A stretch of 64,000 nucleotides of DNA, from assembly GCF_028285745.1 (NCBI RefSeq), contig NZ_JANQOP010000232.1, positions 1-64,000 of the forward strand. Reading direction: 5' to 3'. A model generated the notes under the pieces. That model did not search any database and was not told the origin of the DNA. It worked only from the letters and a program-made list of their open reading frames with translations. Below, one piece after another: positions 1 to 64,000 of the stretch. Each line of letters opens with the position of its first letter. The stretch's first letter is position 1. This stretch comes from Acaryochloris sp. IP29b_bin.137 (GTDB lineage Bacteria > Cyanobacteriota > Cyanobacteriia > Thermosynechococcales > Thermosynechococcaceae). Both the position numbers and the translations under genes were made by a program.

Positions 1-52
1 CAACTCACATCTAGGATGGAGACATTTTGCTGTCCACTGGTGAGGAAATTGC

Positions 53-705
53 TCAAGCATCCTGACTTTCTCTCTGTCTAAAGTGATAAAAGAGGGATAC
101 ACCTGAAGTTGGGGAATAAGCAGCTCCATTGACTACGAAATATCTCTGTTCTGATTGGGGCTGAAATTGCTCTACCCTGCGAACAGCAACCCCTCCTTCC
201 AGTTCACCCCGATACTGTTCGATTCGGTTGATAATGTTGACTGCTTGTTCTGGGGTGTGAGCAATGGACCCTTGAGCATCAGTATTTGATTTCACAAAGT
301 CTTTGATAAAGTAAGCGTCCCAGTTCAAAGTAGAGATTTGTTCTAAATAGTTGGAGCCTTTTTCCAGAAATACCGTTTCTGGGGTGAGATCAGTACAGGC
401 TGAGTACCACTGTTTGAGATGGTGGCATAGGGCATAGTCTGCGGCTGAAGTCACTGGAATCCCCCCTCTCTTGCAGATGAAATCGGTAAATTCCTGATAG
501 GCGGTGACATTAAACATCCAGCCACGATATAAAACCGTTTCGCCAGACTCAATTCGGGGGCGCGGTTTAAAGTCTCCCAGACTCAAATCATCATAGGCAA
601 ACAGAGACACAGGGATTCCCAATTTTTGAACTCCACAAATTCATCCGTAAAAGGCTGATCGGGTTCTTTGGGTTCCAGGGGATTGCAGGGATACAGAATT
701 CTCAT
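53..705 (-). pseudogene. Frameshifted ATP-grasp (R2K/DUF4343-like) protein
   Basis: A start at 705 gives MRILYPCNPLEPKEPDQPF..DEFVEFK, then the frame runs into a stop. The rest (LGIPVSLFAYDD.., FKPRPRIESGETVLYRGWM) continues in another frame from about 622. The junction is a run of five A; one extra A would restore FVEFKKLGIPVSLF, the expected family sequence. The family is a set of small ATP-grasp proteins of unknown substrate. The C-terminus stops at 53 after SLFYHFRQRESQDA, without the final ATP-grasp metal-binding segment I would expect, so the 3' end may also be broken. This is either a decayed gene or a homopolymer sequencing error. The family assignment is from memory of the N-terminal pattern. 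Confidence 0.6.
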
Positions 706-744
706 AGCAACGTTCGAGAGCAATTTTCTATGGGTGGTGGTGCT

Positions 745-861
745 TCAGGGAGTCATAGAATCCAGAGGTCCCATCACATCGCGTACTTTTGGGCAGAAGA
801 CTGGATTGCAGGGAATAATCAGCTTATCAGATGCATTAACAGCAGCTTTGGTAACGGCCAT
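745..861 (-). CDS. Small ORF, possible relic of an ATP-grasp start
   Basis: A 38-codon ORF upstream of the frameshifted ATP-grasp gene and on the same strand. Its middle, KLIIPCNPVFCPKV, resembles the neighbour's N-terminus RILYPCNPLEPKEP, and the DNA shares TCCCTGCAATCC. It could be the stub of a duplicated ATP-grasp gene or a real small protein. There is no good ribosome binding site. The call is weak. Confidence 0.25.
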   Translation of the reverse strand: MAVTKAAVNASDKLIIPCNPVFCPKVRDVMGPLDSMTP

Positions 862-891
862 TTCTTCAGTTCAACTGATGGCACTTTAGTG

Positions 892-2085
892 ATGCAAAAC
901 GATAGATTTATTGATTTACCAAGTATTCGGCAACATTTTCCCCGCGCAATCGCCTTACCTGAGCGACTGGTGGAGTTGTTGACGTTTCTCAAACAAAAAT
1001 ATCGCTACTACCACTGTGATGAAGAGCCACTCTTAAAAGGAGTATTCTTTGATGACTATTACATCAAGAACGGCAGCGATCTAGCTAACCATTTCGGTAT
1101 TTTTATGCTTAGCAGCATAGGAGATAGGGTTGGATATTGGTTTTATGAAGATTGTCATCCTGAAAATGCACCTATCGTAATCATTCATGAAAGCGGAGGC
1201 TTAGTTCTTGCCAACTCATTAGAAGAATTTTTAGAAAGACTGATACAGGATACTTTTTGGGATTATTGTTGTCGATCTGACCTTGAGACTGATCCGAATA
1301 ATGGCTGGATTGATGAAGTCGATATATGGCTACAAGAGGTTGTGCAAATCACACCTAGAACTCGTGAAGAACTCCTCTTTGATCCAAGTAACAATCACCC
1401 CGATATCTGGGATTGGTTGGATCAAAAACATGTCCAACAGCGTGAAAAAGTCGCGCCGTGGGAAGAAGATCTTACACACCAGATCGCCGATATTATGTCA
1501 CCATACCTCCCTACAGAATCTTCACTCAGCGATTTTGAAATACAAATTGCAGGATCTTGTTTTGAAATACATCGTGGGTGCAGTAAAAGGGGCATCGAAC
1601 ATGCTGGGGCATTGGAACCGCTGATTCGTGAATTCAGAGAGCGGCGTAGTCAAACTCACCCAGAGAACAAACGATGGTTTGTGGTCTACCTTGATCTTTT
1701 TAGTTCCGGGATTGTGAATATATATGGCGATTTTGATGATGTTCCGTCTTTCCGGCAGGTCAATCCTACACTGCAAGATTACATCGATGATTTGCGATTA
1801 GAGTCGCACACAAACCCATGGATTTCCAGAGATCTCAATCTCGAAGTGTTGAGACTTTCTTTGGTGGAAGGTTGTCATGCAACGTTCATTCAGGCTTATC
1901 CACACCTGATTCAGTTTGATTCAGACGATGACCAATCTTGGAGTCAATATGGAGATCTGTTGTTTAAGTTCAAATACTATGAGGCTGCCATCTCAGCCTA
2001 TAACAGTGTTTTAACAGATGATCCCAACAGGCAAGATATCGTAGATAAACGAGAACAGACACAACAAGCCCGTCGAAACCAATAG
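892..2085 (+). CDS. SUKH (SMI1/KNR4)-like protein with C-terminal TPR
   Basis: About 397 residues from the ATG at 892. Residues 1-150 have the SUKH pattern: IALPERLVELLTFLKQKY, then IHESGGLVLANSLEEFLERLI. The middle (about residues 170-320, WFVVYLDLFSSGIVNIYGDF) resembles DUF600-type immunity proteins. The end (LFKFKYYEAAISAYNSVLTDDP) is one TPR unit. SUKH proteins often act as immunity proteins against polymorphic toxins, but no toxin gene is adjacent, so the partner is unknown. The frame is open back to 730, but that extension shows no family sequence and was left out. It converges on the DUF5682 gene. Confidence 0.6.
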   Translation: MQNDRFIDLPSIRQHFPRAIALPERLVELLTFLKQKYRYYHCDEEPLLKGVFFDDYYIKNGSDLANHFGIFMLSSIGDRVGYWFYEDCHPENAPIVIIHESGGLVLANSLEEFLERLIQDTFWDYCCRSDLETDPNNGWIDEVDIWLQEVVQITPRTREELLFDPSNNHPDIWDWLDQKHVQQREKVAPWEEDLTHQIADIMSPYLPTESSLSDFEIQIAGSCFEIHRGCSKRGIEHAGALEPLIREFRERRSQTHPENKRWFVVYLDLFSSGIVNIYGDFDDVPSFRQVNPTLQDYIDDLRLESHTNPWISRDLNLEVLRLSLVEGCHATFIQAYPHLIQFDSDDDQSWSQYGDLLFKFKYYEAAISAYNSVLTDDPNRQDIVDKREQTQQARRNQ

Positions 2086-2103
2086 CTCACCGCATTACAA
2101 AGC

Positions 2104-4362
2104 CTATGATTTGGGTGCAGACATTCCAAGGAGTTGGGCAACGAGGGGTAAAACCTTTTCGGCGCGATCGCAATCCAATACTTCCGATTCCCAGCTCTGT
2201 AGTCCAGTGCCTACCGTCCCTTGCGTCACTCGTTCTCCCATCTGCCGTCGCTCGGCTGCGGGAAAAGTTGAGAAAGTTCGCCGCAACAACGGTAATAGCG
2301 TCACAAAGGTATCCGGTGCCAGTTCGCACACCCACTGATCCAGGACCTGCCAAATATCTTGATCGTGGAGCAACAACAGGCCACTGCCTTTGAGGAAACC
2401 TTCAATCCAGGCAGCAGCTTGGGTGGGTTCTGTGGCTAGGGATAAAGCCAAGCCCAACTGTTGGGCCGCTCTTGACGGTTCAAATTGCCCTCCATCTAGC
2501 AGTAACCGACAGCAGCGACCGCCCAGCAATCCATGTAAACTCTCGCGATTCACCAGCTGCTTCAACACCATCCACCACATCTGTTGATGGTCCTGATTTT
2601 GGAGCAAATTAATGGCACTGTGGGTTGCCATAATTTGCTTGTCCATCATGGCCGCTGCTTCATCATCCAAGGAAGCACAAGCCCCCGGTAAGCCAATACA
2701 GATGCGAGTGACTAAGCCATCCACCACATGGGCTACCACCTTCGTATCTGTTTGGCGTACATCCCGATACCGGAGGATTTGAGCTAAGGGCGGTAGGGCC
2801 GACATCAGATGCACCACATCGCTAGCCACTGCCGCTTCTGCCTGTAAGCGCGTCATCAGTTTGGTAATGGCTTCGGCAAGATCGGCCAGCAGCACTTTGT
2901 CTAACAGCTCCGTTAGCTCAGGCAGATGAGCGGCGTTTTCGGCCAGATCATAGGTATAGGCGGTCGTGGCCGCTTCAATCGTATTACCCCACTGGCCTGC
3001 TTCAATCAGGGCAATTTCAAACTCAGGCTGCCATTCCAAGGTCCAGGCTTCTTTAAAGGTTCCTTTCCCCCGACTATAGGTAGAGCGGCCCCAGGGAATC
3101 CCTAATAAATTGAGACGATGTAAGAGATGAGATCGCAACAAATCATTCGGCTTCCGCAAATCCAGCGCCAGCTCTTTGGATGTCACCTGGGGTTTAAGGC
3201 GCAGCTTCTTTTGCCAACGCTGTAAATCCACCTGCAAGGGCACCATCGGCGTATCGTCCGGGACTTGACCCATGCGATCGCTAATAATCAATTGCTCGTG
3301 AATTAACTGCAACGGCAGTTCCTCCCCAAAGCAGAGGACGGTCTGGGCCGCTTCATTCAGTTCGGGCAATCCGGGGGTTGGGCAGTCCCGCAACGCTGCT
3401 AGGGAATTGGCCAGTCGTACTGATTCAATGACGCTAGCGGATGATGCATCTATATCGGCCTGGCGCAGCAATCGGGCCACATGGGTGAGCCAGCGGACGG
3501 TGGGTTGATTCGATGCGGTCCATAAATGGTGATACCAGCCTGGTGAGGCAATTCCCGCGCCATAGCCACTACGATCTGCCAGTCGTTCGTAAGTCCAGGG
3601 AATCCAGGTTGCGGTGACCTTCAGCTTAGGTAAGCCTTTGAGCAAAGCCGTATCCTGCTTAGCTGGGGGGAAGGGTTCCGCCAAAGCAGGGGTATGCCAA
3701 GCGCCACAGACAATGGCAATTTTCTTATGCCCCGCTTTTTTCGCCTTTCGGATCGTTTGCCGCATATAGGCTTCCCGCAGTGCTTCTCGGTAGTTCCGAG
3801 GATGCTTTAAATCGGGTGGATGGTCCTGTTCGACCGCCGATCGCAACGCCGTCATTGCTTCGACAATGAGATCGGTCGTTTCGGACCGCTGTTCCACCAT
3901 CCGCTCCCACCAACGCTCGCTATCGCTATAACCAGCCGCTTGGGCTAACCAAAACAGCGGGTCATGCCGGATCTCTGGCAGCGCATCTGAAGACAAATCA
4001 TCCCCGCTGTCTGCTTCTGGCGATTCACTTGGCTGCTGACGCAGGGCCAACTGATGGGTCTGGGGCAAATCCATCCACTGCACTGGGATTTGCTGGTGAA
4101 GGCCATAGTCCAACGCCTGCCATTCAGGAGAAAAGACGGCAAAGGGATAATAAACCGCTTGCTGAGGTTGGTCTGGCGCATAGATCAAAATAGCAACGGG
4201 GGGCTGCATGTCTGGATTCACCATCTGCCCGATGACTCCAGCCGTATCCGGTGGTCCCTCCACCAAAATCAGATCAGGTTTCAGATGTTCTAAGCTCTGG
4301 CGCAAACTCCGGGCTGAGCCAGGTCCATGATGACGAATTCCAAACAGGTGCAATGTAGACAT
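2104..4362 (-). CDS. DUF5682 family protein
   Basis: 752 residues. The N-terminus FGIRHHGPGSARSLRQSLE and LILVEGPPD match the DUF5682 signature; the fold is thought to be related to TraB/EreA-type proteins. Elsewhere this family occurs in gene sets with a MoxR AAA+ ATPase and a VWA protein, and its biochemical role is unknown. Here none of those partners lie within the window, and the upstream gene is a divergent hydrolase. A second conserved-looking patch is AIVCGAWHTPAL (about residues 215-226). It is soluble, with no signal peptide or membrane segment. The family name is a recollection; gene reality is strong from the long open frame. Confidence 0.7.
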   Translation of the reverse strand: MSTLHLFGIRHHGPGSARSLRQSLEHLKPDLILVEGPPDTAGVIGQMVNPDMQPPVAILIYAPDQPQQAVYYPFAVFSPEWQALDYGLHQQIPVQWMDLPQTHQLALRQQPSESPEADSGDDLSSDALPEIRHDPLFWLAQAAGYSDSERWWERMVEQRSETTDLIVEAMTALRSAVEQDHPPDLKHPRNYREALREAYMRQTIRKAKKAGHKKIAIVCGAWHTPALAEPFPPAKQDTALLKGLPKLKVTATWIPWTYERLADRSGYGAGIASPGWYHHLWTASNQPTVRWLTHVARLLRQADIDASSASVIESVRLANSLAALRDCPTPGLPELNEAAQTVLCFGEELPLQLIHEQLIISDRMGQVPDDTPMVPLQVDLQRWQKKLRLKPQVTSKELALDLRKPNDLLRSHLLHRLNLLGIPWGRSTYSRGKGTFKEAWTLEWQPEFEIALIEAGQWGNTIEAATTAYTYDLAENAAHLPELTELLDKVLLADLAEAITKLMTRLQAEAAVASDVVHLMSALPPLAQILRYRDVRQTDTKVVAHVVDGLVTRICIGLPGACASLDDEAAAMMDKQIMATHSAINLLQNQDHQQMWWMVLKQLVNRESLHGLLGGRCCRLLLDGGQFEPSRAAQQLGLALSLATEPTQAAAWIEGFLKGSGLLLLHDQDIWQVLDQWVCELAPDTFVTLLPLLRRTFSTFPAAERRQMGERVTQGTVGTGLQSWESEVLDCDRAEKVLPLVAQLLGMSAPKS

Positions 4363-4461
4363 TGATAACGAACAGCTTTAACAGAGCCAGCCATATCCAC
4401 AGTTATCCCCATGGCATGACCGCTTCTCTTGGCTATGTGAAATCATATACTGAGCATCATC

Positions 4462-5220
4462 ATGTCATCAGAATCAATGTTGTCTGCTGAAGTTGGGTTA
4501 TGGATGATTCATGGCAATCTCCAAACGCCTAAAGTTTGGCATCCCCTGCAAACTCAACTTAGTCAAATAGCCTGTCCAGAGCACAGCCTATCCATTGTCC
4601 TAGAAGATCTATGGGCAAGTCCAGGAGTATCTTTGCAGGATTGGGCCACACTGTTTTGTCAACGAGTCCAAGCTCAAAATATCAAATCCCGTTTTCTGCT
4701 GGGGTATTCCTTGGGAGGGCGGTTAGCGTTTCATGCCCTTCTGCACCGATCAGAATTATGGCAAGGAGCCATTATTGTCAGCGCCGATCCAGGGTTGGAA
4801 TCGGAATGCGATCGCAAACTCTGTCTCGCCAAAGATCAGAAATGGAGCCATAAATTTCTGCATGAACCTTGGGATGATCTATTGCAGGAATGGAACGCAC
4901 TCCCTGTCTTTTGTGGCCGCAAGCCTACTTATCCAGTGCTAGAAGCAGATTTTTCTCGTACCCAAATTGCCGAAGTATTCCAGAAGTTTTCCAAAGGTCA
5001 TCAATCCGATCTATTGCCGCATCTACAAAAGCTAAAATTCCCGATTCTGTATATTTCGGGAGAAGAAGATACCAAGTACTGCCAAATCGGTCAGACTTTA
5101 GCGGATGATTGCGATAATCTCACCCACCTCAAAATTGCCAATGCTGGGCATCGCGTTCCTTGGGAGAATCCTGAAGTCTTTTTCCTCACCGTACATCAAT
5201 TTTTAGAACAGCATCAGTAA
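4462..5220 (+). CDS. menH: Alpha/beta hydrolase, MenH-like
   Basis: 252 residues with the alpha/beta hydrolase layout. The oxyanion region is WMIHGNLQ, the nucleophile elbow is GYSLGGR (Ser83), and the catalytic histidine is in NAGHRVPW. The segment ADPGLESECDRK..KWSHKFLHEPWDDLLQEWNALPVF matches MenH, which makes 2-succinyl-6-hydroxy-2,4-cyclohexadiene-1-carboxylate in menaquinone/phylloquinone synthesis. That would fit phylloquinone for photosystem I. No other men genes are adjacent, so a different hydrolase substrate cannot be excluded. Divergent from the DUF5682 gene; its end almost touches the convergent VOC gene. Confidence 0.65.
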   Translation: MSSESMLSAEVGLWMIHGNLQTPKVWHPLQTQLSQIACPEHSLSIVLEDLWASPGVSLQDWATLFCQRVQAQNIKSRFLLGYSLGGRLAFHALLHRSELWQGAIIVSADPGLESECDRKLCLAKDQKWSHKFLHEPWDDLLQEWNALPVFCGRKPTYPVLEADFSRTQIAEVFQKFSKGHQSDLLPHLQKLKFPILYISGEEDTKYCQIGQTLADDCDNLTHLKIANAGHRVPWENPEVFFLTVHQFLEQHQ

Positions 5221-5223
5221 GAC

Positions 5224-5598
5224 TTACCCGGGTATCGCAAAAAACGTTAGACAACCCCCCACTGGATCATAGACAACAAATTCTTTCGGTCCCCAGGGTT
5301 TTTGCTCCAGTTTTTCTTGCACAATACTTTCATCTTTCGCTTCATACTCAGCAAACAGTTGGTCAATATCGTTGACCTGAATTCTCAAACTGGTGGGACT
5401 TCCCAAATTCTGATAGCTGTTTTTACAGAGGTAGATAACCGCCGCATCTCGTTGGACGATGGCAAGCCTGAGGGGATCGCCTTCGCGGTGGATGACTTTA
5501 AAGCCAAGCTTCTGTTCGTAGAATGCGATCGCAGGTTCAATCTCCTCTCCCGCAGGGACTAGAGGATGGATAAGACCTAACGTTGGCGATGAACTCAT
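5224..5598 (-). CDS. VOC-family (glyoxalase/bleomycin-resistance-like) protein
   Basis: 124 residues. The sequence begins LIHPLVPAGEEIEPAIAFYEQKLGFKVIHREGDPLRLAIVQRD and ends PWGPKEFVVYDPVGGCLTFF, the typical single VOC module with paired beta-alpha-beta-beta-beta halves. The C-terminal DPVGGCLTFF replaces the usual DPDGNxLxF, so the last metal-ligand region is altered. The substrate cannot be inferred. Three bases separate it from the convergent MenH-like gene. Confidence 0.75.
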   Translation of the reverse strand: MSSSPTLGLIHPLVPAGEEIEPAIAFYEQKLGFKVIHREGDPLRLAIVQRDAAVIYLCKNSYQNLGSPTSLRIQVNDIDQLFAEYEAKDESIVQEKLEQKPWGPKEFVVYDPVGGCLTFFAIPG

Positions 5599-5713
5599 CC
5601 GTTTTTTACTCCACTGAAATCCGTGAATATCAAGGTCAAATCAGCATTAAGTATTATTGCTTAGCTTTTTCAATCGGCAGCACCGATCCCTTAAACATGA
5701 TAGAACGGGGAAC

Positions 5714-6211
5714 ATGCTGAATCTTAACGCCCTTCTCGACTTTTCCCGATGCAACTGTGTCGGCATCTGTGCATTCCTAGTCCCCATTAATATTCTCGCC
5801 ACTGCCTTGACCGTTGTGCAGGTCAGCCGAAATCATTCTCCACGACTGATTCACCTTAATATTGGATTCGCCAGTTTAGCTGCAGTTCTTTTGGCCTTGC
5901 ACGATCTGTCATGGCTGATGATCGGTGTGATTATGGCTCCCACCTATATTTTGTTCACCATTGCTCTGGTCTGTCTGAGTTTCAATGCTTGGGCAGGATG
6001 CCATCCTCACAGCATGAGACAACTCGTTTTGACCCTCATAAACTATTGCCAGAAAGGACTAACCATGGTGTGGCCTCCGTTTATACCCAACCCTCTACTG
6101 CAGTTGGATCCCATCCCCCTCAATCGCGCTGTAAATATCCGGCGATACCAATCCCAACCAGGGATCAGAACTCGGCGTCAGAAACAATTCGGCATACACT
6201 TTTTCATTTAA
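5714..6211 (+). CDS. Conserved small membrane protein with antisense tail
   Basis: The ATG at 5714 begins MLNLNALLDFSRCNCVGICAFLVPINILAT. I recognise this as a conserved cyanobacterial protein of unknown function with three or four membrane helices (ICAFLVPINILATALTVV, IGFASLAAVLLALH, WLMIGVIMAPTYILFTIALVCL). The likely conserved part ends near residue 120. The last 40 or so residues run 117 bases antisense into the next gene and look unconserved (RRYQSQPGIRTRRQKQF), so the natural stop may have been lost. The upstream in-frame start at 5657 was rejected because it adds an unrelated 19 residues. Confidence 0.6.
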   Translation: MLNLNALLDFSRCNCVGICAFLVPINILATALTVVQVSRNHSPRLIHLNIGFASLAAVLLALHDLSWLMIGVIMAPTYILFTIALVCLSFNAWAGCHPHSMRQLVLTLINYCQKGLTMVWPPFIPNPLLQLDPIPLNRAVNIRRYQSQPGIRTRRQKQFGIHFFI

Positions 6212-7417
6212 CTGGTCAATCGTTCCCGTCCGATTAGCCTCCACAAACCACTGATGGAGACGCGAGTGCAACAAATACTCGTTGCGAACCGTATCAATTG
6301 CCATTGCCTGCTCAAAGTTTTGCACCGTTTTTGCCAATTGCTCGGGGGCACGGTAGGCCGTATGCTTACTGCGCATTAAGGATTTACTATTCTCATCCAA
6401 ACGAGCCAGATCGGCATGGAATCCAGCTAATTTTCCCCAAGTCTGTGGTTCCGTTGCTTGATCAAGCTGAGTTCGGTTCTGGTTTGCCAACATAGACAGA
6501 CTCATGGCAGAAGACACAAGAGGGATTTCAACCATGGCTTTACCCACAGCGATGGGAGCAGCATCTATTGCGGTGGGCGCATTGCTGGTTGGCAGAGTCT
6601 GCAAGGCAGGAACATCCTCGATCCCTGCTGTTTGTAAATTCTGAACCCAAGCAGATTGAATAGCTTCCAACCGCCTCTGATGATAAGTTTGCAGCGCTTG
6701 TTGGCGATCGCTCTCGTTGAGGTTGGCTGTTTGTTGCCAGAGTTCATCAGCTCGCTGTAAATGTTGCAGAAAGGCTTGGGGACCATAGAGCCCAGGCAAA
6801 GCTTCTATCGGCTGGCCGTCTGCATTCAAAACGTAGTGAATACTGTTGCCGGTCACGGTGCGTTTAATCTGGCGACCATCGCCAAAATCGATGGTCATCA
6901 CCGGGGCAGGTCGCACCGACTGCCAATGCAAGACAAACCGATCGCGTAAATATTGGGAGACCTGAGCGTTGGGATACAGCGCCACTCGGAAAAACCGACT
7001 ATTCGCACAGCTCAGTTCGTCATCTAAATTCCCCAATAACCGCAAAGACAATATGGGTTTATTGCTGGCTTTAGCTGCCGCCTGCGCTTTGGCGAAATCC
7101 GTATGCCAGTATAGCTGGGATGCATGACAATCGCGCTGTTTGCATAACGCATCCAATTGTTTCCGCAAAGTCGGTGTAGGTAGACCAGTGGTTGCCTTTA
7201 ACTCCTGGGCATGGTCTTGCAAAAAACGCTGCAGTCCGGCAGAACCTTGTGATCGCAACTGGGCAATCTGCTGGGAGAGGTTTGTTGGATCGCCCGCAGT
7301 GTCTTCCGGTTGTAAAACCGATATAGGTCCATTCGGGATAGCAGATTCAGCCAATGCGGATTGCGCCCCTAGCGCAATTCCGATACAAACCAATATCCAC
7401 TGAACTTGCACGCGCAT
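6095..7417 (-). CDS. Exported thioredoxin-fold-like protein
   Basis: About 440 residues from the ATG at 7417, which starts a clear signal peptide (VQWILVCIGIALGAQSALAES). A frame extension to 7519 adds 34 polar residues and is less likely. The segment YWHTDFAKAQAAAKASNKPILSLRLLG..ELSCANSRFF..LRDRFVLHW looks like a thioredoxin-like module of the DUF255/UAS sort, without a CxxC active site; CKQRDC lies just before it. The C-terminal half is helical. It is probably periplasmic or lumenal. Twelve bases or so downstream of the exported methyltransferase-like gene on the same strand, so the two may be co-transcribed. Function unknown. Confidence 0.6.
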   Translation of the reverse strand: MRVQVQWILVCIGIALGAQSALAESAIPNGPISVLQPEDTAGDPTNLSQQIAQLRSQGSAGLQRFLQDHAQELKATTGLPTPTLRKQLDALCKQRDCHASQLYWHTDFAKAQAAAKASNKPILSLRLLGNLDDELSCANSRFFRVALYPNAQVSQYLRDRFVLHWQSVRPAPVMTIDFGDGRQIKRTVTGNSIHYVLNADGQPIEALPGLYGPQAFLQHLQRADELWQQTANLNESDRQQALQTYHQRRLEAIQSAWVQNLQTAGIEDVPALQTLPTSNAPTAIDAAPIAVGKAMVEIPLVSSAMSLSMLANQNRTQLDQATEPQTWGKLAGFHADLARLDENSKSLMRSKHTAYRAPEQLAKTVQNFEQAMAIDTVRNEYLLHSRLHQWFVEANRTGTIDQLNEKVYAELFLTPSSDPWLGLVSPDIYSAIEGDGIQLQ

Positions 7418-7530
7418 CGCTTGAAAACTCTCCTGCCCGAATCTTTGTCCCATCTTGGCATGTCCATTCTCAGATGTCATGGGTGGGGTCACTTCATCAG
7501 AGGAGGTGGGCTGACGCAAAAATGAGTTGC

Positions 7531-8355
7531 CTAACTGATCGGAACAGAATCGGCTTCAAAGAACATCAAATGTTGCTGTGGTAAAAGTTTTTTTGTCTCT
7601 TGCCACACTAAGCCCACGCTCTGCATCTCTTTGCGGACCTGTTTTTGCGTCATCTTATGTAACGGCTTAATCATCACCAAAGGATTTTCGGCCCGATACT
7701 CCGCTAAAACGACTCTGCCACCTGGCTTTAACGCTTTAACAATGGAAGTCATCATTTCATGAGGGAAGGCAAACTCATGATAGGCATCTACCATCAGCAC
7801 CACATCCACACTGTTCTCCGGCAAGTTGGGGTTTGTTTCGGTTCCCAGAATGGGCTCTAAATTGTCGACCTGTCGTTCTTCCTTGAAATAGTTAAGGATT
7901 TCTATCATTTCGGGCTGGATATCCACGGCTAGAACCTTGCCGTCTGTCAGCAGAGGTGTCATGCGAAAACTCATATACCCTGTCCCAGCTCCGATATCCG
8001 CCACCACATCGGTCGGGTTTAAGTTCAAAGCTTCAACTAAGCGACGGGGTTGTTCGCTACTCGCTCGCCCGGATCGTTCCAGCCATCCCGCACCTTGATG
8101 CCCCATAACCTGGGCAATCTCACGCCCCATGTAAACTTTACCAATCCCATCCAGACTAAACCCTGATTTTTCTTGGTAAATAGCAGGATCAGTATGGGCA
8201 ACCCCTGCAAGCGCTTCAGCACGGCTGGCCCCTAAACTCCATAGAACACTGCTAAACAACCATAACCCTGCTAGTAGCACGACCAACCGGGATTGGGAAC
8301 GACACCGCTCACCCAGCGGAAGAAGGTTAGAAAAAATGCAAGGTTTTGCTGCCAT
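7531..8355 (-). CDS. Class I SAM methyltransferase-like protein with signal peptide
   Basis: 274 residues. Residues 25-50 form a signal segment (LVVLLAGLWLFSSVLWSLGASRAEA). The rest is a Rossmann methyltransferase: motif I VVADIGAGTGYMSFRM, then VLAVDIQPEMIEIL, motif IV VDVVLMVDAYHEF and post-motif LKPGGRVVLAEYR. The motifs are intact, so it probably binds SAM, yet the signal peptide predicts export, where SAM is not expected. Either the hydrophobic segment is a membrane anchor facing the cytoplasm, or the protein moonlights outside. It is followed by an exported thioredoxin-like gene. Confidence 0.75.
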   Translation of the reverse strand: MAAKPCIFSNLLPLGERCRSQSRLVVLLAGLWLFSSVLWSLGASRAEALAGVAHTDPAIYQEKSGFSLDGIGKVYMGREIAQVMGHQGAGWLERSGRASSEQPRRLVEALNLNPTDVVADIGAGTGYMSFRMTPLLTDGKVLAVDIQPEMIEILNYFKEERQVDNLEPILGTETNPNLPENSVDVVLMVDAYHEFAFPHEMMTSIVKALKPGGRVVLAEYRAENPLVMIKPLHKMTQKQVRKEMQSVGLVWQETKKLLPQQHLMFFEADSVPIS

Positions 8356-8734
8356 CTGTTCTCCAAATCATCCAGTGCTGATATTGCTAATAGCCTAGCG
8401 TGACGATATTAAACCTGCCTGTGTGCCAGGACTTTATTGCCTTCAGGTACCCGACCTCTGGGCGTTTGTTGTCTGAAGGAGACCCCACCTGACCTCTAAA
8501 TTTCTCTGAATAACGAGTCATCTGGGTAAACCAATCTTTATAATTGATGGGTATCAATATCAATAGGTAATTGTTGGTCTATCGAACCACTGGCTGCTTC
8601 AAATTTCGTGGAATTATCTTGATTTCGAATTATTTGATGTGAAACTGGTCATTGAAACACCATTTTATTGTTTAGAACTAGTTATACATTCCCTTTCCCC
8701 CCTCTTCGCGATCGTTGTGCATAAGGAGAATTTA
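8356..8734. other. Intergenic region between divergent genes
   Basis: No convincing gene here. It must hold the promoters of the exported methyltransferase gene (leftward) and of the diguanylate cyclase (rightward). A good Shine-Dalgarno (AGGAG at 8724-8728) precedes a GTG at 8735. A partial HIP1-like CGCGATCG lies at about 8707. Confidence 0.5.
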
Positions 8735-8800
8735 GTGTTATCGCTAAGTCGAGGATCTACTTTGCTATCTCAGCGGGCTATTTATTCGGGGCTTGTCTAA
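8735..8800 (+). CDS. Leader ORF overlapping the cyclase start
   Basis: GTG at 8735 with AGGAG six bases upstream opens a 21-codon frame ([20 protein letters not shown]) whose TAA at 8798-8800 overlaps the TTG start at 8793 of the diguanylate cyclase. The cyclase start itself has no good ribosome binding site. Either this is a coupled leader peptide, or it is the true N-terminus separated by a small frameshift. Confidence 0.4.
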   Translation: MLSLSRGSTLLSQRAIYSGLV

Positions 8801-10118
8801 TTTGCAGCGATTTCGAAAGCTAACATTCTGGTTGTATCGACGGATAGCACTGATCCTTGTGCTGCTGTTATGCGTGGGTACGGGTGTCGCACTATCTGGG
8901 ACCTTCGAGTTGTCGGCGGATTTAGTGGATGCTCAAGCCCTACAACATGCTCGTATCTCTGTTCATACCGTTAAGGAAGCTTGGTTTTTATATAGTCAAG
9001 CGGTCGTTGGTCGTTTGGATAATGTCGATAATGTCACCGTTAGCCCTGAGTATCACCATATTAGTGGCGGTATTCCGGTGCCCGCCACCTATACGATTGA
9101 ATTGGGAGAACGGGTCAGTAAATCTGAGAAAGGTTTATCTTTTCGCTTGTTTAGTAATTATCCGTTTCCGAATCGCCAGGGGTCGGGTGGTCCGCAAAAT
9201 TTGTTTGAGCAGGAAGCACTCAATTATTTGCAGCAACATCCCTCTGATTTCTACTATCAAAAAACAAAGGAGCAAGGCCAACTCTTATTTCGCTATGCAG
9301 AAGCGATTCAAATGGGATCGAGCTGTGTTAAATGTCACAACACTTGGCCTGGCAGCCCGAAAACGGATTGGCAAGAGGGCGATATACGGGGGGTGATCGA
9401 GATTACTCAGCCTATCGATGCTTTTGTTGCCCAAGCCCAAGCCGGCTTGAAGAGTATCTGGAGCACCTTAATTATCATCGGCTGCTTGGCGGTGATGAGT
9501 CTAATTCTGGTGATTAGTTATCTCCAAAATACCAACCAAATTTTGCAGGCCAGAGTGGCAGAAAAAACATCTGCGTTAGCCCGCCTGGCTCATCTAGATA
9601 GCCTGACGGAGTTAGCCAATCGACGGTGTTTTGATCAGGTGCTGGAGCAGGAATGGCGGCGGATGGAGCGCCAACAAAGACCGCTGGCCTTGATGATGTG
9701 TGATGTCGATTATTTCAAACGCTTTAATGATTCCTATGGTCATCAGGCAGGGGATCGATGCCTCCAGAAGATTGCCCATGCCATCAATGCAAATGTTAGG
9801 CGTACAGGGGATTTAGCAACCCGTTATGGTGGCGAAGAATTTGCGGTAATTATGCCAAATACGGATCATCGACAGGCCTGTATTGTGGCTGAGAAAGTCC
9901 AACGGGCGATGCTCGATCTGGAAATTGAGCATTGCCAGTCTGAGATAGCTGACCATGTCACCCTTAGTATTGGCGTGGCTAGCACCATTCCTCAACCGAT
10001 TTATCATCCTACTCACTTAGTTCAGGTGGCGGATACGGCGTTGTATGAGGCTAAGGTCAATGGCCGCAATCAAATCATTGTGAAGCTACCCGATACCTTG
10101 GAAAGCCAGCCGACCTAG
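8793..10118 (+). CDS. Heme-sensing diguanylate cyclase (DUF3365-GGDEF)
   Basis: 441 residues. Helix 1 is at about 16-36, followed by an extracytoplasmic DUF3365 (Tll0287-like) domain at 40-210 with a c-type heme motif CVKCH (Cys178, Cys181, His182), a second helix at 222-244, and a GGDEF domain at 268-435. The active site is GGEEF (346-350), and an RxxD inhibitory site (RTGD, 337-340) sits five residues before it. It should make c-di-GMP in the cytoplasm under control of heme redox or ligand state outside. No EAL domain. The start is TTG; no in-frame alternative exists upstream (stop at 8745). The 3' end overlaps pheT by four bases. Confidence 0.85.
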
Positions 10119-12556
10119 CTTCGGAGGCTGACATTGAACTGTTTTTCCAGGGCGTCACGAACCTTTTGGTGAATGGGGTTCACTTCCTCGTCGGTGAGGG
10201 TGCGATCGCACGCCTGATACAACAAGCGAAATGCCAAACTTCGCTGCCCTTCCGGTACATGCTCTCCCTGGTATTCATCAAACAGTTCAATATCCGTGAG
10301 CAAAGACTGCTTACGACCGCCTGCTGCCTTGCGAATGACTTTTTCAATCTCGGCAACGGTGACCTCTGTAGGGATAAAGAATGCCAAATCGCGATCGGCG
10401 GCAGGATAAGTGGAGTAGGTAGAAAACAGCGTCGCCTTTGTCTGCAGGCGGGCGAGCTGCTCTAGCAGTAAATCTAGATTCAGCTCAAAGACATAGACTG
10501 TCGGCAAGTCTCGCTCCTGCTGTACCTGAGGATGAATCTGGCCGAAATAGCCAAGCTTCGCTCCCTGAGAAACTAGAGCTGCCGTGCGCCCCGGATGGAG
10601 CCGCTGATCAGGACAATCAGATTGAAAGGTCACTGATAAGCCTAACTGGCTTAGCACTCGCTCCAATAATCCCTTAGCTTCAAACCAAGTCATGGCATAG
10701 CCTTGATTGGCGGTGCGCATCCATTTGCCTTGGGCGGGGTCGCCCCCCAGGATACCCGCAATGGCCCGAGCTTCTTTTAGTTTTTCGCCCTCTTTCCAGA
10801 ACACTTGACCGACTTCAAAGCCATTGAGTGCTCCATTGCCCTGCTCCCAATTCCGCTGACAGGCATTCAGCAGGCTAGTCAGCATTTCCGTGCGTAGAGC
10901 GGAGAACTCTACTAACAAGGGATTCACTACGACCACTTGGTCATCCCCCCCAGGTTTGACCCAGGAATAATGGATCAACTCCGTTAGCCCTACTGCTCGA
11001 AAGGCTTCTCTGAGTTTACGAGCCAGGGCATCCTGACTGGATAGGGTTCCTAACTCAGTTTTCGCAGGTAAGGTTTCACAGAAATTGTCATAGCCATACA
11101 GTCGAGCAATTTCCTCTACCAAGTCAATCTCCCGCTCAATATCACTATGGCGATGGGGAGGGACCTTGACGGTCCAGGTCTCCGGTCGATCTGTGGGGGT
11201 TGCGTCGAAACTGAGAGATTTGAGGATTGGCAGAATATCTTTGGCGGTTAAGTCTGTGGGTTCCCCTTTCTTGCCTTTGACTTTACCCAAGACATGATTG
11301 ACTCGATCCAAACGCAGCTCAATGGACCGATCCAAAGACTTACGATGGTCGGCTCGCTGCTGGGCAACTACCTTGGCTCCTGTTAAATCCACCAACAGCT
11401 GCAAGGCATGCAGGCAGGCGGTTTCTAGTTGAGATTCATTTACCCCACGCTCGTAGCGGGCCGAGGCTTCACTGCGGAGGCTTTGGCTACGAGCCGAGCG
11501 CCGAATGGTTAGAGAGTTGAATAGCGCAGCTTCCAGGACTAAGCGAGTACTGGTGTCTTTGACTTCTGTGTCTTCACCTCCCATTACGCCCCCTAACGCT
11601 ACCGGCTGATCATTAGCGGTAATCACCAGGGTTTGTTCCTGCAGCTTGCGCTTTTGGCTATCTAGGGTCGTGAGGGTTTCCCCAGATTTGGCGAGACGTA
11701 CGCCTAAAGTCAGAGGTTTCTTCTTTGCTAAAGCATTCAGGGAATTTGCGTCAAAGGCATGAAGGGGCTGTCCCCACTCCAGCAGAATGTAATTGGTAAT
11801 ATCCACCACATTATTAATGGGGCGAGTGCCAGCGGCGATTAGTCGCTGCTGCAGCCAGTCTGGAGAAGGGGCGATAGTGACGTCTTCCAGCACCGTGGCG
11901 ATATAGGCAGGGCAGGCTTCGGCATCAGCTAACTCCACCTTGACATCTTTGCCAGAGGGAATATCCAGTTTGGGGGTAGTTGGCAGTTTTAGCTTGGCCC
12001 CCGTCAGCGCTGTGACTTCACGGGCGACCCCCACCATACTCAGAGCATCGGCACGGTTAGCAGTAGAGGTCAGATCTAAGATGACGTCATCTAACCCTAG
12101 GAGGGGACGGACATCATTTCCAACTGCTACCCCATCTGTTTCAAAGCTATGGATGCCATCAATCTCGCTTTCTAAGCCCAGCTCGGTAAGGGAGCAAATC
12201 ATCCCAGCAGAGGGCACGCCTCGGAGTTTAGCTTTTTTGATTTTTAAGTCTGGTGTGGGTAAGTAGGTGCCTAAGGTCGCGACAGGTACATACAGTCCGG
12301 CTTTGACGTTGGGGGCACCACAGACAATTTGGGACGGTTCTGCTTCACCAATATCAACGGTACAAACGCGTAGTTTATCGGCATTGGGATGGGACTCACA
12401 GGTGAGCACTTTCCCCACCACAACGCCGTCCGCCCAAGTGCGTAAATCTTCAATGTCCTCAACTTCAAAACCAGCCAGAGTAAGTTGTTCTGCCAAATCT
12501 TCGGGTGACAGATCGATATCGACTAGGTTCTTAAGCCAATTGAGAGAGATACGCAT
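10115..12556 (-). CDS. pheT: Phenylalanine--tRNA ligase beta subunit
   Basis: 813 residues, the normal length for PheT. The N-terminus [33 protein letters not shown] leads into an EMAP/OB tRNA-binding domain ([27 protein letters not shown]). It is followed by the B3/B4 domain ([25 protein letters not shown]), B5 domain, catalytic-like domain and a C-terminal anticodon-binding ferredoxin fold ([16 protein letters not shown]). With PheS it charges tRNA-Phe in the cytoplasm. pheS is not adjacent. Confidence 0.97.
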
Positions 12557-12881
12557 AAATTTGGTGCTATTTGAATAAGAGCGAGGCAGTTCGAATCAAG
12601 GTCTAGCCTAGTGTACGAACTGAGATGATCAACTACAGATCAAAAAAATAAGCTGATTGAAATCTACATCGCAGCGATTCCCTCAGCATGACGTTATGTC
12701 ACAGTCTCTATTGTGCGGTAATCGAATCACAGAGTGCAAACATTCTTCTAAGTGGATAGATCTTCGCAGTGTTAACCATTTGATGTTGATGATCAGGCTG
12801 ACGATGATAAGGCTAGGTTAGCTCCACTCGCCACAGAGTCGATTTGGTAGGCTTGAGTCATTGATTGGGCTAACTTGACCT
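12557..12881. other. Intergenic region, divergent promoters
   Basis: 325 bases between pheT and a Uma2 gene, with no ORF of note. A T-box would not be expected in cyanobacteria and none is seen. No strong hairpin found by eye. Confidence 0.4.
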
Positions 12882-13508
12882 ATGACGATTGCAGTTGATC
12901 AATCAATTCAACAGAAGCCACTTAGTTTTGATGAGTTTCTTGCTCAGTATGGCGGTGATAACCGCTATGAGCTGATTGATGGAGAAGTCTTTGATTTGGA
13001 ACCCACTGGGCTGCATGAGGAAATCTCAGCGTTTATCACTGCTAAGCTTTGTGTCCAGATTGACGTCATCGGTTTACCTTGGTTCGTCCTCCAACGGGGA
13101 CTATTGCGTCCTCCTAATACTGAAATGACGGCATTTCGACCTGATATTGCAGTTGTAGATCGAGAAGAACTAATCAACGAGCCGTTTTGGTCTGAGCAAT
13201 CCATCCTCACCCTAGGCAACTCAATTAAATTTGTGGCAGAAGTCGTGAGTAGTAATTGGCAGAATGATTATGCTCGCAAGGTTGAAGACTACGCAACTTT
13301 AGGTATTGCCGAATATTGGATTGCTGACCATGCCGGATTAGGGGGTGTTCGCCATATAGGTAAGCCCAAACAGCCCACGCTCTCCATCTGTACCCTTGTG
13401 GATGAGGAGTATGAAATTCGGCAATTTCGTAACAATCAGACCATTGTTTCACCCACCTTCCCAGACTTAAGACTAACGGCTGAGCAGGTGCTGATGGCAG
13501 GGCGTTAG
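12882..13508 (+). CDS. Uma2 family (DUF820) endonuclease-like protein
   Basis: 208 residues. The opening QKPLSFDEFLAQYGGDNRYELIDGEVFDLEPTGLHEEI and the nuclease-like core (FRPDIAVVDREEL, then KFVAEVVSSNWQNDYARKVEDYATLGIAEYWIADH) are the Uma2 pattern of the PD-(D/E)XK superfamily. Cyanobacteria carry many copies; their targets are unknown. A second member of the family lies at 44643-45290. It stands alone with its own upstream region. Confidence 0.85.
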   Translation: MTIAVDQSIQQKPLSFDEFLAQYGGDNRYELIDGEVFDLEPTGLHEEISAFITAKLCVQIDVIGLPWFVLQRGLLRPPNTEMTAFRPDIAVVDREELINEPFWSEQSILTLGNSIKFVAEVVSSNWQNDYARKVEDYATLGIAEYWIADHAGLGGVRHIGKPKQPTLSICTLVDEEYEIRQFRNNQTIVSPTFPDLRLTAEQVLMAGR

Positions 13509-13770
13509 CACTGCTCAAACTTATCTATATTTGATATGAGATGGATAACTCATCGCTGAAGCCAAGGTTACGAAAGTCACGTTGCTCACCTCTGTTGAGA
13601 TGTGACTCTTGTATCAATTGATCTAAACAATCAAACCCCAACTTCTAAATTTATTAGGTGCAAGAAGCGGAATTTATAGGTATAAGAATCAGCGTCTATT
13701 GCTGATTCAATTCATCATATTGAAGCCCCATCTCTGCAAGAGCTAGTACCTATGCGGGCAACCTGATGTT

Positions 13771-15171
13771 ATGTCAGTTAACAACGTTATGTTTGAGCAA
13801 TCCCATCGCCAGGCCGGAGATTTAATCGCCGAACGATATCGCCTTCTTTCTGTGCTGGGTAAGGGAGGCGCTGGCATAACCTATGCCGCAGAAGATATCT
13901 ATACCCATCAGGAATTTGCTCTTAAAGAACTCTCCCTAAAGGGCATGGGGGATTGGAAACAGCTAGAACTGTTTGAACGAGAAGCCAAAGTCTTATCTCA
14001 ACTGGATCATCCAGCCATCCCCAACTATATTGACTACTTCCAAACCGATACGGACGAAGATCGGTGGTTCTATATTGTTCAGGAATTAGCACCCGGTCAA
14101 TCCCTGGCAGACTTGGTGAAAGAAGGATGGCGGGCTAGCCAAGCTGAGGTGCGTCAGTTAGCCTTACAGATTCTGGACATTCTGAAATACCTACATGAGC
14201 TAACCCCACCGATTATTCATCGGGATATTAAGCCGCAAAATATTATCCGCAGTGAGGAGGGGCAGATTTACCTGGTAGACTTCGGGGCGGTGCAAAATGT
14301 CTATCGCAATACGATGGTGGGCAGTACCGTCGTGGGGACTTATGGTTATATGGCTCCCGAACATTTCCGAGGGAAAGCCGTTCCTGCTACCGACTTATAC
14401 TCTCTAGGGGCAACGCTGTTATTTCTGCTCACCCATTGTTCGCCTGCCGATTTGCCTCAAAAGCGACTAAAGATCGATTTTCGTGAAGCCGTTCAACTCA
14501 AACCTCATTTTGCAGACTGGCTTGATCAACTCTTAGAACCTGCTGTAGAAGATCGGTTGGTCTCAGCCCAAGCAGCGATTGATGCGCTTCAAGCACCTCC
14601 ACAACGGGCGCAACCCACATCCATTACCCCACCTAAAGTCAAAACCCTGCGCCGACAACCGATGGGCAGTAAGGTTAAGCTGCAACGAACGAGGACCCAT
14701 CTAACCGTTGATATTCCCCCCATTGGTTTACGAGGAGAAACCCTAGGGATTGGATGTTTTGCCTTGTTTTGGAATGGATTTATTTTTGTCTGGACTGCAG
14801 GTGCTTTGGCGGCGGGTGCACCTTTCCTATTTCCCTTATTTTCCATTCCGTTTTGGATTGTGGGTCTAGGCATGGCGGGAGCAACCATTTTCGGGATGGC
14901 GGGCCGCACTTATCTTGAAATTAATCCTCAGGCATTTGAATTGGTCTGGCAAGTGAAGTCTTTGGGAATTCGATATCGTCGCAGTGGCCGAACGGAGGAC
15001 ATCGAAGGAATTAAGCTGACCACGGCTTATACTAGTAATGATCGGCCTGTCAAAGGCTGCACCCTGTTGGAAGGCGTTAACACCCACAAATTCGGCACCA
15101 TGCTTAGTCCCAGCGAAAAAGCTTGGTTAGTGGAGGAAATAGGAGATTTCCTGATCTCGCAGCAACACTGA
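13771..15171 (+). CDS. Membrane-anchored Ser/Thr protein kinase, copy 1
   Basis: 466 residues. Kinase domain about 20-270: glycine loop LGKGGAGITYAA, Lys in FALKEL, catalytic HRDIKPQN, DFG in VDFGAVQ, and MAPEHF. All catalytic residues are present. Two hydrophobic segments follow at about 325-375 (FALFWNGFIFVWTAGALAAG, FSIPFWIVGLGMAGATIFG), then a C-terminal beta-rich cytoplasmic tail (YLEINPQAFELVWQV..TTAYTSNDRPVKGCTLLEG) of unknown function. It is followed 70 bases later by a close paralogue. Probably a Hanks-type kinase signalling at the membrane. Confidence 0.9.
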   Translation: MSVNNVMFEQSHRQAGDLIAERYRLLSVLGKGGAGITYAAEDIYTHQEFALKELSLKGMGDWKQLELFEREAKVLSQLDHPAIPNYIDYFQTDTDEDRWFYIVQELAPGQSLADLVKEGWRASQAEVRQLALQILDILKYLHELTPPIIHRDIKPQNIIRSEEGQIYLVDFGAVQNVYRNTMVGSTVVGTYGYMAPEHFRGKAVPATDLYSLGATLLFLLTHCSPADLPQKRLKIDFREAVQLKPHFADWLDQLLEPAVEDRLVSAQAAIDALQAPPQRAQPTSITPPKVKTLRRQPMGSKVKLQRTRTHLTVDIPPIGLRGETLGIGCFALFWNGFIFVWTAGALAAGAPFLFPLFSIPFWIVGLGMAGATIFGMAGRTYLEINPQAFELVWQVKSLGIRYRRSGRTEDIEGIKLTTAYTSNDRPVKGCTLLEGVNTHKFGTMLSPSEKAWLVEEIGDFLISQQH

Positions 15172-15242
15172 GCAGGTGGCACCGAAACGGCCAGTTGTTC
15201 GAGATCACCAACTGATTGCTTGAGTCAAGACAGAATGGAAGC

Positions 15243-16676
15243 ATGACATTTCCGACAAAGAGATTCATGCTGGAGCAGCCCTTTCATCAAACGGGTGACC
15301 TGATTGCGGAACGGTATCATGTGCAATCCGTTCTAGGTCAAGGTGGATCGGGCGTCACCTATGCTGTGGAAGATGTCCATACTCATCAGCAATTTGCTTT
15401 AAAAGCGCTGTCTCTCAGAGGAATTTATGACTGGAAACAGTTAGAACTATTTGAGCGGGAAGCTAAAGTTCTAGCGCAACTCGATCATCCAGCCATTCCT
15501 CAGTACATCGACTACTTCCAAACCGACACAGCAGGGAATCGGTGGTTTTATATTGTTCAAGCACTAGCCCCAGGCACATCACTTGCTGACCTTGTGCAGG
15601 ATGGATGGCAAGCTAGCCAAGCTGAAGTGCGTCAGTTGGCTGTGCAAATTCTAGGCATTCTGAAATATTTACATGAGTTAACCCCACCGATTATTCATCG
15701 GGATATTAAACCGCACAATATTATCCGTAATGAGGATGGCCAGATTTACCTGGTGGATTTTGGAGCGGTGCAAAATGTCTATCGCAATACGATGGTAGGT
15801 AGCACGGTGGTGGGCACTTATGGCTATATGGCTCCTGAGCATTTTCAAGGGAAAGCGGTCCCGGCGACGGATCTCTATTCTTTGGGGGCAACCCTCCTAT
15901 TTCTCCTGACGCACTGTTCTCCTGCCGATCTACCCCATCAGCGCCTGAAGATCAATTTCCGCAAAGCCGTGCAACTCCAGCCAGATTTTGCCGATTGGTT
16001 AGACCATATGCTCGAACCTGCCGTGGAAGATCGCTTGACCTCGGCCCAGGAGGCATTGGCGACATTAACCCAGCCCTCTCCCACCCGCCCCAAATCGTTA
16101 TCTCAAAGAAAAAAGGAAGTGCTGCGGCATCAGCCTAAAGGCAGTAAGATTCAACTCCAGAGAACGCCATCCCAACTGATGGTTGACATTCCCCCCAGTG
16201 GGTTACGGGGCAAAACGCTGGGGATTGGCTTGTTTGCCTTGTTTTGTGAAGGCATTGCATTGGCGATCGCAGCCAGTATTGCCACCAGTATGTTCAATGG
16301 CCAAATCCCACCTTGGATTGCCATCTTCGCCGTTCTGCCCTTCCTGACGACGGGATCTGCCCTTATGATGGCCGTTTGGTTTGGACTGGCTGGGCGTATT
16401 CACTTGCAGATAGATCCCCAGCAGTTTCAGCTGCAGTGGCAAATTGAACGTTTTGGCCTCCGCTATCGCAAAAAAGGCAGCACCCAGGCACTAGATGGCA
16501 TTAAATTAACGACGGCCTATAAAAGTAATGACCGTCCGGTAGCAGCCTGTACTTTGATTGAGGGCGATCATATTCATCAATTTGGCACGATGTTAAGCTT
16601 ACCGGAAAAAGAGTGGCTGGTCCGTGAGATTAGTGACTTTTTAGGGGGGCAGCAACGTCAAAGATCATCGGCCTAA
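15243..16676 (+). CDS. Membrane-anchored Ser/Thr protein kinase, copy 2
   Basis: 477 residues from the ATG at 15243; the frame is open to 15216 but only via a weak start. Same layout as the preceding kinase: LGQGGSGVTYAV, FALKAL, HRDIKPHN, VDFGAVQ, MAPEHF, then two membrane segments and the same tail (KLTTAYKSNDRPVAACTLIEG). Identity with copy 1 is very high through the kinase domain (for example the stretch around MVGSTVVGTYGYMAPEHF) and lower in the membrane segments and linker. This is a recent tandem duplication in which the sensor or anchor part diverges faster. Confidence 0.9.
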   Translation: MTFPTKRFMLEQPFHQTGDLIAERYHVQSVLGQGGSGVTYAVEDVHTHQQFALKALSLRGIYDWKQLELFEREAKVLAQLDHPAIPQYIDYFQTDTAGNRWFYIVQALAPGTSLADLVQDGWQASQAEVRQLAVQILGILKYLHELTPPIIHRDIKPHNIIRNEDGQIYLVDFGAVQNVYRNTMVGSTVVGTYGYMAPEHFQGKAVPATDLYSLGATLLFLLTHCSPADLPHQRLKINFRKAVQLQPDFADWLDHMLEPAVEDRLTSAQEALATLTQPSPTRPKSLSQRKKEVLRHQPKGSKIQLQRTPSQLMVDIPPSGLRGKTLGIGLFALFCEGIALAIAASIATSMFNGQIPPWIAIFAVLPFLTTGSALMMAVWFGLAGRIHLQIDPQQFQLQWQIERFGLRYRKKGSTQALDGIKLTTAYKSNDRPVAACTLIEGDHIHQFGTMLSLPEKEWLVREISDFLGGQQRQRSSA

Positions 16677-16843
16677 ATGCTTGAGCCGTTGATGGGTGAG
16701 CTTACCCTGCTGTCTAAAGGGGGATGTCAGACCCTTACAGAAATTTGTGAAAACTGAAGTGAAGCGTTCAGGAGTCCTGAAGATCGACCTGATAGCGCTA
16801 CCCTAGAGATCACGCGAGGAGCGGTATTCTCCATTCATTCTTT

Positions 16844-18319
16844 ATGAACTCCGGTTTTCCTAACCCCTACGCCTTTGAGCATTCAGATCCAGAGACTTTA
16901 GAAGCTGAACTGGACCAAACGATTCAGGATTTTGAGCAGATGCAGGCAGAACTGGGTTACCAGCAAGCCCACTCTGCCCTCGAAACCTTAGTGGAGAAAC
17001 TCGATCTCTCTCCCCGCGAGCGGGCTGGACTGGAAACTGAAATCAATTCCTTGCAATCCATGCTCGACAAGCTGGAAAAGCAGGTGGTTCATATCGCCGT
17101 GTTTGGCATGGTCAGTCGGGGCAAATCCTCCCTTCTCAATGCCTTGTTAGGACAGTCCGTGTTCGCGACCGGACCCGTGCATGGGGTGACGCAACAGAGT
17201 CAGCAGGCGAGCTGGTTTGTGGATCAAGAATCCGGCGAAGATGCCATTCGCGTTTCCTTGCAAGGAGTAGGGCAATCTCGGATTGAGCTGATTGACACCC
17301 CTGGAATTGACGAAGTCGATGGCGAAGTGCGAGAGCGTCTCGCTCGCCAAATCGCTCAGCAGGCCGATTTGATTTTGTTTGTAATTGCCGGGGATATGAC
17401 CAAGGTGGAGTTTGAGGCGTTATCGGAGCTGCGGCAAGCTAGTAAGCCTATCCTGCTGGTGTTCAATAAAGTGGATCAATATCCCGAAGCCGATCGCAAC
17501 GCCATTTACGAAAAAATTCGGGATGAGCGGGTCCGGGAGTTACTGTCTGCTGATGAGATTGTGATGGCCTCGGCAGCTCCCCTGGTCGCTCAAGCCATTC
17601 AATACCCCGATGGTCGATTAGGGGCAGAGCTAGTGCCAGGACCGCCCCAAGTTCAAGATTTAAAGCTGAAAATACTGGAAGTGCTGGAGCGGGAAGGTAA
17701 ATCTCTGGTGGCCCTCAACACCATGCTTTATGCCGATGATATTAACGAGCAGTTGATTGAGCGGAAGATGCGGATCCGCGATCGCAGTGCCAATCAGATT
17801 ATTTGGCGTGGGGTGATGGCAAAAGCGGTCGCTATTGCCCTTAATCCTGTCACTGTCGTGGATGTGCTGAGTAGTGCCGCCATCGATATTGCCATGATTT
17901 TGACCCTGTCGAAACTCTACGGCATTTCCATGACCCAGAAAGGAGCCGTGGATTTACTGCGAAAAATTGCCCTGACGATGGGCGGTGTTGGGGCGACTGA
18001 GCTGCTAACCACTCTGGGGCTCAGTTCTCTCAAAGGTCTACTCAGCTTGGCCGCACCTGCGACAGGAGGGGCGTCATTGTTACCCTATGTTTCCGTTGCG
18101 GTCTCCCAAGCGGCTGTGGCAGGCGTGTCTTCCTATGGTATTGGCGAAGTCACCAAACGGTACTTGTTCAATGGGGCTTCCTGGGGACCCAATGGTCCGA
18201 AAACCGTCGTCAACGAAATTCTCTCTTCTTTGGATCAGACCACAATTCTCAATCGGATCAAAACCGAACTCAAGGACAAACTAGAGCCTGCGGGTGAATC
18301 TACGGTTGAAGAGGGTTGA
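16844..18319 (+). CDS. Era/dynamin-like GTPase with DUF697 tail
   Basis: 491 residues. The N-terminal helix region is followed by a GTPase domain at about 80-290: G1 GMVSRGKSS, G3 DTPGID, G4 NKVD, and G5-like ASAAP. The C-terminal part (about 330-470) is DUF697-like and hydrophobic (AKAVAIALNPVTVVDVLSSAAIDIAMI, ..KGLLSLAAPATGGASLLPYVSVAVSQAAVAGV), suggesting membrane association. Such proteins are widespread in cyanobacteria with no fixed function; stress response or membrane remodelling has been suggested. Convergent with the ABC binding protein gene, ten bases apart. Confidence 0.85.
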   Translation: MNSGFPNPYAFEHSDPETLEAELDQTIQDFEQMQAELGYQQAHSALETLVEKLDLSPRERAGLETEINSLQSMLDKLEKQVVHIAVFGMVSRGKSSLLNALLGQSVFATGPVHGVTQQSQQASWFVDQESGEDAIRVSLQGVGQSRIELIDTPGIDEVDGEVRERLARQIAQQADLILFVIAGDMTKVEFEALSELRQASKPILLVFNKVDQYPEADRNAIYEKIRDERVRELLSADEIVMASAAPLVAQAIQYPDGRLGAELVPGPPQVQDLKLKILEVLEREGKSLVALNTMLYADDINEQLIERKMRIRDRSANQIIWRGVMAKAVAIALNPVTVVDVLSSAAIDIAMILTLSKLYGISMTQKGAVDLLRKIALTMGGVGATELLTTLGLSSLKGLLSLAAPATGGASLLPYVSVAVSQAAVAGVSSYGIGEVTKRYLFNGASWGPNGPKTVVNEILSSLDQTTILNRIKTELKDKLEPAGESTVEEG

Positions 18320-18328
18320 GTTCGCAAT

Positions 18329-19615
18329 CTACTCAGTGGTTTGAGCAGCATCTGACCCCGTAATTGCGATAGTGTCGCTAACGGTCAGTTGGCCTTGCTG
18401 ATCAATGGTCCAAATATCATAACTCCCGGTGACATCCCCTTGAGGGTTTAGATCGACCGTGCCACTGGCACCTTGATAGTTGATGGTTTTGCCGTCGCGC
18501 AACAGGGCTAAGGCTTCACAAACATCCGTCACTTCTTCCCCGGGAGCATTGGCGACGGCTTGGAGCTGGTCCCGAATGCCAGGTCCCGTCGTCTCTTTTG
18601 CCGCCTCGGCAGCTAAAACGATTAAAGCGGCAGCATCCCAAGTATTGGGGTCAAAAACGCTGGGCTCTCGTTTAAAAGCAGCTTGATATCGTTTCTGGAA
18701 GGCTTCTAGGGCAGGACCACCAGCGCTAGGAGCAGTTCCCAACATGCCATCTACAATATAGTTACCCTGCGCGTCTTTGCCTACTAGCTCGGCAATATTG
18801 GCCTCTTTCATCCCATCCGTTGTCATCAGTGCTGTTTTCCCGTCTAGCAACCCCAACTCTTGGGCTGACTTAAGAATTAAGCTGCCTGTTTCGGGATAGG
18901 CCACCAATAGAACCGCATCGGGCTGCCCCTTAAAGACCTGATTCACCTCTGAATCAAAGGTGGAGGTGTTGGGATCATAAAATGTCGGACTGGCCTCATT
19001 CGTGATTGATCCACCCAAGGCTTTGAACGCAGGAATAAAGGCAGACACTAAGCCGTTGCCATAGTCGTTATTGATGGCCAGAATTGCAACGGTCTTAAAC
19101 CCTTTTTGCTTTGCCAGTTGTGCGAGGGCTTGGCTTTGAAAGGTATCTGGAGGCGCAGTTCGAGCCCAAAATCCCTTAAATTCCCCTGTTTGAGATCTTT
19201 CTGTAAACACAGGACTGGTGCTAGCCGGGGAAATTTGGACCACTTGGTTGCGAACCGCAATTGGCAGGGCCGCACTGGACGAGGCGCTTGAAGCTGCCCC
19301 CACCACGCCGACGACTTTATCCGCCTCGACTAATTTGGTCATCGCCTGAGTCCCTTGGGCAGGATCGGTCTGGGTATCTGCACTTACCAACGTCACGGGT
19401 TTGCCTAATACCCCTTCACAGGCATTCACCGTCTTCACCAGCAAGTCAGCTGTCTCTTGCATGGGGGTGCCATATTGCGATAAATCCCCTGTAATGGGCA
19501 AGAGTGTCCCTATTTTTAAGTCCTCTCCATTGGCGGAAGGTGAGGATAGTTGGCAACCCGTCAGAACCAAGCAAAGGCCAACAACCCACCCTGATAGTAA
19601 ACGTTGCTGCTTCAT
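18329..19615 (-). CDS. ABC transporter substrate-binding lipoprotein, branched-chain amino acid type
   Basis: About 428 residues from the ATG at 19615. It has a lipoprotein signal with lipobox LVLTGC. The mature part follows the type-1 periplasmic binding fold: KIGTLLPITGDLSQYGTPMQETADLLV, VVGVVGAASSASSSAALPIA, TVAILAINNDYGNGLVSAF and DAVLLVAYPETGSLILKSAQE. Likely ligand is an amino acid or amide (LivK/UrtA relatives). No permease or ATPase gene is adjacent, so it is an orphan component or a sensor. Confidence 0.85.
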   Translation of the reverse strand: MKQQRLLSGWVVGLCLVLTGCQLSSPSANGEDLKIGTLLPITGDLSQYGTPMQETADLLVKTVNACEGVLGKPVTLVSADTQTDPAQGTQAMTKLVEADKVVGVVGAASSASSSAALPIAVRNQVVQISPASTSPVFTERSQTGEFKGFWARTAPPDTFQSQALAQLAKQKGFKTVAILAINNDYGNGLVSAFIPAFKALGGSITNEASPTFYDPNTSTFDSEVNQVFKGQPDAVLLVAYPETGSLILKSAQELGLLDGKTALMTTDGMKEANIAELVGKDAQGNYIVDGMLGTAPSAGGPALEAFQKRYQAAFKREPSVFDPNTWDAAALIVLAAEAAKETTGPGIRDQLQAVANAPGEEVTDVCEALALLRDGKTINYQGASGTVDLNPQGDVTGSYDIWTIDQQGQLTVSDTIAITGSDAAQTTE

Positions 19616-19881
19616 AGCCAACCTTCCTGATTACCTCATCAACACATTCATTTGTAGGCAAACTCTACCGCCAGGCGTTTAATAACCAGCTTATTCGACC
19701 TCTTTCTGTTTCTCCTTTTCCTGCTACAAAGCTTTATCCAGACCGGGTATCTCGCTAAATAGCAAAAAGCTGAACGCCATCTTGAGTTTTGATTTTACTC
19801 GCATTCACCACATTTTCACTGAGGATTTGTATTCTAATACACAGTTTTATAGTGGGTTATCCCCTGGAGGCTCAGCAAAAT

Positions 19882-20241
19882 ATGAATATTAAAGCGATCA
19901 CCGCTGCCAGTCTTGGATTATCCTTATGCTTCTCATCCATTGCATGGGCACAGTCTGGTCCTGATTCGATATCACCTAGCCCTGATTCGATTCCAGCCAG
20001 CCCTGCCCCCGATGGGTCTATGGCACCTGAAGTGCCGACTGAAGCCACCCCTTCAGAAGAAACGATTACTCCTGAAAGCACTTCTCCTGAAACGGGTTCA
20101 CCCGACGCTAGCATTGGTGGTGTCGATAATGATGGCGCTAAATTAGTGTCCTGTGGCCCCAATGGTGCTGCAATTGTTACAGCATCCGTTCGCCCAGGCT
20201 GCCACTTACTTAAGGTGAACTCTGCCCCTGGGGTGAAATAG
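19882..20241 (+). CDS. Small secreted protein with GPNGAA motif
   Basis: 119 residues from the ATG at 19882, with GGAGG at 19866-19870 upstream. A signal peptide (AITAASLGLSLCFSSIAWAQS) precedes a Pro/Ser/Thr/Glu-rich linker (about residues 26-85) and a short end domain LVSCGPNGAAIVTASVRPGCHLLKV with two cysteines that may form a disulfide. The GPNGAA motif recurs in another small secreted protein at 38972-39295. I know of no function. An upstream in-frame start at 19789 adds a second hydrophobic stretch and lacks a ribosome binding site. Confidence 0.7.
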   Translation: MNIKAITAASLGLSLCFSSIAWAQSGPDSISPSPDSIPASPAPDGSMAPEVPTEATPSEETITPESTSPETGSPDASIGGVDNDGAKLVSCGPNGAAIVTASVRPGCHLLKVNSAPGVK

Positions 20242-20284
20242 GGCAAAACAGTGATTAAAGCTGAGTTTTTAAGAATTCTTGTGG

Positions 20285-20312
20285 CCCATAAGACGTTAAT
20301 CCAGCTTATGGG
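20285..20312 (+). terminator. Possible hairpin terminator after GPNGAA gene
   Basis: CCCATAAG at 20285-20292 pairs with CTTATGGG at 20305-20312, 45 bases after the stop codon. No clean T run follows (TTGTCTTGC), so it is a weak intrinsic terminator at best. Confidence 0.35.
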
Positions 20313-20378
20313 TTGTCTTGCTTGCCAAAACTCAGGTTTTTATATGCTATAAACCCAGTTTTACCCTCAGTCAATATT

Positions 20379-20421
20379 ACTCAAAGGTGCAATCTTGAAT
20401 AACTAGATTGCACCTTTGAGT
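20379..20421. repeat. Perfect 17-bp inverted repeat
   Basis: ACTCAAAGGTGCAATCT (20379-20395) is followed by nine bases and then its exact reverse complement AGATTGCACCTTTGAGT (20405-20421). The stem is very stable but has no T tract on either side. It could be a protein-binding site, a small RNA hairpin or a bidirectional stop. Confidence 0.8.
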
Positions 20422-20800
20422 CAGTCAGTGAGCTTGTATTCAAACCTGTTGGGTGATTGCTTTTTTAAAGTCAACAAAATTAACAAATAGAAGCCATAGT
20501 CTGCAAGATTCTTTACAGATTGGGGACTAAAGCCTGTTAAGGCCAGTACTCGTAAGGTCTCTGGAGAAAATTTTATTTATAAAAATAAATAATTAGAGTT
20601 GTTGTTCTTTTCATTACAAAAGTTTTTTTATACGTTCTAGTTTTTTCTAAGAAAATTCTAATTTTTTTCCTTGGAAATATTTGCTAGGGTGAAGATGTAA
20701 GGAAGTGATTTGATGAATTCTAGCTACTCGCCTATCCCCAACATCAATCGATAAACGGGCGAATTCGTAATCCATCTTATTTAGACCAAGGGGTATGACC

Positions 20801-21175
20801 ATGAACGTCCAAGATATCTACCAGTACTTTAAAAATCCTCCTCCCATCTATATCACCAAGGAAGTGGCGGTTTGCTATATTTTGTCGGTGTTGCTCGAAG
20901 AAGGGGATTCCTATGGCACCGCTCTCCTCAAGTATATTCGGGCCAACCATCCTCCCTATCGCATTTCTGACACGGTGTTATATGCCGCTTTGAACTTCCT
21001 GATTGATGAGGCCATGTTGAGTGGATATTGGCAAAACGAATCAGGACGGGGGCGCCCTCGTCGAATGTATCAAGTGGCAGACGGACGGGAAGAGGATGCC
21101 CAACAATTGGCCCAGTTGTGGCACAACTTCTTGGGTAAAAGTGGTGAGCCATTAAAGTCCCTAGTGTTGAATTAA
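20801..21175 (+). CDS. PadR-family transcriptional regulator
   Basis: About 124 residues. Winged-helix pattern: YILSVLLEEGDSYGTALLKYIRANHPPYRISDTVLYAALNFLIDEAMLSGYW, followed by the wing GRGRPRRMYQV. The family includes the cyanobacterial clock-related protein Pex, but I cannot tell whether this is Pex. ATGs lie at 20795 and 20801; AAGGGG at 20788-20793 is well spaced only from the second, so I take 20801. A strong terminator follows at 21209. Confidence 0.8.
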   Translation: MNVQDIYQYFKNPPPIYITKEVAVCYILSVLLEEGDSYGTALLKYIRANHPPYRISDTVLYAALNFLIDEAMLSGYWQNESGRGRPRRMYQVADGREEDAQQLAQLWHNFLGKSGEPLKSLVLN

Positions 21176-21208
21176 TACCCCGGCTCTTCTGTACTATGCA
21201 ATGTTTGT

Positions 21209-21245
21209 GGCTGGAACCAACTGATGGTTCCAGCCGTCTTTGTTT
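21209..21245 (+). terminator. Intrinsic terminator after PadR gene
   Basis: GGCTGGAACCA (21209-21219) and TGGTTCCAGCC (21225-21235) form a perfect 11-bp stem with a five-base loop, followed by the T-rich GTCTTTGTTT. It lies 34 bases past the stop codon. Confidence 0.85.
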
Positions 21246-21431
21246 GAAGTGTGGAAATCAATTGATTATCATCACCCAATCCATAACTTGACAGACGGGT
21301 GATCGATGTTAAGGTTTAACTTTACTGCGTCCATACTCAAGGCATATCTGCAAACGCTTGAGGTGAAAACATCGGGTTTGCTTAAACTCATTGATGTCTA
21401 TTTTTACTGAGCAATTCGTTTAAGAGGGGCT

Positions 21432-22226
21432 ATGAAAGGATTAATTCGCTGGGGTTTGATATTTAGCTTAGCGGGAGGCGGCTTAGTAGGCCCCTCGCTG
21501 GTGCGACAACAAGCTGCGATCGCAATTCCTGAAGCGGAAGCTGTTAAGCGCTTAGAAACGGTTCCCACTTTTGCCGTCACCGATGAGAAAGGATCGCCCG
21601 TTTTAGCGGCTGTGCCCAATCCCAAGGACAAGAGCAAAAAAATCCAAGTTGCTACCTTCTTTATGAGCCAAACTGATGCTCAGAACTTGGTCAACAATTT
21701 AAAGGCAAATAAGCCAGAAATTGGGAAGGCGGCTAGGGTGACCTTGATTTCCCTCCGTGATGCTTATGAAATCACCAAGAAGAACAAGGATAAACAAGAT
21801 CAGCTCGTTTTCCAGTTTGTCCCCAATAAAGAGCAAGTCGATTTTGCCAAGGCTATCCTCAAGCAGGAAGGCCAAGACGTCAAACAGTTTCAAGGTGTCC
21901 CCATGTTTTTTGCAATTGGGGGTAAAGAGAAAGGATTGTTGACGATTGAGCAGGGCAAAGAGAAGATCATTCCCTTTTACTTCCGCAAACAAGATTTGCA
22001 AGTGATGATCGATCAACTCAAAAAGCAAAAGAATCCCCTCAGTAATACGGCTAAGATTCAGGTGACGTCTTTGGATCGACTGGTGGGTTCTTTGTTTAAG
22101 TCTGAAGATGCCACTGCGAAACAAATTATGCTGATCCCAGCTCGAGATGCCTTAGAGTATGCGGTTCAGCAGCAGAAGAAAAATGGTGCTCAGCCCAGTG
22201 CAGCCCCAGCAGCGCCCAAAAAGTAA
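21432..22226 (+). CDS. Tic22-like family protein
   Basis: 264 residues with an N-terminal signal (GLIFSLAGGGLVGPSLVRQQAAIA). VPTFAVTDEKGSPVLA, QVATFFMSQTDAQNLVNNLK, FQGVPMFFAI and IPFYFRKQDLQVMIDQL are the repeated Tic22 pattern. In cyanobacteria Tic22 is a periplasmic protein thought to help outer-membrane protein biogenesis, and its plant relatives work in chloroplast import. The C-terminus is an Ala/Pro/Lys tail. The next gene, prmC, starts inside this one. Confidence 0.85.
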   Translation: MKGLIRWGLIFSLAGGGLVGPSLVRQQAAIAIPEAEAVKRLETVPTFAVTDEKGSPVLAAVPNPKDKSKKIQVATFFMSQTDAQNLVNNLKANKPEIGKAARVTLISLRDAYEITKKNKDKQDQLVFQFVPNKEQVDFAKAILKQEGQDVKQFQGVPMFFAIGGKEKGLLTIEQGKEKIIPFYFRKQDLQVMIDQLKKQKNPLSNTAKIQVTSLDRLVGSLFKSEDATAKQIMLIPARDALEYAVQQQKKNGAQPSAAPAAPKK

Positions 22227-23133
22227 CCCTTTCAAGGTCTCGGGTCAGAGACTTTGGCAATGGTATCAATCCGCGATCGCAGATCTGTCTCAAGACCAGT
22301 TGCGATCGCGTGTTGGTTTAAAGCAGGAACTGGATTGGTTGCTGTTAGAAGTTTCTGATTTAAATCCCCTAGATTTGAAATTAGCCCCTGCAGAAACGCA
22401 ATGGGTTCAGATGCAGGTGCCCTTAGAGGTGTTACAGCAGCTTTGGCAGCAACGACTGGCTGAGAATATTCCGGTTCAACATCTGACCGAAACGGCCCAT
22501 TGGCGTCAGTTTCATCTGCGGGTGTCGAAGGATGTCTTAATCCCTCGCCCCGAAACGGAATTGCTGATTGATTTAGCAGTGAATGCCGCTCAACATTCGG
22601 CTCGTTTAGAACAAGTGAAGTTATGGGCCGATCTGGGCACCGGGAGTGGGGCCATTTCATTAGGACTAGCGACGGCTTTTCCACCAGCAATGGTTCATGC
22701 CGTTGACTGTAGTCAAGCAGCTCTAGCGGTTGCCCAACACAATAGTCAGACCTATGGACTACAAGATCGAATCCACTTTCATTTAGGACAGTGGTTTCAA
22801 CCTTTAGCGGGGTTGGAAGGCCAATTCTCTGGGATAGTCAGTAATCCTCCCTATATCCCAACGAAGATTTTACCGACGCTGCAGCCGGAAGTGTTTGAGC
22901 ATGAACCGCATTTGGCCCTGGATGGGGGTGTGGATGGGTTGGATGTGATTCGAGAGATGGTTGCGATCGCACCCCAATACCTCCAACCCGGTGGTGTATT
23001 GCTTCTAGAAATGATGTGCGGGCAAGCGGAGGCCGTTAAAGCACTCCTAACTAGCCAGGGGCAATATAAACAAATCCAAATTCATCTAGATTTAGCGGGT
23101 ATTCCCCGGTTTGCCCAAGCCTATCGAATATAA
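22183..23133 (+). CDS. prmC: Release factor glutamine methyltransferase PrmC
   Basis: About 316 residues. RLAENIPVQHLTETAHWRQFHLRVSKDVLIPRPETELLID is the PrmC N-domain and hinge. The methyltransferase domain has ADLGTGSGAISLGLA and the catalytic NPPY in VSNPPYIP. It methylates the GGQ glutamine of peptide release factors. The start lies within the tic22-like gene in another frame (ATG 22183, with ATG 22159 also possible), implying translational coupling. Confidence 0.93.
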   Translation: MVLSPVQPQQRPKSNPFKVSGQRLWQWYQSAIADLSQDQLRSRVGLKQELDWLLLEVSDLNPLDLKLAPAETQWVQMQVPLEVLQQLWQQRLAENIPVQHLTETAHWRQFHLRVSKDVLIPRPETELLIDLAVNAAQHSARLEQVKLWADLGTGSGAISLGLATAFPPAMVHAVDCSQAALAVAQHNSQTYGLQDRIHFHLGQWFQPLAGLEGQFSGIVSNPPYIPTKILPTLQPEVFEHEPHLALDGGVDGLDVIREMVAIAPQYLQPGGVLLLEMMCGQAEAVKALLTSQGQYKQIQIHLDLAGIPRFAQAYRI

Positions 23134-23167
23134 GTTACGGTTCGAATAGAGGCATTCAGTAACAACC

Positions 23168-23575
23168 ATGACCATTTTGGAGCGACTGCAGGAAGATTAC
23201 GACCGTTTCCCGGAGAATCAGTCTTTTGATTTATACGCGGAAGATGTGTACTTCAAAGATCCCCTCAATCAGTTTTGCGGGGTTGCCAAGTATCAGGAAA
23301 TGATTGGCTTTATCCAGAAGTGGTTTATCAATACCCGCATGGAAGTGCATGGAATTGAGCAGCAAGACAACGAGATTCACACCCGATGGACTTTATATTG
23401 GCAAGCGCCATTCCCCTGGAAACCGCAGATGGCCATTACGGGCCGTAGCGAACTCATCCTCAACGATGCAGGTTTAGTTTGTAGTCATATTGATTATTGG
23501 GATTGTTCGAGATTCTCGGTGTTTAAACAACTGTTTTTCCCAGTTGCATCGTCTAACCTTGAGATAGGCGGTTAA
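23168..23575 (+). CDS. DUF2358 protein
   Basis: 135 residues, an SnoaL/NTF2-like fold protein conserved in cyanobacteria and plastids. The pattern is ILERLQEDYDRFPENQSFDLYAEDVYFKDPLNQFCGVAKYQEMIGFIQKWF, then HTRWTLYWQAPFPWKPQMAITGRSELILNDAGLVCSHIDYWD. Function unknown. It lies between prmC and ald on the same strand, with short gaps. Confidence 0.8.
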   Translation: MTILERLQEDYDRFPENQSFDLYAEDVYFKDPLNQFCGVAKYQEMIGFIQKWFINTRMEVHGIEQQDNEIHTRWTLYWQAPFPWKPQMAITGRSELILNDAGLVCSHIDYWDCSRFSVFKQLFFPVASSNLEIGG

Positions 23576-23586
23576 CGAGGTGGGGT

Positions 23587-24684
23587 ATGGAAGTCGGTGT
23601 GCCGAAGGAAATTAAGGATCAAGAGTTTCGAGTTGGCCTCAGTCCCGCTAGTGTGCAAGCCTTAAGCCAACAAGGTCATCCAGTTTTTGTCGAAACCAAT
23701 GCGGGAGTCGGCGCAGGTTTTCCGGATCAGGATTATCTGCAGGCTGGGGCCAAGATTGTGTCCTCTGCCGAGGAGGCCTGGAACCGTCAGCTAGTCGTCA
23801 AAGTGAAAGAGCCCTTGCCCGCAGAATATGGTTTGTTGCAATCCGGGCAAATTCTATTTACCTACCTCCATCTAGCAGCAGATCGTGCATTGACCGAGCA
23901 ATTAATGACCGCAAACGTGAGTGCGATCGCCTACGAAACCGTAGAAGTTACGTTACCCGATCGGATTTCGTTACCCTTACTGACCCCCATGAGTGTGATC
24001 GCCGGTCGCCTCTCGATTCAGTTTGGCGCGCGGTTTCTAGAACGACAGCAAGGTGGACGAGGGGTTTTGCTAGGGGGTATTCCGGGTGTTAAACCGGGCA
24101 AAGTCGTTATCCTTGGCGGTGGCGTGGTGGGAACAGAAGCGGCGCGCATTGCTGTGGGTATGGGGGCTCAAGTTACAATTTTAGATATCAATGTGGAACG
24201 GCTCTCGTACTTAGAGACTCTGTTTGGTTCTCGGGTCGAGCTGCTCTACAGCAATCCTCGGTATTTAGAACAAGTTCTACCGACTGCAGATCTCTTAGTT
24301 GGAGCGGTATTGGTCCCTGGTAAGCGGGCTCCCATTTTAGTCTCCCGTCAACTCGTCCAGAAGATGGTGCCAGGTTCGGTGATTGTGGATGTCGCGGTCG
24401 ATCAAGGCGGCTGTATCGAAACCCTACATACTACCTCCCATACCGATCCAGTCTACGAAGCGGAAGGGGTTCTCCATTATGGCGTTCCTAATATGCCTGG
24501 TGCAGTGCCGTGGACAGCGACCCAAGCCTTAAATCACAGTACGTTCCCGTTTGTAGCTAAACTGGCGAACGATGGTTTAAAAGCCCTCGAGCAAGATACA
24601 GCGTTGCAAAAGGGATTGAATGTTGTTCAACAGCGCTTGGTTCACCCTGCAGTCCAGCAAGTGTTTCCCGACTTGGTCGCCTAA
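23587..24684 (+). CDS. ald: Alanine dehydrogenase
   Basis: 365 residues, the standard length. [23 protein letters not shown] and [16 protein letters not shown] form the N-domain, [11 protein letters not shown] holds a substrate-site lysine, [10 protein letters not shown] holds the catalytic histidine, and [28 protein letters not shown] is the NAD-binding fold. It interconverts alanine and pyruvate plus ammonia. GAGGTGGGG just before the ATG is a plausible ribosome binding site. Confidence 0.95.
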
Positions 24685-24747
24685 ATCAGCTCTGGGAGAG
24701 CGGCTCAAAGGTATGCTGAAGGAGAAGTCTTGATTGTGCGCTAACCT

Positions 24748-25575
24748 ATGTCCCAGTCTGGTGAATTAAATCCTGATGCTGATCTGGTCTTAGTCGCTGG
24801 GGCGACAGGTGGTGTGGGGCAGTTGACGGTAGGAGAACTGCTGGCCCAAAACATCAAGGTGCGAGTGTTAGCCCGCAGTGCCGATAAAGCGCGGCAGATG
24901 TTTGCCGATCAAGTGGAGATTGTGGTGGGAGATACCCGAGCGGCAGAAACCCTCCCAGCGGTGATGCCCGGTGTGACCCATATTATTTCCTGCACGGGCA
25001 GCACGGCTTTCCCTACCGCCCGATGGGAGTTTCGAGCCGCCTCAACTCGGTGGGAATGGTTTAAGCGATATGCTAGGCCGAGCTATTGTCGCGCGCAAGC
25101 GGATAACAGCCCTGAAAAGGTGGATGCGGTGGGTGGGCAGAATTTGGTTGATGCTGCACCTCAGGATTTAAAGCGGTTTTTGCTGGTGTCGGCTTGTGGC
25201 ATTGAGCGCAAAAATAAGTTGCCGTTTAGTATTCTCAATACCTTTGGGGTCTTAGATGCCAAGCTGGTGGGTGAAATAGCCCTTCGCCATTCAGGATTGC
25301 CCTATACGATTGTGCGTCCTGGCCGCCTGATTGATGGCCCCTATACGTCCTATGACCTCAATACACTTTTGAAAGCGAAAACGGAAAGTCGCTTGGGCAT
25401 TGTTGTTGGTACGGGAGATAAGCTATCGGGAGAAACGAGTCGGATTGATTTGGCGGCGGCTTGTGTGGCTTGTCTGCAGAATCCCCACACGGTGGGCAAG
25501 GTTTTTGAAATAATGAGTGAGGGGGTTCGACCTAGCACTATTGACTGGAACACTTTATTTTCGCAACTGGTTTAG
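24748..25575 (+). CDS. Atypical SDR (NmrA-like) NAD(P)-binding protein
   Basis: 275 residues. The dinucleotide motif GATGGVG lies in VLVAGATGGVGQLTVGELL, followed by KVRVLARSADKAR, VVGDTRAAETLPAVMPGVTHIISCTG and YTIVRPGRLIDGP. The classical YxxxK catalytic pair is not evident, as usual for the atypical-5 subgroup related to Ycf39-like proteins. Substrate unknown. The next gene starts nine bases after its stop. Confidence 0.8.
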   Translation: MSQSGELNPDADLVLVAGATGGVGQLTVGELLAQNIKVRVLARSADKARQMFADQVEIVVGDTRAAETLPAVMPGVTHIISCTGSTAFPTARWEFRAASTRWEWFKRYARPSYCRAQADNSPEKVDAVGGQNLVDAAPQDLKRFLLVSACGIERKNKLPFSILNTFGVLDAKLVGEIALRHSGLPYTIVRPGRLIDGPYTSYDLNTLLKAKTESRLGIVVGTGDKLSGETSRIDLAAACVACLQNPHTVGKVFEIMSEGVRPSTIDWNTLFSQLV

Positions 25576-25583
25576 CTCCCACA

Positions 25584-26339
25584 ATGCAGCGTGTCGCTCA
25601 GTTTTTTTCGAGACAACCCCCTCTAACCCATAACATCTTGAGTATTGGCTTTCGGGGCGCTGGGAAAACTGTATTTCTGGCAGGGAGTTATACCTCTTTA
25701 CACTTCAACCGCAAAAAAGCTCGACTCCACCAAGAATGGTTGGATTGCCAAGATGCAGAGTCTCATCAGAAGATGGACCAACTGCTAAACTACATCACCC
25801 AAACCCATCAGTATCCGCCGCCAACGTTAAAGGTCACGGATTTTAACTTTAGTGTTAAAGTTCGCACCCTCTGCGGCGTTAAGACCCGTTGCCATTTGCA
25901 TTGGTGGGACATTCCAGGGGAGTTTTGTCAGCCCAATAATGCCGACTTGCAGTTGTTACTGTTTAGTTCCCATGCCTGCTGTCTACTGATTGATGCCCCA
26001 GCCTTTGTCAATGACCCTCCCTATCAGCAGAGGATTGAATCAGTTATGCAACAGTTGGCGCAATTCCTCCCTCAATCTCAAGCCAATCGTCCTCATTACC
26101 CTTTGGCTGTGATTTTAACCAAATTTGATTTACTGCAAACGGAGCTGAGTCGGGGACAACTGAAACAACAGCTTAAACCCTTTGTCCAGGATTTGCGCAG
26201 CCGTCAGATTAACTCCCACGGCTTCACCTCTGCCATTCCACTGATTTCTTTTGGAGCAAGTGTGACGTTGCATCCCCAAGGTACGGGTGCGCCTTTTCGG
26301 TGGCTGATCGCTGAATTGAAAAAAACTGAACAGCGATGA
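25584..26339 (+). CDS. P-loop GTPase-like protein
   Basis: 251 residues. The Walker A motif is GFRGAGKT (residues 22-29), a DxxG-like motif is in WWDIPGEFC, and the G4-like motif is TKFD in AVILTKFDLL. The rest does not match a named GTPase family I recognise; it may belong to the double-GTPase type seen in prokaryotic conflict systems. It lies at the left edge of the CHAT/TIR island and on the same strand, 170 bases upstream of the CHAT-TIR-AAA gene. Confidence 0.6.
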   Translation: MQRVAQFFSRQPPLTHNILSIGFRGAGKTVFLAGSYTSLHFNRKKARLHQEWLDCQDAESHQKMDQLLNYITQTHQYPPPTLKVTDFNFSVKVRTLCGVKTRCHLHWWDIPGEFCQPNNADLQLLLFSSHACCLLIDAPAFVNDPPYQQRIESVMQQLAQFLPQSQANRPHYPLAVILTKFDLLQTELSRGQLKQQLKPFVQDLRSRQINSHGFTSAIPLISFGASVTLHPQGTGAPFRWLIAELKKTEQR

Positions 26340-26510
26340 TGGCGTGGTGCTAACGAGGAGGGCTAATTCCCGTTGCAGCTAAACCCCAAGGATTGAATAC
26401 GGACATTGGGGGCGTGCTGAAACTACTCTGAGCCTTTGGTTTCATTCAGTCAAGCTTTGCATATATTCTGGGATAAAGACTGATAGAACCCTAGTGATGT
26501 AACGGAATCG

Positions 26511-28649
26511 GTGATAGCAGATACTTCGGTGAAGAAAATCCTGATTTTGGCAGCAAATCCTAAGGATACTCAGTCCCTGCGCTTGGATGAAGAGGTCCGT
26601 ACCATTCAAGAAAAACTTAAACGCTCCAAGCTGCGGGATGACTTTGAGATTGTCTCTTGCTGGGCCGTCAGAATTGAGGATTTACAGCAAGCATTATTAG
26701 ACGAGAATCCCCAAATTGTGCATTTCTTGGGGCATGGTGCGGGAAAAGAAGGCTTGGCGCTGGAAGATGGGCAAGGGCGAGCCAAATTAGTGAGTTCGAG
26801 GTCGCTGGCCAAGCTGTTTAAGTTTTTCCAGGATAAGGTTGAATGTGTTTTACTGAATGCTTGTTATTCCAGTGTGCAGGCAGAGGTGATTTACCAGCAT
26901 ATTGATACCGTGATTGGCATGAAGCAGGCCATTGGTGATCAAGCTGCGGTGAAGTTTGCAGGTGGTTTTTATAGTTGTTTGGGGGCGGGACGCTCCTACC
27001 GAGATGCCTATGAGTTTGGCTGTAATGCCATTGATTTGGAGGGATTGCCAGATCACTTAGTCCCTGTGTTGCAGCAGAGGGTGAAAACAACGGCCCAGGC
27101 CCATGTCTTTATTAGCTATCGCAGTGAAGCGCCGGATCAAGCTTTGGCGGAGGCATTGAATGCAGGACTGCAACAGGCTGGGCACCGAACGTTTATGGCG
27201 GCAGCCAGTTTGAACTTGGGGGATAACTGGCCCCAACGGATCGATCAAGAGCTGGAGCGGTGTGATTACTTTATCCTGCTGCTATCGGCTCAGTCGGCGA
27301 CCAGCGAGATGGTGACGGAGGAAGTTCGCAGGGCAAGGGATCTGCGAGATCAACGGTCGGAACCAAGGCCGATTATTTTGCCGATCCGAGTCAATTTTCC
27401 GATGGATTCACCGTTGAATTATGAGCTGCGGGGATATTTGAATCGGATTCAGCAGCGGGAATGGCGAACCCCCGATGATACGCAGCCGATTTTGGCGGAG
27501 GTGCTAAAACTGCTCGCGAATGGCGAGGTCCCTGCTCCAATCGTTTCTCCTGAGTCAGCGCCCATTCTTGAGGAAACACCGGATCAGCCGCCCTTGCCTG
27601 TGGCGGAACCCGATTTAATGCGGGAACCGGGTGGGGTGGTGAGTTTAAAGTCGAGTTTGTATGTGGAACGACCACCGATTGAGGCGGATTGTTTTGCTGA
27701 GATTGAACAACCGGGGGCTTTAATTCGGATTAAAGCCCCTCGGCAGATGGGTAAGACATCATTGATGGCGAGAATTTTGCACCATGCTCAAGCACAAGGC
27801 TATGCCGCGATTCCTCTGAGCTTTCAGCGGGCGGATAATCAGTTGTTTTCAAATTTGGACCAATTTTTGCGGTGGTTTTGTGAGCAGGTTGGGCGAAAGC
27901 TGAAGAAGTTTGACCAGATTGATGAGTTTTGGAGTGGGTTTGGCAGTAAGGATAAGTGCAATGCCTATTTTGAAGAATGCCTATTAGAAGAGCTAGATCA
28001 GCCGTTGGTATTGGGATTAGATGAGGTTGATTTGGTCTTTCCTCATCGGCAGGTGGCGGATGACTTTTTTGGTCTGCTACGGTCCTGGTATGAATCGGCC
28101 CGGTATGGGGATATGGGCAGTGAACTATGGAGTAAGTTGCGATTAGTGGTGGTGCATTCAACGGAAGCCTATGTGCCCCTAAATATTAATCAGTCACCGT
28201 TTAATGTGGGTAAAAACGTTGAACTCACGGACTTTACGGCTGGGCAGGTACAGACTTTAGCCCGCTGCTATGGGATAGATCAGTTAGAAAGCACCGTAAA
28301 TATGTTGTTGACTTTGGTGGGGGGGCATCCTTTTTTGGTTCGGAAAGCGCTCTATCATCTGCGGCGAAACGAATTTACCGTTGCAGAGTTTAAGAAAACC
28401 TCTGCAACTGAGGCAGGTGTTTATAGTGATCATTTACGGCGTCATCTATTAAATCTTCAACAGTACCCTAATTTGGCTGGAGCACTGCGACAGGTTGTGA
28501 TGAGAAATACGCCTGTAAATTTGGAGTCGGAAGCAGCATTTAAGCTAGAAAGTATGGGACTGATTTCTTGGCAGGGCAATGAGGCATTACCTCGGTGCGA
28601 TGTATATCGCCAGTATTTTCGTGATCATTTGAATTTAGGAAAGGCTTAA
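26511..28649 (+). CDS. CHAT-TIR-AAA fusion protein
   Basis: 712 residues, GTG start. Residues 8-190 are a CHAT-type caspase-like protease with both catalytic residues in place: IVHFLGHGAG (His75) and CVLLNACYS (Cys118). Residues 196-335 are a TIR domain (HVFISYRSEAPDQALAEAL.., CDYFILLLSAQSATSEMVTEEVRRA) with glutamates at the expected NADase position. Residues 375-710 are an AAA-like ATPase (AAA_35 type): Walker A APRQMGKTS (409-417) and Walker B LVLGLDEVD (Asp504, Glu505). Protease, NAD-cleaving and STAND-like sensor modules in one chain suggest a self-sacrifice or defence switch. The next gene carries a paralogous ATPase domain. Confidence 0.85.
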   Translation: MIADTSVKKILILAANPKDTQSLRLDEEVRTIQEKLKRSKLRDDFEIVSCWAVRIEDLQQALLDENPQIVHFLGHGAGKEGLALEDGQGRAKLVSSRSLAKLFKFFQDKVECVLLNACYSSVQAEVIYQHIDTVIGMKQAIGDQAAVKFAGGFYSCLGAGRSYRDAYEFGCNAIDLEGLPDHLVPVLQQRVKTTAQAHVFISYRSEAPDQALAEALNAGLQQAGHRTFMAAASLNLGDNWPQRIDQELERCDYFILLLSAQSATSEMVTEEVRRARDLRDQRSEPRPIILPIRVNFPMDSPLNYELRGYLNRIQQREWRTPDDTQPILAEVLKLLANGEVPAPIVSPESAPILEETPDQPPLPVAEPDLMREPGGVVSLKSSLYVERPPIEADCFAEIEQPGALIRIKAPRQMGKTSLMARILHHAQAQGYAAIPLSFQRADNQLFSNLDQFLRWFCEQVGRKLKKFDQIDEFWSGFGSKDKCNAYFEECLLEELDQPLVLGLDEVDLVFPHRQVADDFFGLLRSWYESARYGDMGSELWSKLRLVVVHSTEAYVPLNINQSPFNVGKNVELTDFTAGQVQTLARCYGIDQLESTVNMLLTLVGGHPFLVRKALYHLRRNEFTVAEFKKTSATEAGVYSDHLRRHLLNLQQYPNLAGALRQVVMRNTPVNLESEAAFKLESMGLISWQGNEALPRCDVYRQYFRDHLNLGKA

Positions 28650-28674
28650 CTGGGGCAAGAGGAGAGATCTAAAG

Positions 28675-30528
28675 ATGCAAAAAAATCAATTCGGCTCCAA
28701 CTTTACCTACACCGTAGGAGGCAGTCTCAAACAAGGTGACTCAAGCTATGTAATCCGTGCAGCAGACCAAGCATTTTATAAGGCTTTGAATAACGGTGAG
28801 TTTTGCTATGTTCTCAATTCTCGACAGATGGGCAAATCTAGTTTGCGAGTGCGAACGATGCAAAGACTGCAATCCGAAGGAATTAAGTGTGGGGTTGTGG
28901 ATATTACTTCGATTGGAAATCATGATGTCACAGCAGATATGTGGTACCTGGGGGTAGCCCGACGTCTAGTAAGGAGTTTTGGAATAAAGATTAATACTCG
29001 CCAGTGGTGGGAATCTCAAGTCGATTTATCACCGTTGCAAAGGTTTGGAGAGTTTTTTGAGTCGATTTTGCTGACCCACATTCCGGAAAAGTTGGTAATC
29101 TTTATTGATGAAATAGATAGCATTTTGCGTCTCGACTTCAAAGATGATTTTTTCGCATTAATTCGTAGTTTTTATGAACTGAGAGCTGAAAACCTATCTT
29201 TTGAACGGCTGACGTTTGCATTGTTAGGCGTTGCTACCCCTTCAGATTTAATTCAAGATAGAAACCGAACTCCTTTTAATATTGGAAAAGCGATTGAGTT
29301 AAAAGGTTTCCAGATAGAAGAAGCTACAGCATTAACCACTGGTTTGGCTAGAAAAGTTGACAGCCCTTATGCAGTTTTACAAAATATTTTAGCTTGGACT
29401 GGTGGACAGCCATTTTTAACCCAAAAGCTCTGTCGATTGGTTGCAGAGGCTGACTTCATTACATTGGGGAATGAAGCCCAAACAATTGAAAAGTTGGTCA
29501 GAACTCAAATTATTGAGAATTGGGAAATCCAGGACGAGCCGGAACATTTACGAACTATTCGAGATCGTATTCTTCGTGATGAAGAAAGTTCAGGACGACT
29601 TTTGGGATATTATCAGGATATCCTAAAAGAAGGAATGATTATTAGTTTTACTGATGACTATGCTCAACAACAGTTGCTTCTTTCTAATTTGATTATTCGC
29701 AATCATGGCTACTTAAAAGTTTGCAGCAAAATTTATGCAGAAGTCTTTAATCCTGAATGGATAGAGAATACTTTGGAGAAATTACGCCCCTATGCAGAGA
29801 GCATAAGAGCCTGGGAGAAATCTGAGCAGATGAATCATTCGTTCTTATTACAAGGAAAGGGGTTGAAAGAAGCCCAATTATGGGCTGCAGGAAAAAGTTT
29901 ACGCGACTTGGATTATGAATTTTTAGCAGCGAGCCAATTGGAAGAAAAACAAAAAATTGAGCAAGCTCTTGTATTCGAATTCAAGTCCAAGCAAATATTG
30001 GAGAAGGCTAATAAAATAGCCAAGCGACGTCTGCAGATTGGAATGCTTATTCTAGGAATAGCTTTATCTGCAGCACTTGGAGCAATTCAGCTAGCGAAAA
30101 GTAGTGTAGAAGCTAAATATAAAGCAGATGAGGTGACTAAGGAGGTTAAGAGAAAACTTGACCGATCAGCGAATCAACTGGCATTCTTGAACTCCCAAGT
30201 TGCCAACGCTATGAATAAGTTGAATAAGTCAAGAACAGCTTTAGAAAAGTCAAGGAATGATAAAAGAATGGCCAAACAAGAAGCTGATTTTGTTAAAGCC
30301 AATTTAAATAAAGCTATTTGGGATTCTAAACAATCAATCACCTCGCTTAAACAGAAACAATTGACCGAAAAAGAAAAAACTGCTCAAGCTCTAAAGCTTG
30401 CTAAAATAGCTAATTCCTCAAAAAAAATAGCCCTTATTCAATACAATAAAATCAAAAAAGAAGTTAAGAAAAAAATACCGAATTGCATAATACTGAAAAG
30501 AAATATTTTCTTACTAAGAACCATTTGA
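28675..30528 (+). CDS. AAA-like ATPase with membrane helix and coiled coil
   Basis: 617 residues, with the ribosome binding site AGAGGAGAG upstream. Residues 10-360 are an AAA_35-like ATPase: Walker A LNSRQMGKSS (48-56), Walker B LVIFIDEID (Asp145, Glu146), and RTPFNIGKAIELKGF, which parallels SPFNVGKNVELTDF in the previous protein. One membrane helix lies at about 453-472 (IGMLILGIALSAALGAIQLA), followed by a Lys-rich coiled coil to the end. The last 46 bases overlap the CHAT gene in the -1 frame. The region is strikingly AT-rich compared with its neighbours. In related proteins the coiled coil leads into a CHAT domain, so the stop at 30526-30528 may be bypassed by frameshifting. Confidence 0.85.
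   Translation: MQKNQFGSNFTYTVGGSLKQGDSSYVIRAADQAFYKALNNGEFCYVLNSRQMGKSSLRVRTMQRLQSEGIKCGVVDITSIGNHDVTADMWYLGVARRLVRSFGIKINTRQWWESQVDLSPLQRFGEFFESILLTHIPEKLVIFIDEIDSILRLDFKDDFFALIRSFYELRAENLSFERLTFALLGVATPSDLIQDRNRTPFNIGKAIELKGFQIEEATALTTGLARKVDSPYAVLQNILAWTGGQPFLTQKLCRLVAEADFITLGNEAQTIEKLVRTQIIENWEIQDEPEHLRTIRDRILRDEESSGRLLGYYQDILKEGMIISFTDDYAQQQLLLSNLIIRNHGYLKVCSKIYAEVFNPEWIENTLEKLRPYAESIRAWEKSEQMNHSFLLQGKGLKEAQLWAAGKSLRDLDYEFLAASQLEEKQKIEQALVFEFKSKQILEKANKIAKRRLQIGMLILGIALSAALGAIQLAKSSVEAKYKADEVTKEVKRKLDRSANQLAFLNSQVANAMNKLNKSRTALEKSRNDKRMAKQEADFVKANLNKAIWDSKQSITSLKQKQLTEKEKTAQALKLAKIANSSKKIALIQYNKIKKEVKKKIPNCIILKRNIFLLRTI
30469..30475 (+). other. A7 slippery run at the AAA/CHAT gene junction
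   Basis: Seven consecutive A follow AAG in the frame of the upstream gene (codons AAA AAA ATA). A -1 slip, or transcript with one extra A, moves ribosomes into the frame of the downstream CHAT gene and gives EVKKKNTELHNTEKKYF, which reads as a natural coiled-coil continuation. Confidence 0.5.
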
Positions 30529-31607
30529 GATTAACTCAAAAGGCACTGGTTGATAATGTAGGTGATACGCCTGAAAGAATTTATAGAACTACTGGCCAAA
30601 ATCCAGCAATTATATATATAAATTTTAATTCATATATAAGTGCTAATAATTCTGAAATAGACCAGAGAAGGTTAGGAATTTATCTAATTACATCCAAAGG
30701 GCAATGGCCAATCGAAACACCTCAAGATGCAACGGAAGAAAATGTGTTAAAAACTTTGGATGCTTACAAGGTGGAAATAGAAAAACCATATACTTTTATA
30801 GAGACTAGAGAAATAGGATATAAGCTATATAGCTGGTTAATATCACCAGTAGAAGAAGAGCTTAGAAAGCAAAACATTAACAATCTAGTATTTGTTATGG
30901 ATTCTGAATTGCGTCCTATGGCTCTATCTGCATTATATGATGGTGAAAAATACTTGATCGAGAAATACAGTATTGGTATTATGCCTGGGCTATCTCTCGT
31001 TAGCAATCGTCATGTAAACCTGAAGAATTCCACGGTATTGGCAGCAGGTATTTCTAAAGAAAAACCTCCTTATCCTCCACTTAAATATGTAAAGAATGAG
31101 CTTGAAAGCATTAGTCAAAGTTGGCCAGGAAAAGTTGATGTATTACTAGATCGTGAGTTTACTTTTAGTAATCTTAAGCAGCAAGGCCATCAAATTGTTC
31201 ATTTCGTTACGCGAACAGAATTTAGTCGTGTTAAACCAGAGCTTTCAACAATCAATAGCTGGGATAAGGAGTTGACTGTTGATGATTTTAGTAAGCTAGG
31301 GTGGTTCGATTCAAGAGTTAATTTACTTGTTCTTAGTGGAGGTTCAACAACTGTTGGGAATGCAAAGTATAAGTTTGGATTTGCTGGATTTGCTATTCAA
31401 TCAGGGGTAAATTCAGTACTTTCAAGCTTGTGGGATCTTGACGATCAATCTACTGCTACATTAATAGGAGAATTCTACAATCAACTCAAAGTAGCTCCAA
31501 CTAAATCTGAGGCACTTCGGCGAGCACAGGTGTCTATGATCAAGAATCCAGATTTTCGGCATCCGGCTCATTGGGCTAGTTATACAATTATAGGTAATCC
31601 TTGGTAA
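30483..31607 (+). CDS. CHAT-fold protein lacking catalytic His and Cys
   Basis: 374 residues from a TTG at 30483; no good ribosome binding site. After a short helical lead, LVDNVGDTPERIYRTTGQNPAIIYINF begins a CHAT domain that ends HPAHWASYTIIGNPW, the usual C-terminus. The catalytic histidine motif (normally HFATHGxF) reads HFVTRTEF, with Arg at 31212-31214. The cysteine motif (normally LSAC) reads LSGG, with Gly at 31341-31343. It is therefore probably a pseudoprotease acting as a scaffold or sensor. It is likely the C-terminal part of the upstream ATPase made by -1 frameshifting, or a split gene. Confidence 0.75.
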   Translation: MHNTEKKYFLTKNHLRLTQKALVDNVGDTPERIYRTTGQNPAIIYINFNSYISANNSEIDQRRLGIYLITSKGQWPIETPQDATEENVLKTLDAYKVEIEKPYTFIETREIGYKLYSWLISPVEEELRKQNINNLVFVMDSELRPMALSALYDGEKYLIEKYSIGIMPGLSLVSNRHVNLKNSTVLAAGISKEKPPYPPLKYVKNELESISQSWPGKVDVLLDREFTFSNLKQQGHQIVHFVTRTEFSRVKPELSTINSWDKELTVDDFSKLGWFDSRVNLLVLSGGSTTVGNAKYKFGFAGFAIQSGVNSVLSSLWDLDDQSTATLIGEFYNQLKVAPTKSEALRRAQVSMIKNPDFRHPAHWASYTIIGNPW

Positions 31608-31756
31608 TAAAAATATTAAAAATTTTTGTTTGGCTAACACTTCTCTTGATTGTTAATATTTGTTCTGTTTTTTGTAAGCTTACTCATAGCCTTTTGCCAA
31701 TTTACTAAGGCAATATGTTGAGCAATTAATTGAATTTTTATAAGTTATTTCTTGAC

Positions 31757-32629
31757 TTACTCTCTATGTTTCATCCTTAAGAGACTATCCATAAGCTTTT
31801 TCCGTATTGTCTCAAAATGTGCATGATACCGTCGCCCATGGCCAGGTAAAATCCATTCAAAGTCATAATCTAAAAGTTTTTGCATCGATTGAATTTGCTC
31901 TTCCCAAGAATGCCAGCAGTAGCGCCGGAACCCAACCAAACGATTTGCCCCTGCAGACCAAGCCAAATGGTCCCCCGTAAACAAGAAATTCTTGTGCAGA
32001 AGCACTGTATGGCCTTTGCTATGGCCTGGTACGGGAATAATGAGCAGATCTGAGGCCAAAGGATAGGGCTCAGTCCCTTCAATCTGTAATTCCACGTCTT
32101 GGGTTCCTGTAGAAATATCATCCTGGTGCAAGATCCGTGTACAGTCAAAATGCGATTGGAACTGGGCATGATCCGCCACATCATCTCGATGGGTGAGATA
32201 CATATACTTGACACCCCCCATTGCTTCTAGCTGTTTGACCAAGGGTGGGGTGAATCGGGGTGAATCCACCAGAACATTGCCCTCATCTCGTTGAATGAAA
32301 TAGCTGGTGGCTCCAAAGGATTTTTCAGAATGGTAGCCACAGTGATAGACATTCTCAGCAATTAGAATGGGTAGGCTCTGTTGGACCTGTCGAATATCCG
32401 TGGGCTTGTCTACGGTACCAATCGAAGCCGTCGGGCAAGCGAGTAACGCCTGGAGGGCATGTAGCCGTTCCTTGTCTTCTGTGGGCTGAGCAAACACTGC
32501 AGACTGATTGCCATCCCGATGAAAAATTTCCGGGGCCATCCATCGACAGGTATCACAGTCAATGCAGGTGCTATCTACGTACACATCACCCGTAACGTTT
32601 TGCGATCGCCTTTTCTGTATCTGAGCCAT
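31757..32629 (-). CDS. Ferredoxin-metallo-beta-lactamase fusion
   Basis: About 290 residues from the ATG at 32629; the open frame beyond it is antisense to the next gene and was ignored. The N-terminus has a ferredoxin-type cluster pattern (CIDCDTCRWMAPEIF, later LLACPTASIG). The rest is an MBL-fold hydrolase: THRDDVADH, PVPGHSKGHTV, LFTGDHLAW and LPGHGRRYH, giving most of the metal ligands. It is divergent from the DUF39 gene with about 100 bases between starts. A role in sulfur or persulfide handling with DUF39 is inferred. Confidence 0.8.
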   Translation of the reverse strand: MAQIQKRRSQNVTGDVYVDSTCIDCDTCRWMAPEIFHRDGNQSAVFAQPTEDKERLHALQALLACPTASIGTVDKPTDIRQVQQSLPILIAENVYHCGYHSEKSFGATSYFIQRDEGNVLVDSPRFTPPLVKQLEAMGGVKYMYLTHRDDVADHAQFQSHFDCTRILHQDDISTGTQDVELQIEGTEPYPLASDLLIIPVPGHSKGHTVLLHKNFLFTGDHLAWSAGANRLVGFRRYCWHSWEEQIQSMQKLLDYDFEWILPGHGRRYHAHFETIRKKLMDSLLRMKHRE

Positions 32630-32732
32630 CGTTGAAACCTCTTGAAACGCAGCCTGTCTCCAGCCTAGCGTGAGCCTCAAGTCTTTAGCCGCAGTGATAG
32701 GCTGTAACCGTCCGCGACTTCCCCTCACTCCT

Positions 32733-33932
32733 ATGCGCACGATTGCCGAGATTAACGACAAAATCGAAGCGGGCAAAGCCGTGGTTTGGACGGTGGAGGA
32801 GCTAAAAGCCAAAGTAGCTGATATGGGTATTGCCCAAGCTGCGAAAACGGTTGATGTGATTACCACGGGCACCTTTGAACCGATGGAATCCTCAGGGGCC
32901 ATTCTCAACCTGGGGCATACGGATCCACCGATCAAAATTCGTCAATGTTGGCTAGACGGTGTGGCCGCCTACTCAGGATTTGGGGCCGTTGACCTTTACC
33001 TAGGCGCATCCCAAGCCCCCGATCGCAAGCAGCCGACCGAACTAACCGAAGGAGAAGAGGTGCAATTCCAAGGGGGTGGTCATGTGATTGAGGATTTGAT
33101 CGCAGGCAAAGCGGTTCATCTACGGGCACTGGGACAAATGACCGATTGCTATCCCCGGGCCACGTTAGACACCATGATCACCAAAGAGACCATCAATCAG
33201 TTTTATCTGTTTAATCCTCGCAATCTCTACCAAAACTTTATTGTGGGCGTCAATGGCGGCGATCATCTTCTTTATACCTATTTAGGGCCTTTACAACCGC
33301 GACTGGGGAATGCCATCTACTCCAATCCGGGGGCCTTATCGCCCCTGCTCAATGACCCCAACCTCCGGCTAATCGGTGTCGGCACTCGGATTTTCCTGGG
33401 CGGGGGGGTGGGTTATGTCACCTGGGAAGGTACCCAGCATTTTCCACTCCAAAAGCGATTGCCCAACGATACACCCATTGGCCCAGCAGCGACCCTAGCC
33501 TTAGTTGGAGATGCCAAACAAATGGAGTCTAGATGGGTACGGGGCTGCTATTTCAAGCAGTATGGCCCATCTTTGATGTTAGGGGTCGGCATTCCTTTAC
33601 CTGTGATTGATGAAGAAGTGGTTCGCCGTTGCGCGGTCACAGACGAGGACTTAGTGGCTCCCATTATTGATTTTTCGATTCCCCGTCGGGTTCGCCCCAC
33701 CTTTGGCTTAGTCAGCTATGCTCAGCTTAAGTCGGGGAAAATTCAAGTGGAACAGACCAAGGTTCGCTCTGCGCCCTTAGCCAGTATGGCTCTCTCTCGA
33801 CAGGTGGCATTGGAATTAAAGCAGTGGATAGAGTTGGGGACATTTAAGTTGACGGAACCGGTGGCGGCGATTGCGTGCGATCGCACCTTCCTTCCCCAGG
33901 ACGCTTGGGGATCACAGATCAGCCTCGATTGA
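32733..33932 (+). CDS. DUF39 homocysteine biosynthesis protein
   Basis: About 399 residues from the ATG at 32733. MRTIAEINDKIEAGKAVVWTVEELKAKV, VDVITTGTFEPMESSGAILNLGHTDPPIKI and GGGVGYVTWEGTQH match the DUF39/COG1900 family. In methanogens this family converts aspartate semialdehyde to homocysteine with sulfide, helped by a ferredoxin-type partner protein. Here the divergent neighbour carries a ferredoxin domain, which fits that partnership. No C-terminal CBS domains are present. Confidence 0.85.
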   Translation: MRTIAEINDKIEAGKAVVWTVEELKAKVADMGIAQAAKTVDVITTGTFEPMESSGAILNLGHTDPPIKIRQCWLDGVAAYSGFGAVDLYLGASQAPDRKQPTELTEGEEVQFQGGGHVIEDLIAGKAVHLRALGQMTDCYPRATLDTMITKETINQFYLFNPRNLYQNFIVGVNGGDHLLYTYLGPLQPRLGNAIYSNPGALSPLLNDPNLRLIGVGTRIFLGGGVGYVTWEGTQHFPLQKRLPNDTPIGPAATLALVGDAKQMESRWVRGCYFKQYGPSLMLGVGIPLPVIDEEVVRRCAVTDEDLVAPIIDFSIPRRVRPTFGLVSYAQLKSGKIQVEQTKVRSAPLASMALSRQVALELKQWIELGTFKLTEPVAAIACDRTFLPQDAWGSQISLD

Positions 33933-34001
33933 AGGTCCCTGGTCTGGGCAACACATTTGTTGACAGCGCTTACCTCCAATAGGCTCAACCTGTGCAATCG
34001 T

Positions 34002-34670
34002 TTATACGTCAGCCCATTGCCTTAATAAGTTGGTGTAGCTTTTCGTAATCCAGTTGAATTCTCGGGTCTTTCCATCTTTATTAAAAATAGACCGTCGCGC
34101 TTGATCCAGTTCGAACAGGATCTCTCGTTTTGCAGGATCACGCACTAGACTATGAACCCAGGCAACGGCTACCAGCCGAACCCCTTGGGTGACGGGCTTA
34201 ATCCGGTGCAGTGTAGATGAAGGATAGGTAATGACTGAACCAGCATCTAATTTGATTAATCGATTCTGACTAATTTCTTCGATCACGAGTTCACCCCCTT
34301 CGTAATCTGAAGGTGAGTTTAAGAACAGGGTTAAGGAAACATCGGAACGGAGAGAATTACCACTCATCAAGGCGTTATCCACATGCGCACCGTAGGACAT
34401 ACCAGCCTCGTAACGGCTAATGAGGATAGAGTGAATGGCCTTGGGCTTAACGGCAGACTGAAAAGTCAAGTTACCTTTAAGCGCTGCCTTGATCTGCGCT
34501 TTGATGTCTTGTGCGTAACTAGCTTGAGTGCTGAGCTGCGTGTTTTGCTTAACTCGCTTAGCCGCCCAACCAGCCGTTTTCTTCCCGTCTATAAAGTCTT
34601 CCGGTTTTAGGGCCTTGGTAATTGTGTCTACCTCTTCTGAAGAAAGCAGGTTGGGAATTGATAGAAGCAT
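34002..34670 (-). CDS. PiuC/PKHD-type Fe(II) 2-oxoglutarate dioxygenase
   Basis: 222 residues, the usual length for YbiX/PiuC. Iron ligands are HVD (His96, Asp98) in YGAHVDNALM and His155 in STLHRIKPV; Arg165 should bind 2-oxoglutarate. FLNSPSDYEGGELVI is typical of the family. Linked to iron uptake in proteobacteria; no TonB receptor gene is adjacent here. A HIP1 site lies just upstream (about 34713). Confidence 0.9.
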   Translation of the reverse strand: MLLSIPNLLSSEEVDTITKALKPEDFIDGKKTAGWAAKRVKQNTQLSTQASYAQDIKAQIKAALKGNLTFQSAVKPKAIHSILISRYEAGMSYGAHVDNALMSGNSLRSDVSLTLFLNSPSDYEGGELVIEEISQNRLIKLDAGSVITYPSSTLHRIKPVTQGVRLVAVAWVHSLVRDPAKREILFELDQARRSIFNKDGKTREFNWITKSYTNLLRQWADV

Positions 34671-35230
34671 TCACGCACTCAAAAAACACTGACTGTCTCA
34701 ACTCTATGATTGAGCGATCGCCTTAACGCCACAACATTCACTTCAGAGTTTACAGGCAGTTGATCTGAACTCTTGTTGAGTTGTTGAAAATTATATACAG
34801 AAATCTGAAGCAAATAAAAATGAGTCTCAATAGTTGAGTTGGCCCTGATTATAATCCTCGAAGTCTTCTACCTGATTGGGTTTTAGAAGTGGTCGCGGCA
34901 TAACTTGTCTATGGTGATGACCATACTTTTCTTATTCCAATAGGAATCAGTAATATTTTTTTCTTGATGAGATTATTATTATTTATATTTTTGGCTAAAT
35001 TTTAGTTAAGTGGGAACCTTTAATTCCAATAAACCCTTACCTGAAAGGAGTTATAGGTATTCCGATATATTTCTGACTGTTCTTTTATTGAGAATGACTT
35101 TCTTTAAAAGTTTTCTGTTTATTCACATCTGAGTGATATTCTCGATAAGGCTAAATAGCTTATGCAGTGTCATTGGCAATTAAGCACAATCCATTAGCCA
35201 TTGAGTACAAAATTTGGAGTGTTACAACTT
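34671..35230. other. Long AT-rich upstream region of the RTX gene
   Basis: About 560 bases with no gene. It becomes strongly AT-rich at 34930-35110 (TTATTATTATTTATATTTT near 34971), where the promoter of the RTX gene is expected. No clear hairpin. Confidence 0.5.
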
Positions 35231-37234
35231 ATGTCTGCCCCAACCCCTGCTGAAATCGCTGCTGAACGCTTTGAAGAACTGGTTGCTGGACTAGATCTTG
35301 AGAACGCGATTGTAGGTACTGCTGATGACGATAGACTTCCAGGTTTGTCAAATGATGACATCATCGTTGGTTTGGGTAGAAATGATTTGATAGTTGGCCG
35401 CAAAGGTAATGACATCCTGATTGGGGATAATGCACCTGAAGGTGGCGAAGGCTCTGAAGGCGGAGAAGGTTCCGAGGGCGGCGAAGGCTCCGAGGGCGGC
35501 GAAGGCTCCGAGGGCGGCGAAGGCTCTGAAGGCGGTAATGACACTATCTCCGGTGGCGATGGAGATGACACCATTTTGGGTGGCGATGGAGATGACAAAC
35601 TGAAAGGCGGTTCTGGTGATGATTTCATCATTGGAGGCAATGGAGTCGATCACATCTACGGTGGTGCTGGAGATGACCTCATCGTGGGCGGCATCCCTGG
35701 CGAAAGCAGCTCCGCTGGTGAAAGTGGCGAAGGCTCTGAAGGCGGTGAGGGTGCCGAAGGGGGAGAAGGCTCTGAAGGGGGAGAAGCTGGTTTCGATGAC
35801 ATCATCAATGCTGGAGCAGGTAACGACGTCATTGATGCGGGTGAAGGTGCCAATAAAGTTTATGGCGGCACTGGTAATGACATTATTGATGCCGGTCACC
35901 AAGGTGATCTCGTTTACGGAGGTCTAGGTGATGACTACATTGATGGTGGTGAAGGCAGTGAAGACGGTGCTGACACCATTTCGGGCGGTCGAGGCAACGA
36001 CACCGTTTTTGGTGGCCAAGATGATGATGTTATTCGTGGCGGCCATGGTAATGACGTTCTGACGGGTGGTGAAGCTGGTGATGGCTCCGAAGGTGGAGAA
36101 GGCTCTGAAGGCGGAGAAGGCTCTGAAGGTGGAGAAGGTTCCGAGGGTGGAGAAAGCTCCGAAGACGGAGAAGGTTCCGAGGGTGGAGAAGGCTCTGAAG
36201 GCGGAGAAGGCTCTGAAGGGGGAGAAGGTTCCGAGGGTGGAGAAGGCTCTGAAGGCGGAGAAGGCTCTGAAGGTGGAGAAGGTTCCGAAGGTTCCGAAGG
36301 TGGAGAAGGCTCTGCTGATGGCAACGACTACATCGACGGTGGTGCTGGCAATGACACTATCTCCGGTGGAGAGGGTGATGACACCTTGAAAGGCGGCTCT
36401 GGTGATGATTCCATCGTTGGAGGCAACGGGACCGATTACATCTACGGTGGTGCTGGAAATGACACCATTGTGGGCGGCATCCCTGGCGAAAGCAGCTCCG
36501 CTGGTGAAAGTGGCGAAGGCGACGAAGGCGGTGAGGGCTCCGAAGGGGGCGAAGGCTCTGAAGGGGGTGAAGTTGGCTTTGCTGACATCATTGATGCTGG
36601 GGCTGGCAACGACGTCATTGATGCGGGTGAAGGCGCCAATCAAATCTATGGCGGTACTGGCCATGACATTATTGATGCGGGTCATCAAGGCGACTTAGTC
36701 TTCGGTGGTGCTGGAAATGACACGATCAATGGTGGTGAAGGCAGTGAGGATGGTGCCGATACCATCTATGGTCAACGGGGTAACGATGAGATTGCGGGTG
36801 GTATTGGAGACGACTATCTGAATGGGGGGCGCGGCCATGATATCCTCACGGGCCAAGCAGGTAATGATGTGCTGGTTGGCGGTCATGGACCTGATTCTTT
36901 TGTCTTTGATTCAGGTGAATCCTTTGCCATAGAAGACTTAGGAACTGACACCATCCTTGATTTCTCTACCCAAGACACCCTTGTTTTGAGTCTTAGCACA
37001 TTCACTGCGCTAAACAGCTCAGCAGGCACAGGTTTCAGTGTTGATACTGAGTTTGAGGTGGTTGGCAGTGATAGCGATGCAGCCTCCAGTACTGCCATCA
37101 TCGTTTACAGTTCTCAGTCTGGGAGCTTGTTCTATAACGAAAACGGTAGTTTGGATGGTCTAGGTGCCGGGGCTACATTTGCCATTCTCAATGGTGCTCC
37201 ATCTCTGTCAGCAAACAACTTTGAACTGATTTAG
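35231..37234 (+). CDS. RTX-type calcium-binding secreted protein with GEGSEG linkers
   Basis: About 667 residues from the ATG at 35231 (the frame opens at 35201 from a weaker start). It has many hemolysin-type nonapeptides (GGxGNDxI; for example [22 protein letters not shown]) that fold as calcium beta-rolls. These are separated by acidic Gly/Glu/Ser linkers of GEGSEG repeats. Two copies of a 262-codon unit are visible. The C-terminal part ([31 protein letters not shown]) is the common end of RTX proteins secreted by type I systems without a cleaved signal. No protease or lipase domain is present, so a surface or adhesive role is likely. No type I secretion gene is in the window. Confidence 0.85.
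35438..35535 (+). repeat. 18-bp GEGSEG coding repeats, tract 1
   Basis: About five in-frame copies of an 18-base unit encoding GSEGGE, with synonymous drift (GGCTCTGAAGGCGGAGAA / GGCTCCGAGGGCGGCGAA). Part of the RTX gene. Confidence 0.9.
35534..36785 (+). repeat. 786-bp-spaced direct duplication inside the RTX gene
   Basis: The block starting GNDTISGG at 35534 recurs starting GNDYIDGG at 36320. Shared landmarks such as [17 protein letters not shown] (about 35685 and 36471), [16 protein letters not shown] and [11 protein letters not shown] are all offset by 786 bases. Nucleotide identity is high. Confidence 0.85.
36083..36313 (+). repeat. 18-bp GEGSEG coding repeats, tract 2
   Basis: About thirteen in-frame copies of the same GSEGGE unit, with rare variants (SSEDGE). 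It sits between the two duplicated RTX blocks and is a likely site of length variation by slippage or recombination. Confidence 0.9.
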
Positions 37235-37276
37235 GTAGCTTATAGCCCATCGGTTAACAGCCGCTGACTCAGTTTC

Positions 37277-37310
37277 TTCAGCGTCTTACCTCCTCAGGAA
37301 GGGCGCTGAA
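37277..37310 (+). terminator. Possible hairpin after RTX gene
   Basis: TTCAGCG (37277-37283) pairs with CGCTGAA (37304-37310), 43 bases after the RTX stop. No T tract follows, so it may reduce rather than end transcription into the membrane-protein genes. Confidence 0.35.
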
Positions 37311-37345
37311 ATGTACAAAAACTCGTTGAAAGACTCCTTAATGTG

Positions 37346-37960
37346 ATGATGCAATCCTCTACGGAAGTAAAAACGCCCTCTTTCCCAAGACAGACAGACC
37401 TGGCGACCGTCTGTGTTTATGCGATTGGTATCCTGTCTGCTGGATTATTCCTATTTTTACCCCTGGTTAATTTGTTAAGTCCTAGTCCTTGGCAACGCAC
37501 CATGGGTGTTGTTCATGGCACTGCAGCTCTTTTAGCTGTTGTTGTCATTGCCTATGCAGGGCATATGGCCTTTCCATTATTAAGAGGTGTTCCTAAAATT
37601 TTGCCTCAAATGCGAACGTTAACGTTTTGGTCTTCTTGCTTAGCGTTTCTTGCGATCGCATCAGGCAACTGGGCCTACATGCGATACCGAGCCCCATCTG
37701 GTGGAGCTCGCGCTTGGCTGAGAGAAAATACACCCTTGGTACATTACCTTTTCATGGAATATCACGAATTTACTGTGCTATTTACCTTACCGCTAGGGGT
37801 GGCCTGTACCTGGGTGCTCTGGCAGTACGGAGACTCAATTGTAGAAAAACACAACCGCCCTGTTTTGGCGGCCACCAGTATTGCGTTGATGGCCATGATG
37901 TTCTTTGCCCTAGGCGGCCTTGTCAGTGGGCTAAATGTAGCCAGAATGCACACATTGTAA
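37346..37960 (+). CDS. Four- or five-helix membrane protein, unknown
   Basis: About 204 residues; ATG 37346 or 37349. Helices at roughly 20-45 (VCVYAIGILSAGLFLFLPLVNLL), 53-75 (MGVVHGTAALLAVVVIAYAGHMAF), 90-110 (LTFWSSCLAFLAIASGNWAYM), 137-160 (FTVLFTLPLGVACTWVLW) and 172-195. Histidines sit in or near the helices (VVHGTAA, AGHMAF, VHYLF, EYHEF), so a heme- or metal-binding bundle is possible but unproven. First of three same-strand membrane genes after the RTX gene. Confidence 0.75.
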   Translation: MMQSSTEVKTPSFPRQTDLATVCVYAIGILSAGLFLFLPLVNLLSPSPWQRTMGVVHGTAALLAVVVIAYAGHMAFPLLRGVPKILPQMRTLTFWSSCLAFLAIASGNWAYMRYRAPSGGARAWLRENTPLVHYLFMEYHEFTVLFTLPLGVACTWVLWQYGDSIVEKHNRPVLAATSIALMAMMFFALGGLVSGLNVARMHTL

Positions 37961-37987
37961 ATTGACCTTTAAGAAGTGAGCCCATTT

Positions 37988-38455
37988 ATGCAACAGTCCC
38001 ATCACTCACCGAAAGTACCGATCTACAGCAAAATTTGGAATCAGCTTAAAAATTTTCCTCAAGGCTTAGCCACTGGGGCACAAGACCCACCAACCGTCTC
38101 TGGGCCAGCAGCGGCTGCATTAATCAGTGCTGCCTTCAGCTGCTTTCTGTTAATGGTCAACCAACACTTAACCGTAATTTTCAAAGCTTGGAATGACCTA
38201 GTCTGGGATATGGGAAGCTGGATTCCTGGCAGCAAAAACCCTGACCCACTATATGGTGAAATCGGCAGTTACTCTGGCAAAGAAACCATCATGTTAGTGA
38301 GTTGGCTCGTTAGTTGGCTGCTCCTTCATCAGTTTTGGAAAAATCGTCAGATTCAAGCAGGAACAATGTTTTTTTGGATCCTCACATTCTTGGTGGCCGC
38401 TACAGTCATGAACTGGCATCCAATTTTTCCGTATCTGCCTCTGATGCCACATTAA
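37988..38455 (+). CDS. Three-helix membrane protein, unknown
   Basis: About 155 residues from the ATG at 37988; a GTG at 37976 is also possible and lies directly after AAGAAG. Helices: AAAALISAAFSCFLLMVN, ETIMLVSWLVSWLLLHQFW and AGTMFFWILTFLVAATVMNW. The sequence between helices 1 and 2 is Trp-rich (AWNDLVWDMGSWIPG). No family recognised. It starts 28 bases after the previous gene and is probably co-transcribed with it. Confidence 0.7.
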   Translation: MQQSHHSPKVPIYSKIWNQLKNFPQGLATGAQDPPTVSGPAAAALISAAFSCFLLMVNQHLTVIFKAWNDLVWDMGSWIPGSKNPDPLYGEIGSYSGKETIMLVSWLVSWLLLHQFWKNRQIQAGTMFFWILTFLVAATVMNWHPIFPYLPLMPH

Positions 38456-38544
38456 TCAAGAGAAGTCCTTTTTCCTGATGAAAGTTCTGAACATTCCAAA
38501 GTTATCAGTAATAGATTTAACGTCCTGATTCTGGGGGAACAATC

Positions 38545-38751
38545 ATGCAAACTCAAATTAAAGTCAAACAACCTAAAACGTCTGTCCGTCCCTTGCATAA
38601 GTATGTTGTATTCGGGGTAGGGCTGTGGTTCTTGTTTATAGTGACTTTTGCAATTGCTCATTTACGCGTCAGTCAGAGTGGCAAATTTAATGGCCTACCC
38701 CTCAAATCCTTGACAGAAAGCCAACCCCAAAAACCAGTAGACTCCTACTGA
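38545..38751 (+). CDS. Single-helix small membrane protein, unknown
   Basis: 68 residues. A basic N-terminus (QTQIKVKQPKTSVRPLHKY) leads to one helix (VVFGVGLWFLFIVTFAIAHL) and a short polar tail. GGGGGA about ten bases before the ATG is a fair ribosome binding site. Third in the membrane-protein cluster and perhaps a subunit of the same complex. Confidence 0.6.
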   Translation: MQTQIKVKQPKTSVRPLHKYVVFGVGLWFLFIVTFAIAHLRVSQSGKFNGLPLKSLTESQPQKPVDSY

Positions 38752-38885
38752 ATTGCAATTCGAGTAGGGCTGTGGTTGAGATGCTTCTTAGATCGCATGC
38801 AAGGTTTAGCCTACACAAGAGCCTAGCCGATTCTGGTTTCCAGTCAACAGCAGTAAATGCCTAATTCAGCCAACCAGATCACTCC

Positions 38886-38932
38886 AAAAAAAAGAGCTGT
38901 TAGCAGGGTGAGGTAACCTGACTAGCAGCTCT
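38886..38932 (-). terminator. Strong intrinsic terminator of the GPNGAA-repeat gene
   Basis: On the minus strand the sequence reads AGAGCTGCTAG..CAGG, loop, CCTGCTAACAGCTCT, then eight T (plus-strand A run 38886-38893). It lies about 40 bases past the stop of the gene at 38972. Confidence 0.9.
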
Positions 38933-38971
38933 GGAGTGTGAGGTTAAAGTTTTAAGGATTTCTGGAAGGCG

Positions 38972-39295
38972 TTAGCGAATATGGGCAGCGCCGTTAGGCC
39001 CCCGCTGAATAACTTGCAATGTGCCGGTCGATCGAGCAGTGCTTTGTCGAATTTCTCTAGGCTGAGCAAGCTGAGCAGCACCATGAGACCCCCGGGTGAC
39101 AATCGCTGGGAACCCTTTGGCAGGAGTGCTAGACCGGACTTGGGCATCATCAGGAATACGGTCTACTTTGACTTGGTGGGCAGCACCGTTGGGACCACGG
39201 GTAACCGTAACCGTCTCAGCAGTAGCGGGGGAAATCATGCCCAGGCTAAGAACAGTTAGACTAGCTAAGATTGCGACTTGATTGTTGCGTGTCAT
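38972..39295 (-). CDS. Small secreted protein with three GPNGAA-type repeats
   Basis: 107 residues with a signal peptide (VAILASLTVLSLGMISPATAE). The mature part has three repeats: TVTRGPNGAAHQV, IVTRGSHGAAQLA and VIQRGPNGAAHIR. The same motif occurs once in the protein at 19882-20241. No known domain. The spacing and the R-G-P-N-G-A-A-H pattern suggest a short peptide that might be processed or bind a ligand repeatedly. It has a strong terminator and its own upstream region, which is duplicated near 39720. Confidence 0.75.
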   Translation of the reverse strand: MTRNNQVAILASLTVLSLGMISPATAETVTVTRGPNGAAHQVKVDRIPDDAQVRSSTPAKGFPAIVTRGSHGAAQLAQPREIRQSTARSTGTLQVIQRGPNGAAHIR

Positions 39296-39439
39296 GTTTG
39301 TGCTCCAACTTCAATGTCTTCAATGTACGAGGTGTATCTGAAGCTGGAATGATGGCGATCTGGGTGAGTCCCTGTAATTGGCTGAACAGACGATAAGGGA
39401 TTAATGAGAATTCTGAGTGGTTCACTCAACCCACGATGA

Positions 39440-39562
39440 TTACCAGGATGTGACTAATAACTCAGTAATCTTGCCGCGCTTTTGGGGATTGGAATTAATA
39501 GCTCGAGCCGCTTGAACCGAGTCAATATTGAACGCCTGGTACTCCCCATTAATCAGCTCTTT
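39440..39562 (-). pseudogene. C-terminal relic of a Dam-type DNA adenine methylase
   Basis: A minus-strand frame ending at 39440 reads ELINGEYQAFNIDSVQ, then ARAINSNPQKRGKITELLV. This matches the C-terminus of the intact methylase at 41119-41970 (ATRAINSKASRRGKIDEILV). Only about 40 codons remain and there is no start. It is not a duplicate of the nearby gene at close identity; it looks like a different Dam homologue that was lost. Confidence 0.75.
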
Positions 39563-39619
39563 CTTCTTTATCCAGCTGCTTTTCTCCAACAGAACCCTTA
39601 CGACTGGGGAGTAACCTTT

Positions 39620-39721
39620 TTAGTCGTAGGCTTTTCTTCTCCAAAAGCTTGAACTGAAAACTGTTCTTAACCCCAGAACAGTGAAACTTCCTAAGACAAC
39701 ACCCTGATTGTTGCGTTTCAT
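39620..39721 (-). pseudogene. Decayed copy of the GPNGAA-repeat gene
   Basis: The ATG at 39721 gives MKRNNQGVVLGSFTVLGLRTVFSS, parallel to MTRNNQVAILASLTVLSLGMISPA of the intact gene, and then degenerates to a stop after 33 codons. No GPNGAA repeat remains. The upstream region is also homologous to that of the intact gene. Confidence 0.65.
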
Positions 39722-39860
39722 AGTTGTTCTCCAACTTCGATGCTTTCAAGAACAGAGGCTGTCTGAAGCGGGAATGATGATTATCTGGGTATGCTCCCTC
39801 TACTGTCTCTGCATTTTGCCGTTAGAACAACTCATCTTAACGATGCTGGCAAATAACGCC

Positions 39861-41126
39861 CTAAGTTTCGATTTGCTCCCAGATCCAGTTGACCCATGAG
39901 TTAACAGTTCTGGCACGTCTGGGAATGGTTGTACCGGTGATATCCAGGTTTGCCTGTTGCATAATAGTGACTATGGCATCTTTTGAGGGGACAGCTCCAA
40001 TCCTCAGACTTTCCTGAAAAACCTTATAGAAGACGGGCTTGTTGAGGATAGTGGCAATAATGCTGAGATATTTGTTTTTATAGGAGCTGTTGAATATCTT
40101 TCTGGCATCATTCGTAAGATGAAAAATAATGCCATCACTTTTATGGGTTTTATTAATTAGACCAAGGTACCGCCCGGCGTCAGTGTAATACTGGGTTTGC
40201 CGTATATCAAACTGATAGTTCTCAGTAATATCGTCTTTCGTCAATTCCCTCTCTGCAAGAAGACTTAATAGGTCGATGACACGTTCAAACTTGTCAGCTT
40301 GTGGAAAGGGAATACTTTCACTATTCTCAGCAGGAGGCAGTCCACTTAAAAAAGGCATGATGTCATCAGAGCTAATGGGCTCTGGCTGCACACTGTATTC
40401 CACAACCTGTGTCAGCTCCAGAGAGCTGTACTGGCTAATTTCATTGAACTTAAACTTGTAGAAAGTAAAGGTATCGTTGGAGAAGGTCATGATTGCAGGA
40501 ATGACCTGTTGATCAACCATTGAAGACCATAAGCGGAAAGGGTAATAGAGCTGTCGAATGAGAAAATCATCGACGGCATAATTTTTGGCCTCAATAAGCA
40601 GGAGATAATTATCACTTTCAAAGCCTGCATCAATCTCACATTGAGAGTTTTCAACAGTGATACTTCTGTTGTTAATGGTGAAATCAAAACAACCAGTGGA
40701 CATCCTGCCAGACAAGGTTTGATAGGCTTCTTCTTCAAGAAAGTCTGTAATGAGACCAGCAATATAGGCATAGTTCAAGGCCAGGCTTTCTGAATGCAGG
40801 TTAGGAAAACTAATGCTCTCGATATTGTGCGGTATTTCAAAAACAACATGTTGTTTTTCAAAATTCGAGGCAATGGTGAAGTGGGTTCTAAACTGCCCAA
40901 CAATGTACTTGGAACGGGAAAGAGGCAGGATAGAGAGATTATGTTCCTTGAAGATAGCTGGGAGATTAACACTATGGTCAAACTTAGCCATGAGTCGGCT
41001 TTCACGTTCCTCATTGATTTGTGCGGCGGTTATCTCAAAATAGCCATCATTCCTGATCTTTGTAAGTAGATCATATCTCTCAAAAAGAGTGTTCCAGGCA
41101 ATATCATTCTTTGTGAGATTAGCCAT
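39861..41126 (-). CDS. Type II restriction endonuclease-like protein
   Basis: 421 residues. A PD-(D/E)XK-type site is visible: EIDAGF (Asp166) followed by LLIEAKN (Glu179, Lys181). The C-terminal 150 residues look like winged-helix modules (LAERELTKDDITENYQFDIRQTQYYTDAGRYLGLI). It overlaps the methylase gene by eight bases, the usual layout of a type II restriction-modification operon. The recognition site cannot be read from the sequence; it should equal that of the partner methylase, plausibly GATC. Confidence 0.75.
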   Translation of the reverse strand: MANLTKNDIAWNTLFERYDLLTKIRNDGYFEITAAQINEERESRLMAKFDHSVNLPAIFKEHNLSILPLSRSKYIVGQFRTHFTIASNFEKQHVVFEIPHNIESISFPNLHSESLALNYAYIAGLITDFLEEEAYQTLSGRMSTGCFDFTINNRSITVENSQCEIDAGFESDNYLLLIEAKNYAVDDFLIRQLYYPFRLWSSMVDQQVIPAIMTFSNDTFTFYKFKFNEISQYSSLELTQVVEYSVQPEPISSDDIMPFLSGLPPAENSESIPFPQADKFERVIDLLSLLAERELTKDDITENYQFDIRQTQYYTDAGRYLGLINKTHKSDGIIFHLTNDARKIFNSSYKNKYLSIIATILNKPVFYKVFQESLRIGAVPSKDAIVTIMQQANLDITGTTIPRRARTVNSWVNWIWEQIET

Positions 41127-41970
41127 TACCCTCGTAGTTCTTGACCAGAATTTCGTCTATTTTGCCGCGCCGTGAGGCTTTGGAATTAATAGCTCTGGTG
41201 GCTTTGACGCGGATACAAGTGTAATCCTGATACAAGTCACGAATAAAGTCAGTGTAGGCATTACTCAGCATCACTTTACAGCCTTTATCAGAAAGTCTGG
41301 CAAAGGTATCCCTGAGTCTTTTTTGCTCATCCTTGTTGAATCCATTGATGTCATATCCAGTAAATGACGCCGTATCAGATACTGGATCATAGGGTGGGTC
41401 AAAATAGATGAAATCGTTCTTTCGTGCCCTAGCTACCGTTTTGGCAAAGTCCTGATTGAGGATCTCAACCTTTGCAGCATTAAGATACGAACTAACAGCT
41501 TTAAGAACAGCTTCATCAAGAATATTAGGGTTTTTATAGCGTCCAAAGGGTGCATTGAATTGCCCTTGCGAATTGACCCTAAATAAGCCGTTATAGCAGG
41601 TTTTGTTCAGGAATATAATGCGAGAAGCTTTTTGGACGGGAGTTTTAGACTTAAAGCTGTCTTTTCTATCCCATTCCCGCACTTTGTAGAAATACTCTTC
41701 TTCATTACGATGCTGGCGGAGATCCTCAATTAGTTCGTCCAGCGAATCCCTAATGACGCAATAGCAGCTAATGAGCTCTTGATTACTGTCACTAATGATG
41801 GCCTTTTTCGGTTGAAGATCGAAGAGTAGAGCACCACCACCGATAAAGGGCTCATAATAGTTATTGTAGGCATCTGGCATATGGTTTTTCAGCTCCGGAA
41901 TTAGCTGGCGTTTGCCTCCTGCCCATTTAAGGAAGGGTTTGACGAGTTTATTGTGAGTCAATCGCGACAT
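41119..41970 (-). CDS. DNA adenine methylase, Dam/DpnM family
   Basis: 283 residues. Alpha-class N6-adenine methylase: KPFLKWAGGKRQLIPEL (SAM-binding motif I), YEPFIGGGALLF, and the catalytic DPPY at 191-194. The C-terminus RAINSKASRRGKIDEILVKNY is typical of Dam-like enzymes, most of which methylate GATC. It protects the chromosome against the overlapping restriction gene. The AT-rich codon use differs from the core genes to the right. Confidence 0.92.
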   Translation of the reverse strand: MSRLTHNKLVKPFLKWAGGKRQLIPELKNHMPDAYNNYYEPFIGGGALLFDLQPKKAIISDSNQELISCYCVIRDSLDELIEDLRQHRNEEEYFYKVREWDRKDSFKSKTPVQKASRIIFLNKTCYNGLFRVNSQGQFNAPFGRYKNPNILDEAVLKAVSSYLNAAKVEILNQDFAKTVARARKNDFIYFDPPYDPVSDTASFTGYDINGFNKDEQKRLRDTFARLSDKGCKVMLSNAYTDFIRDLYQDYTCIRVKATRAINSKASRRGKIDEILVKNYEGNG

Positions 41971-42262
41971 TAGTGAGTCAAACGAGCTTTACCATCGGCT
42001 AAAAGTAGTTCAAAGTTACCATGCTGAAGAACTATTTCTACTCAGTGTATTCTGTCAATTATCAAGCATAAGTGAACTGCTAACGTTAACTGTTCACTTT
42101 TTCGAGTAACGGCCATAAGAAACGGACAGGCATAAGTTCGCACTAGAGTTGGCAATAGGCTAGTCATTAACGGGAAAACCCATAATGTGGAAGGTCAAGG
42201 CTTTGGGTTAAGATCAATCCTGTGAATAAGAGAAATCAATAATATATATCGACTCAATCACT

Positions 42263-42469
42263 ATGGGTGACTTTTTTAAGAAACTCTCGTCGTATCCCAA
42301 ATTCTTCTTGGCGATTGTCGTTGGGGTATTTTGGACTTTACTCAAGCCTTTGCAAGGGTTTGCCAAGCATCCGGTCACGGGTATTGCTGCCCTGGGCGTC
42401 ATCGTTGGAGGCTTTGCGTTTCTCAGCTTTACCCTTAGTGCCATGATGGGGCTGACTCCATTAAACTAG
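42263..42469 (+). CDS. ycf33: Ycf33/DUF751 protein
   Basis: 68 residues with two helices: YPKFFLAIVVGVFWTLLKPL and VTGIAALGVIVGGFAFLSFTLSAMMGL. This is the standard layout of the plastid/cyanobacterial Ycf33 family. A role near cyclic electron flow has been suggested, and it is otherwise uncharacterised. It lies 66 bases before rbfA. Confidence 0.85.
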   Translation: MGDFFKKLSSYPKFFLAIVVGVFWTLLKPLQGFAKHPVTGIAALGVIVGGFAFLSFTLSAMMGLTPLN

Positions 42470-42534
42470 GCGTTGGGGAGACAACATTATCTGTTAGCGG
42501 TTTCATCTCATGGGAGATGGAGGAGTAGAATCTG

Positions 42535-42951
42535 ATGGCTACAGGACGACGGGTTTCTCGCGTTGCCGAACTGATTAAACGCGAAGTCAGTCAAATGCTA
42601 CTGCATGGCATCAAGGATGATCGAGTTGGGTCCGGCATGATTAGTGTGACGGCGGTGGAATTATCGGGCGATCTTCAGCATGCCAAGATTTTTGTCAGCA
42701 TTTACGGCACAGACGAGGCTAGAGCCGAAACCATGGCGGGTCTAGAATCAGCCACGGGCTATGTTCGTAAGCAGCTCGGGCATCGCATTCATCTGCGCCG
42801 CACGCCAGAAGTCATTTTTTGCGAAGATCGCTCTTTTGAAGAAGGCAATAAGGTATTGTCATTGCTTGATCAGCTCAGTTATGAGCGACAGAGCAAGCCC
42901 AATGACTCAATAGAACAGCCCCCAGTGGGCTCCTTCGAAGCTGATTTCTAG
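42535..42951 (+). CDS. rbfA: Ribosome-binding factor A
   Basis: 138 residues. [54 protein letters not shown] and [28 protein letters not shown] are RbfA hallmarks (KH-like fold). It matures the 30S subunit. GGAGGAG upstream is a good ribosome binding site. The next gene starts right after its stop. Confidence 0.95.
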
Positions 42952-44580
42952 TTGGATTCACTCTTGACTCATCTATTACCAGAGCCAGATTCCCTGTCTT
43001 TGCCAGAGCAAGTTGCTCAAATGTTAGTGGTCCGGGCCTCCGGCTACTTATTCGATCATCAAATTCTGTATCCCAGCTGGGAACCGAAAGCTGAAGTGCT
43101 CCACCATTGGCTGACGGATCTGGGGATTGGTGGGGTGATTTTGCTAGGCGGTAGCGCGGGAGAGATTGCCTGTCGCTGTCAGCAACTGCAAGAGTGGGCG
43201 GCCATTCCCCTATTTATGGCAGCAGATATTGAGGAAGGCGTCGGACAACGCTTTGCTGGGGCAACCTGGTTTCCCCCGCCTTTGGCCCTAGCAGGCATGG
43301 TCGAAGCTGGAACCACCATTGAGCAAGCTCAGCAGTCTGCTCAAGCCATGGGTGCTTGGACGGCGCAAGAAGCCTTAGCTATTGGTTTGAACTGGGTGTT
43401 GGCTCCGGTGGTGGATGTCAATAACAATCCCCAGAATCCGGTGATTAATGTGCGGGCGTTTGGGGAAACGCCTGAGCGGGTGAGTCAGTTAGCAACGGCC
43501 TTTATTCAGGGCGCTCGGCCCTATCCGGTACTAACGACGGCTAAACATTTCCCTGGGCATGGCGATACGGCGACAGATTCTCACTTGGATTTGCCTGTCA
43601 TTACCCACGCCATAGATCGCATTCGTCGTATCGAATACCCGCCATTCCAAGCTGCGATCGCAGCCAAGGTAGATGGGGTGATGAGTGCTCACTTGTTGAT
43701 ACCGGCGTTAGATCCGGAATATCCTGCCACCCTTTCTCCCAAAATTCTGACCGGCGAGCTTCGACAAAAGTTGGGGTTTGATGGGCTGATTGTTACAGAT
43801 GCGTTGGTGATGGGGGCAATTGCCAATCAGTATGGTGCCAATGAAGCGGCAGTGCTAGCGGTAGCGGCTGGATCCGATATTTTGATGATGCCTGCAGATC
43901 CGCCAGGAGCGATTTCTGCAGTGTGTGAAGCAGTGGAACGAGGACGAATTCCGTTAGAACAAATCGAAGCATCGGTGGAGCGGATTTGGCGGGCAAAGCA
44001 CAAAATTACCCGCTATGAAGTGGAGGATACGAGTTATCAACATGCGTGGGAAACTCATACGCCTTTGCAGATCGACTTGGATCGGTTAGGAACGCCAGAG
44101 GCAATAGACGCGACTGCCAAAATTCTGAAGGGGTCGAATGTGGTGCATGGACAGATTACTGCGGTTCCAGACAATGCCCGCACGCTGATTATTGTGGATG
44201 ATTTGGTGGATTGTGAGTTTCTCAGTCGCAAGGCTCCAGCGATTGATTTACCTCGTAAGTTGGGTTATCAGGTGCAAATTGTGGATGGTCATACGCCTGA
44301 GATGCCGCTGGATCAAGTCGGTCAGCCGACGTTTTTGCAATTGTTTATTCGAGGCAATCCGTTTAGAGGGAGTGCCCAGTTAAGTCATAAGGCTGAAGCT
44401 TGGTTTGAGTTTTTGCTGAAATCTGAGCAGTTACAGGCCTTGGCAATTTATGGCAGTCCCTATGCATTAGCTCAGTTTCAAGCCCGACTTTCTGCCAATA
44501 TTCCCTACGGATTCAGCTATGGGCAAATGTCTTTGGCACAAGAGCTGGTTCTGGATTCCATGATGAAATCGTTAGGATAA
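42952..44580 (+). CDS. Glycoside hydrolase family 3, NagZ-like
   Basis: 542 residues. TTG start immediately after the rbfA stop. TTAKHFPGHGDTATDSHLDLPVI and GLIVTDALVMGAI (nucleophile Asp) are GH3 beta-N-acetylhexosaminidase motifs. The enzyme probably removes GlcNAc from muropeptides during peptidoglycan recycling. At 542 residues it is longer than NagZ of enterobacteria; the C-terminal 170 residues form a second domain. No signal peptide. Coupled to rbfA by position. Confidence 0.88.
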   Translation: MDSLLTHLLPEPDSLSLPEQVAQMLVVRASGYLFDHQILYPSWEPKAEVLHHWLTDLGIGGVILLGGSAGEIACRCQQLQEWAAIPLFMAADIEEGVGQRFAGATWFPPPLALAGMVEAGTTIEQAQQSAQAMGAWTAQEALAIGLNWVLAPVVDVNNNPQNPVINVRAFGETPERVSQLATAFIQGARPYPVLTTAKHFPGHGDTATDSHLDLPVITHAIDRIRRIEYPPFQAAIAAKVDGVMSAHLLIPALDPEYPATLSPKILTGELRQKLGFDGLIVTDALVMGAIANQYGANEAAVLAVAAGSDILMMPADPPGAISAVCEAVERGRIPLEQIEASVERIWRAKHKITRYEVEDTSYQHAWETHTPLQIDLDRLGTPEAIDATAKILKGSNVVHGQITAVPDNARTLIIVDDLVDCEFLSRKAPAIDLPRKLGYQVQIVDGHTPEMPLDQVGQPTFLQLFIRGNPFRGSAQLSHKAEAWFEFLLKSEQLQALAIYGSPYALAQFQARLSANIPYGFSYGQMSLAQELVLDSMMKSLG

Positions 44581-44642
44581 TCAATGCAAATTTCGCGCAG
44601 CTCCTCGTAAAAGGGGCTTATTAAAGATGGGCTGCACCCGAA

Positions 44643-45290
44643 CTAGGGTTGTTCGCTAAGGTTTAGCGTATCAATCTGTAGGCGAAAGGCTTTCCGAATA
44701 GCACTCATCGGTTGTGAGGTATTAGCTAAATACTCAGAAAAAAGTGAGATAATAGGAATATTTGGAAATATTCGACTATTTGATGAATGAGTATAAGTAT
44801 CACCCTCAAGCACAGAAATCGTTAGTTCATTGTTTTGGTAACGCCAAATTTCTGGCACTCTCAGGGTAGTGTAAGCACTCAATCTAGTTTTGGAGGTTAG
44901 ATCCACTTCAATCGCTAAATCGGGCGGCGGATCGATACTGAGATCGAGCCTGTGCTTACCCAGGATGGCTGCACAATTTTGAATATAAAAACAATCGTCA
45001 GGTTCAATGCCAACATTCGACGCTGGATGCTTAAACGTTGTGGAGCCCAAAGATTCCCAGTCCCAACCCAATGCATCCAGTAAGACAACCAAGAGGTGCG
45101 CCAACAATACCTTGACTCGTTCATACTCTGGTGACGGCATCCGTATTTCTAAAGTCCCAGTTGCATTAGCAATGCGTGTGTTGCGTTTCTCACCCAGATC
45201 CCTCAAAACCTCTTCGAAAGCCTGCCAGTCCAACTCTCGCAAGAGGGTTCGGTGCCCAGGGGGAATTTCAATTTGCTGTACCTGCAGCAT
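44643..45290 (-). CDS. Uma2 family endonuclease-like protein
   Basis: About 215 residues from the ATG at 45290; the frame is open to 45335. Core: WQAFEEVLRDLGEKRNTRIANATGTLEIRMPSPEYERVKVLL, then GIEPDDCFYIQNC and PDLAIEVDLTSKTRLSAYTTLRVPEIWRY. Distant from the Uma2 gene at 12882. Function unknown. Confidence 0.8.
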   Translation of the reverse strand: MLQVQQIEIPPGHRTLLRELDWQAFEEVLRDLGEKRNTRIANATGTLEIRMPSPEYERVKVLLAHLLVVLLDALGWDWESLGSTTFKHPASNVGIEPDDCFYIQNCAAILGKHRLDLSIDPPPDLAIEVDLTSKTRLSAYTTLRVPEIWRYQNNELTISVLEGDTYTHSSNSRIFPNIPIISLFSEYLANTSQPMSAIRKAFRLQIDTLNLSEQP

Positions 45291-45395
45291 CACCACGCTT
45301 GCGTCGTTCCCCCATGAAGTGGACCTACACTTCACTATATCGGATGAATTGAGAAGCCGTTAAAGCCTAAATATCTGCCGATGGATTGAGCCCGT

Positions 45396-46160
45396 TTATT
45401 GAGGTAATGGGGGAAAGTCCAGTTCGCCAATCATGGGTGGCCTTAAACTGGTCAACTTCGATTCATCTAGCTGACTAAAACGTTGTAAGAGACTATTAAA
45501 ACTACGCTGATTAAAACTACGCGGATCCTTCCGGCTCCCGGAACGATCTACCCCTTTATGGGTTGTAACTCGAGAATGGGGAATGCGACTGCGAGCAACC
45601 AGCCAAGCTAGCGATTGGTATTGAGCCTGGGAATAACCACTGTGGTAATTGCCATTGTGATTGCCATCTGCGGGCGTTTCTAAAGAAATATGATAAGCAA
45701 AATTATTCACCGAGGCCGGATAGATCCGGTGCGTTTTCACTGCTTCAGGGCCATTAGGACCTCTAAATACAGAATTGCCCGCGCCAAAGGCTCGATTCTT
45801 GGCGGAGACAAGATGCACAATGGTGCCATTACGGGTGATTAAAGCGTGATAGCTGGCTTGCTCGTCCTCGTTGTAGTGAGGGGTCTGAAAGACTCGAATC
45901 GTAGAAGCCGCAGAAATGACCGTTTCATGTAACACGACAATGGGAGCGTTACTGACTGGGCGACCATAAATATCTTTGGCATACCGCTTGCCAAAATTGG
46001 TCTCATGGGCGGGTCGCCACACTTCTACAGGGCGAAAGTTAGCTAGCTTAGAGTGAACCGTTTGGCTATTTACCGCATGGACATGAAGCGTGAGCACACA
46101 TGCCAAAGCACCTAGAAATAGCATGAGACCTTGTAAAAGAGGAGCGTTAAACCTGCGCAT
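45396..46160 (-). CDS. Exported N-acetylmuramoyl-L-alanine amidase (Amidase_2)
   Basis: About 254 residues from the ATG at 46160, with a signal peptide (LMLFLGALACVLTLHVHAVNSQ). The amidase_2/PGRP core has IVVLHETVISAASTIRVFQ (first Zn histidine), NFAYHISLET (second) and VTTHKGVDRSGSRKDP (third, with Asp). It cleaves the peptide from glycan in the periplasm. Confidence 0.85.
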   Translation of the reverse strand: MRRFNAPLLQGLMLFLGALACVLTLHVHAVNSQTVHSKLANFRPVEVWRPAHETNFGKRYAKDIYGRPVSNAPIVVLHETVISAASTIRVFQTPHYNEDEQASYHALITRNGTIVHLVSAKNRAFGAGNSVFRGPNGPEAVKTHRIYPASVNNFAYHISLETPADGNHNGNYHSGYSQAQYQSLAWLVARSRIPHSRVTTHKGVDRSGSRKDPRSFNQRSFNSLLQRFSQLDESKLTSLRPPMIGELDFPPLPQ

Positions 46161-46242
46161 AGTTGGCAATGGAGAGGGTGAAACGAGTCAATGTGGCTCA
46201 GAGTATAGCACCGATACTTTTCCTATGATCGACTGGTCTGGA

Positions 46243-47115
46243 CTATTTTGACGCGGGCGGCAACACCAGTTTGGGTTGAAGGACCCCTGCACGGATTTCG
46301 CCCAAGCCCAGAAAGCGATCGCAGGTATGCACCTGCATCATCCCTTCTGGCAGATCCTGAGGAAGCTTTTGCCCCCAGCAAAACCGCTGGGCTTCTACCG
46401 GAGGCAAATGAAGAATCGGTTGTTGTAGAGAAAAAGATGGCTCAATGGGTGTAAATGTTCCGGCTTGAACCTGATCCGCTAACACCTCGAAGGTCAGACT
46501 ATCGGCGAGGGCAAAGCCACAACTCAGGGTTCGTGTGAGTTGGGCTAAGGTAGCGCCAGTGCCCAAGATCTCGCCTAAATCCCGGGCTATGGAGCGAATA
46601 TAGGTGCCGGGACCACATGCGATCGCAACCGCCAATTCCGGTTTTTCACCCCCCCGCCAGTCCAGTACCTGCATATCGAACACCTCCACCTGCCGGAGAG
46701 GTGCCGTCACGGCTTTGCCTTGGCGCGCTAAATTGTACAAGCGCTGACCTTGAACTTGGATGGCACTGAAGGCGGGGGGGCGTTGTGCAATTGAGCCTAA
46801 AAACTGTGGCAGTGCTGCCTCAATCGATTTCAGGGTGAGATGGTCAGCCTCTTGTTCAGCCAGTACTTCTCCTGCTAAGTCATCCGTTGTGGTAGTCAGA
46901 CCAAACCGGATCGTCGCTTGATAGGCTTTCGGTTCCGGTAGATAGGGGAGGAGACGAGTGGCAGGTCCCAAAGCAACGGGTAAGACGCCTGTGGCTAATG
47001 GATCGAGGGTGCCGCCATGACCGACTCTTTTGAGACCACATAGCCGTCGAACTTTGCCGACACAATCATGGGAGGTCATGCCGGTGGGTTTATGCAAATT
47101 GAGAAAACCCAGCAT
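46243..47115 (-). CDS. truB: tRNA pseudouridine(55) synthase
   Basis: About 290 residues; the ATG at 47115 shares its A with the stop of the upstream esterase gene (TGATG), so translation is coupled. GFLNLHKPTGMTSHDCVGKVRRL and RVGHGGTLDPLATGVLPVALG (catalytic Asp in TLDP) are diagnostic. It makes pseudouridine 55 in the T loop. The C-terminal PUA-like part is present. Confidence 0.96.
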   Translation of the reverse strand: MLGFLNLHKPTGMTSHDCVGKVRRLCGLKRVGHGGTLDPLATGVLPVALGPATRLLPYLPEPKAYQATIRFGLTTTTDDLAGEVLAEQEADHLTLKSIEAALPQFLGSIAQRPPAFSAIQVQGQRLYNLARQGKAVTAPLRQVEVFDMQVLDWRGGEKPELAVAIACGPGTYIRSIARDLGEILGTGATLAQLTRTLSCGFALADSLTFEVLADQVQAGTFTPIEPSFSLQQPILHLPPVEAQRFCWGQKLPQDLPEGMMQVHTCDRFLGLGEIRAGVLQPKLVLPPASK

Positions 47116-48779
47116 CAAGAGTCCTGTTGTGCTTGGGCTGCAGGTAAAACCAAATTGGGCGTTAGATGCAGGGTTAAAGGCTCACGACTGAGATTGGCAG
47201 CATAGCTAGGGGTGAGAAAATTGGCCAACTGCTCCTGACCTTGTATGTATCGACCCAAGAACGCCGTAGTCAGGGCTTTGGTATAGTAGCGGGCCAGTGG
47301 ACTTGGCCCCCCCGTGCCAGTACCTAATGCCGATAACACATCGGGTGAACTTGTAGAGGTATTGCCTGTGGAGTAATGGGAGCCATTGTTAATCAGAACT
47401 AACCGTTTTTCAGGGGTCGTTAACCACTGAAAAGGCTGGATTTGTTCAGGGAGTACTGGCGCAATCGTATCTGCACTCCCGGCCACTATCATCACGGGGA
47501 CCTGGACTGTTTGATAACCCGATTCCCCAAATAAGCTGCTTCCGATTGGGCTAATGGCTACCACGGATTGGATTCTTGCATCCTGCAAATCTACGGTTTT
47601 ATCTGCCGTTTGTAAGGCTTGACACTGTAGAGCAAGGGAGATGTTGAGGGAGGTCTCTAAGCCGGTTTGGCAGGCTTGCTGTAATTGATCATAATGGGGG
47701 GTCGCTCCCGCCAAGGCCAGAGCGGTATATCCCCCATAGGAATGGCCTAAAATACCGACTTTTTCTAAATCTAAGCTGCCTTTAAACCGGGGATCAGGAA
47801 TAGAGTTCTGAGCGAGTTGATCGAGCAGATAGCTGACATCCAAGGGGCGATCAATAAACTCTGTGGGATCAGTGATATCTTGGGCTCGCCCTTGTAAAAG
47901 GTCAACAATTTGCTTGCCGTTACTGCCGGAATGCTCAGGCATAACGACCACGTAGCCATGAGACGCTAAATGTTGGGCTAAGTACGCATAGGTGGTGCGA
48001 TCGGAATTAAACCCATGGGAAATAACGGTAACGGGATAGGGGGTCGCTGATGGCGTGGTTGGGAAATATAGATCGGCCGCAAAGTCGCGGGCTCGTCCCG
48101 TATAGGTCAATCGCTTTTCGGTGTCATCTTTCAAATCCTTTAGGGTGATGCGTTCCCAGGAATACAGCCCCGACTGAGATAAAGACCAGCCCGCTAGGCT
48201 ATTGGCTTGAGGTGTCGCCTTAGACTGCTGAATAACGGCTTCGACGGTGGCATTGGTGGTTCTGACGGCTGTTTGCACCTGATTCAATAACTCTAAGGCA
48301 GTACTGACATCTACTTGGACGCCAGCATTGGGGAAATTGCGCAATACGCTGAGAGCCGTTAACCCTTCTGGATCTTTCGCTGCCAAAATTAAGGCGGAGC
48401 GAAGGGCAAAGAAGCTGCCTTCGCCCGACTTGGTGCGCACCACTTGCTGGACTCGTTTGAGTAACGCTTCACCAACGGGCGTGTAGAGAAACTGGGCCAC
48501 AGCGACAGCGTTGAGAGGCAGGCGCTCTTGTAAGCTGCCTCGCAGTTGGGTTTGTTGTTCAGGGTTAAAGTAGTCTAAAAAAGGGGCCAACGCTCTGGTC
48601 TTGCGACCTTCTTTTGCAAAGCTTTCTAAATCCCTGACAGGAATGGAACGCTCTAAGAATAGAAACGATAGGAAGATGCGCTCAGCGGCTAGCATCGGTC
48701 CTGCTTGCAGTACCGCTACGGCCAAAGCGACGCTGAATAAGCGGCTATATCGACGGAAAGGGGGATGCGGTCGTCTCAT
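47115..48779 (-). CDS. DUF1400-alpha/beta hydrolase (esterase), exported
   Basis: About 554 residues from the ATG at 48779, with a signal peptide (LFSVALAVAVLQAGPMLAAE). An N-terminal DUF1400 region (residues about 25-160: LEFLFLERSIPV-like, FLDYFNPEQQTQLRGSLQERLPL) precedes a PAF-acetylhydrolase-like alpha/beta hydrolase: VTVISHGFNSDR, nucleophile GHSYGG and catalytic His in NNGSHYSTG. Common in cyanobacteria; probably a periplasmic lipase or esterase. One-base overlap with truB. Confidence 0.85.
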   Translation of the reverse strand: MRRPHPPFRRYSRLFSVALAVAVLQAGPMLAAERIFLSFLFLERSIPVRDLESFAKEGRKTRALAPFLDYFNPEQQTQLRGSLQERLPLNAVAVAQFLYTPVGEALLKRVQQVVRTKSGEGSFFALRSALILAAKDPEGLTALSVLRNFPNAGVQVDVSTALELLNQVQTAVRTTNATVEAVIQQSKATPQANSLAGWSLSQSGLYSWERITLKDLKDDTEKRLTYTGRARDFAADLYFPTTPSATPYPVTVISHGFNSDRTTYAYLAQHLASHGYVVVMPEHSGSNGKQIVDLLQGRAQDITDPTEFIDRPLDVSYLLDQLAQNSIPDPRFKGSLDLEKVGILGHSYGGYTALALAGATPHYDQLQQACQTGLETSLNISLALQCQALQTADKTVDLQDARIQSVVAISPIGSSLFGESGYQTVQVPVMIVAGSADTIAPVLPEQIQPFQWLTTPEKRLVLINNGSHYSTGNTSTSSPDVLSALGTGTGGPSPLARYYTKALTTAFLGRYIQGQEQLANFLTPSYAANLSREPLTLHLTPNLVLPAAQAQQDS

Positions 48780-49183
48780 CACGGTTGGTTGGAATTGCTG
48801 ATATGGGCTCAAGCGGGTCGATGGGCAATCGTCATTGATACTCGTCACTGGTAGATAAATAACGATTCGGTCAATCGCTGCAATCACAGCACTAACCTAC
48901 GTTTGCCAGCCTACTGCTTTTTGCAAAAGAGTTGCCACTCTTTTTGACAATTGGATGTTCAGAATGCTGAAATGCCTGACGGCAGAACAGCAGCCGGATA
49001 GTGGAGGAAGGGGATCGCGTCAGTACCTATGGTGTTGCTACGAGTGAGGGAGGCAACGGTTGATTTCGTTCCTCTAGATAGAGGATAGACTCACCCCCAG
49101 AATCGACAAAACTCCATAAATTCTTGTAAAACTTAAACAAAATTGCTGGAAGCGAGCTTGCAGGTCAATGCTAGGATCTAATT
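48780..49183. other. Divergent upstream region of esterase and thiC
   Basis: About 400 bases without a gene. A small hairpin CCTCTA-GA-TAGAGG lies at 49071-49084. The thiC promoter must lie before the riboswitch at 49184. Nothing else stands out. Confidence 0.5.
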
Positions 49184-50656
<1,473 letters not shown>

Positions 50657-50665
50657 GAGAACGGA

Positions 50666-51475
50666 ATGGGTAGAGACAGGCGGCACGGTAGGTGGTGGGG
50701 AATCGTCCTAGCGCTGATTCTCTGCTGCTGGTCTCTACCAGGGCTTGCGAGTCCCCTCACGGAGCGGCTAGCAGCTTTTCCAGAATGGCAAGGGAAACCT
50801 GTTCTGAAGCCTGCCAATGGCAACTTAGTTTATCCAGATTGGTTTTTAGGGGATTGGCAGGTGACCAGTACCCTAGTGGATTTAGCAGCCCCGCTTGCGC
50901 CTCAGTTGGTTACCCCTGGTTATGCCGATAATGAGCGTCTGCTCGATCAGCCGGTGCACTTTAAGGTGCGGTTTGTAGAAGAGCGCCCTCCCCTGAAATC
51001 CAAGGTGTTGTCGAATGTTTCTCCTTGGGAGCTGTTATCCCGTAAGCCATCGGTGATTGCAGACCTCGCTTACAATGGCCGGAGTTTGGCGGCGGCTTAC
51101 CTGGGAGAAGGGGCGGTGCAGAAGGTGACGGTTGATCCTCGCTTTCCCAATCGTCAAACGACCGTTCTGGATCAGGGGCGACAGCTCGTGTCTACCATTA
51201 GCGATCGCACCACCGAATTCGATGCTAAAAATGACACATGGATTGCCAGTGAGCTGTTTCAGCAAGAGTTTCGTAGTAACGCTCAAATTTATCTAAACCA
51301 AGTCGAAAATACGACCTCCTATCGCTACATCAACAACAGTCCGGCTCAAATCGATGCGGATCAAGTTACAGCTATCTACCTGTCCCCCCAGGATCCCAAC
51401 TATTTTCAAGCCTTAAATCAGCCCGTCGCCCTCTACCGCTATCATTTGGTTCTTACCGCTTTACTCACCGATTAA
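50666..51475 (+). CDS. DUF6816-like exported protein
   Basis: 269 residues with a signal peptide (WWGIVLALILCCWSLPGLAS). The mature part (FPEWQGKPVLKPANGNLVYPDWFLGDWQVTSTLVDLAAPLAP) belongs to a family conserved in cyanobacteria and plastids; DUF6816 is my best recollection. GGAGAACGG before the ATG is a good ribosome binding site. It starts ten bases after thiC, so the riboswitch may control it too. Function unknown. Confidence 0.7.
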   Translation: MGRDRRHGRWWGIVLALILCCWSLPGLASPLTERLAAFPEWQGKPVLKPANGNLVYPDWFLGDWQVTSTLVDLAAPLAPQLVTPGYADNERLLDQPVHFKVRFVEERPPLKSKVLSNVSPWELLSRKPSVIADLAYNGRSLAAAYLGEGAVQKVTVDPRFPNRQTTVLDQGRQLVSTISDRTTEFDAKNDTWIASELFQQEFRSNAQIYLNQVENTTSYRYINNSPAQIDADQVTAIYLSPQDPNYFQALNQPVALYRYHLVLTALLTD

Positions 51476-51654
51476 ATTGATCCAGCGTGGGTTGCTTGAC
51501 AGACTAGTGCTCAGCTCTATTCTGTCTCGTAAGACTTTGTAAAGCGATGTTAGGATTGAAGCAATTTAGGGGCAACTTAGCAATTTAACGTGCAGTAATG
51601 CGACTCAGGCCGTAGATATAGCTGCTGATAGGCGTCACTTAAAAGCATATAGCC

Positions 51655-52197
51655 ATGACCTCCTCTGAAAAAAAAATAGCTCCTCCATCTGCTCCAAACG
51701 ACCAGCCTGAAGTTAATCAGCCGGGAGAAGCGACACTTGCTTCTCCAACCAATCAAGATGTCGATCTCAATACCCTGAATAAAATTAGGGATCTTCTATT
51801 CGGTCAACAGGTTCAAAAGCACGAGCAACAGCTCACCCAATTAGAAAATCGGTTAAATCAAGAATGTGCCGATATCCGCCATCAAATCGACCAACGCTTA
51901 CAAGCCTTGGAAACTTCCATTCAAAAGGAGCTAAAAGCGTTAACCAAGACCTTGCAAACTAATCATGATGCCCAAACCGCTGCTTTATCTGATTTTCATC
52001 AAGAGTATGACAAAGGAATATCGGCAGTGGAAGCGCAGATTGAGCAGATGGGCGATAACTTGACCCAAAAGCATGATGAACTGAGGGCCCTCTTAGAGCG
52101 AGAAGTGCAAGAGCTGAACACCGTCGATGATACGGATCGTGCTCATTTAGCCGATCTCTTTAGTGAATTAGCACTCAATATCCGTGCCAGCCGATAG
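51655..52197 (+). CDS. Coiled-coil protein, first gene of the OmpA/GTPase cluster
   Basis: 180 residues, soluble. Residues 1-35 are Pro/Ser/Ala-rich and disordered. Then LNTLNKIRDLLFGQQVQKHEQQLTQLENRL begins a coiled coil running to about residue 160. The LRxLLxG start of the coil recurs in the next protein (LTELRSLLIGPDLKERF), suggesting a shared docking segment. It precedes the OmpA-type gene by 180 bases on the same strand. No known family. Confidence 0.75.
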   Translation: MTSSEKKIAPPSAPNDQPEVNQPGEATLASPTNQDVDLNTLNKIRDLLFGQQVQKHEQQLTQLENRLNQECADIRHQIDQRLQALETSIQKELKALTKTLQTNHDAQTAALSDFHQEYDKGISAVEAQIEQMGDNLTQKHDELRALLEREVQELNTVDDTDRAHLADLFSELALNIRASR

Positions 52198-52379
52198 CTA
52201 TTGCCGTGAATTTTGGCTGTTCAAGCACTTATTTTTTGATTGACTGTACTGGGGCGTAAGATTGCAGAATCGATTTTTAAGCCCTCTGACATCGATAATG
52301 CCCCAAATAATTTCAGTATTGCTATCGTCGCTATCTATAATTAGACATCAATTGACTCTATCATCGCCTTTTATGTGCA

Positions 52380-54140
52380 ATGAGTGACTCACCTGCTAAA
52401 CCCCACCAGGAATCCCCTGTCCCTCACCCAGAAGAGGAGAATATCGCCAGTGACCTGACTGAGCTGCGGAGTCTGCTGATTGGACCTGACCTGAAAGAAC
52501 GCTTTGAAAATTCAAAACTCCGCTCAGAGGATGTGAGTCGCGTGTTGCCAGACGCGATTCATCTCAGTGCCCAGACTGATGATTCAGCTTTCCCCAGGGC
52601 GATGGTGCCAACAGTTGAGCAGGCCATCAAATCCTCTGTCAATACGGACCAAAATATCTTGTCAGAAGCACTGTTCCCCATTATGGGACCTGCGATTCGA
52701 AAAGCGATCGCAGCTGCCATTCAGAACTTGATCGATTCCTTGAACCAGAGCTTAGAGCACAGCCTTTCTCCCCAAAGTCTGAACTGGCGATTTGAAGCCT
52801 GGCGAACTGGCAAGTCTTTTGCGGAAGTTCTATTATTACGAACCTTAGTCTATCAGGTTGAACAAGTCTTTCTGATACACAAAACCTCTGGTTTAGTTCT
52901 TCGGCATCTCGCGGCCGCGACGGCTGCTGCCCAAGATGCAGACTTGGTATCAGCCATGTTTACGGCCATTCAAGACTTTGTGCGCGACTCTTTCAGCGTT
53001 AGCGATGACACCCTAGGGAGTCTCCAAGTGGGGGAGTTAACCATTTGGGTGAATGAAGGCCCCCAAGCTATTATTGCCTGCGTTATTCGAGGTAACCCAC
53101 CGGGCCGCCTGCGGCAAACCATGGAAAATGCTCTAGAGCGAATTCATCTCGTTCAAGAACGGCAACTGCATGGGTTTCAGGGGGATAGCAGTGCCTTTGA
53201 ACCCAGCCAGCCCTACCTAGAAGACTGTTTACTGTCCCAGTACCAAACGAAACAGAAGCGCTCTTTGCCCTTAAAGTGGATCGGTGGCGTCGTTGGAATG
53301 ATCATTTTAGGACTCGGGGCATGGGGGATTTGGTCTACCCACGAACGGCATCAAGTTCAGAACTTTGTCGACCAACTCAACCAAGCCCCCGGCATTGTTG
53401 TCTTACAAACCCAAAAACAGGACGGCCAATATGTGATATCGGGGCTAAAGGATCCCTTAGCTGCTGAGCCCACCCAACTGATCGCCAAGACGGACCTCGA
53501 TCCAAATAAAATTGATTTCCGGTGGGAACCCTATTTATCCTTCGATCCTGCATTTGTTCAATCTAGAGTGACATCGCTTCTCCAGCCCCCTAAAACGGTC
53601 ACCTTAGACATGGATGCCAATGGCGCGGTTCATGTCAAAGGAACGGCCTCTCAAGCTTGGATTACCCAAGCCAATCAGTTGGCCTTGCGACTGCCCAATA
53701 TCACCCAATTCAATACCCAGCACGTGGTTCCTCTGGAAGCAGGAGTACTCGCTGACATTAAAGCCAAAATTGAAGATCAAACCCTCTTCTTTACGCAAAA
53801 TGCTCAGTTGGTGCCCAAACAAGATGCCAAACTTAGAATCCTGGTGAAAGAAATCAAAAAGCTGACTCAAACAGCAGAAACCATTCATCAAACTGTTGCT
53901 GTTTTAGTGGAAGGACATACGGATACCAGCGGGTCTGAGCAGACTAATCTTTATGTCCGAGAGGCCCGGGCAAAAGCAATCATCTCGTTGTTATCAAAGC
54001 AGGGCATTAAGAAAAGTCTCTTTCACCCCGTGAGTATTGAATCTTCTGAGGGTGCAACTTCAGATGCAACTCAGGTCTCCCAATCCAATCGCAAGGTCAC
54101 CTTCAAAATTATTTTTGTTCATCCATCAGACGCTGATTAA
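52380..54140 (+). CDS. OmpA-type envelope protein with roadblock/longin-like cytoplasmic region
   Basis: 586 residues. Residues 20-130 hold LTELRSLLIGPDLKERFENSKLRSEDVSRVLPDAI and LFPIMGPAIRKAIAAAIQ. Residues 160-265 (QVFLIHKTSGLVLRHLAAAT..LVSAMFTAIQDFVRDSF..LQVGELTIWVNEGPQAIIACVIRGNPP) have the alpha/beta rhythm of a roadblock or longin module. A single helix lies at about 300-318 (GGVVGMIILGLGAWGIWS), and the periplasmic part ends in an OmpA/MotB peptidoglycan-binding domain (VAVLVEGHTDTSGSEQTN). It should link the cytoplasm to the wall. The Rab-like GTPase follows six bases later. The roadblock assignment is an inference. Confidence 0.8.
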   Translation: MSDSPAKPHQESPVPHPEEENIASDLTELRSLLIGPDLKERFENSKLRSEDVSRVLPDAIHLSAQTDDSAFPRAMVPTVEQAIKSSVNTDQNILSEALFPIMGPAIRKAIAAAIQNLIDSLNQSLEHSLSPQSLNWRFEAWRTGKSFAEVLLLRTLVYQVEQVFLIHKTSGLVLRHLAAATAAAQDADLVSAMFTAIQDFVRDSFSVSDDTLGSLQVGELTIWVNEGPQAIIACVIRGNPPGRLRQTMENALERIHLVQERQLHGFQGDSSAFEPSQPYLEDCLLSQYQTKQKRSLPLKWIGGVVGMIILGLGAWGIWSTHERHQVQNFVDQLNQAPGIVVLQTQKQDGQYVISGLKDPLAAEPTQLIAKTDLDPNKIDFRWEPYLSFDPAFVQSRVTSLLQPPKTVTLDMDANGAVHVKGTASQAWITQANQLALRLPNITQFNTQHVVPLEAGVLADIKAKIEDQTLFFTQNAQLVPKQDAKLRILVKEIKKLTQTAETIHQTVAVLVEGHTDTSGSEQTNLYVREARAKAIISLLSKQGIKKSLFHPVSIESSEGATSDATQVSQSNRKVTFKIIFVHPSDAD

Positions 54141-54146
54141 TTGCTT

Positions 54147-54641
54147 ATGCTCCAAAAAAAAATTTGTATGGTCGGTGCATTTGCAACTGGCAAAACTAGC
54201 CTGGTCGCTCGATACGTTCAAGGCATTTATTCTGATAAATATCAGACAACGGTTGGTGTCAAAATTGATAAAAAAACTGTAAGTGTCTTAGGTCAAGAAT
54301 TAAACTTAATTCTATGGGATATCCATGGAGAAGATGAATTTCAGAAAATCAAAATGTCTTACTTGCGGGGTTCTGCAGGCTATATATTGGTGGTCGATGG
54401 GACCCGCAGAGATACCTTAGGTACGGTCTTTCAATTACAAGCTAAGGCTAAAGAAACGATTGGCGACGTGCCATTTATTACCATCATCAATAAGTACGAC
54501 CTCAATCAAGACTGGGAAATTGGCGAGGAAGAACTCGACGAACTATCTCAGCGAGAATGGACGTACTTGATGGGGAGTGCAAGGACTGGATTGGGAGTAG
54601 AAGAGTGCTTTACAAAACTGGCGCAAATGATGATTTACTGA
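54147..54641 (+). CDS. Rab/Ras-like small GTPase
   Basis: 164 residues from the ATG at 54147. All five G motifs are present: GAFATGKT (10-17), the switch-I Thr in QTTVGVK, DIHGED (58-63) with Glu where Ras has the catalytic Gln, NKYD (115-118) and SAR (144-146). No lipidation Cys at the end. Bacterial Rab-like GTPases such as MglA work with roadblock-domain partners; the preceding gene encodes a plausible one. Tightly packed between the OmpA gene and the cyclase-like gene. Confidence 0.9.
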   Translation: MLQKKICMVGAFATGKTSLVARYVQGIYSDKYQTTVGVKIDKKTVSVLGQELNLILWDIHGEDEFQKIKMSYLRGSAGYILVVDGTRRDTLGTVFQLQAKAKETIGDVPFITIINKYDLNQDWEIGEEELDELSQREWTYLMGSARTGLGVEECFTKLAQMMIY

Positions 54642-54644
54642 CAA

Positions 54645-55637
54645 ATGTTAAACCTTCCAGAACCGATTGTTACATTCCTTTGTTCAACCGTTGTTCGAGA
54701 TCGCTTTCCTGCCTATTTACACATGGATAAAGCGGGTCATCTCCTGGCCTTTGGTGGAGCCTGCGATCGCTACGGGATGCATCATCTCAGCCTCGATCAA
54801 TCCGTTGATGAACAAATTTATTTTTTAGCGGGCTTGCTTCCCCTGCAAGAAGCAGCCATGCATATTCCTTTTTTGCAAATTGAAGCAGATATTGTGGCCG
54901 AGGTGCATCTCTTCACCGCACAAGAAGAAGATTGGGCTATCTTCTTTGATGCAACCACTGAAAATGCCAAAAACGTGCTTATTCAGCAAAAAGTCAATGA
55001 CTTAAGTTTGCTCCGACGCAAGCAGGCTCAGTCTCTCGATCATTTGATTCACCCCGAAAGCGTTGCCGAGTCCATTCTAGATATTCAACCGGCTGGCGAA
55101 CAAAAGTCCCTAACGATTTTAGTGATTAAATGTTGCAACATTAGCGGCACTCACCAGACCACAGCGAATCCGCTAAAAGCGCTGGATGCTTATCTGTCGA
55201 CGATTTCTCCCCTTATTTTGGATGAAGGAGGACTGATCCATCAGAGTATTGGCAATTCCATTGTTGCGGTATTTGGAGCCTTGCCATCCATGCGGAGCGC
55301 GCCGGAGCAAGCCGTTGCCGCCAGTAGCCGGATTTTGGAGATTTGCCAAGGCGATCATGCTCTAAAGGGAACTCAGGCGGAATGTGCACTAGTGATTACC
55401 ACTGGAAGAGCAACCATCGGTTTGCTGCAAGTAGGATTTGGGAAAACCCTGTCTGTTATGGGACCGCCGATGGAGGTTGCGATGCATTTGAATAAAAATT
55501 CAGAAGCTGGGGCGTTGATCATCGACAAACCGACCTTTGATGGGCTAGATCAAAGGCAGCGGTCTTTTGTACCTGCGGCTGTCACAGAGTCTTCAGTGAT
55601 GGCAGGTTCCCCCCTATATGCCTATCGCCAACTGTAA
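54645..55637 (+). CDS. Cyclase-homology protein lacking catalytic residues
   Basis: 330 residues. Residues 1-110 are PAS-like (FPAYLHMDKAGHLLAFGGACDRYG). Residues 150-325 have the class III nucleotide cyclase layout: LTILVIKCCNISG, GGLIHQSIGNSIVAVFGAL, CALVITTGRATIGLLQVG and LSVMGPPMEVAMHLNK. The two metal aspartates are replaced (Lys/Cys in the first motif, Asn in GNSIVAVFG), and the transition-state Asn and Arg are missing. It is probably a binding or regulatory protein rather than a cyclase. It overlaps the next gene by one base (TAATG). Confidence 0.75.
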   Translation: MLNLPEPIVTFLCSTVVRDRFPAYLHMDKAGHLLAFGGACDRYGMHHLSLDQSVDEQIYFLAGLLPLQEAAMHIPFLQIEADIVAEVHLFTAQEEDWAIFFDATTENAKNVLIQQKVNDLSLLRRKQAQSLDHLIHPESVAESILDIQPAGEQKSLTILVIKCCNISGTHQTTANPLKALDAYLSTISPLILDEGGLIHQSIGNSIVAVFGALPSMRSAPEQAVAASSRILEICQGDHALKGTQAECALVITTGRATIGLLQVGFGKTLSVMGPPMEVAMHLNKNSEAGALIIDKPTFDGLDQRQRSFVPAAVTESSVMAGSPLYAYRQL

Positions 55638-57382
55638 TGACGGAATCCCTCCCTGCGCATATACTTGCAGCTTTAGAAATTCTGATCTTAGAGCGGACAG
55701 ACATCAATGCCTTCAAAATTGTGGGGGCTCTGCCCACCTGGTTTGCCACACTGTATCCTCAGGTTTCTCAGTCGGTTGATCGGCCTTGGATAGAAGAGCA
55801 TTTGCCATTTTTAGCTAATTTCTTGGTTGATGCGGCTGAGTTCTGGCAACAGAATCAATCAGGCATATACAAATCTGGGATGTGGTGCGAAACCGATCAT
55901 CGTCGTCAAGAAATTCATCTTGAAGCCTCTGCATTATCTCTGGGCTGCAAAAAGGTCCTTTTAGTCAAAGCGTCTGAGGGAGACTATATTGAGCTATTGT
56001 CCTTTATCCAGAAAGCGCGAGACAGTACGCTGGATTTCATCGAAGAACGCAAGCAAGCCAGTGAAAGTATTCTCAAAACAACGTTCTATGATGCATTGAC
56101 GGGCCTGCCAAACCAAACTTACTTTCTGATCCAACTGGCCCATACCTTTGAGCGGTATCGACGGAAAGAAGCTTACCATTTTGCCATCTTGATCATTAAT
56201 ATTGATCGCTTCCAAAGCATCAATGATAGTTTTGGCCGGTTAGCCGGCGATCAACTCCTGATCTCGATCGCATGGCGTCTCAAAAAGTGTGTGAGGGATT
56301 TTGATATCTTTGCCCGTTTGGGAGGAGATGAATTTATTGTCCTGTTGGATGATATAGACACCAACAGTGCAGCCTTGCTAGCTGCAAATCGGATATCGGC
56401 GGAATTGAAAACGCCCTTTCGTCTCAGTGGTCAAGAATTATTTCTAACGGCCAGTGTGGGGATTGCCCAAACCTTCTTGGACTATGACCGAGCAGAGGAT
56501 TTACTGCGTGATGCAAATACTGCTGTTAGTTATGCCAAAGGTATTGGGCGAGCGAATTATGTTGTCTTTGATCCAACGATGCATGCCCGGGCAGTGCGAT
56601 TATTGCAGCTTGAAAATGATTTAAAGCGGGCGCTTCAAGAGCAAGAGCTGAACGTATTTTTTCAGCCAATTGTCTGTTTAGCCGATCAAAGAATTATTGG
56701 TTTTGAAGCGTTAGTCCGATGGATGCATCCTAAATTAGGCCTAGTCTCTCCATTAGAGTTTATTCCGATTGCGGAAGAAACAGGTTTAATCTACGCCATT
56801 GATCGCTGGATGTTAAAGGAGGCCTGTTTTCGGATTCAGCAGTGGCGAAAATTTACGGAGGAACCGTTGTCGGTCAGTGTCAATTTTTCTGCAAAACAGT
56901 TTGATCAGGCGGATGTTGTCTTTCAAGTGCAGCAGGTGTTGCGGGAAACGGGGATTGCCCCTCAACACTTAATGATTGAGATTACTGAAAGTATGTTGTT
57001 TAGTAAAGCTCAATCAGCTGTGGATACGCTCTATCAGCTCAAACAGACTGGGGTGGGATTAAGCATTGATGACTTTGGCACGGGATATGCCTCGCTGCAA
57101 TATTTACAGCAATTGCCCGTGGATACCCTCAAGATTGATCGCTCTTTTATTAAACAAATGGATGTTGATCATCTTGATTTGGTGCGGTCCATCATTGAAC
57201 TGGCTCATGACTTGGGGATGAAAGTTACTGCTGAAGGCGTTGAAACGGCAGTCCAGCGGCGCTTCTTGCTCGATTTAGGATGCCAAGAGGCGCAAGGTCA
57301 TCTGTTCTCTGAACCCGTTGACGGTCAGGTTGCCGTAGAGTTATTACAGGCCAAAAAAATGAATGGCCTTAAAGATTGGTAA
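55637..57382 (+). CDS. GGDEF-EAL c-di-GMP turnover protein
   Basis: 581 residues. The N-terminal 140 residues are a sensor-like domain of no known family, ending in a helix (FIEERKQASESILK). GGDEF domain about 150-310 with an intact GGDEF (FARLGGDEFIVLL) and an RxxD inhibitory site (RDFD) five residues before it. EAL domain about 325-575 with intact EALVRW and DDFGTGYASL. Both synthesis and breakdown look possible. Last gene of the OmpA/GTPase cluster, start overlapping the previous stop. Confidence 0.93.
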   Translation: MTESLPAHILAALEILILERTDINAFKIVGALPTWFATLYPQVSQSVDRPWIEEHLPFLANFLVDAAEFWQQNQSGIYKSGMWCETDHRRQEIHLEASALSLGCKKVLLVKASEGDYIELLSFIQKARDSTLDFIEERKQASESILKTTFYDALTGLPNQTYFLIQLAHTFERYRRKEAYHFAILIINIDRFQSINDSFGRLAGDQLLISIAWRLKKCVRDFDIFARLGGDEFIVLLDDIDTNSAALLAANRISAELKTPFRLSGQELFLTASVGIAQTFLDYDRAEDLLRDANTAVSYAKGIGRANYVVFDPTMHARAVRLLQLENDLKRALQEQELNVFFQPIVCLADQRIIGFEALVRWMHPKLGLVSPLEFIPIAEETGLIYAIDRWMLKEACFRIQQWRKFTEEPLSVSVNFSAKQFDQADVVFQVQQVLRETGIAPQHLMIEITESMLFSKAQSAVDTLYQLKQTGVGLSIDDFGTGYASLQYLQQLPVDTLKIDRSFIKQMDVDHLDLVRSIIELAHDLGMKVTAEGVETAVQRRFLLDLGCQEAQGHLFSEPVDGQVAVELLQAKKMNGLKDW

Positions 57383-57464
57383 AAAGCTTGGCAAAGTTGA
57401 GGGTTCTCGCTACCCTCTATAGCAGCACGATAATTTATTTCCCAGAATTAATGTGTGATTGGCG

Positions 57465-57899
57465 ATGACAGCTTTCAACAATGGGGTCTATCAGCATTCT
57501 GCGGCGCTGCCATACCTGATTCAACCAGATGGCTTGAAAGTTGTCCTAATCACCTCCCGCAAGCGTCGTCGCTGGATTATTCCCAAGGGAGAAATTGAAT
57601 CGGATTTGACCGCCTGGGATTCTGCTGCCAAAGAAGCTTGGGAAGAAGCTGGGATAGAAGGTGTGATTGCGACTGAATCCTTAGGCACCTACGAACACCA
57701 GAAATGGGGGAGTACTTGTATGGTTCAGGTGTTTCCCCTGGCTGTGACCCAACTGCATTGCCAATGGCTCGAAGATCATGAGCGGCAAAGGCGAGTGGTC
57801 ACGGTGGCCAAAGCGCATAAACTGATTGAAATGAAATCCCTGCGGAAGATGATAGGAAAATTTGAAAGATGGCTGAGTCTTTATCCTCACCAAGCTTGA
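57465..57899 (+). CDS. Nudix hydrolase
   Basis: About 144 residues from the ATG at 57465. The Nudix box is PKGEIESDLTAWDSAAKEAWEEAGIEGV; the EExG metal site is intact, but the first Glu of the box is Leu and the Arg is Lys. RKRRRWIIPKG resembles diphosphoinositol-polyphosphate-type Nudix enzymes. Substrate uncertain. Confidence 0.85.
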   Translation: MTAFNNGVYQHSAALPYLIQPDGLKVVLITSRKRRRWIIPKGEIESDLTAWDSAAKEAWEEAGIEGVIATESLGTYEHQKWGSTCMVQVFPLAVTQLHCQWLEDHERQRRVVTVAKAHKLIEMKSLRKMIGKFERWLSLYPHQA

Positions 57900-57954
57900 G
57901 GTGAACCTACCCTGCTTGAGTGTCTGGAGTCGGTCACGAGAGATCAGGCGGCTG

Positions 57955-58023
57955 TCACGCTACTTTATTTATTCTCGCCCGCTCGGCTAAGACCTTCCTA
58001 ACCTCCGTAACAAAGTAGCGTGA
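57955..58023. repeat. 12-bp inverted repeat upstream of hsp20
   Basis: TCACGCTACTTT (57955-57966) and AAAGTAGCGTGA (58012-58023) are exact reverse complements 45 bases apart. It may be the nudix terminator, an operator, or part of the hsp20 leader. Confidence 0.6.
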
Positions 58024-58182
58024 GGGCGGGTTATCCCTACTGAGGATGGGATCATCTCCCTACCTGCGATCTGGAAATTCTACCGTATCCTCAAAAGTAA
58101 GAGCCGCAGAGGTTCATTGCAATGAACGTCTTGCTTAAGCCTTTCCCCATTTCATTTTGTATGAACAACGGAGGATATCGTT

Positions 58183-58623
58183 ATGGCCCTTATGCATTGG
58201 CAACCCTTCCGCGAGCTAGAAGATATGCAGCGGGATATGAATCGCTTATTTGACAGTCTCTCAACCCCTCGAAGAGCGGGGATTGATTTAGGATTTGTGC
58301 CTGCGGTGGAACTAGAAGATACTACGGATCACTATATTTTGCATCTAGAACTACCCGGCCTAAACCCTGATGAGGTCAACATTGAAGTGACGACCAATTC
58401 AGTATCCATCAGTGGCGAACGACGGTCTGAAACCCGTAGTGAAAAGGCAGGGGTAAAACGGAGTGAATTTCACTATGGGAAATTTCAGCGGGTCGTCCCG
58501 CTACCCGGTCGTGTTAATAACCAAGATGTTACGGCTGATTACCAGCAAGGGGTGTTGACGGTAACTCTACCGAAAGCAGAAGAAGAAAAGCATAAAGTCG
58601 TGACTGTTCAAGTCAACGCATAG
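58183..58623 (+). CDS. Small heat-shock protein Hsp20
   Basis: 146 residues. MALMHWQPFRELEDMQRDMNRLFD, the alpha-crystallin core (DHYILHLELPGLNPDEVNIEVTTNSVSISGERR), FHYGKFQRVVPLPGRVN and GVLTVTLPKAEEEK are typical of cyanobacterial HspA/Hsp17. It prevents aggregation and stabilises thylakoid membranes under heat. CGGAGG at 58169-58174 is the ribosome binding site. No CIRCE repeat was seen upstream. Confidence 0.95.
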   Translation: MALMHWQPFRELEDMQRDMNRLFDSLSTPRRAGIDLGFVPAVELEDTTDHYILHLELPGLNPDEVNIEVTTNSVSISGERRSETRSEKAGVKRSEFHYGKFQRVVPLPGRVNNQDVTADYQQGVLTVTLPKAEEEKHKVVTVQVNA

Positions 58624-58628
58624 ATGGT

Positions 58629-58658
58629 TAGCGCTGATGTCAAATGATGTCAGCGCTA
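58629..58658. terminator. Hairpin between convergent hsp20 and protease genes
   Basis: TAGCGCTGA (58629-58637) pairs with TCAGCGCTA (58650-58658) over a 12-base loop. It sits six bases past the hsp20 stop and its right arm overlaps the stop codon of the protease gene. No T tract; a bidirectional stop is plausible. Confidence 0.5.
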
Positions 58659-59822
58659 TAGCCTTTCCCCTTCTTCCACCGAGACAATTTTCCACTGGCC
58701 GTTAACTCTTTCCCAAGCGGTTGTTTCGCGACGGCGGAATACCCCTCGTGCTAGGCCTGGCCAGTAGGACCACTTCACCGTTTCAATGTGAGACACAATG
58801 GCTTGATCTGCCGTTGGCATCTGCAAATCGGTAATTTCGTAAGAGAGCTTCCATTTCTCTCGGGCCGGTTTTTTGGAAAAGAATGCTGAGGCCCCGGCAA
58901 CCCGGTCGTTATAGTTTTGGACCACCCCGGTATGCTGTCTGTAGCGAAAGCGTTCTTTATCGATCGGCATATAGTTAAAGAGCCGAGCGGCATCCCGAGT
59001 TTCCACTAAGGGGGCCAACGCGGCATAATGCTGATCTAAAAAGGCGCGAAAGGCTTGTTCGGCTTCACCCGCAGAGGCAACAGGTTTGGGAAATGAATCA
59101 ACCTTGGGTGTTGTGGGTTTGAGGGCGAGTGGCGTGAGGTCCAAAATAGTGTTGATCGGCACGCCCAGGTTTAAGCCAGCCTTGACCGCAACCCCTTGCA
59201 CGCGTTCACCCTCTGCTAAACCGTGAATGCCAATCACTTGTCCCGTTTCACTCAGAATCGGGCCACCACTCATCCCCGATTGGGTAACGTTGTCGTAAAT
59301 TAAACCGTAGCCCCGTTGGTATTGCCCTTTGCCAGTAATGGCACCTTTGGTAATGGTAAAGGTGGGTGAAGTGATGGCTTGGCCTGGTAAGGGAAATCCT
59401 GAGATGTAAACGGTATCTGTTTCTGCAACGGCTTCAGAGCTTCCCAGCATGGCAACTGGATAGTTGCGATCGCTCTCAAACCGAATTAAAGCCAAATCTA
59501 CCCCTGATAGGTACAAGATAGCCTGGGTATTGATGGGATGAGACTGACCATCAGCCGTGATAATATCCGCTTCTTCTCCTGCACGCGTCGATTCTATAAC
59601 ATGCTTAGCGGTTAGCACGTAATAGCTACTGCCTTCTCGCTTAATCAGTACGCCTGACCCCGAACTACTTTGGGGGGATACCAATACTGTGACGGCCTTG
59701 GCAATATCTCGTATGTGTCGTCTCGTTTGCCCATGGACTTGGTGTGGCCACAGCAGGGCAACGGTTAAGCCACCTAAGATTTGCAATAGACGACGACGGG
59801 ATAATTTCAGGTAAGAGATCAT
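58656..59822 (-). CDS. Trypsin-like serine protease with Tat-type signal
   Basis: About 388 residues from the ATG at 59822. SRRRLLQILGGLTVALLW is a twin-arginine-like signal. The triad is His in LTAKHVIES, Asp in SGVDLALIRF and Ser in SGMSGGPILSE. The C-terminal 120 residues (AFRAFLDQHYAALAPLVETRDAARLFNYM, TAWERVNGQWKIVSVEEG) look like an NTF2/SnoaL-type domain in place of the PDZ domain of Deg proteases. Four bases after the zinc-ribbon gene, same strand. Confidence 0.85.
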   Translation of the reverse strand: MISYLKLSRRRLLQILGGLTVALLWPHQVHGQTRRHIRDIAKAVTVLVSPQSSSGSGVLIKREGSSYYVLTAKHVIESTRAGEEADIITADGQSHPINTQAILYLSGVDLALIRFESDRNYPVAMLGSSEAVAETDTVYISGFPLPGQAITSPTFTITKGAITGKGQYQRGYGLIYDNVTQSGMSGGPILSETGQVIGIHGLAEGERVQGVAVKAGLNLGVPINTILDLTPLALKPTTPKVDSFPKPVASAGEAEQAFRAFLDQHYAALAPLVETRDAARLFNYMPIDKERFRYRQHTGVVQNYNDRVAGASAFFSKKPAREKWKLSYEITDLQMPTADQAIVSHIETVKWSYWPGLARGVFRRRETTAWERVNGQWKIVSVEEGERL

Positions 59823-59828
59823 CAAAGG

Positions 59829-60062
59829 TTATTGAGAGAGGTGCAAGGAGACAGATTGTGGTGTTGGGGCTTGGGGCTTAGATTTGAACTGATTGATAAC
59901 GGTCACAATCAGAGGAATCGTAAACATCACAAATAGGCCAATCGCAGCCCATTGGAAAATGGCCGGACGTCGCCGTCCTTTGGTGGGAAATTCACAACTG
60001 AGGCAAATTTCTGCTTCGGTACTATTCAGTGCGCCACAAACTCGACAAGGTTCTAAAGCCAT
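59829..60062 (-). CDS. Zinc-ribbon single-helix membrane protein
   Basis: 77 residues. CRVCGALN..EICLSC is a CX2C-CX2C ribbon at the N-terminus, followed by one membrane helix (AIFQWAAIGLFVMFTIPLIVTVI) and a short Pro-rich tail. Probably translated with the protease gene that begins seven bases after its stop. Role unknown. Confidence 0.75.
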   Translation of the reverse strand: MALEPCRVCGALNSTEAEICLSCEFPTKGRRRPAIFQWAAIGLFVMFTIPLIVTVINQFKSKPQAPTPQSVSLHLSQ

Positions 60063-60186
60063 AGCGAGACACCCATAGATGTTTTTCTCATCTTAGTCTA
60101 GACCGATCGTCCCATTGAATAGACTCAAGGGATCAGACGTCTCGCTCGACCCCTATCGGACCTTGCCCTTCGACCTGCACGCTGCC

Positions 60187-60843
60187 TTAGGGAATGTGAG
60201 CAACGATATCTTCTTGCTTGAACCTCACCTTAGGCAGATGAGCATATTTGTCGTCAGCATGACGGTAACCCACAGGGCAGGCCAGTACTGTTTGATACCC
60301 GGTATCGGTTAAGCCTAAAACCTCATCGTACTTTGCAGGGATAATTCCCTCCATAGGACAGGTATCAACCCCCAGCACTGCTGCACTCGTCATCAATTGG
60401 CCCAGGGCAATATAGACTTGCCGGGCTGCCCAATCATCCCGATCGAACTCAGGGTTATGTGGATGGGCTAAAAAGTTTTTGATGACATTCGCAAATCCGG
60501 TTAGGGACTCTATCTCGACTTGGCGGACTTCAGCGGTTCTTTGCATATAGTGATCGACTTCATCGGCCCCCACGGCTGTTTTGATGGCCAAAACGACTAA
60601 ATGAGAGGCATCGACCACTTGTGTTTGCCCAAATGAATATTCCAGGAGTTGTTGCCGGAGATCAGGATTATAAACAACAAAAAATTTCCATGGCTGGAGC
60701 CCAAAAGAAGAGGGGGTGAGCATTAAGCTTTTCTCTAAGGCATCCCAGATCGCTTCTGGGATGGTTTGAGAGGGGTCAAATTGCTTGGTCGCATAGCGCC
60801 ACTGCAATTGCTGAAGGAGTGCGTCGGGAGGAAGGGTTGACAT
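60187..60843 (-). CDS. NAD(P)H-dependent nitroreductase-family oxidoreductase
   Basis: 218 residues. LQWRYATKQFDPSQTIPEAIWDALEKSLMLTPSSFGLQPWKFFVV (FMN phosphate site) and IALGQLMTSAAVLGVDTCPMEGI match the NfsB/dihydropteridine reductase type. Flavoenzyme, cytoplasmic. Stands alone between the zinc-ribbon and pepA genes. Confidence 0.9.
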   Translation of the reverse strand: MSTLPPDALLQQLQWRYATKQFDPSQTIPEAIWDALEKSLMLTPSSFGLQPWKFFVVYNPDLRQQLLEYSFGQTQVVDASHLVVLAIKTAVGADEVDHYMQRTAEVRQVEIESLTGFANVIKNFLAHPHNPEFDRDDWAARQVYIALGQLMTSAAVLGVDTCPMEGIIPAKYDEVLGLTDTGYQTVLACPVGYRHADDKYAHLPKVRFKQEDIVAHIP

Positions 60844-60982
60844 ACTGATAGGGGAAAGTGGACATCATTACTGTAAAGGATGCGGGGAAAGGAGTGCGGC
60901 ATCGGCTAATACGAACGCCAGCAGGATGGGGCCTCTCTGGGCGTGAAGGACTGAATATGGGCAGACAAGGACTAACGTTGTG

Positions 60983-62461
60983 CTATTTCATCACCCAATT
61001 CACCAGTGTTCGGACAGCAAAACCTGTCGCTCCTACATTGAGATAGCCATTTTCTTTTTCGGTCCAAACTGGACCTGCCACATCCAAATGAGCCCAAGGT
61101 GTTTGATCAATATATTGCTGGAGGAATAACGCGGCTGTAATGGAACCTCCAGGACGAGGGCCCGTATTTTTCATATCGGCGATGGGCGATTTTAGACCTT
61201 CAAAGTACTTGTCCTCTAGGGGCATTCGCCAAAACTTCTCTCCTGCCTGCTGTGATGCTTGGGTCAGTTCTTCTGCCAAGCTGTCTTCTGGGGTCCACAT
61301 GCCGGCAATGTCGTTGCCCAAGGCGACAATACAGGCACCCGTTAAGGTTGCCAAGTCAACGATGGCATCGACCCCTTGTTTTTCAGCAAATACTAAGGCA
61401 TCTGCGAGGGTCAGTCGTCCTTCAGCATCGGTGTTATTGATTTCGATCGTTTTGCCATTGGAAGCGGTGAGGATATCACCCGGATGGAGGGCATGACCAC
61501 TAATCATATTCTCGGCTGCTGCCACAATAAAATGGACTTCGACATCCGGTTTGAGTTGACCAATCGCTTTGGCAGCGCCTAACGTTGCCCCGGAACCCGC
61601 CATATCCATTTTCATCGTTTCAATGCCGCTGCCACTGACTTTGAGATTGAGACCACCCGAGTCGAACGTGACGCCTTTGCCAACGATGGCTAGCTTGCGA
61701 CGAGGGGTACCACTCGGCTTATAGGTCAGGTGAATAAATTTGGGAGGTAAGTCGGAGGCCAGCGCGACCCCGAGAAAAGCCCCCATACCTTGAGCTTCGC
61801 AGTCTTCTCGCTCTAACACTTCTAGCGTCAGGCCATGATCCGCTGCAATATCGGCCGCAGTTTCTGCCAACATACTGGGTGTCGCTACATTCGCTGGGGC
61901 CGCTACTAATTCACGGGTGAGAATAACGCCTGCACAAATTTGTTGCGCGGTTTCAATTGCGTCATCTTGATTGGCCATGCCCAGCAGATGAATAGCCTGA
62001 GGATACTCACCAGACTTTTGGGCTTCTGGATCTGATTTGAAGCGGTTATCTTGATGCAGTGCCAGTTCAACCCCTTCCGCCATGGCCTGGGTCGAGGCTG
62101 ATACATCATCATTCCACAGGGGTAGCTGCAGACCTGCCGCCGCCGCTTTTTGCTTTCGGGTTGCTTTGGCAAAAGCGGCAGCAGCTTGGCGAAGACTCTC
62201 TAAGGTGAAGGCTTCTTGGGCCCCTAGACCCATGAGCATAACTTTGCGGATAGTGCCTTGCCCGGCTATTCGGGTCCAAGGTTGTTCTCCAGATTTTCCT
62301 TGAAATTCTGTTTCACGGATCAGGTCTTGGAGGACGTCCCGTAGATTGGGGTCCAGTTGTTGCAAATATGCGTCGATGGCAGCAGCCTCTTCGAATAGAC
62401 CGATTCCGAGGTACTCTCCTGACCAGTCGGCAGCCAATGTATCAATTGCCTGAATCTTCAT
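60983..62461 (-). CDS. pepA: Leucyl aminopeptidase (M17)
   Basis: About 492 residues from the ATG at 62461. The M17 signature [15 protein letters not shown] is intact, with [16 protein letters not shown] and [14 protein letters not shown] supplying the metal ligands. Cytosolic hexamer that releases N-terminal amino acids. A gap of about 256 bases separates it from the narB end, with no gene seen there. Confidence 0.96.
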
Positions 62462-62717
62462 CCTCAACCCATATCCTTCAATTGGTATCGTTAACCTTTG
62501 GACGCTTGACTGTAGGGAACGATCCGCCTAGCAACCAAGCTGTAGTCCTGATCATAACAACCTGCTTCCGCAAGAACACATGCTTTTTCCACTGGCATCA
62601 CGAGAAGAGGCGGGTACGCCTCTAGCCAGTCAAGGTTTGGACTCCGTGATGGAGTATGTGCTCGCTGCGCGGATGATGGGGTGTCAGGATGGAGAAGGTT
62701 GGCGGGCGCGATTTCCG

Positions 62718-64000
62718 TTATGCCCGTGCAGACGTCACTAGGGATGACGTTGATTGTGAGCAAGCGTCTTCGTCAGTATCTGTCGGTAAGGCTGTAGCTG
62801 GGGCAAGCTGGACGGCACAGGCTTTCAGCTCCGGCTCTAGGGAGATGGGGCAGACTTCTGGATGGGTTAACGCATTGACCTCAGCATGTTTAGCCCATAA
62901 GGCTCCCCAATGCATAGGCATAAAGACAGTGCCTGGAGCAATCGCCTTCGTAATTTTGGCGGGAATGCGGGCAAACCCCCGGCGAGATCGCACTTCCAAT
63001 ACCTCACCCTCCTGAATACCGATTCGGGCCGCATCCCGGGGATGAATCTCGATAAAGGGATTGGGGTACATATTGGCAACCTTCTCAATCCGTCCGGTAC
63101 GGCTTTGGGTATGCCAATGACCGTAAAGTCGCCCGGTTGTCAGCACAAAGGGATAGTTGGGGTCAGGGGGTTCTGCCAACCCTTTCGCATGGAACGCCGA
63201 GAACTTAGCCCGACCATCTTCCGTTGGAAACCGATGATCCGTATAAAGACGTTTGCCAGTGGCGGTGGCATCTCCAGTATCACCCACCGCACAGTCAGGG
63301 AAGGGCCATTGAATGGGGCCGTTTTGCAGACGCTGATGGCTGAGCCCACTCATATCGCAGATGCGATCGCGGGTCAGCTCCACAAACTCGGCATACACGT
63401 CTGCCGAATTGGCAAAGGCAAATTCTTTTTCAAATCCCAAGCGCTGCCCGACTTCAGCGAAAATTTCCCAGTCCGCTCGAGCTTCTCCTACTGGATCTCG
63501 AAACGCTGGGCAGTAGGTGACCACGCGTTCGGAATTGGTCATAATGCCTGTTTTCTCACCCCACTGCGCTGCAGGTAGAAGCACATGGGCATAATCGGCC
63601 ATTTCTGTGGGATAGTAAGCGTCCTGATAGACTGTAAACCGAGATTTGAGTAAAGCGGCTTTGGTCCGCTTAATATCCGGCATACTGACTGCTGGGTTGG
63701 TGGCAGCCACCCAGAAGAACCCCACACTTTGATTTTCTAAGCCTAGAATCATATCCCAAGCCGCTAAACCGGGCTGGGGAGAGATACTGCCTGCGGGTCG
63801 TTGCCAAGCTTTTTCTACCTCCTGACGATGTTGGGGATTCTTCACCACCCGGTACCCTGGCAAGATGTGGGATAACCCGCCCGCTTCTCGCCCTCCCATG
63901 GCATTCGGTTGTCCAGTGAGGGAAAATGGTCCTGACCCAGGTTTACCAATCGTGCCAGTCATCAAGTGTAAATTAATGATGGTGCGGCACTTTGCAGTTC
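62718..64000 (-). CDS. narB: Assimilatory nitrate reductase (molybdopterin), C-terminal part
   Basis: The frame is open to the right edge, so the N-terminal half (with the 4Fe-4S cluster and start) lies outside. [76 protein letters not shown] and [16 protein letters not shown] are NarB-type molybdopterin domains. It reduces nitrate to nitrite with ferredoxin in cyanobacteria. The extra tail after [19 protein letters not shown] is short and poorly conserved. Other molybdopterin reductases are less likely. Confidence 0.88.

What the first reader, a model, noticed from the sequence alone, without database searches (positions are those of the whole stretch)
26511..31607. CHAT-TIR-AAA protein paired with AAA/pseudo-CHAT proteins
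One gene fuses an intact CHAT protease, a TIR domain and an AAA-like ATPase. The next carries a paralogous ATPase plus membrane helix and coiled coil, and the third is a catalytically dead CHAT. An active/inactive protease pair sharing ATPase modules suggests a sensor-effector switch, perhaps anti-phage or programmed cell death. CHAT, TIR and AAA_35 families are known; this exact arrangement I have not seen described.
Basis: partly seen in the sequence, partly recalled or inferred. Interest (0 to 1): 0.8.

Follow-up and report, generated by a model that had tools for sequence, protein, structure and literature searches.

The report
Paired NTPase switch with dead protease
This cyanobacterial locus is one example of a widespread two-gene molecular switch, in which a membrane receptor protein (here ending in a protease-like domain that has lost its cutting site) is paired with a partner carrying potential cell-killing domains; the two-gene switch itself appears not to have been described.

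Summary
The proteins are real: P0001 (26511-28649) is CHAT-TIR-NTPase with intact CHAT dyad and TIR glutamate; P0002 (28675-30528) is a paralogous NTPase plus TM and coiled coil; P0003 (30483-31607) is a CHAT without His or Cys. Two corrections. Genes 2 and 3 are one gene with a frame break at an A7 run: four relatives (two genera) encode both parts as single ORFs, and their CHATs are dead too (His lost 5 of 5, Cys 4 of 5; 45 of 45 other CHATs compared keep both). And the locus belongs to a large two-gene system: A (output domains on AAA_35a) and B (AAA_35b, usually TM, then sensor domains) occur together in 122 of 194 genomes (A only 4, B only 2), often adjacent, and co-diverge beyond within-genome shuffling. 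Outputs include TIR, kinase, CHAT, cyclase, HTH; sensors WD40, TPR, GAF, CHASE2, periplasmic-binding, pseudo-CHAT. The fold is STAND (CED-4/Apaf-1-like). Most likely B is a receptor whose dead CHAT binds a ligand, probably outside the cytoplasm, and switches A's effectors by ATP-dependent co-assembly (inferred). Defence is untested; no defence-island signal was seen. No description was found in the papers searched.

The parts
26511..28649 (+). gene A: CHAT-TIR-AAA_35a output NTPase, 712 aa (GTG start)
   Evidence: 66% (best segment) in Leptolyngbya sp. FACHB-36
26526..27083 (+). CHAT protease domain (residues 6-191), His75 and Cys118 present
   Evidence: AF2 model against SAVED-CHAT 8tl0: Z 21.9, rmsd 2.6 over 185 residues; dyad positions
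27099..27530 (+). TIR domain (residues 197-340), predicted catalytic Glu271
   Evidence: SPARTA TIR 8qlp Z 16.3; SARM1 6o0u Z 15.2; Glu271 kept in 32 of 33 A-type TIRs
27606..28646 (+). AAA_35a STAND NTPase module (residues 366-712); Walker A GKTSL at 414, Walker B DEVD at 504
28675..30528 (+). gene B, 5' part: AAA_35b NTPase + TM + coiled coil, 617 aa; ends out of frame
28702..29979 (+). AAA_35b NTPase core (residues 10-435); Walker A GKSSL at 53, Walker B DEID at 145
30031..30087 (+). predicted membrane helix (residues 453-471), 6 K/R on the N side against 3 on the C side
   Evidence: hydropathy and charge count only
30469..30475 (+). A7 run where the reading frame breaks; frame 0 opens at 30468
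   Evidence: with single-ORF relatives
30810..31598 (+). pseudo-CHAT domain; His replaced by Arg244 (31212-31214), Cys by Gly287 (31341-31343)
   Evidence: AF2 model close to Csx29 (Z 26.6) and separase (Z 26.0)

Best explanation
The locus is a cognate pair of STAND-type NTPases. Gene B is the receptor: a cytoplasmic AAA_35b NTPase, one membrane helix, a coiled coil and a C-terminal sensor domain, here a CHAT fold that has lost its protease site and serves as a binding module, predicted on the far side of the membrane. Gene A is the output: an AAA_35a NTPase carrying a CHAT protease and a TIR domain. Signal binding to B would alter its nucleotide state and let B and A co-assemble, as sensor and executor NLRs do, which clusters and switches on the TIR (NAD+ cleavage or signal synthesis) and the CHAT protease, giving death or dormancy of the cell. 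Shown by computation: the pair, its conservation and co-divergence, the division of labour, folds, intact and lost sites, and B-CHAT as one gene in relatives. Inferred: physical A-B assembly, topology, ligand, enzymatic activities, outcome. In this genome B is broken by a frame shift at A7, so the sensor part is either lost, made by slippage, or broken only in the assembly.
For: Co-occurrence: both 122, A only 4, B only 2, neither 66 of 194 genomes (lists compared by hand; Fisher p 3e-44, not corrected for phylogeny); both 46, neither 12, one alone 0 of 58 in the overlapping first sample. Adjacency: 68 of 109 A matches have a B within 6 kb downstream; of the 73 pairs fetched, 63 lie within 200 bp and 40 overlap or lie within 30 bp. 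Co-divergence: r 0.818 over 73 pairs; swapping partners within genomes gives mean 0.458, maximum 0.681 in 5000. Division of labour: TIR in 34 of 85 A N-termini and 0 of 90 B tails; WD40-like in 0 of 85 and 54 of 90. Sensor domains on B: WD40, TPR, GAF, CHASE2, Peripla_BP_6. STAND fold. P-loop Lys kept in 88 of 89 A and 93 of 94 B. Among 50 CHATs the dead dyad is confined to B-linked ones. Charge bias N-in in 53 of 63 B proteins with a TM.
Against: The window's gene B is not an intact ORF. 41 of 109 A matches had no B within 6 kb downstream on the same strand (how many lie at contig ends was not counted). Co-divergence fits joint inheritance of neighbours as well as contact; the within-genome control does not separate these. 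WD40 or CHAT beyond a membrane helix is unusual, and the topology rests on hydropathy and charge counts; 26 of 89 B proteins have no such helix, the CHASE2 protein L139 among them. Exceptions to the division of labour: three A proteins carry about 190 aa after the NTPase, L114 and L210 carry AAA_35b at the C-terminus, and L132 has a kinase in the B tail. No activity or binding is shown.
Confidence: 0.55

Rival explanations
1. One reading: the active CHAT of A and the dead CHAT of B/gene 3 form a cFLIP-like protease pair that acts as an anti-phage sensor-effector switch.
For: Both domains lie in one locus; the same combination occurs in L194 (CHAT-AAA_35a with AAA_35b-pseudoCHAT). By lineage, two of the three known pseudo-CHAT B lineages partner a CHAT-bearing A, while CHAT-bearing A proteins are 12 of 73 pairs. 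I raised the odds from 0.10 to 0.15 when I counted by lineage.
Against: The two CHATs are of different subfamilies with only E 0.22 between them. The third lineage (three genomes of one genus) partners kinase-like A proteins. In kin of A (L010, L011, L013) B carries WD40. No defence-island signal.
Confidence: 0.15
2. The window copy is a decaying pseudogene: gene B was broken by an indel in A7 and the locus no longer signals.
For: Frame break in a homopolymer; four relatives intact; gene B has the largest A-minus-B GC difference of 73 pairs (0.487 against 0.378).
Against: Both halves stay open over 617 and 374 codons; P0003 has no stop and keeps conserved CHAT positions down to its last residues. 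Loss of the dyad is not decay, since intact relatives lack it too. The genome is a draft of 373 contigs, so an assembly error is possible.
Confidence: 0.3
3. Programmed slippage at A7 makes two products of gene B: a short membrane NTPase without sensor and a full-length receptor.
For: A7 lies exactly where the second frame becomes open (30468) and a -1 slip would join the frames.
Against: The four relatives are single ORFs. The zero-frame codons AAG AAA AAA ATA do not form a canonical tandem-slippage heptamer (recalled rule), and A7 is short for transcriptional slippage (recalled).
Confidence: 0.08
4. The pair is an ordinary environmental signalling system, not a death or defence system; TIR and CHAT act as regulatory enzymes.
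For: Other pairs carry kinases, a guanylate cyclase domain and HTH outputs and CHASE2, GAF or periplasmic-binding sensors; the window's neighbours are mostly housekeeping-type genes.
Against: TIR, CHAT and trypsin-like outputs are typical death effectors in other systems (recalled; PADLOC CHAT and TIR models match P0001).
Confidence: 0.3

Closest known systems
nSTAND2 two-gene counter-invader system (PMC8195603, section 15 read whole)
   Same: Two adjacent genes, each with a STAND NTPase core, one fused to variable effectors; predicted hetero-multimer.
   Different: There one STAND has eroded NTP motifs and carries mostly GT4 or HEPN effectors. Here both P-loops are kept (88 of 89, 93 of 94), effectors include TIR, CHAT, kinase and HTH, and the partner carries sensors and usually a TM. 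The term AAA_35 does not occur in that paper.
Plant paired NLRs and TIR-NLR resistosomes (recalled; structures RPP1 7crc, NRC4 9cc9)
   Same: A sensor and an executor STAND as neighbours; TIR-STAND order as in A; domain folds match RPP1, NRC4 and CED-4. A dead enzyme on the sensor resembles an integrated decoy.
   Different: Single TM and probable extracytoplasmic sensor in B; bacterial AAA_35 family; no LRR match.
Histidine kinase/response regulator two-component systems (recalled)
   Same: Works like: interchangeable sensors on one protein, interchangeable outputs on the partner, several paralogous cognate pairs per genome.
   Different: No histidine kinase core or receiver matched in P0001-P0003; both partners are STAND NTPases.
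Csx29/TPR-CHAT (Craspase) and SAVED-CHAT
   Same: CHAT folds: P0003 resembles Csx29 and separase, P0001 CHAT resembles SAVED-CHAT.
   Different: No Cas or SAVED match in the three proteins or the eight neighbouring ORFs scanned with Pfam; P0003 lacks the catalytic dyad.
Avs and other antiphage STAND proteins
   Same: Effector-STAND order; Avs3 and Avs5 appear in the fold searches.
   Different: Avs is one protein with a C-terminal sensor (recalled); here sensor and effector are split over two NTPases. No PADLOC model named Avs is among the matches of P0001-P0003 at E up to 0.1.
MoxR-vWA and DO-GTPase conflict systems (PMC7159879, passages seen)
   Same: NTP-driven switch with variable effectors, preponderant in multicellular prokaryotes.
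   Different: No MoxR, vWA or VMAP match in P0001-P0003; the words AAA_35 and CHAT do not occur in that paper.

Membership tests
AAA_35 (PF14516) | score above Pfam cut-off 27 bits | tested here: met
   P0001 452.4 bits, P0002 101.4 bits
STAND NTPases | STAND/Cdc6-type fold with P-loop and Walker B | tested here: met
   model 366-712 against 2qen Z 21.1, 2fna 20.5, NRC4 18.1, CED-4 17.6, Apaf-1 15.6; motifs. P0002 itself was not modelled; it rests on 26% identity to P0001
CHAT proteases | CHAT fold and His-Cys dyad, P0001 | tested here: met
   His75 kept in 13 of 14, Cys118 in 14 of 14 A-type CHATs, window included; activity not testable
CHAT proteases | His-Cys dyad, P0003 | tested here: not met
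   R244 and G287; 5 of 5 B-linked CHATs lack His, 4 of 5 lack Cys
TIR NADases | TIR fold and catalytic Glu | tested here: met
   SARM1 TIR Z 15.2; Glu271 in 32 of 33; its assignment as catalytic is by a recalled SARM1 pattern; activity not testable
nSTAND2 two-gene system | one STAND with eroded NTP-binding motifs | tested here: not met
   P-loop Lys 88 of 89 (A) and 93 of 94 (B); Walker B Glu 93 of 94 (B) but 55 of 89 (A); the window has it in both
nSTAND2 two-gene system | GT4 or HEPN effector | tested here: inconclusive
   none in P0001-P0003; the tally over 75 A N-termini shows 25 of 37 families, no GT4 or HEPN among those shown
nSTAND2 two-gene system | two adjacent genes with STAND cores | tested here: met
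Antiphage defence system | location among known defence genes | tested here: not met
   100 of 314 eligible flanking ORFs, and 42 window ORFs as control, against PADLOC: no family matched more than 2 members in either set; one DO-GTPase2-like gene adjoins the window pair. PADLOC models for CHAT and TIR do match P0001 itself
Antiphage defence system | phage resistance | not testable with these tools
   needs expression and infection
Craspase (Cas7-11/Csx29) | Cas7-11 beside the CHAT gene | tested here: not met
   the eight neighbouring ORFs scanned have no Cas match at E up to 1e-5

The most novel reading that the evidence does not exclude
Cyanobacteria possess a second kind of two-component signalling: paired STAND NTPases, a membrane receptor NTPase (B) with interchangeable sensors and a partner NTPase (A) with interchangeable outputs, running as several insulated cognate pairs per genome. 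Proteases that lost their active site have been recruited as receptors on B, perhaps more than once.
Probability: 0.45. Interest if true: 0.85.

Novelty: new variant of a known kind. Interest (0 to 1): 0.62.

Why it matters
If A and B work as inferred, a sizeable part of cyanobacterial signalling (A and B together in 122 of 194 genomes sampled, often several copies each) runs on NLR-like NTPase pairs that link envelope or metabolite sensing to TIR, CHAT, kinase, cyclase or DNA-binding outputs. That would give a tractable bacterial model of paired NLRs, a concrete candidate for how cyanobacteria trigger cell death, and a clear case of a dead protease turned receptor.

Tried and rejected
Chance adjacency: rejected. 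Two CHATs as recent paralogues: rejected (E 0.22). A conserved third gene: single-linkage clustering of flanking ORFs gave clusters spanning at most 18 loci, whose identity I did not look up; the DO-GTPase2-like gene upstream of A has no match in the other fetched pair loci. Defence island: no signal, with a small control from one genome. Phage copies: P0002 has no match in 50,697 phage records; P0001 was not searched there. Single origin of B-linked pseudo-CHATs: unresolved. The reduced tree puts the window CHAT with same-genus TPR-CHATs on a starred branch; holding the five together costs 13 log units, p-AU 0.074, while a linker motif shared upstream of the CHAT argues for kinship. A PDB sequence search with the P0003 profile found nothing up to E 0.01. 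Promoter and terminator scans: promoter-like sites 10 against 11.9 in shuffles, terminator-like 8 against 4.7; not used. Literature: ten searches; PF14516 in no held paper; AAA_35 with cyanobacteria listed 12 papers, of which I opened one (PMC11119718, one passage: AAA_35 as an accessory domain of 2.80% of the extended cyanobacterial sigma factors counted there). Most subscription papers are not in the library.

Rows dropped and limits: I copied coordinates by hand, leaving out rows that cover only the CHAT or TIR part and rows that are tail fragments or cross-matches to A; the list was itself cut. overlap the 58-genome sample, include the window's genome, and scored only part of the first-look candidates per genome (at most 11 and 9). 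The 73 pairs were fetched because they looked paired; they include loci of the similarity search, three from the targeted B-CHAT search (L194-L196), and close relatives. The CHATs are mostly best matches to P0003, not a random set; one search used 27 of those 50. Alignment A2 left out 2 of 77 B tails. Of 134 flank ORFs selected, 100 were aligned and scanned. One search counts TIRs above 80 bits only (33); one search counts 34 at E 1e-5. The kinase label comes from an in-house profile seeded on L103; Pfam gave Pkinase in 15 of 75.
Full report
WHAT IS THERE. The three reading frames exist as described. P0001 (26511-28649) has CHAT, TIR_2 and AAA_35 domains. P0002 (28675-30528) starts 25 bp later and has AAA_35, a hydrophobic helix (453-471) and a charged tail. 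P0003 (30483-31607) is CHAT only. No nSTAND, NACHT or NB-ARC family was listed for any of the three at E up to 1. The window lies in a 5.5 Mb draft genome (373 contigs, 88% complete) with 17 CHAT matches on 14 contigs and 12 AAA_35 domains, six of high and six of low Pfam score; these correspond to the A and B types described below.

GENES 2 AND 3 ARE ONE GENE. P0002 reads in frame 1 and P0003 in frame 0. Frame 0 has a stop at 30465-30467 and opens at 30468, at an A7 run (30469-30475); frame 1 ends at 30528. In four other genomes the two parts form one ORF: L103 (1026 aa), L194 (982), L195 (1002) and L196 (1061), each AAA_35b-TM-coiled coil-CHAT and aligned with P0003 from its linker to its last residue. 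L103, L195 and L196 are one genus, L194 another. The search behind this covered 388 genomes at E up to 1e-64. Whether the break is mutation, assembly error or programmed slippage cannot be told here.

THE DEAD CHAT IS A FEATURE, NOT DECAY. Among 50 distinct CHAT domains (mostly best matches to P0003), 45 of 45 that are not linked to B keep both His and Cys, while all five B-linked ones lack His (R, T, Q, P, V) and four lack Cys. The fold is retained: the P0003 model (mean pLDDT 86.4, 13-sequence alignment) matches Csx29/TPR-CHAT (8eey Z 26.6) and separase (5fby Z 26.0). The same list holds the transmembrane anti-sigma factor DdvA (8rot Z 20.3), a lead that the held literature did not let me follow (one paper listed, not opened). 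The CHAT of P0001 is of another subfamily: it models onto SAVED-CHAT (Z 21.9) and its profile also finds that protein by sequence (5.4e-20). It has His75 and Cys118, and the dyad is kept in 13 of 14 (His) and 14 of 14 (Cys) A-type CHATs. The four B-linked CHATs other than the window's form a group with 94/77 support; the window's placement is unresolved. Two recruitments of a CHAT, each losing its dyad, are possible but not shown.

A TWO-GENE SYSTEM. P0001 and P0002 each matched in the same 46 of 58 genomes, and neither in the other 12. In a wider, overlapping sample of 194 genomes of the class, with profiles of the NTPase alone, A was in 126 and B in 124; both in 122, A only in four (G084, G115, G119, G125), B only in two (G067, G069) (lists compared by hand). 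In the first sample 68 of 109 A matches had a B downstream on the same strand within 6 kb, 53 within 300 bp; 41 had none. Ten small genomes of one genus (g6) carry exactly one A and one B each, not adjacent. In 73 fetched pairs the gap was at most 200 bp in 63, and in 40 the genes overlapped or lay within 30 bp. NTPase distances of A and B correlate (r 0.818); shuffling partners only within genomes (16 genomes, 51 pairs) lowers this to 0.458 on average and never above 0.681 in 5000 trials. Partners therefore diverged together; this fits specific contact, though joint inheritance of neighbours contributes.

DIVISION OF LABOUR. Pfam tallies over 75 A N-termini: TIR_2 30, protein kinase 15, CHAT 13, guanylate cyclase 3, several HTH families and sigma-70 region 4 (3), one trypsin. 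Ten shorter N-termini scanned singly gave several mostly weak HTH-type matches, and two had no match. Over 75 B tails: WD40 in 49. Ten non-WD40 tails scanned singly: TPR in three, GAF in three (one with PAS), CHASE2, a periplasmic-binding protein and a kinase in one each, nothing in one. With in-house profiles TIR was in 34 of 85 A N-termini and 0 of 90 B tails, WD40-like repeats in 0 of 85 and 54 of 90. The nearest kin of the window's A NTPase are L009 (75%), L012 (74%), L010, L011 and L013; the B partners of L010-L013 carry WD40, and that of L009 ends at 645 aa before any repeat. The window's B NTPase is closest to two of the same set (L012 59%, L009 58%), against 51% and 47% for L194 and L103. 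So this pair kept its NTPases and differs from its kin in the sensor. Of five pseudo-CHAT B proteins, two (two lineages) pair with a CHAT-bearing A and three (one genus) with a kinase-like A.

FOLD AND SITES. The P0001 model (mean pLDDT 86.3) places residues 366-712 among STAND and Cdc6/Orc ATPases: 2qen Z 21.1, NRC4 resistosome 18.1, CED-4 17.6, Apaf-1 15.6. Plant TIR-NLR RPP1 tops the Foldseek list, but with rmsd near 21 over the whole chain, so the domains match, not their arrangement. TIR resembles SPARTA TIR-APAZ (Z 16.3) and SARM1 (Z 15.2), and Glu271 is kept in 32 of 33. P-loop lysine is kept in both families; the Walker B glutamate is nearly invariant in B (93 of 94) but only 55 of 89 in A, which suggests that B is the hydrolysing partner and A often only binds nucleotide (inference). 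The window has the glutamate in both.

TOPOLOGY. 63 of 89 B proteins have a hydrophobic helix just after the NTPase, with more K/R on the N side in 53, equal in 8, fewer in 2. This favours a cytoplasmic NTPase and an extracytoplasmic tail. It fits the periplasmic-binding tail of L017 and the amidase-annotated tail of L215, which both follow such a helix, and the three GAF-tailed B proteins scanned have no predicted helix there. The CHASE2 protein L139 does not fit neatly: the scan found helices only after its CHASE2 domain. All five pseudo-CHAT B proteins have the helix; in L195 the K/R counts are equal. The prediction uses hydropathy and charge only.

SPREAD AND CONTEXT. Pairs occur on Nostoc plasmids, including a CHAT-TIR-AAA_35 gene followed with a 1-bp overlap by its B gene on pTCL26-01_A, and on an Abditibacteriota plasmid outside cyanobacteria. 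No phage record matched P0002. The window's neighbours are a methyltransferase, DUF2358, alanine dehydrogenase, an NAD-binding protein, a DO-GTPase2-like protein, a ferredoxin/lactamase-fold protein, HcyBio and a 2OG oxygenase. Flanking genes of other pairs show no enrichment of PADLOC families over the window control; the control is small and from one genome.

MECHANISM. Most likely B senses through its tail and A acts through its head, with the two NTPases assembling in a nucleotide-dependent way. For this locus the outputs are a protease and a TIR enzyme, so the consequence would be cell death or dormancy; for others it would be phosphorylation, cyclic nucleotide synthesis or transcription. 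Pairing, conservation, fold and site status are computed; assembly, topology, ligand, activity and outcome are inferred.

KNOWN OR NEW. The nearest published system found is nSTAND2 (PMC8195603, section 15 read), which has the two-gene logic but an eroded partner and other effectors. The passages seen in PMC7159879, PMC8195603, PMC10907252 and PMC11119718 do not describe an AAA_35 pair; the last notes AAA_35 on some cyanobacterial sigma factors, which fits the sigma-70 region 4 outputs seen here. The ten searches listed under Tried and rejected found no description. CHAT, TIR, AAA_35 and STAND are all known; the sensor/output NTPase pair across cyanobacteria and the dead-CHAT receptor appear undescribed in that library. 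I therefore rate it a new variant of a known kind.

Noticed in passing
25584-26339 (+): DO-GTPase2-like gene (PF19993, 1.1e-10) directly upstream of gene A; GTPase-centric conflict systems were reported nearly completely absent from cyanobacteria (PMC7159879, passage). No match in the other fetched pair loci.
   Followed up: partly
28675-31607: Gene B is unusually AT-rich: GC 0.378 (P0002 part) and 0.356 (P0003 part) against 0.487 for gene A, the largest A-minus-B difference of 73 pairs.
   Followed up: partly
L107 7447-9723: A CHAT-TIR-AAA_35 protein whose CHAT has lost the His but kept the Cys, with its B gene on the opposite strand.
   Followed up: no
L114 5124-9212 and L210 5830-11664: Proteins with AAA_35b at the C-terminus after about 990 and 1550 residues, the reverse of the usual B order.
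   Followed up: no
L096 3853-5520, L138 6746-8416, L160 4150-5790: A-type proteins with almost no N-terminal domain but about 190 residues after the NTPase.
   Followed up: no
L216 4971-9369: An A/B pair (TIR-AAA_35a and AAA_35b) on an Abditibacteriota plasmid, AP024153.1: the system is not confined to cyanobacteria.
   Followed up: no
P0003 model: Strong fold match to the transmembrane anti-sigma factor DdvA (8rot, 8rw5, Z about 20), perhaps another CHAT-like sensor.
   Followed up: partly
35201-37234 (+): Protein with many Gly-Ser-Glu-Gly repeats and calcium-binding-like repeats (label recalled, not scanned), in a stretch of strong GC skew.
   Followed up: no
L018 514-1143 and L019 9962-10819: Short CHAT domains of the P0001 type in genes of 209 and 285 aa without AAA_35.
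   Followed up: no

Follow-up and report, generated by a model that had tools for sequence, protein, structure and literature searches.

Five same-strand genes at positions 51655-57382 (+) of the Acaryochloris sp. IP29b_bin.137 window (the whole 64,000-nt stretch of DNA analyzed) probably encode a Group 1 Rup-type transmembrane GTPase relay, running from the cell wall to a GTPase and on to adaptor-linked outputs. The conserved unit within it is strongly supported: a coiled-coil protein, an inner-membrane OmpA protein, a Rab-like GTPase that lacks the catalytic Gln, and adaptors (one or two) fused to outputs. The class of system has been known since 2014: Group 1 Rup neighborhoods, with no experimental characterization reported, were described by Wuichet and Sogaard-Andersen (2014; PMC4316618), and the locus matches them by sequence features. 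New here are a longin-like fold, a candidate from structure prediction, for a domain of this class previously without one, and further types of output.

The five open reading frames were confirmed where the preliminary description had placed them, as were the identities it gave for OmpA, Ras/Rab-like GTPase, GGDEF, and EAL (Pfam E = 1.3e-9, 1.6e-29, 1.4e-41, and 1.6e-73, respectively). Gene starts do overlap or nearly touch from the OmpA gene onward, as it had also claimed: the OmpA stop codon is 0–6 nt from the GTPase start, depending on start choice (TTG at 54141 or ATG at 54147); the pseudo-cyclase gene follows the GTPase gene after 3 nt; and its stop codon shares the sequence TAATG with the ATG of the GGDEF-EAL gene. 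The OmpA gene begins 182 nt 3′ of the coiled-coil gene, and because of this gap the genes after the coiled-coil gene could have a separate promoter. A weak promoter-like site (TTGACA-16-TATTCT, 51496..51523, +) is found upstream of the operon; in a promoter and terminator scan of the region, sites were no commoner than in shuffled sequence. All five genes are under purifying selection.

Gene-neighborhood co-conservation had been set beforehand as a refuting test, and the refutation failed: the five genes are co-conserved. Among 80 related loci, of which 78 or 70 (close-clade) were scored depending on the gene, the coiled coil precedes the OmpA gene in 76 of 78, and the GTPase follows it in 67 of 70 close-clade loci; the adaptor domains of the pseudo-cyclase and GGDEF-EAL proteins, designated deadN and gN, are present in 58/70 and 66/70, with a median GTPase-deadN gap of 0 nt. 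The order recurs in cyanobacteria, Acidobacteriota, a deltaproteobacterial lineage, and rhizobial plasmids, and is the same in the phylum of locus L152 and in a divergent cyanobacterial clade with an OmpA protein about 25% identical. This is far beyond chance.

As to function, a machine joining wall, Rab-like GTPase, and c-di-GMP had been proposed, perhaps for motility, polarity, or adhesion. Anatomy and co-conservation bear out the unit, but not c-di-GMP as its essence: in most relatives a histidine kinase is found at the GGDEF-EAL position. Two kinds of adaptor domain, one of them predicted to be PAS-like, occur in the enzymes after the GTPase, where one or the other is coupled to outputs of many sorts (histidine kinase, GGDEF, GGDEF-EAL, HD, PP2C-type phosphatase, sigma-54 activator, and class III cyclase). 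Because the relatives carry this variety, the core of the system is wall, GTPase, and adaptor, with an exchangeable output. One switch with plug-in enzymes is a general design, and it would explain the c-di-GMP enzymes, phosphorelays, and transcription activators found beside the same GTPase. The exchange of histidine kinase for GGDEF-EAL happened once, in the Acaryochloris lineage. The dead cyclase is an old output in which the catalytic residues were lost and the adaptor retained; in Nostocales, the pseudo-cyclase is reduced to the adaptor alone. The series (intact, decayed, adaptor only) suggests that it is the adaptor that counts.

The coiled-coil protein (180 aa, 51655..52197, +) has a conserved N-terminal KIRDLLFG motif and a conserved C-terminal DRAHLADLFSELA helix; no TM segment was found in it. 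Kinship with the N-terminus of the OmpA protein was considered on the basis of an LLFG/LLxG motif common to both, but this is weak and was rejected.

The OmpA protein (586 aa, 52380..54140, +) comprises, all on the + strand, a predicted longin-like domain on the cytoplasmic side (aa 147-285, 52818..53234); a single TM helix (approximately aa 299-321, 53274..53342); a periplasmic BON-like segment (aa 339-435, approximate, 53394..53684), with Foldseek matches to BonA and DolP; and an OmpA peptidoglycan-binding domain (aa 470-570, 53787..54089), recognized by Pfam (PF00691) and Foldseek. Longer relatives have a Pfam BON match. Conservation is stronger in the cytoplasmic than in the periplasmic half, with pN among Acaryochloris of 0.09–0.11 and 0.15–0.24, respectively.

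In several weak, mostly convergent tests, the cytoplasmic half resembles a longin domain, which is the fold that regulators of Rab/Arf have in eukaryotes. The AF2 model of aa 147-285 has the longin topology (b-b-a-b-b-b-a-a) at moderate to low confidence (pLDDT about 40–84). Foldseek matches include AP-1 sigma (E = 1.1e-3), COPI zeta (1.3e-3), and AP-3 (TMt 0.64); a PDB profile search placed TRAPP BET5 in register (E 0.72–1.3); and matches to Pfam Fuz_longin_1 have E values down to 7.6e-4, the best member scoring a sub-threshold 24.4 bits vs. a cut-off of 26.1. When this profile was run on 40 genomes, the two best matches, and the sole ones with E < 0.1, were to the cytoplasmic domain of OmpA proteins, with no match to the window's own domain. 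The Sybindin (Bet5/Trs23, PF04099) and Clat_adaptor_s (PF01217) profiles, also run on 40 genomes, did not pick out the domain, giving only noise elsewhere. A roadblock/LC7 identity was rejected in favor of longin: comparing profiles with 24 roadblock domains was unsuccessful, and the domain was missed when the same genomes were searched with Robl_LC7. These negative results, Robl_LC7 included, count against the longin assignment as well, as does the sub-threshold score.

The Rup/Rab-like small GTPase (54141..54641, +) is a single-domain protein of 164–166 aa, probably starting at ATG 54147, which homologs favor over TTG 54141. Its motifs are GAFATGKT (G1), DIHGE (G3), NKYD (G4), and SAR (G5). 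The G3 Asp is canonical and the G3 catalytic Gln is missing; the Gln61 position is occupied by E64 in the window and by E across the cyanobacterial close clade, and is variable in the divergent clade. There is no roadblock/MglB gene in the operon, and the sole Robl_LC7 match of the genome is on another contig. The best PDB matches are Rabs, in line with the prediction of the 2014 survey, in which the Rup branch of bacterial Ras-like GTPases groups with eukaryotic Rab/Ras/Rho, with no characterized member and no regulator named for the branch (PMC4316618).

The next gene (54645..55637, +) encodes a 330-aa protein with the adaptor domain deadN (aa 1-133, 54645..55043, +), PAS-like by AF2 topology, and a degenerate class III cyclase domain (aa 150-330, 55092..55634, +). 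The “dead cyclase” of the preliminary description is without a Pfam cyclase match, but its predicted structure is that of a class III cyclase (Foldseek TM-score about 0.8 to guanylate cyclases) with the catalytic residues lost: in alignment with a rhizobial cyclase, the metal Asp residues have become Lys and Asn, and Asn and Arg have become Val and His. It is predicted to be inactive. A reading as a decaying pseudogene was rejected, as the ORF is open in all Acaryochloris relatives and pN is about 0.2 vs. a pS of about 0.7. In view of the cyclase fold, a DEAD-box match to the same protein (E = 0.0027, not reaching cut-off) was dismissed as spurious.

The last gene (55637..57382, +) encodes a 581-aa adaptor-GGDEF-EAL protein, with gN at aa 1-140 (55637..56056, +), a GGDEF domain (56084..56551, +) with intact GGDEF active site and I-site RDFD, and an EAL domain (56615..57316, +) with EALVRW, DDFGTGYASL, KID, and AEGVE; these are the catalytic and I-site motifs expected of an active enzyme. 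In deadN, Q114-Q115 is invariant and is followed by N118 and L122 (39 sequences); in gN, Q125 is invariant and is followed by R128 and L132 (27 sequences). A direct hhalign profile comparison of deadN and gN was not significant (E = 0.23), and their putative kinship is read from the common QxxN/RxxxL ending and from fusions. The match of deadN to the divergent-clade adaptor profile is suggestive (probability 69%), and a single deadN protein aligns with this profile along almost its full length. Two Acidobacteriota proteins hold deadN and gN in tandem (deadN-gN-PAS, L223; deadN-gN-HK, L226), and because the adaptors are fused there, it is probable that the pseudo-cyclase protein works jointly with the GGDEF-EAL protein.

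In the favored relay, peptidoglycan would hold the OmpA protein, and the longin-like domain would dock the GTPase at the membrane and set its nucleotide state, on the model of longin/roadblock proteins with Rabs, Arfs, and MglA. When bound to GTP, the GTPase would bind the adaptors of both downstream proteins, where the invariant Gln may replace the missing catalytic Gln of the GTPase, so that binding would both read the GTP state and bring it to an end. These two proteins, pseudo-cyclase and GGDEF-EAL, would pair via their adaptors, with a change in c-di-GMP as the result in Acaryochloris; in other lineages, the same switch would be wired to kinases, phosphatases, and transcription activators. 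The direction of the signal, from wall to enzymes, is one we only infer.

More tentative, and on balance doubtful, is a true bacterial Rab-longin switch, in which a peptidoglycan-anchored transmembrane longin protein regulates the nucleotide of the Rab-like GTPase, and the GTPase drives interchangeable enzymes via a shared adaptor. Rab-longin pairing is known in eukaryotes and has been proposed in Asgard archaea. Such a switch, if real, would be the bacterial equivalent of this pairing, and a modular coupling of wall state to almost any output. A longin-like domain in a wall-anchored neighbor is a concrete regulator candidate for the Rup GTPase, and bears on the origin of the Rab-longin partnership.

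The system could conceivably run inside-out, with the adaptor enzymes as inputs via the invariant Gln and the GTP-bound GTPase acting on the longin-like/OmpA protein to alter wall attachment. PAS-like domains are often sensors, and the longin matches include AP and COPI subunits; Arf-GTP recruits AP and COPI complexes. A GTPase has also been proposed as output in actinobacterial conservons (Wuichet, PMC4316618). The enzymes vary as outputs do, however (kinase, cyclase, GGDEF, EAL, HD, PP2C, sigma-54 activator), with sensor-type variation confined to some members that have additional PAS/GAF domains, and this arrangement seems unlikely. Slightly less likely again is an MglA-MglB-like motility or polarity module, in which a polar GTPase places pili or adhesion machinery and c-di-GMP is a side control. 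Motility in other bacteria is controlled by a Ras-like GTPase and by c-di-GMP. The longin fold is, moreover, related to the roadblock fold of MglB (PMC3521125), but the GTPase here, with its canonical G3 Asp and without MglB alongside, is Rup and not MglA, and no motility gene is recognized beside the unit, a weak point as most flanking ORFs are unannotated. That the OmpA protein has a structural role in the envelope and no functional link to the GTPase, the two being neighbors by history only, is very improbable: OmpA domains are common, and divergent-clade loci L055, L056, L060, and L061 have no adjacent GTPase, but the adjacency holds in 67/70 close-clade loci and across phyla, and it is the cytoplasmic half of the protein that is more conserved.

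Like Group 1 Rup loci, this one has a coiled-coil gene, an [unknown domain]-TM-OmpA gene, a Rab-like GTPase without the G3 Gln or MglB coupling, and an output enzyme whose N-terminal domain has an invariant Gln, presumed identical to that in the 2014 figure. The outputs in the 2014 description were chiefly GGDEF/EAL enzymes and histidine kinases, and it gave no fold for the unknown domain (PMC4316618); it differs from the present locus, with its two tandem adaptor proteins, one with a dead cyclase. Myxococcus MglA-MglB and the actinobacterial conservons likewise have a Ras-like GTPase gene beside regulators and signaling enzymes, whereas here the GTPase is of the Rup/Rab branch, MglB is lacking, and the candidate regulator is a wall-anchored membrane protein. 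The 330-aa protein resembles class III cyclases (Cya2, CyaC, sGC) in its C-terminal fold, preceded by a PAS-like domain and coiled coil, but the two metal-binding Asp residues are gone, as is the Asn/Arg pair of the transition state. The OmpA protein shares a periplasmic peptidoglycan-binding end with MotB and Pal-type proteins, and with MotB a single-pass inner-membrane location; it differs in its large conserved cytoplasmic domain, its BON-like segment, and the lack of a MotA-type partner. Compared to the eukaryotic longin Rab regulators (MON1-CCZ1, FUZ, HPS1, TRAPP Bet5/Trs23), the similarity is sub-threshold, the domain is in a single-pass peptidoglycan-binding bacterial protein, and a GEF role is putative; as in these, however, a Rab-like GTPase is paired with a probable longin-like domain.

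The preliminary description proposed five packed same-strand genes at 51655–57382, and ORF calling recovers all of them at the places claimed; from the second gene to the fifth, neighbours abut or overlap, in agreement with its account of starts overlapping or nearly touching from the OmpA gene onward. Pfam models identify OmpA in the 586-aa protein (E = 1.3e-9), Ras in the 166-aa protein (E = 1.6e-29), and GGDEF (E = 1.4e-41) and EAL (E = 1.6e-73) in the 581-aa protein, where the GGDEF (with I-site) and EAL motifs are intact. Neither the 180-aa coiled-coil protein nor the 330-aa protein has a meaningful Pfam match. The OmpA protein has a single transmembrane segment near residue 300, so that some 298 residues would be cytoplasmic, with the OmpA end, as the domain itself implies, in the periplasm. 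A TAATG stop-start overlap at 55635–55639 suggests translational coupling of the pseudo-cyclase and GGDEF-EAL genes.

A scan of ~85,000 species genomes yielded 356 related stretches, the best 80 of which were used for locus counts. Among these 80, the genes are co-conserved: relative to the OmpA gene, the coiled coil is upstream in 76/78, and the GTPase (67/70), the first adaptor (deadN, the N-terminus of the pseudo-cyclase protein; 58/70) and the second (gN, that of the GGDEF-EAL protein; 66/70) are downstream, with a median GTPase-deadN spacing of 0 nt. Between the window and four Acaryochloris-lineage relatives, pN is below pS for every operon gene. An acidobacterial locus (L225) has two tandem GTPase genes between the OmpA and adaptor genes, which suggests a GTPase heterodimer. 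At L215, ORF 01 encodes a 3113-aa OmpA-family relative, and the next ORFs downstream were not recognized as GTPase or adaptor genes. Four loci of one cyanobacterial family (L055, L056, L060, L061) have 1200-aa OmpA relatives, no GTPase beside the OmpA gene, and an upstream gene of similar size throughout (350 aa).

The window is contig C270 of a 5.5-Mb genome, 88% complete, and the nearest relatives at the operon locus are Acaryochloris genomes. The OmpA-protein family is present in 47 of 386 sampled cyanobacteria: this genome and 11 others have full-length matches at 40–47% identity, and most other carriers fall in a divergent clade, at about 25%, in which the order coiled coil-OmpA-GTPase-effector is kept in most loci. 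Relatives also occur in 16/297 genomes sampled from the phylum of an Acidobacteria record (L146), in 10/297 from that of a Deltaproteobacteria record (L152), and on Rhizobium and Mesorhizobium plasmids. Two rhizobial OmpA proteins (L072:7830-10895, L073:7839-10904; 1021 aa) have a periplasmic part repeated about four times and open with a DRAALAILLVEIA helix resembling the end of the coiled-coil protein. The window's genome encodes a second Ras/Rab-like GTPase, 42% identical (G000:C31:10972-11442, = L159:6967-7449, - strand), divergent to the adjacent gene for a 259-aa protein (L159:7957-8736, +), the first 110 residues of which look roadblock-like by eye, with no Pfam match.

In the 330-aa protein the first 133 residues are predicted to have a PAS-like topology, with a helix after it, and the rest is a predicted class III cyclase fold in which all four catalytic positions examined are replaced, in keeping with the "dead cyclase-like" description. 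Adaptors of the deadN type are joined to an intact cyclase in rhizobia and to partly decayed ones in Acidobacteria, Gloeocapsa and UBA11371/Microseira; in Nostocales the cyclase is gone, leaving an adaptor of roughly 125–140 aa alone. In Acidobacteriota and at almost every cyanobacterial locus, the gN adaptor bears a histidine kinase; in the Acaryochloris lineage it bears GGDEF-EAL, a switch that maps to a single step on a quickly built GTPase tree, many branches of which are weak. In other groups gN is fused to GGDEF, HD, PP2C-type SpoIIE, a sigma-54 activator or HK-REC-Hpt, and the divergent-clade adaptor to PAS-HK, GAF-GGDEF or SpoIIE. All adaptor types end in Q-x-x-[N/R]-x-x-x-L: Q115/N118/L122 in deadN, Q125/R128/L132 in gN, and Q126/N129/L133 in the divergent clade. 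Two Acidobacteriota encode deadN and gN as a single fused protein, from which we predict that the window's pseudo-cyclase and GGDEF-EAL proteins act together.

The cytoplasmic domain of the OmpA protein is probably longin-like; that it is a longin by descent is less probable. In an AF2 model (mean pLDDT 68, roughly 40–84 in blocks across this region), residues 147–285 form helix-b-b-a-b-b-b-a-a. Alongside OmpA-domain structures, a Foldseek search of the PDB returned three small coat subunits with the longin fold: AP-1 sigma (E = 1.1e-3), COPI zeta (E = 1.3e-3) and a chain of AP-3 (TMt 0.64). When PDB sequences were compared to a 42-domain profile, the only recognizable GTPase-regulator match was TRAPP BET5, also a longin, but at E = 0.7–1.3. 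Pfam Fuz_longin_1 (FUZ/MON1/HPS1) gave matches below its cut-off in two family members (best E = 7.6e-4); the full 1203-aa relative at L060, a locus without an adjacent GTPase and the source of the best longin profile match, gave E = 8.7e-4 over most of the model. Run through 40 genomes, this model had its top two matches, the only ones under E = 0.1, in the OmpA-protein cytoplasmic domain; in the genome searches none of the roadblock, Bet5-family or clathrin-adaptor models picked that domain out. Longins and roadblocks serve small GTPases as platforms, as GEFs and in some cases as GAPs (PMC10933270, PMC3521125), making the domain the natural candidate regulator of the GTPase. The structural lead that is new here is a longin-like domain paired with a Rab-like GTPase of bacteria.

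Probably the wall-anchored OmpA/longin-like protein recruits the GTPase and sets its state; the GTP-bound form would engage the adaptors, whose Gln may complete a hydrolysis site itself without Gln, as proposed in 2014 (PMC4316618), and the output enzymes would then be switched. In this organism the intact GGDEF and EAL motifs imply that the output is c-di-GMP, either made or broken. Less probably, the signal may run in the opposite direction, from the enzymes toward the wall.

The operon is real and well conserved, and it belongs to a known class, experimentally uncharacterized there: Group 1 Rup, small Rab-like bacterial GTPases encoded with a coiled coil, an unknown domain-TM-OmpA protein, and an output protein, GGDEF/EAL or histidine kinase, with an invariant Gln in its N-terminal domain, the GTPase lacking the G3 Gln (Wuichet and Sogaard-Andersen, PMC4316618). 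No member had been characterized as of that paper, and no later experimental paper on these systems was found in the literature searched. Every testable Group 1 Rup feature is seen in the window's operon, which is a Rup variant in that it encodes two adaptor proteins and has exchanged its output.
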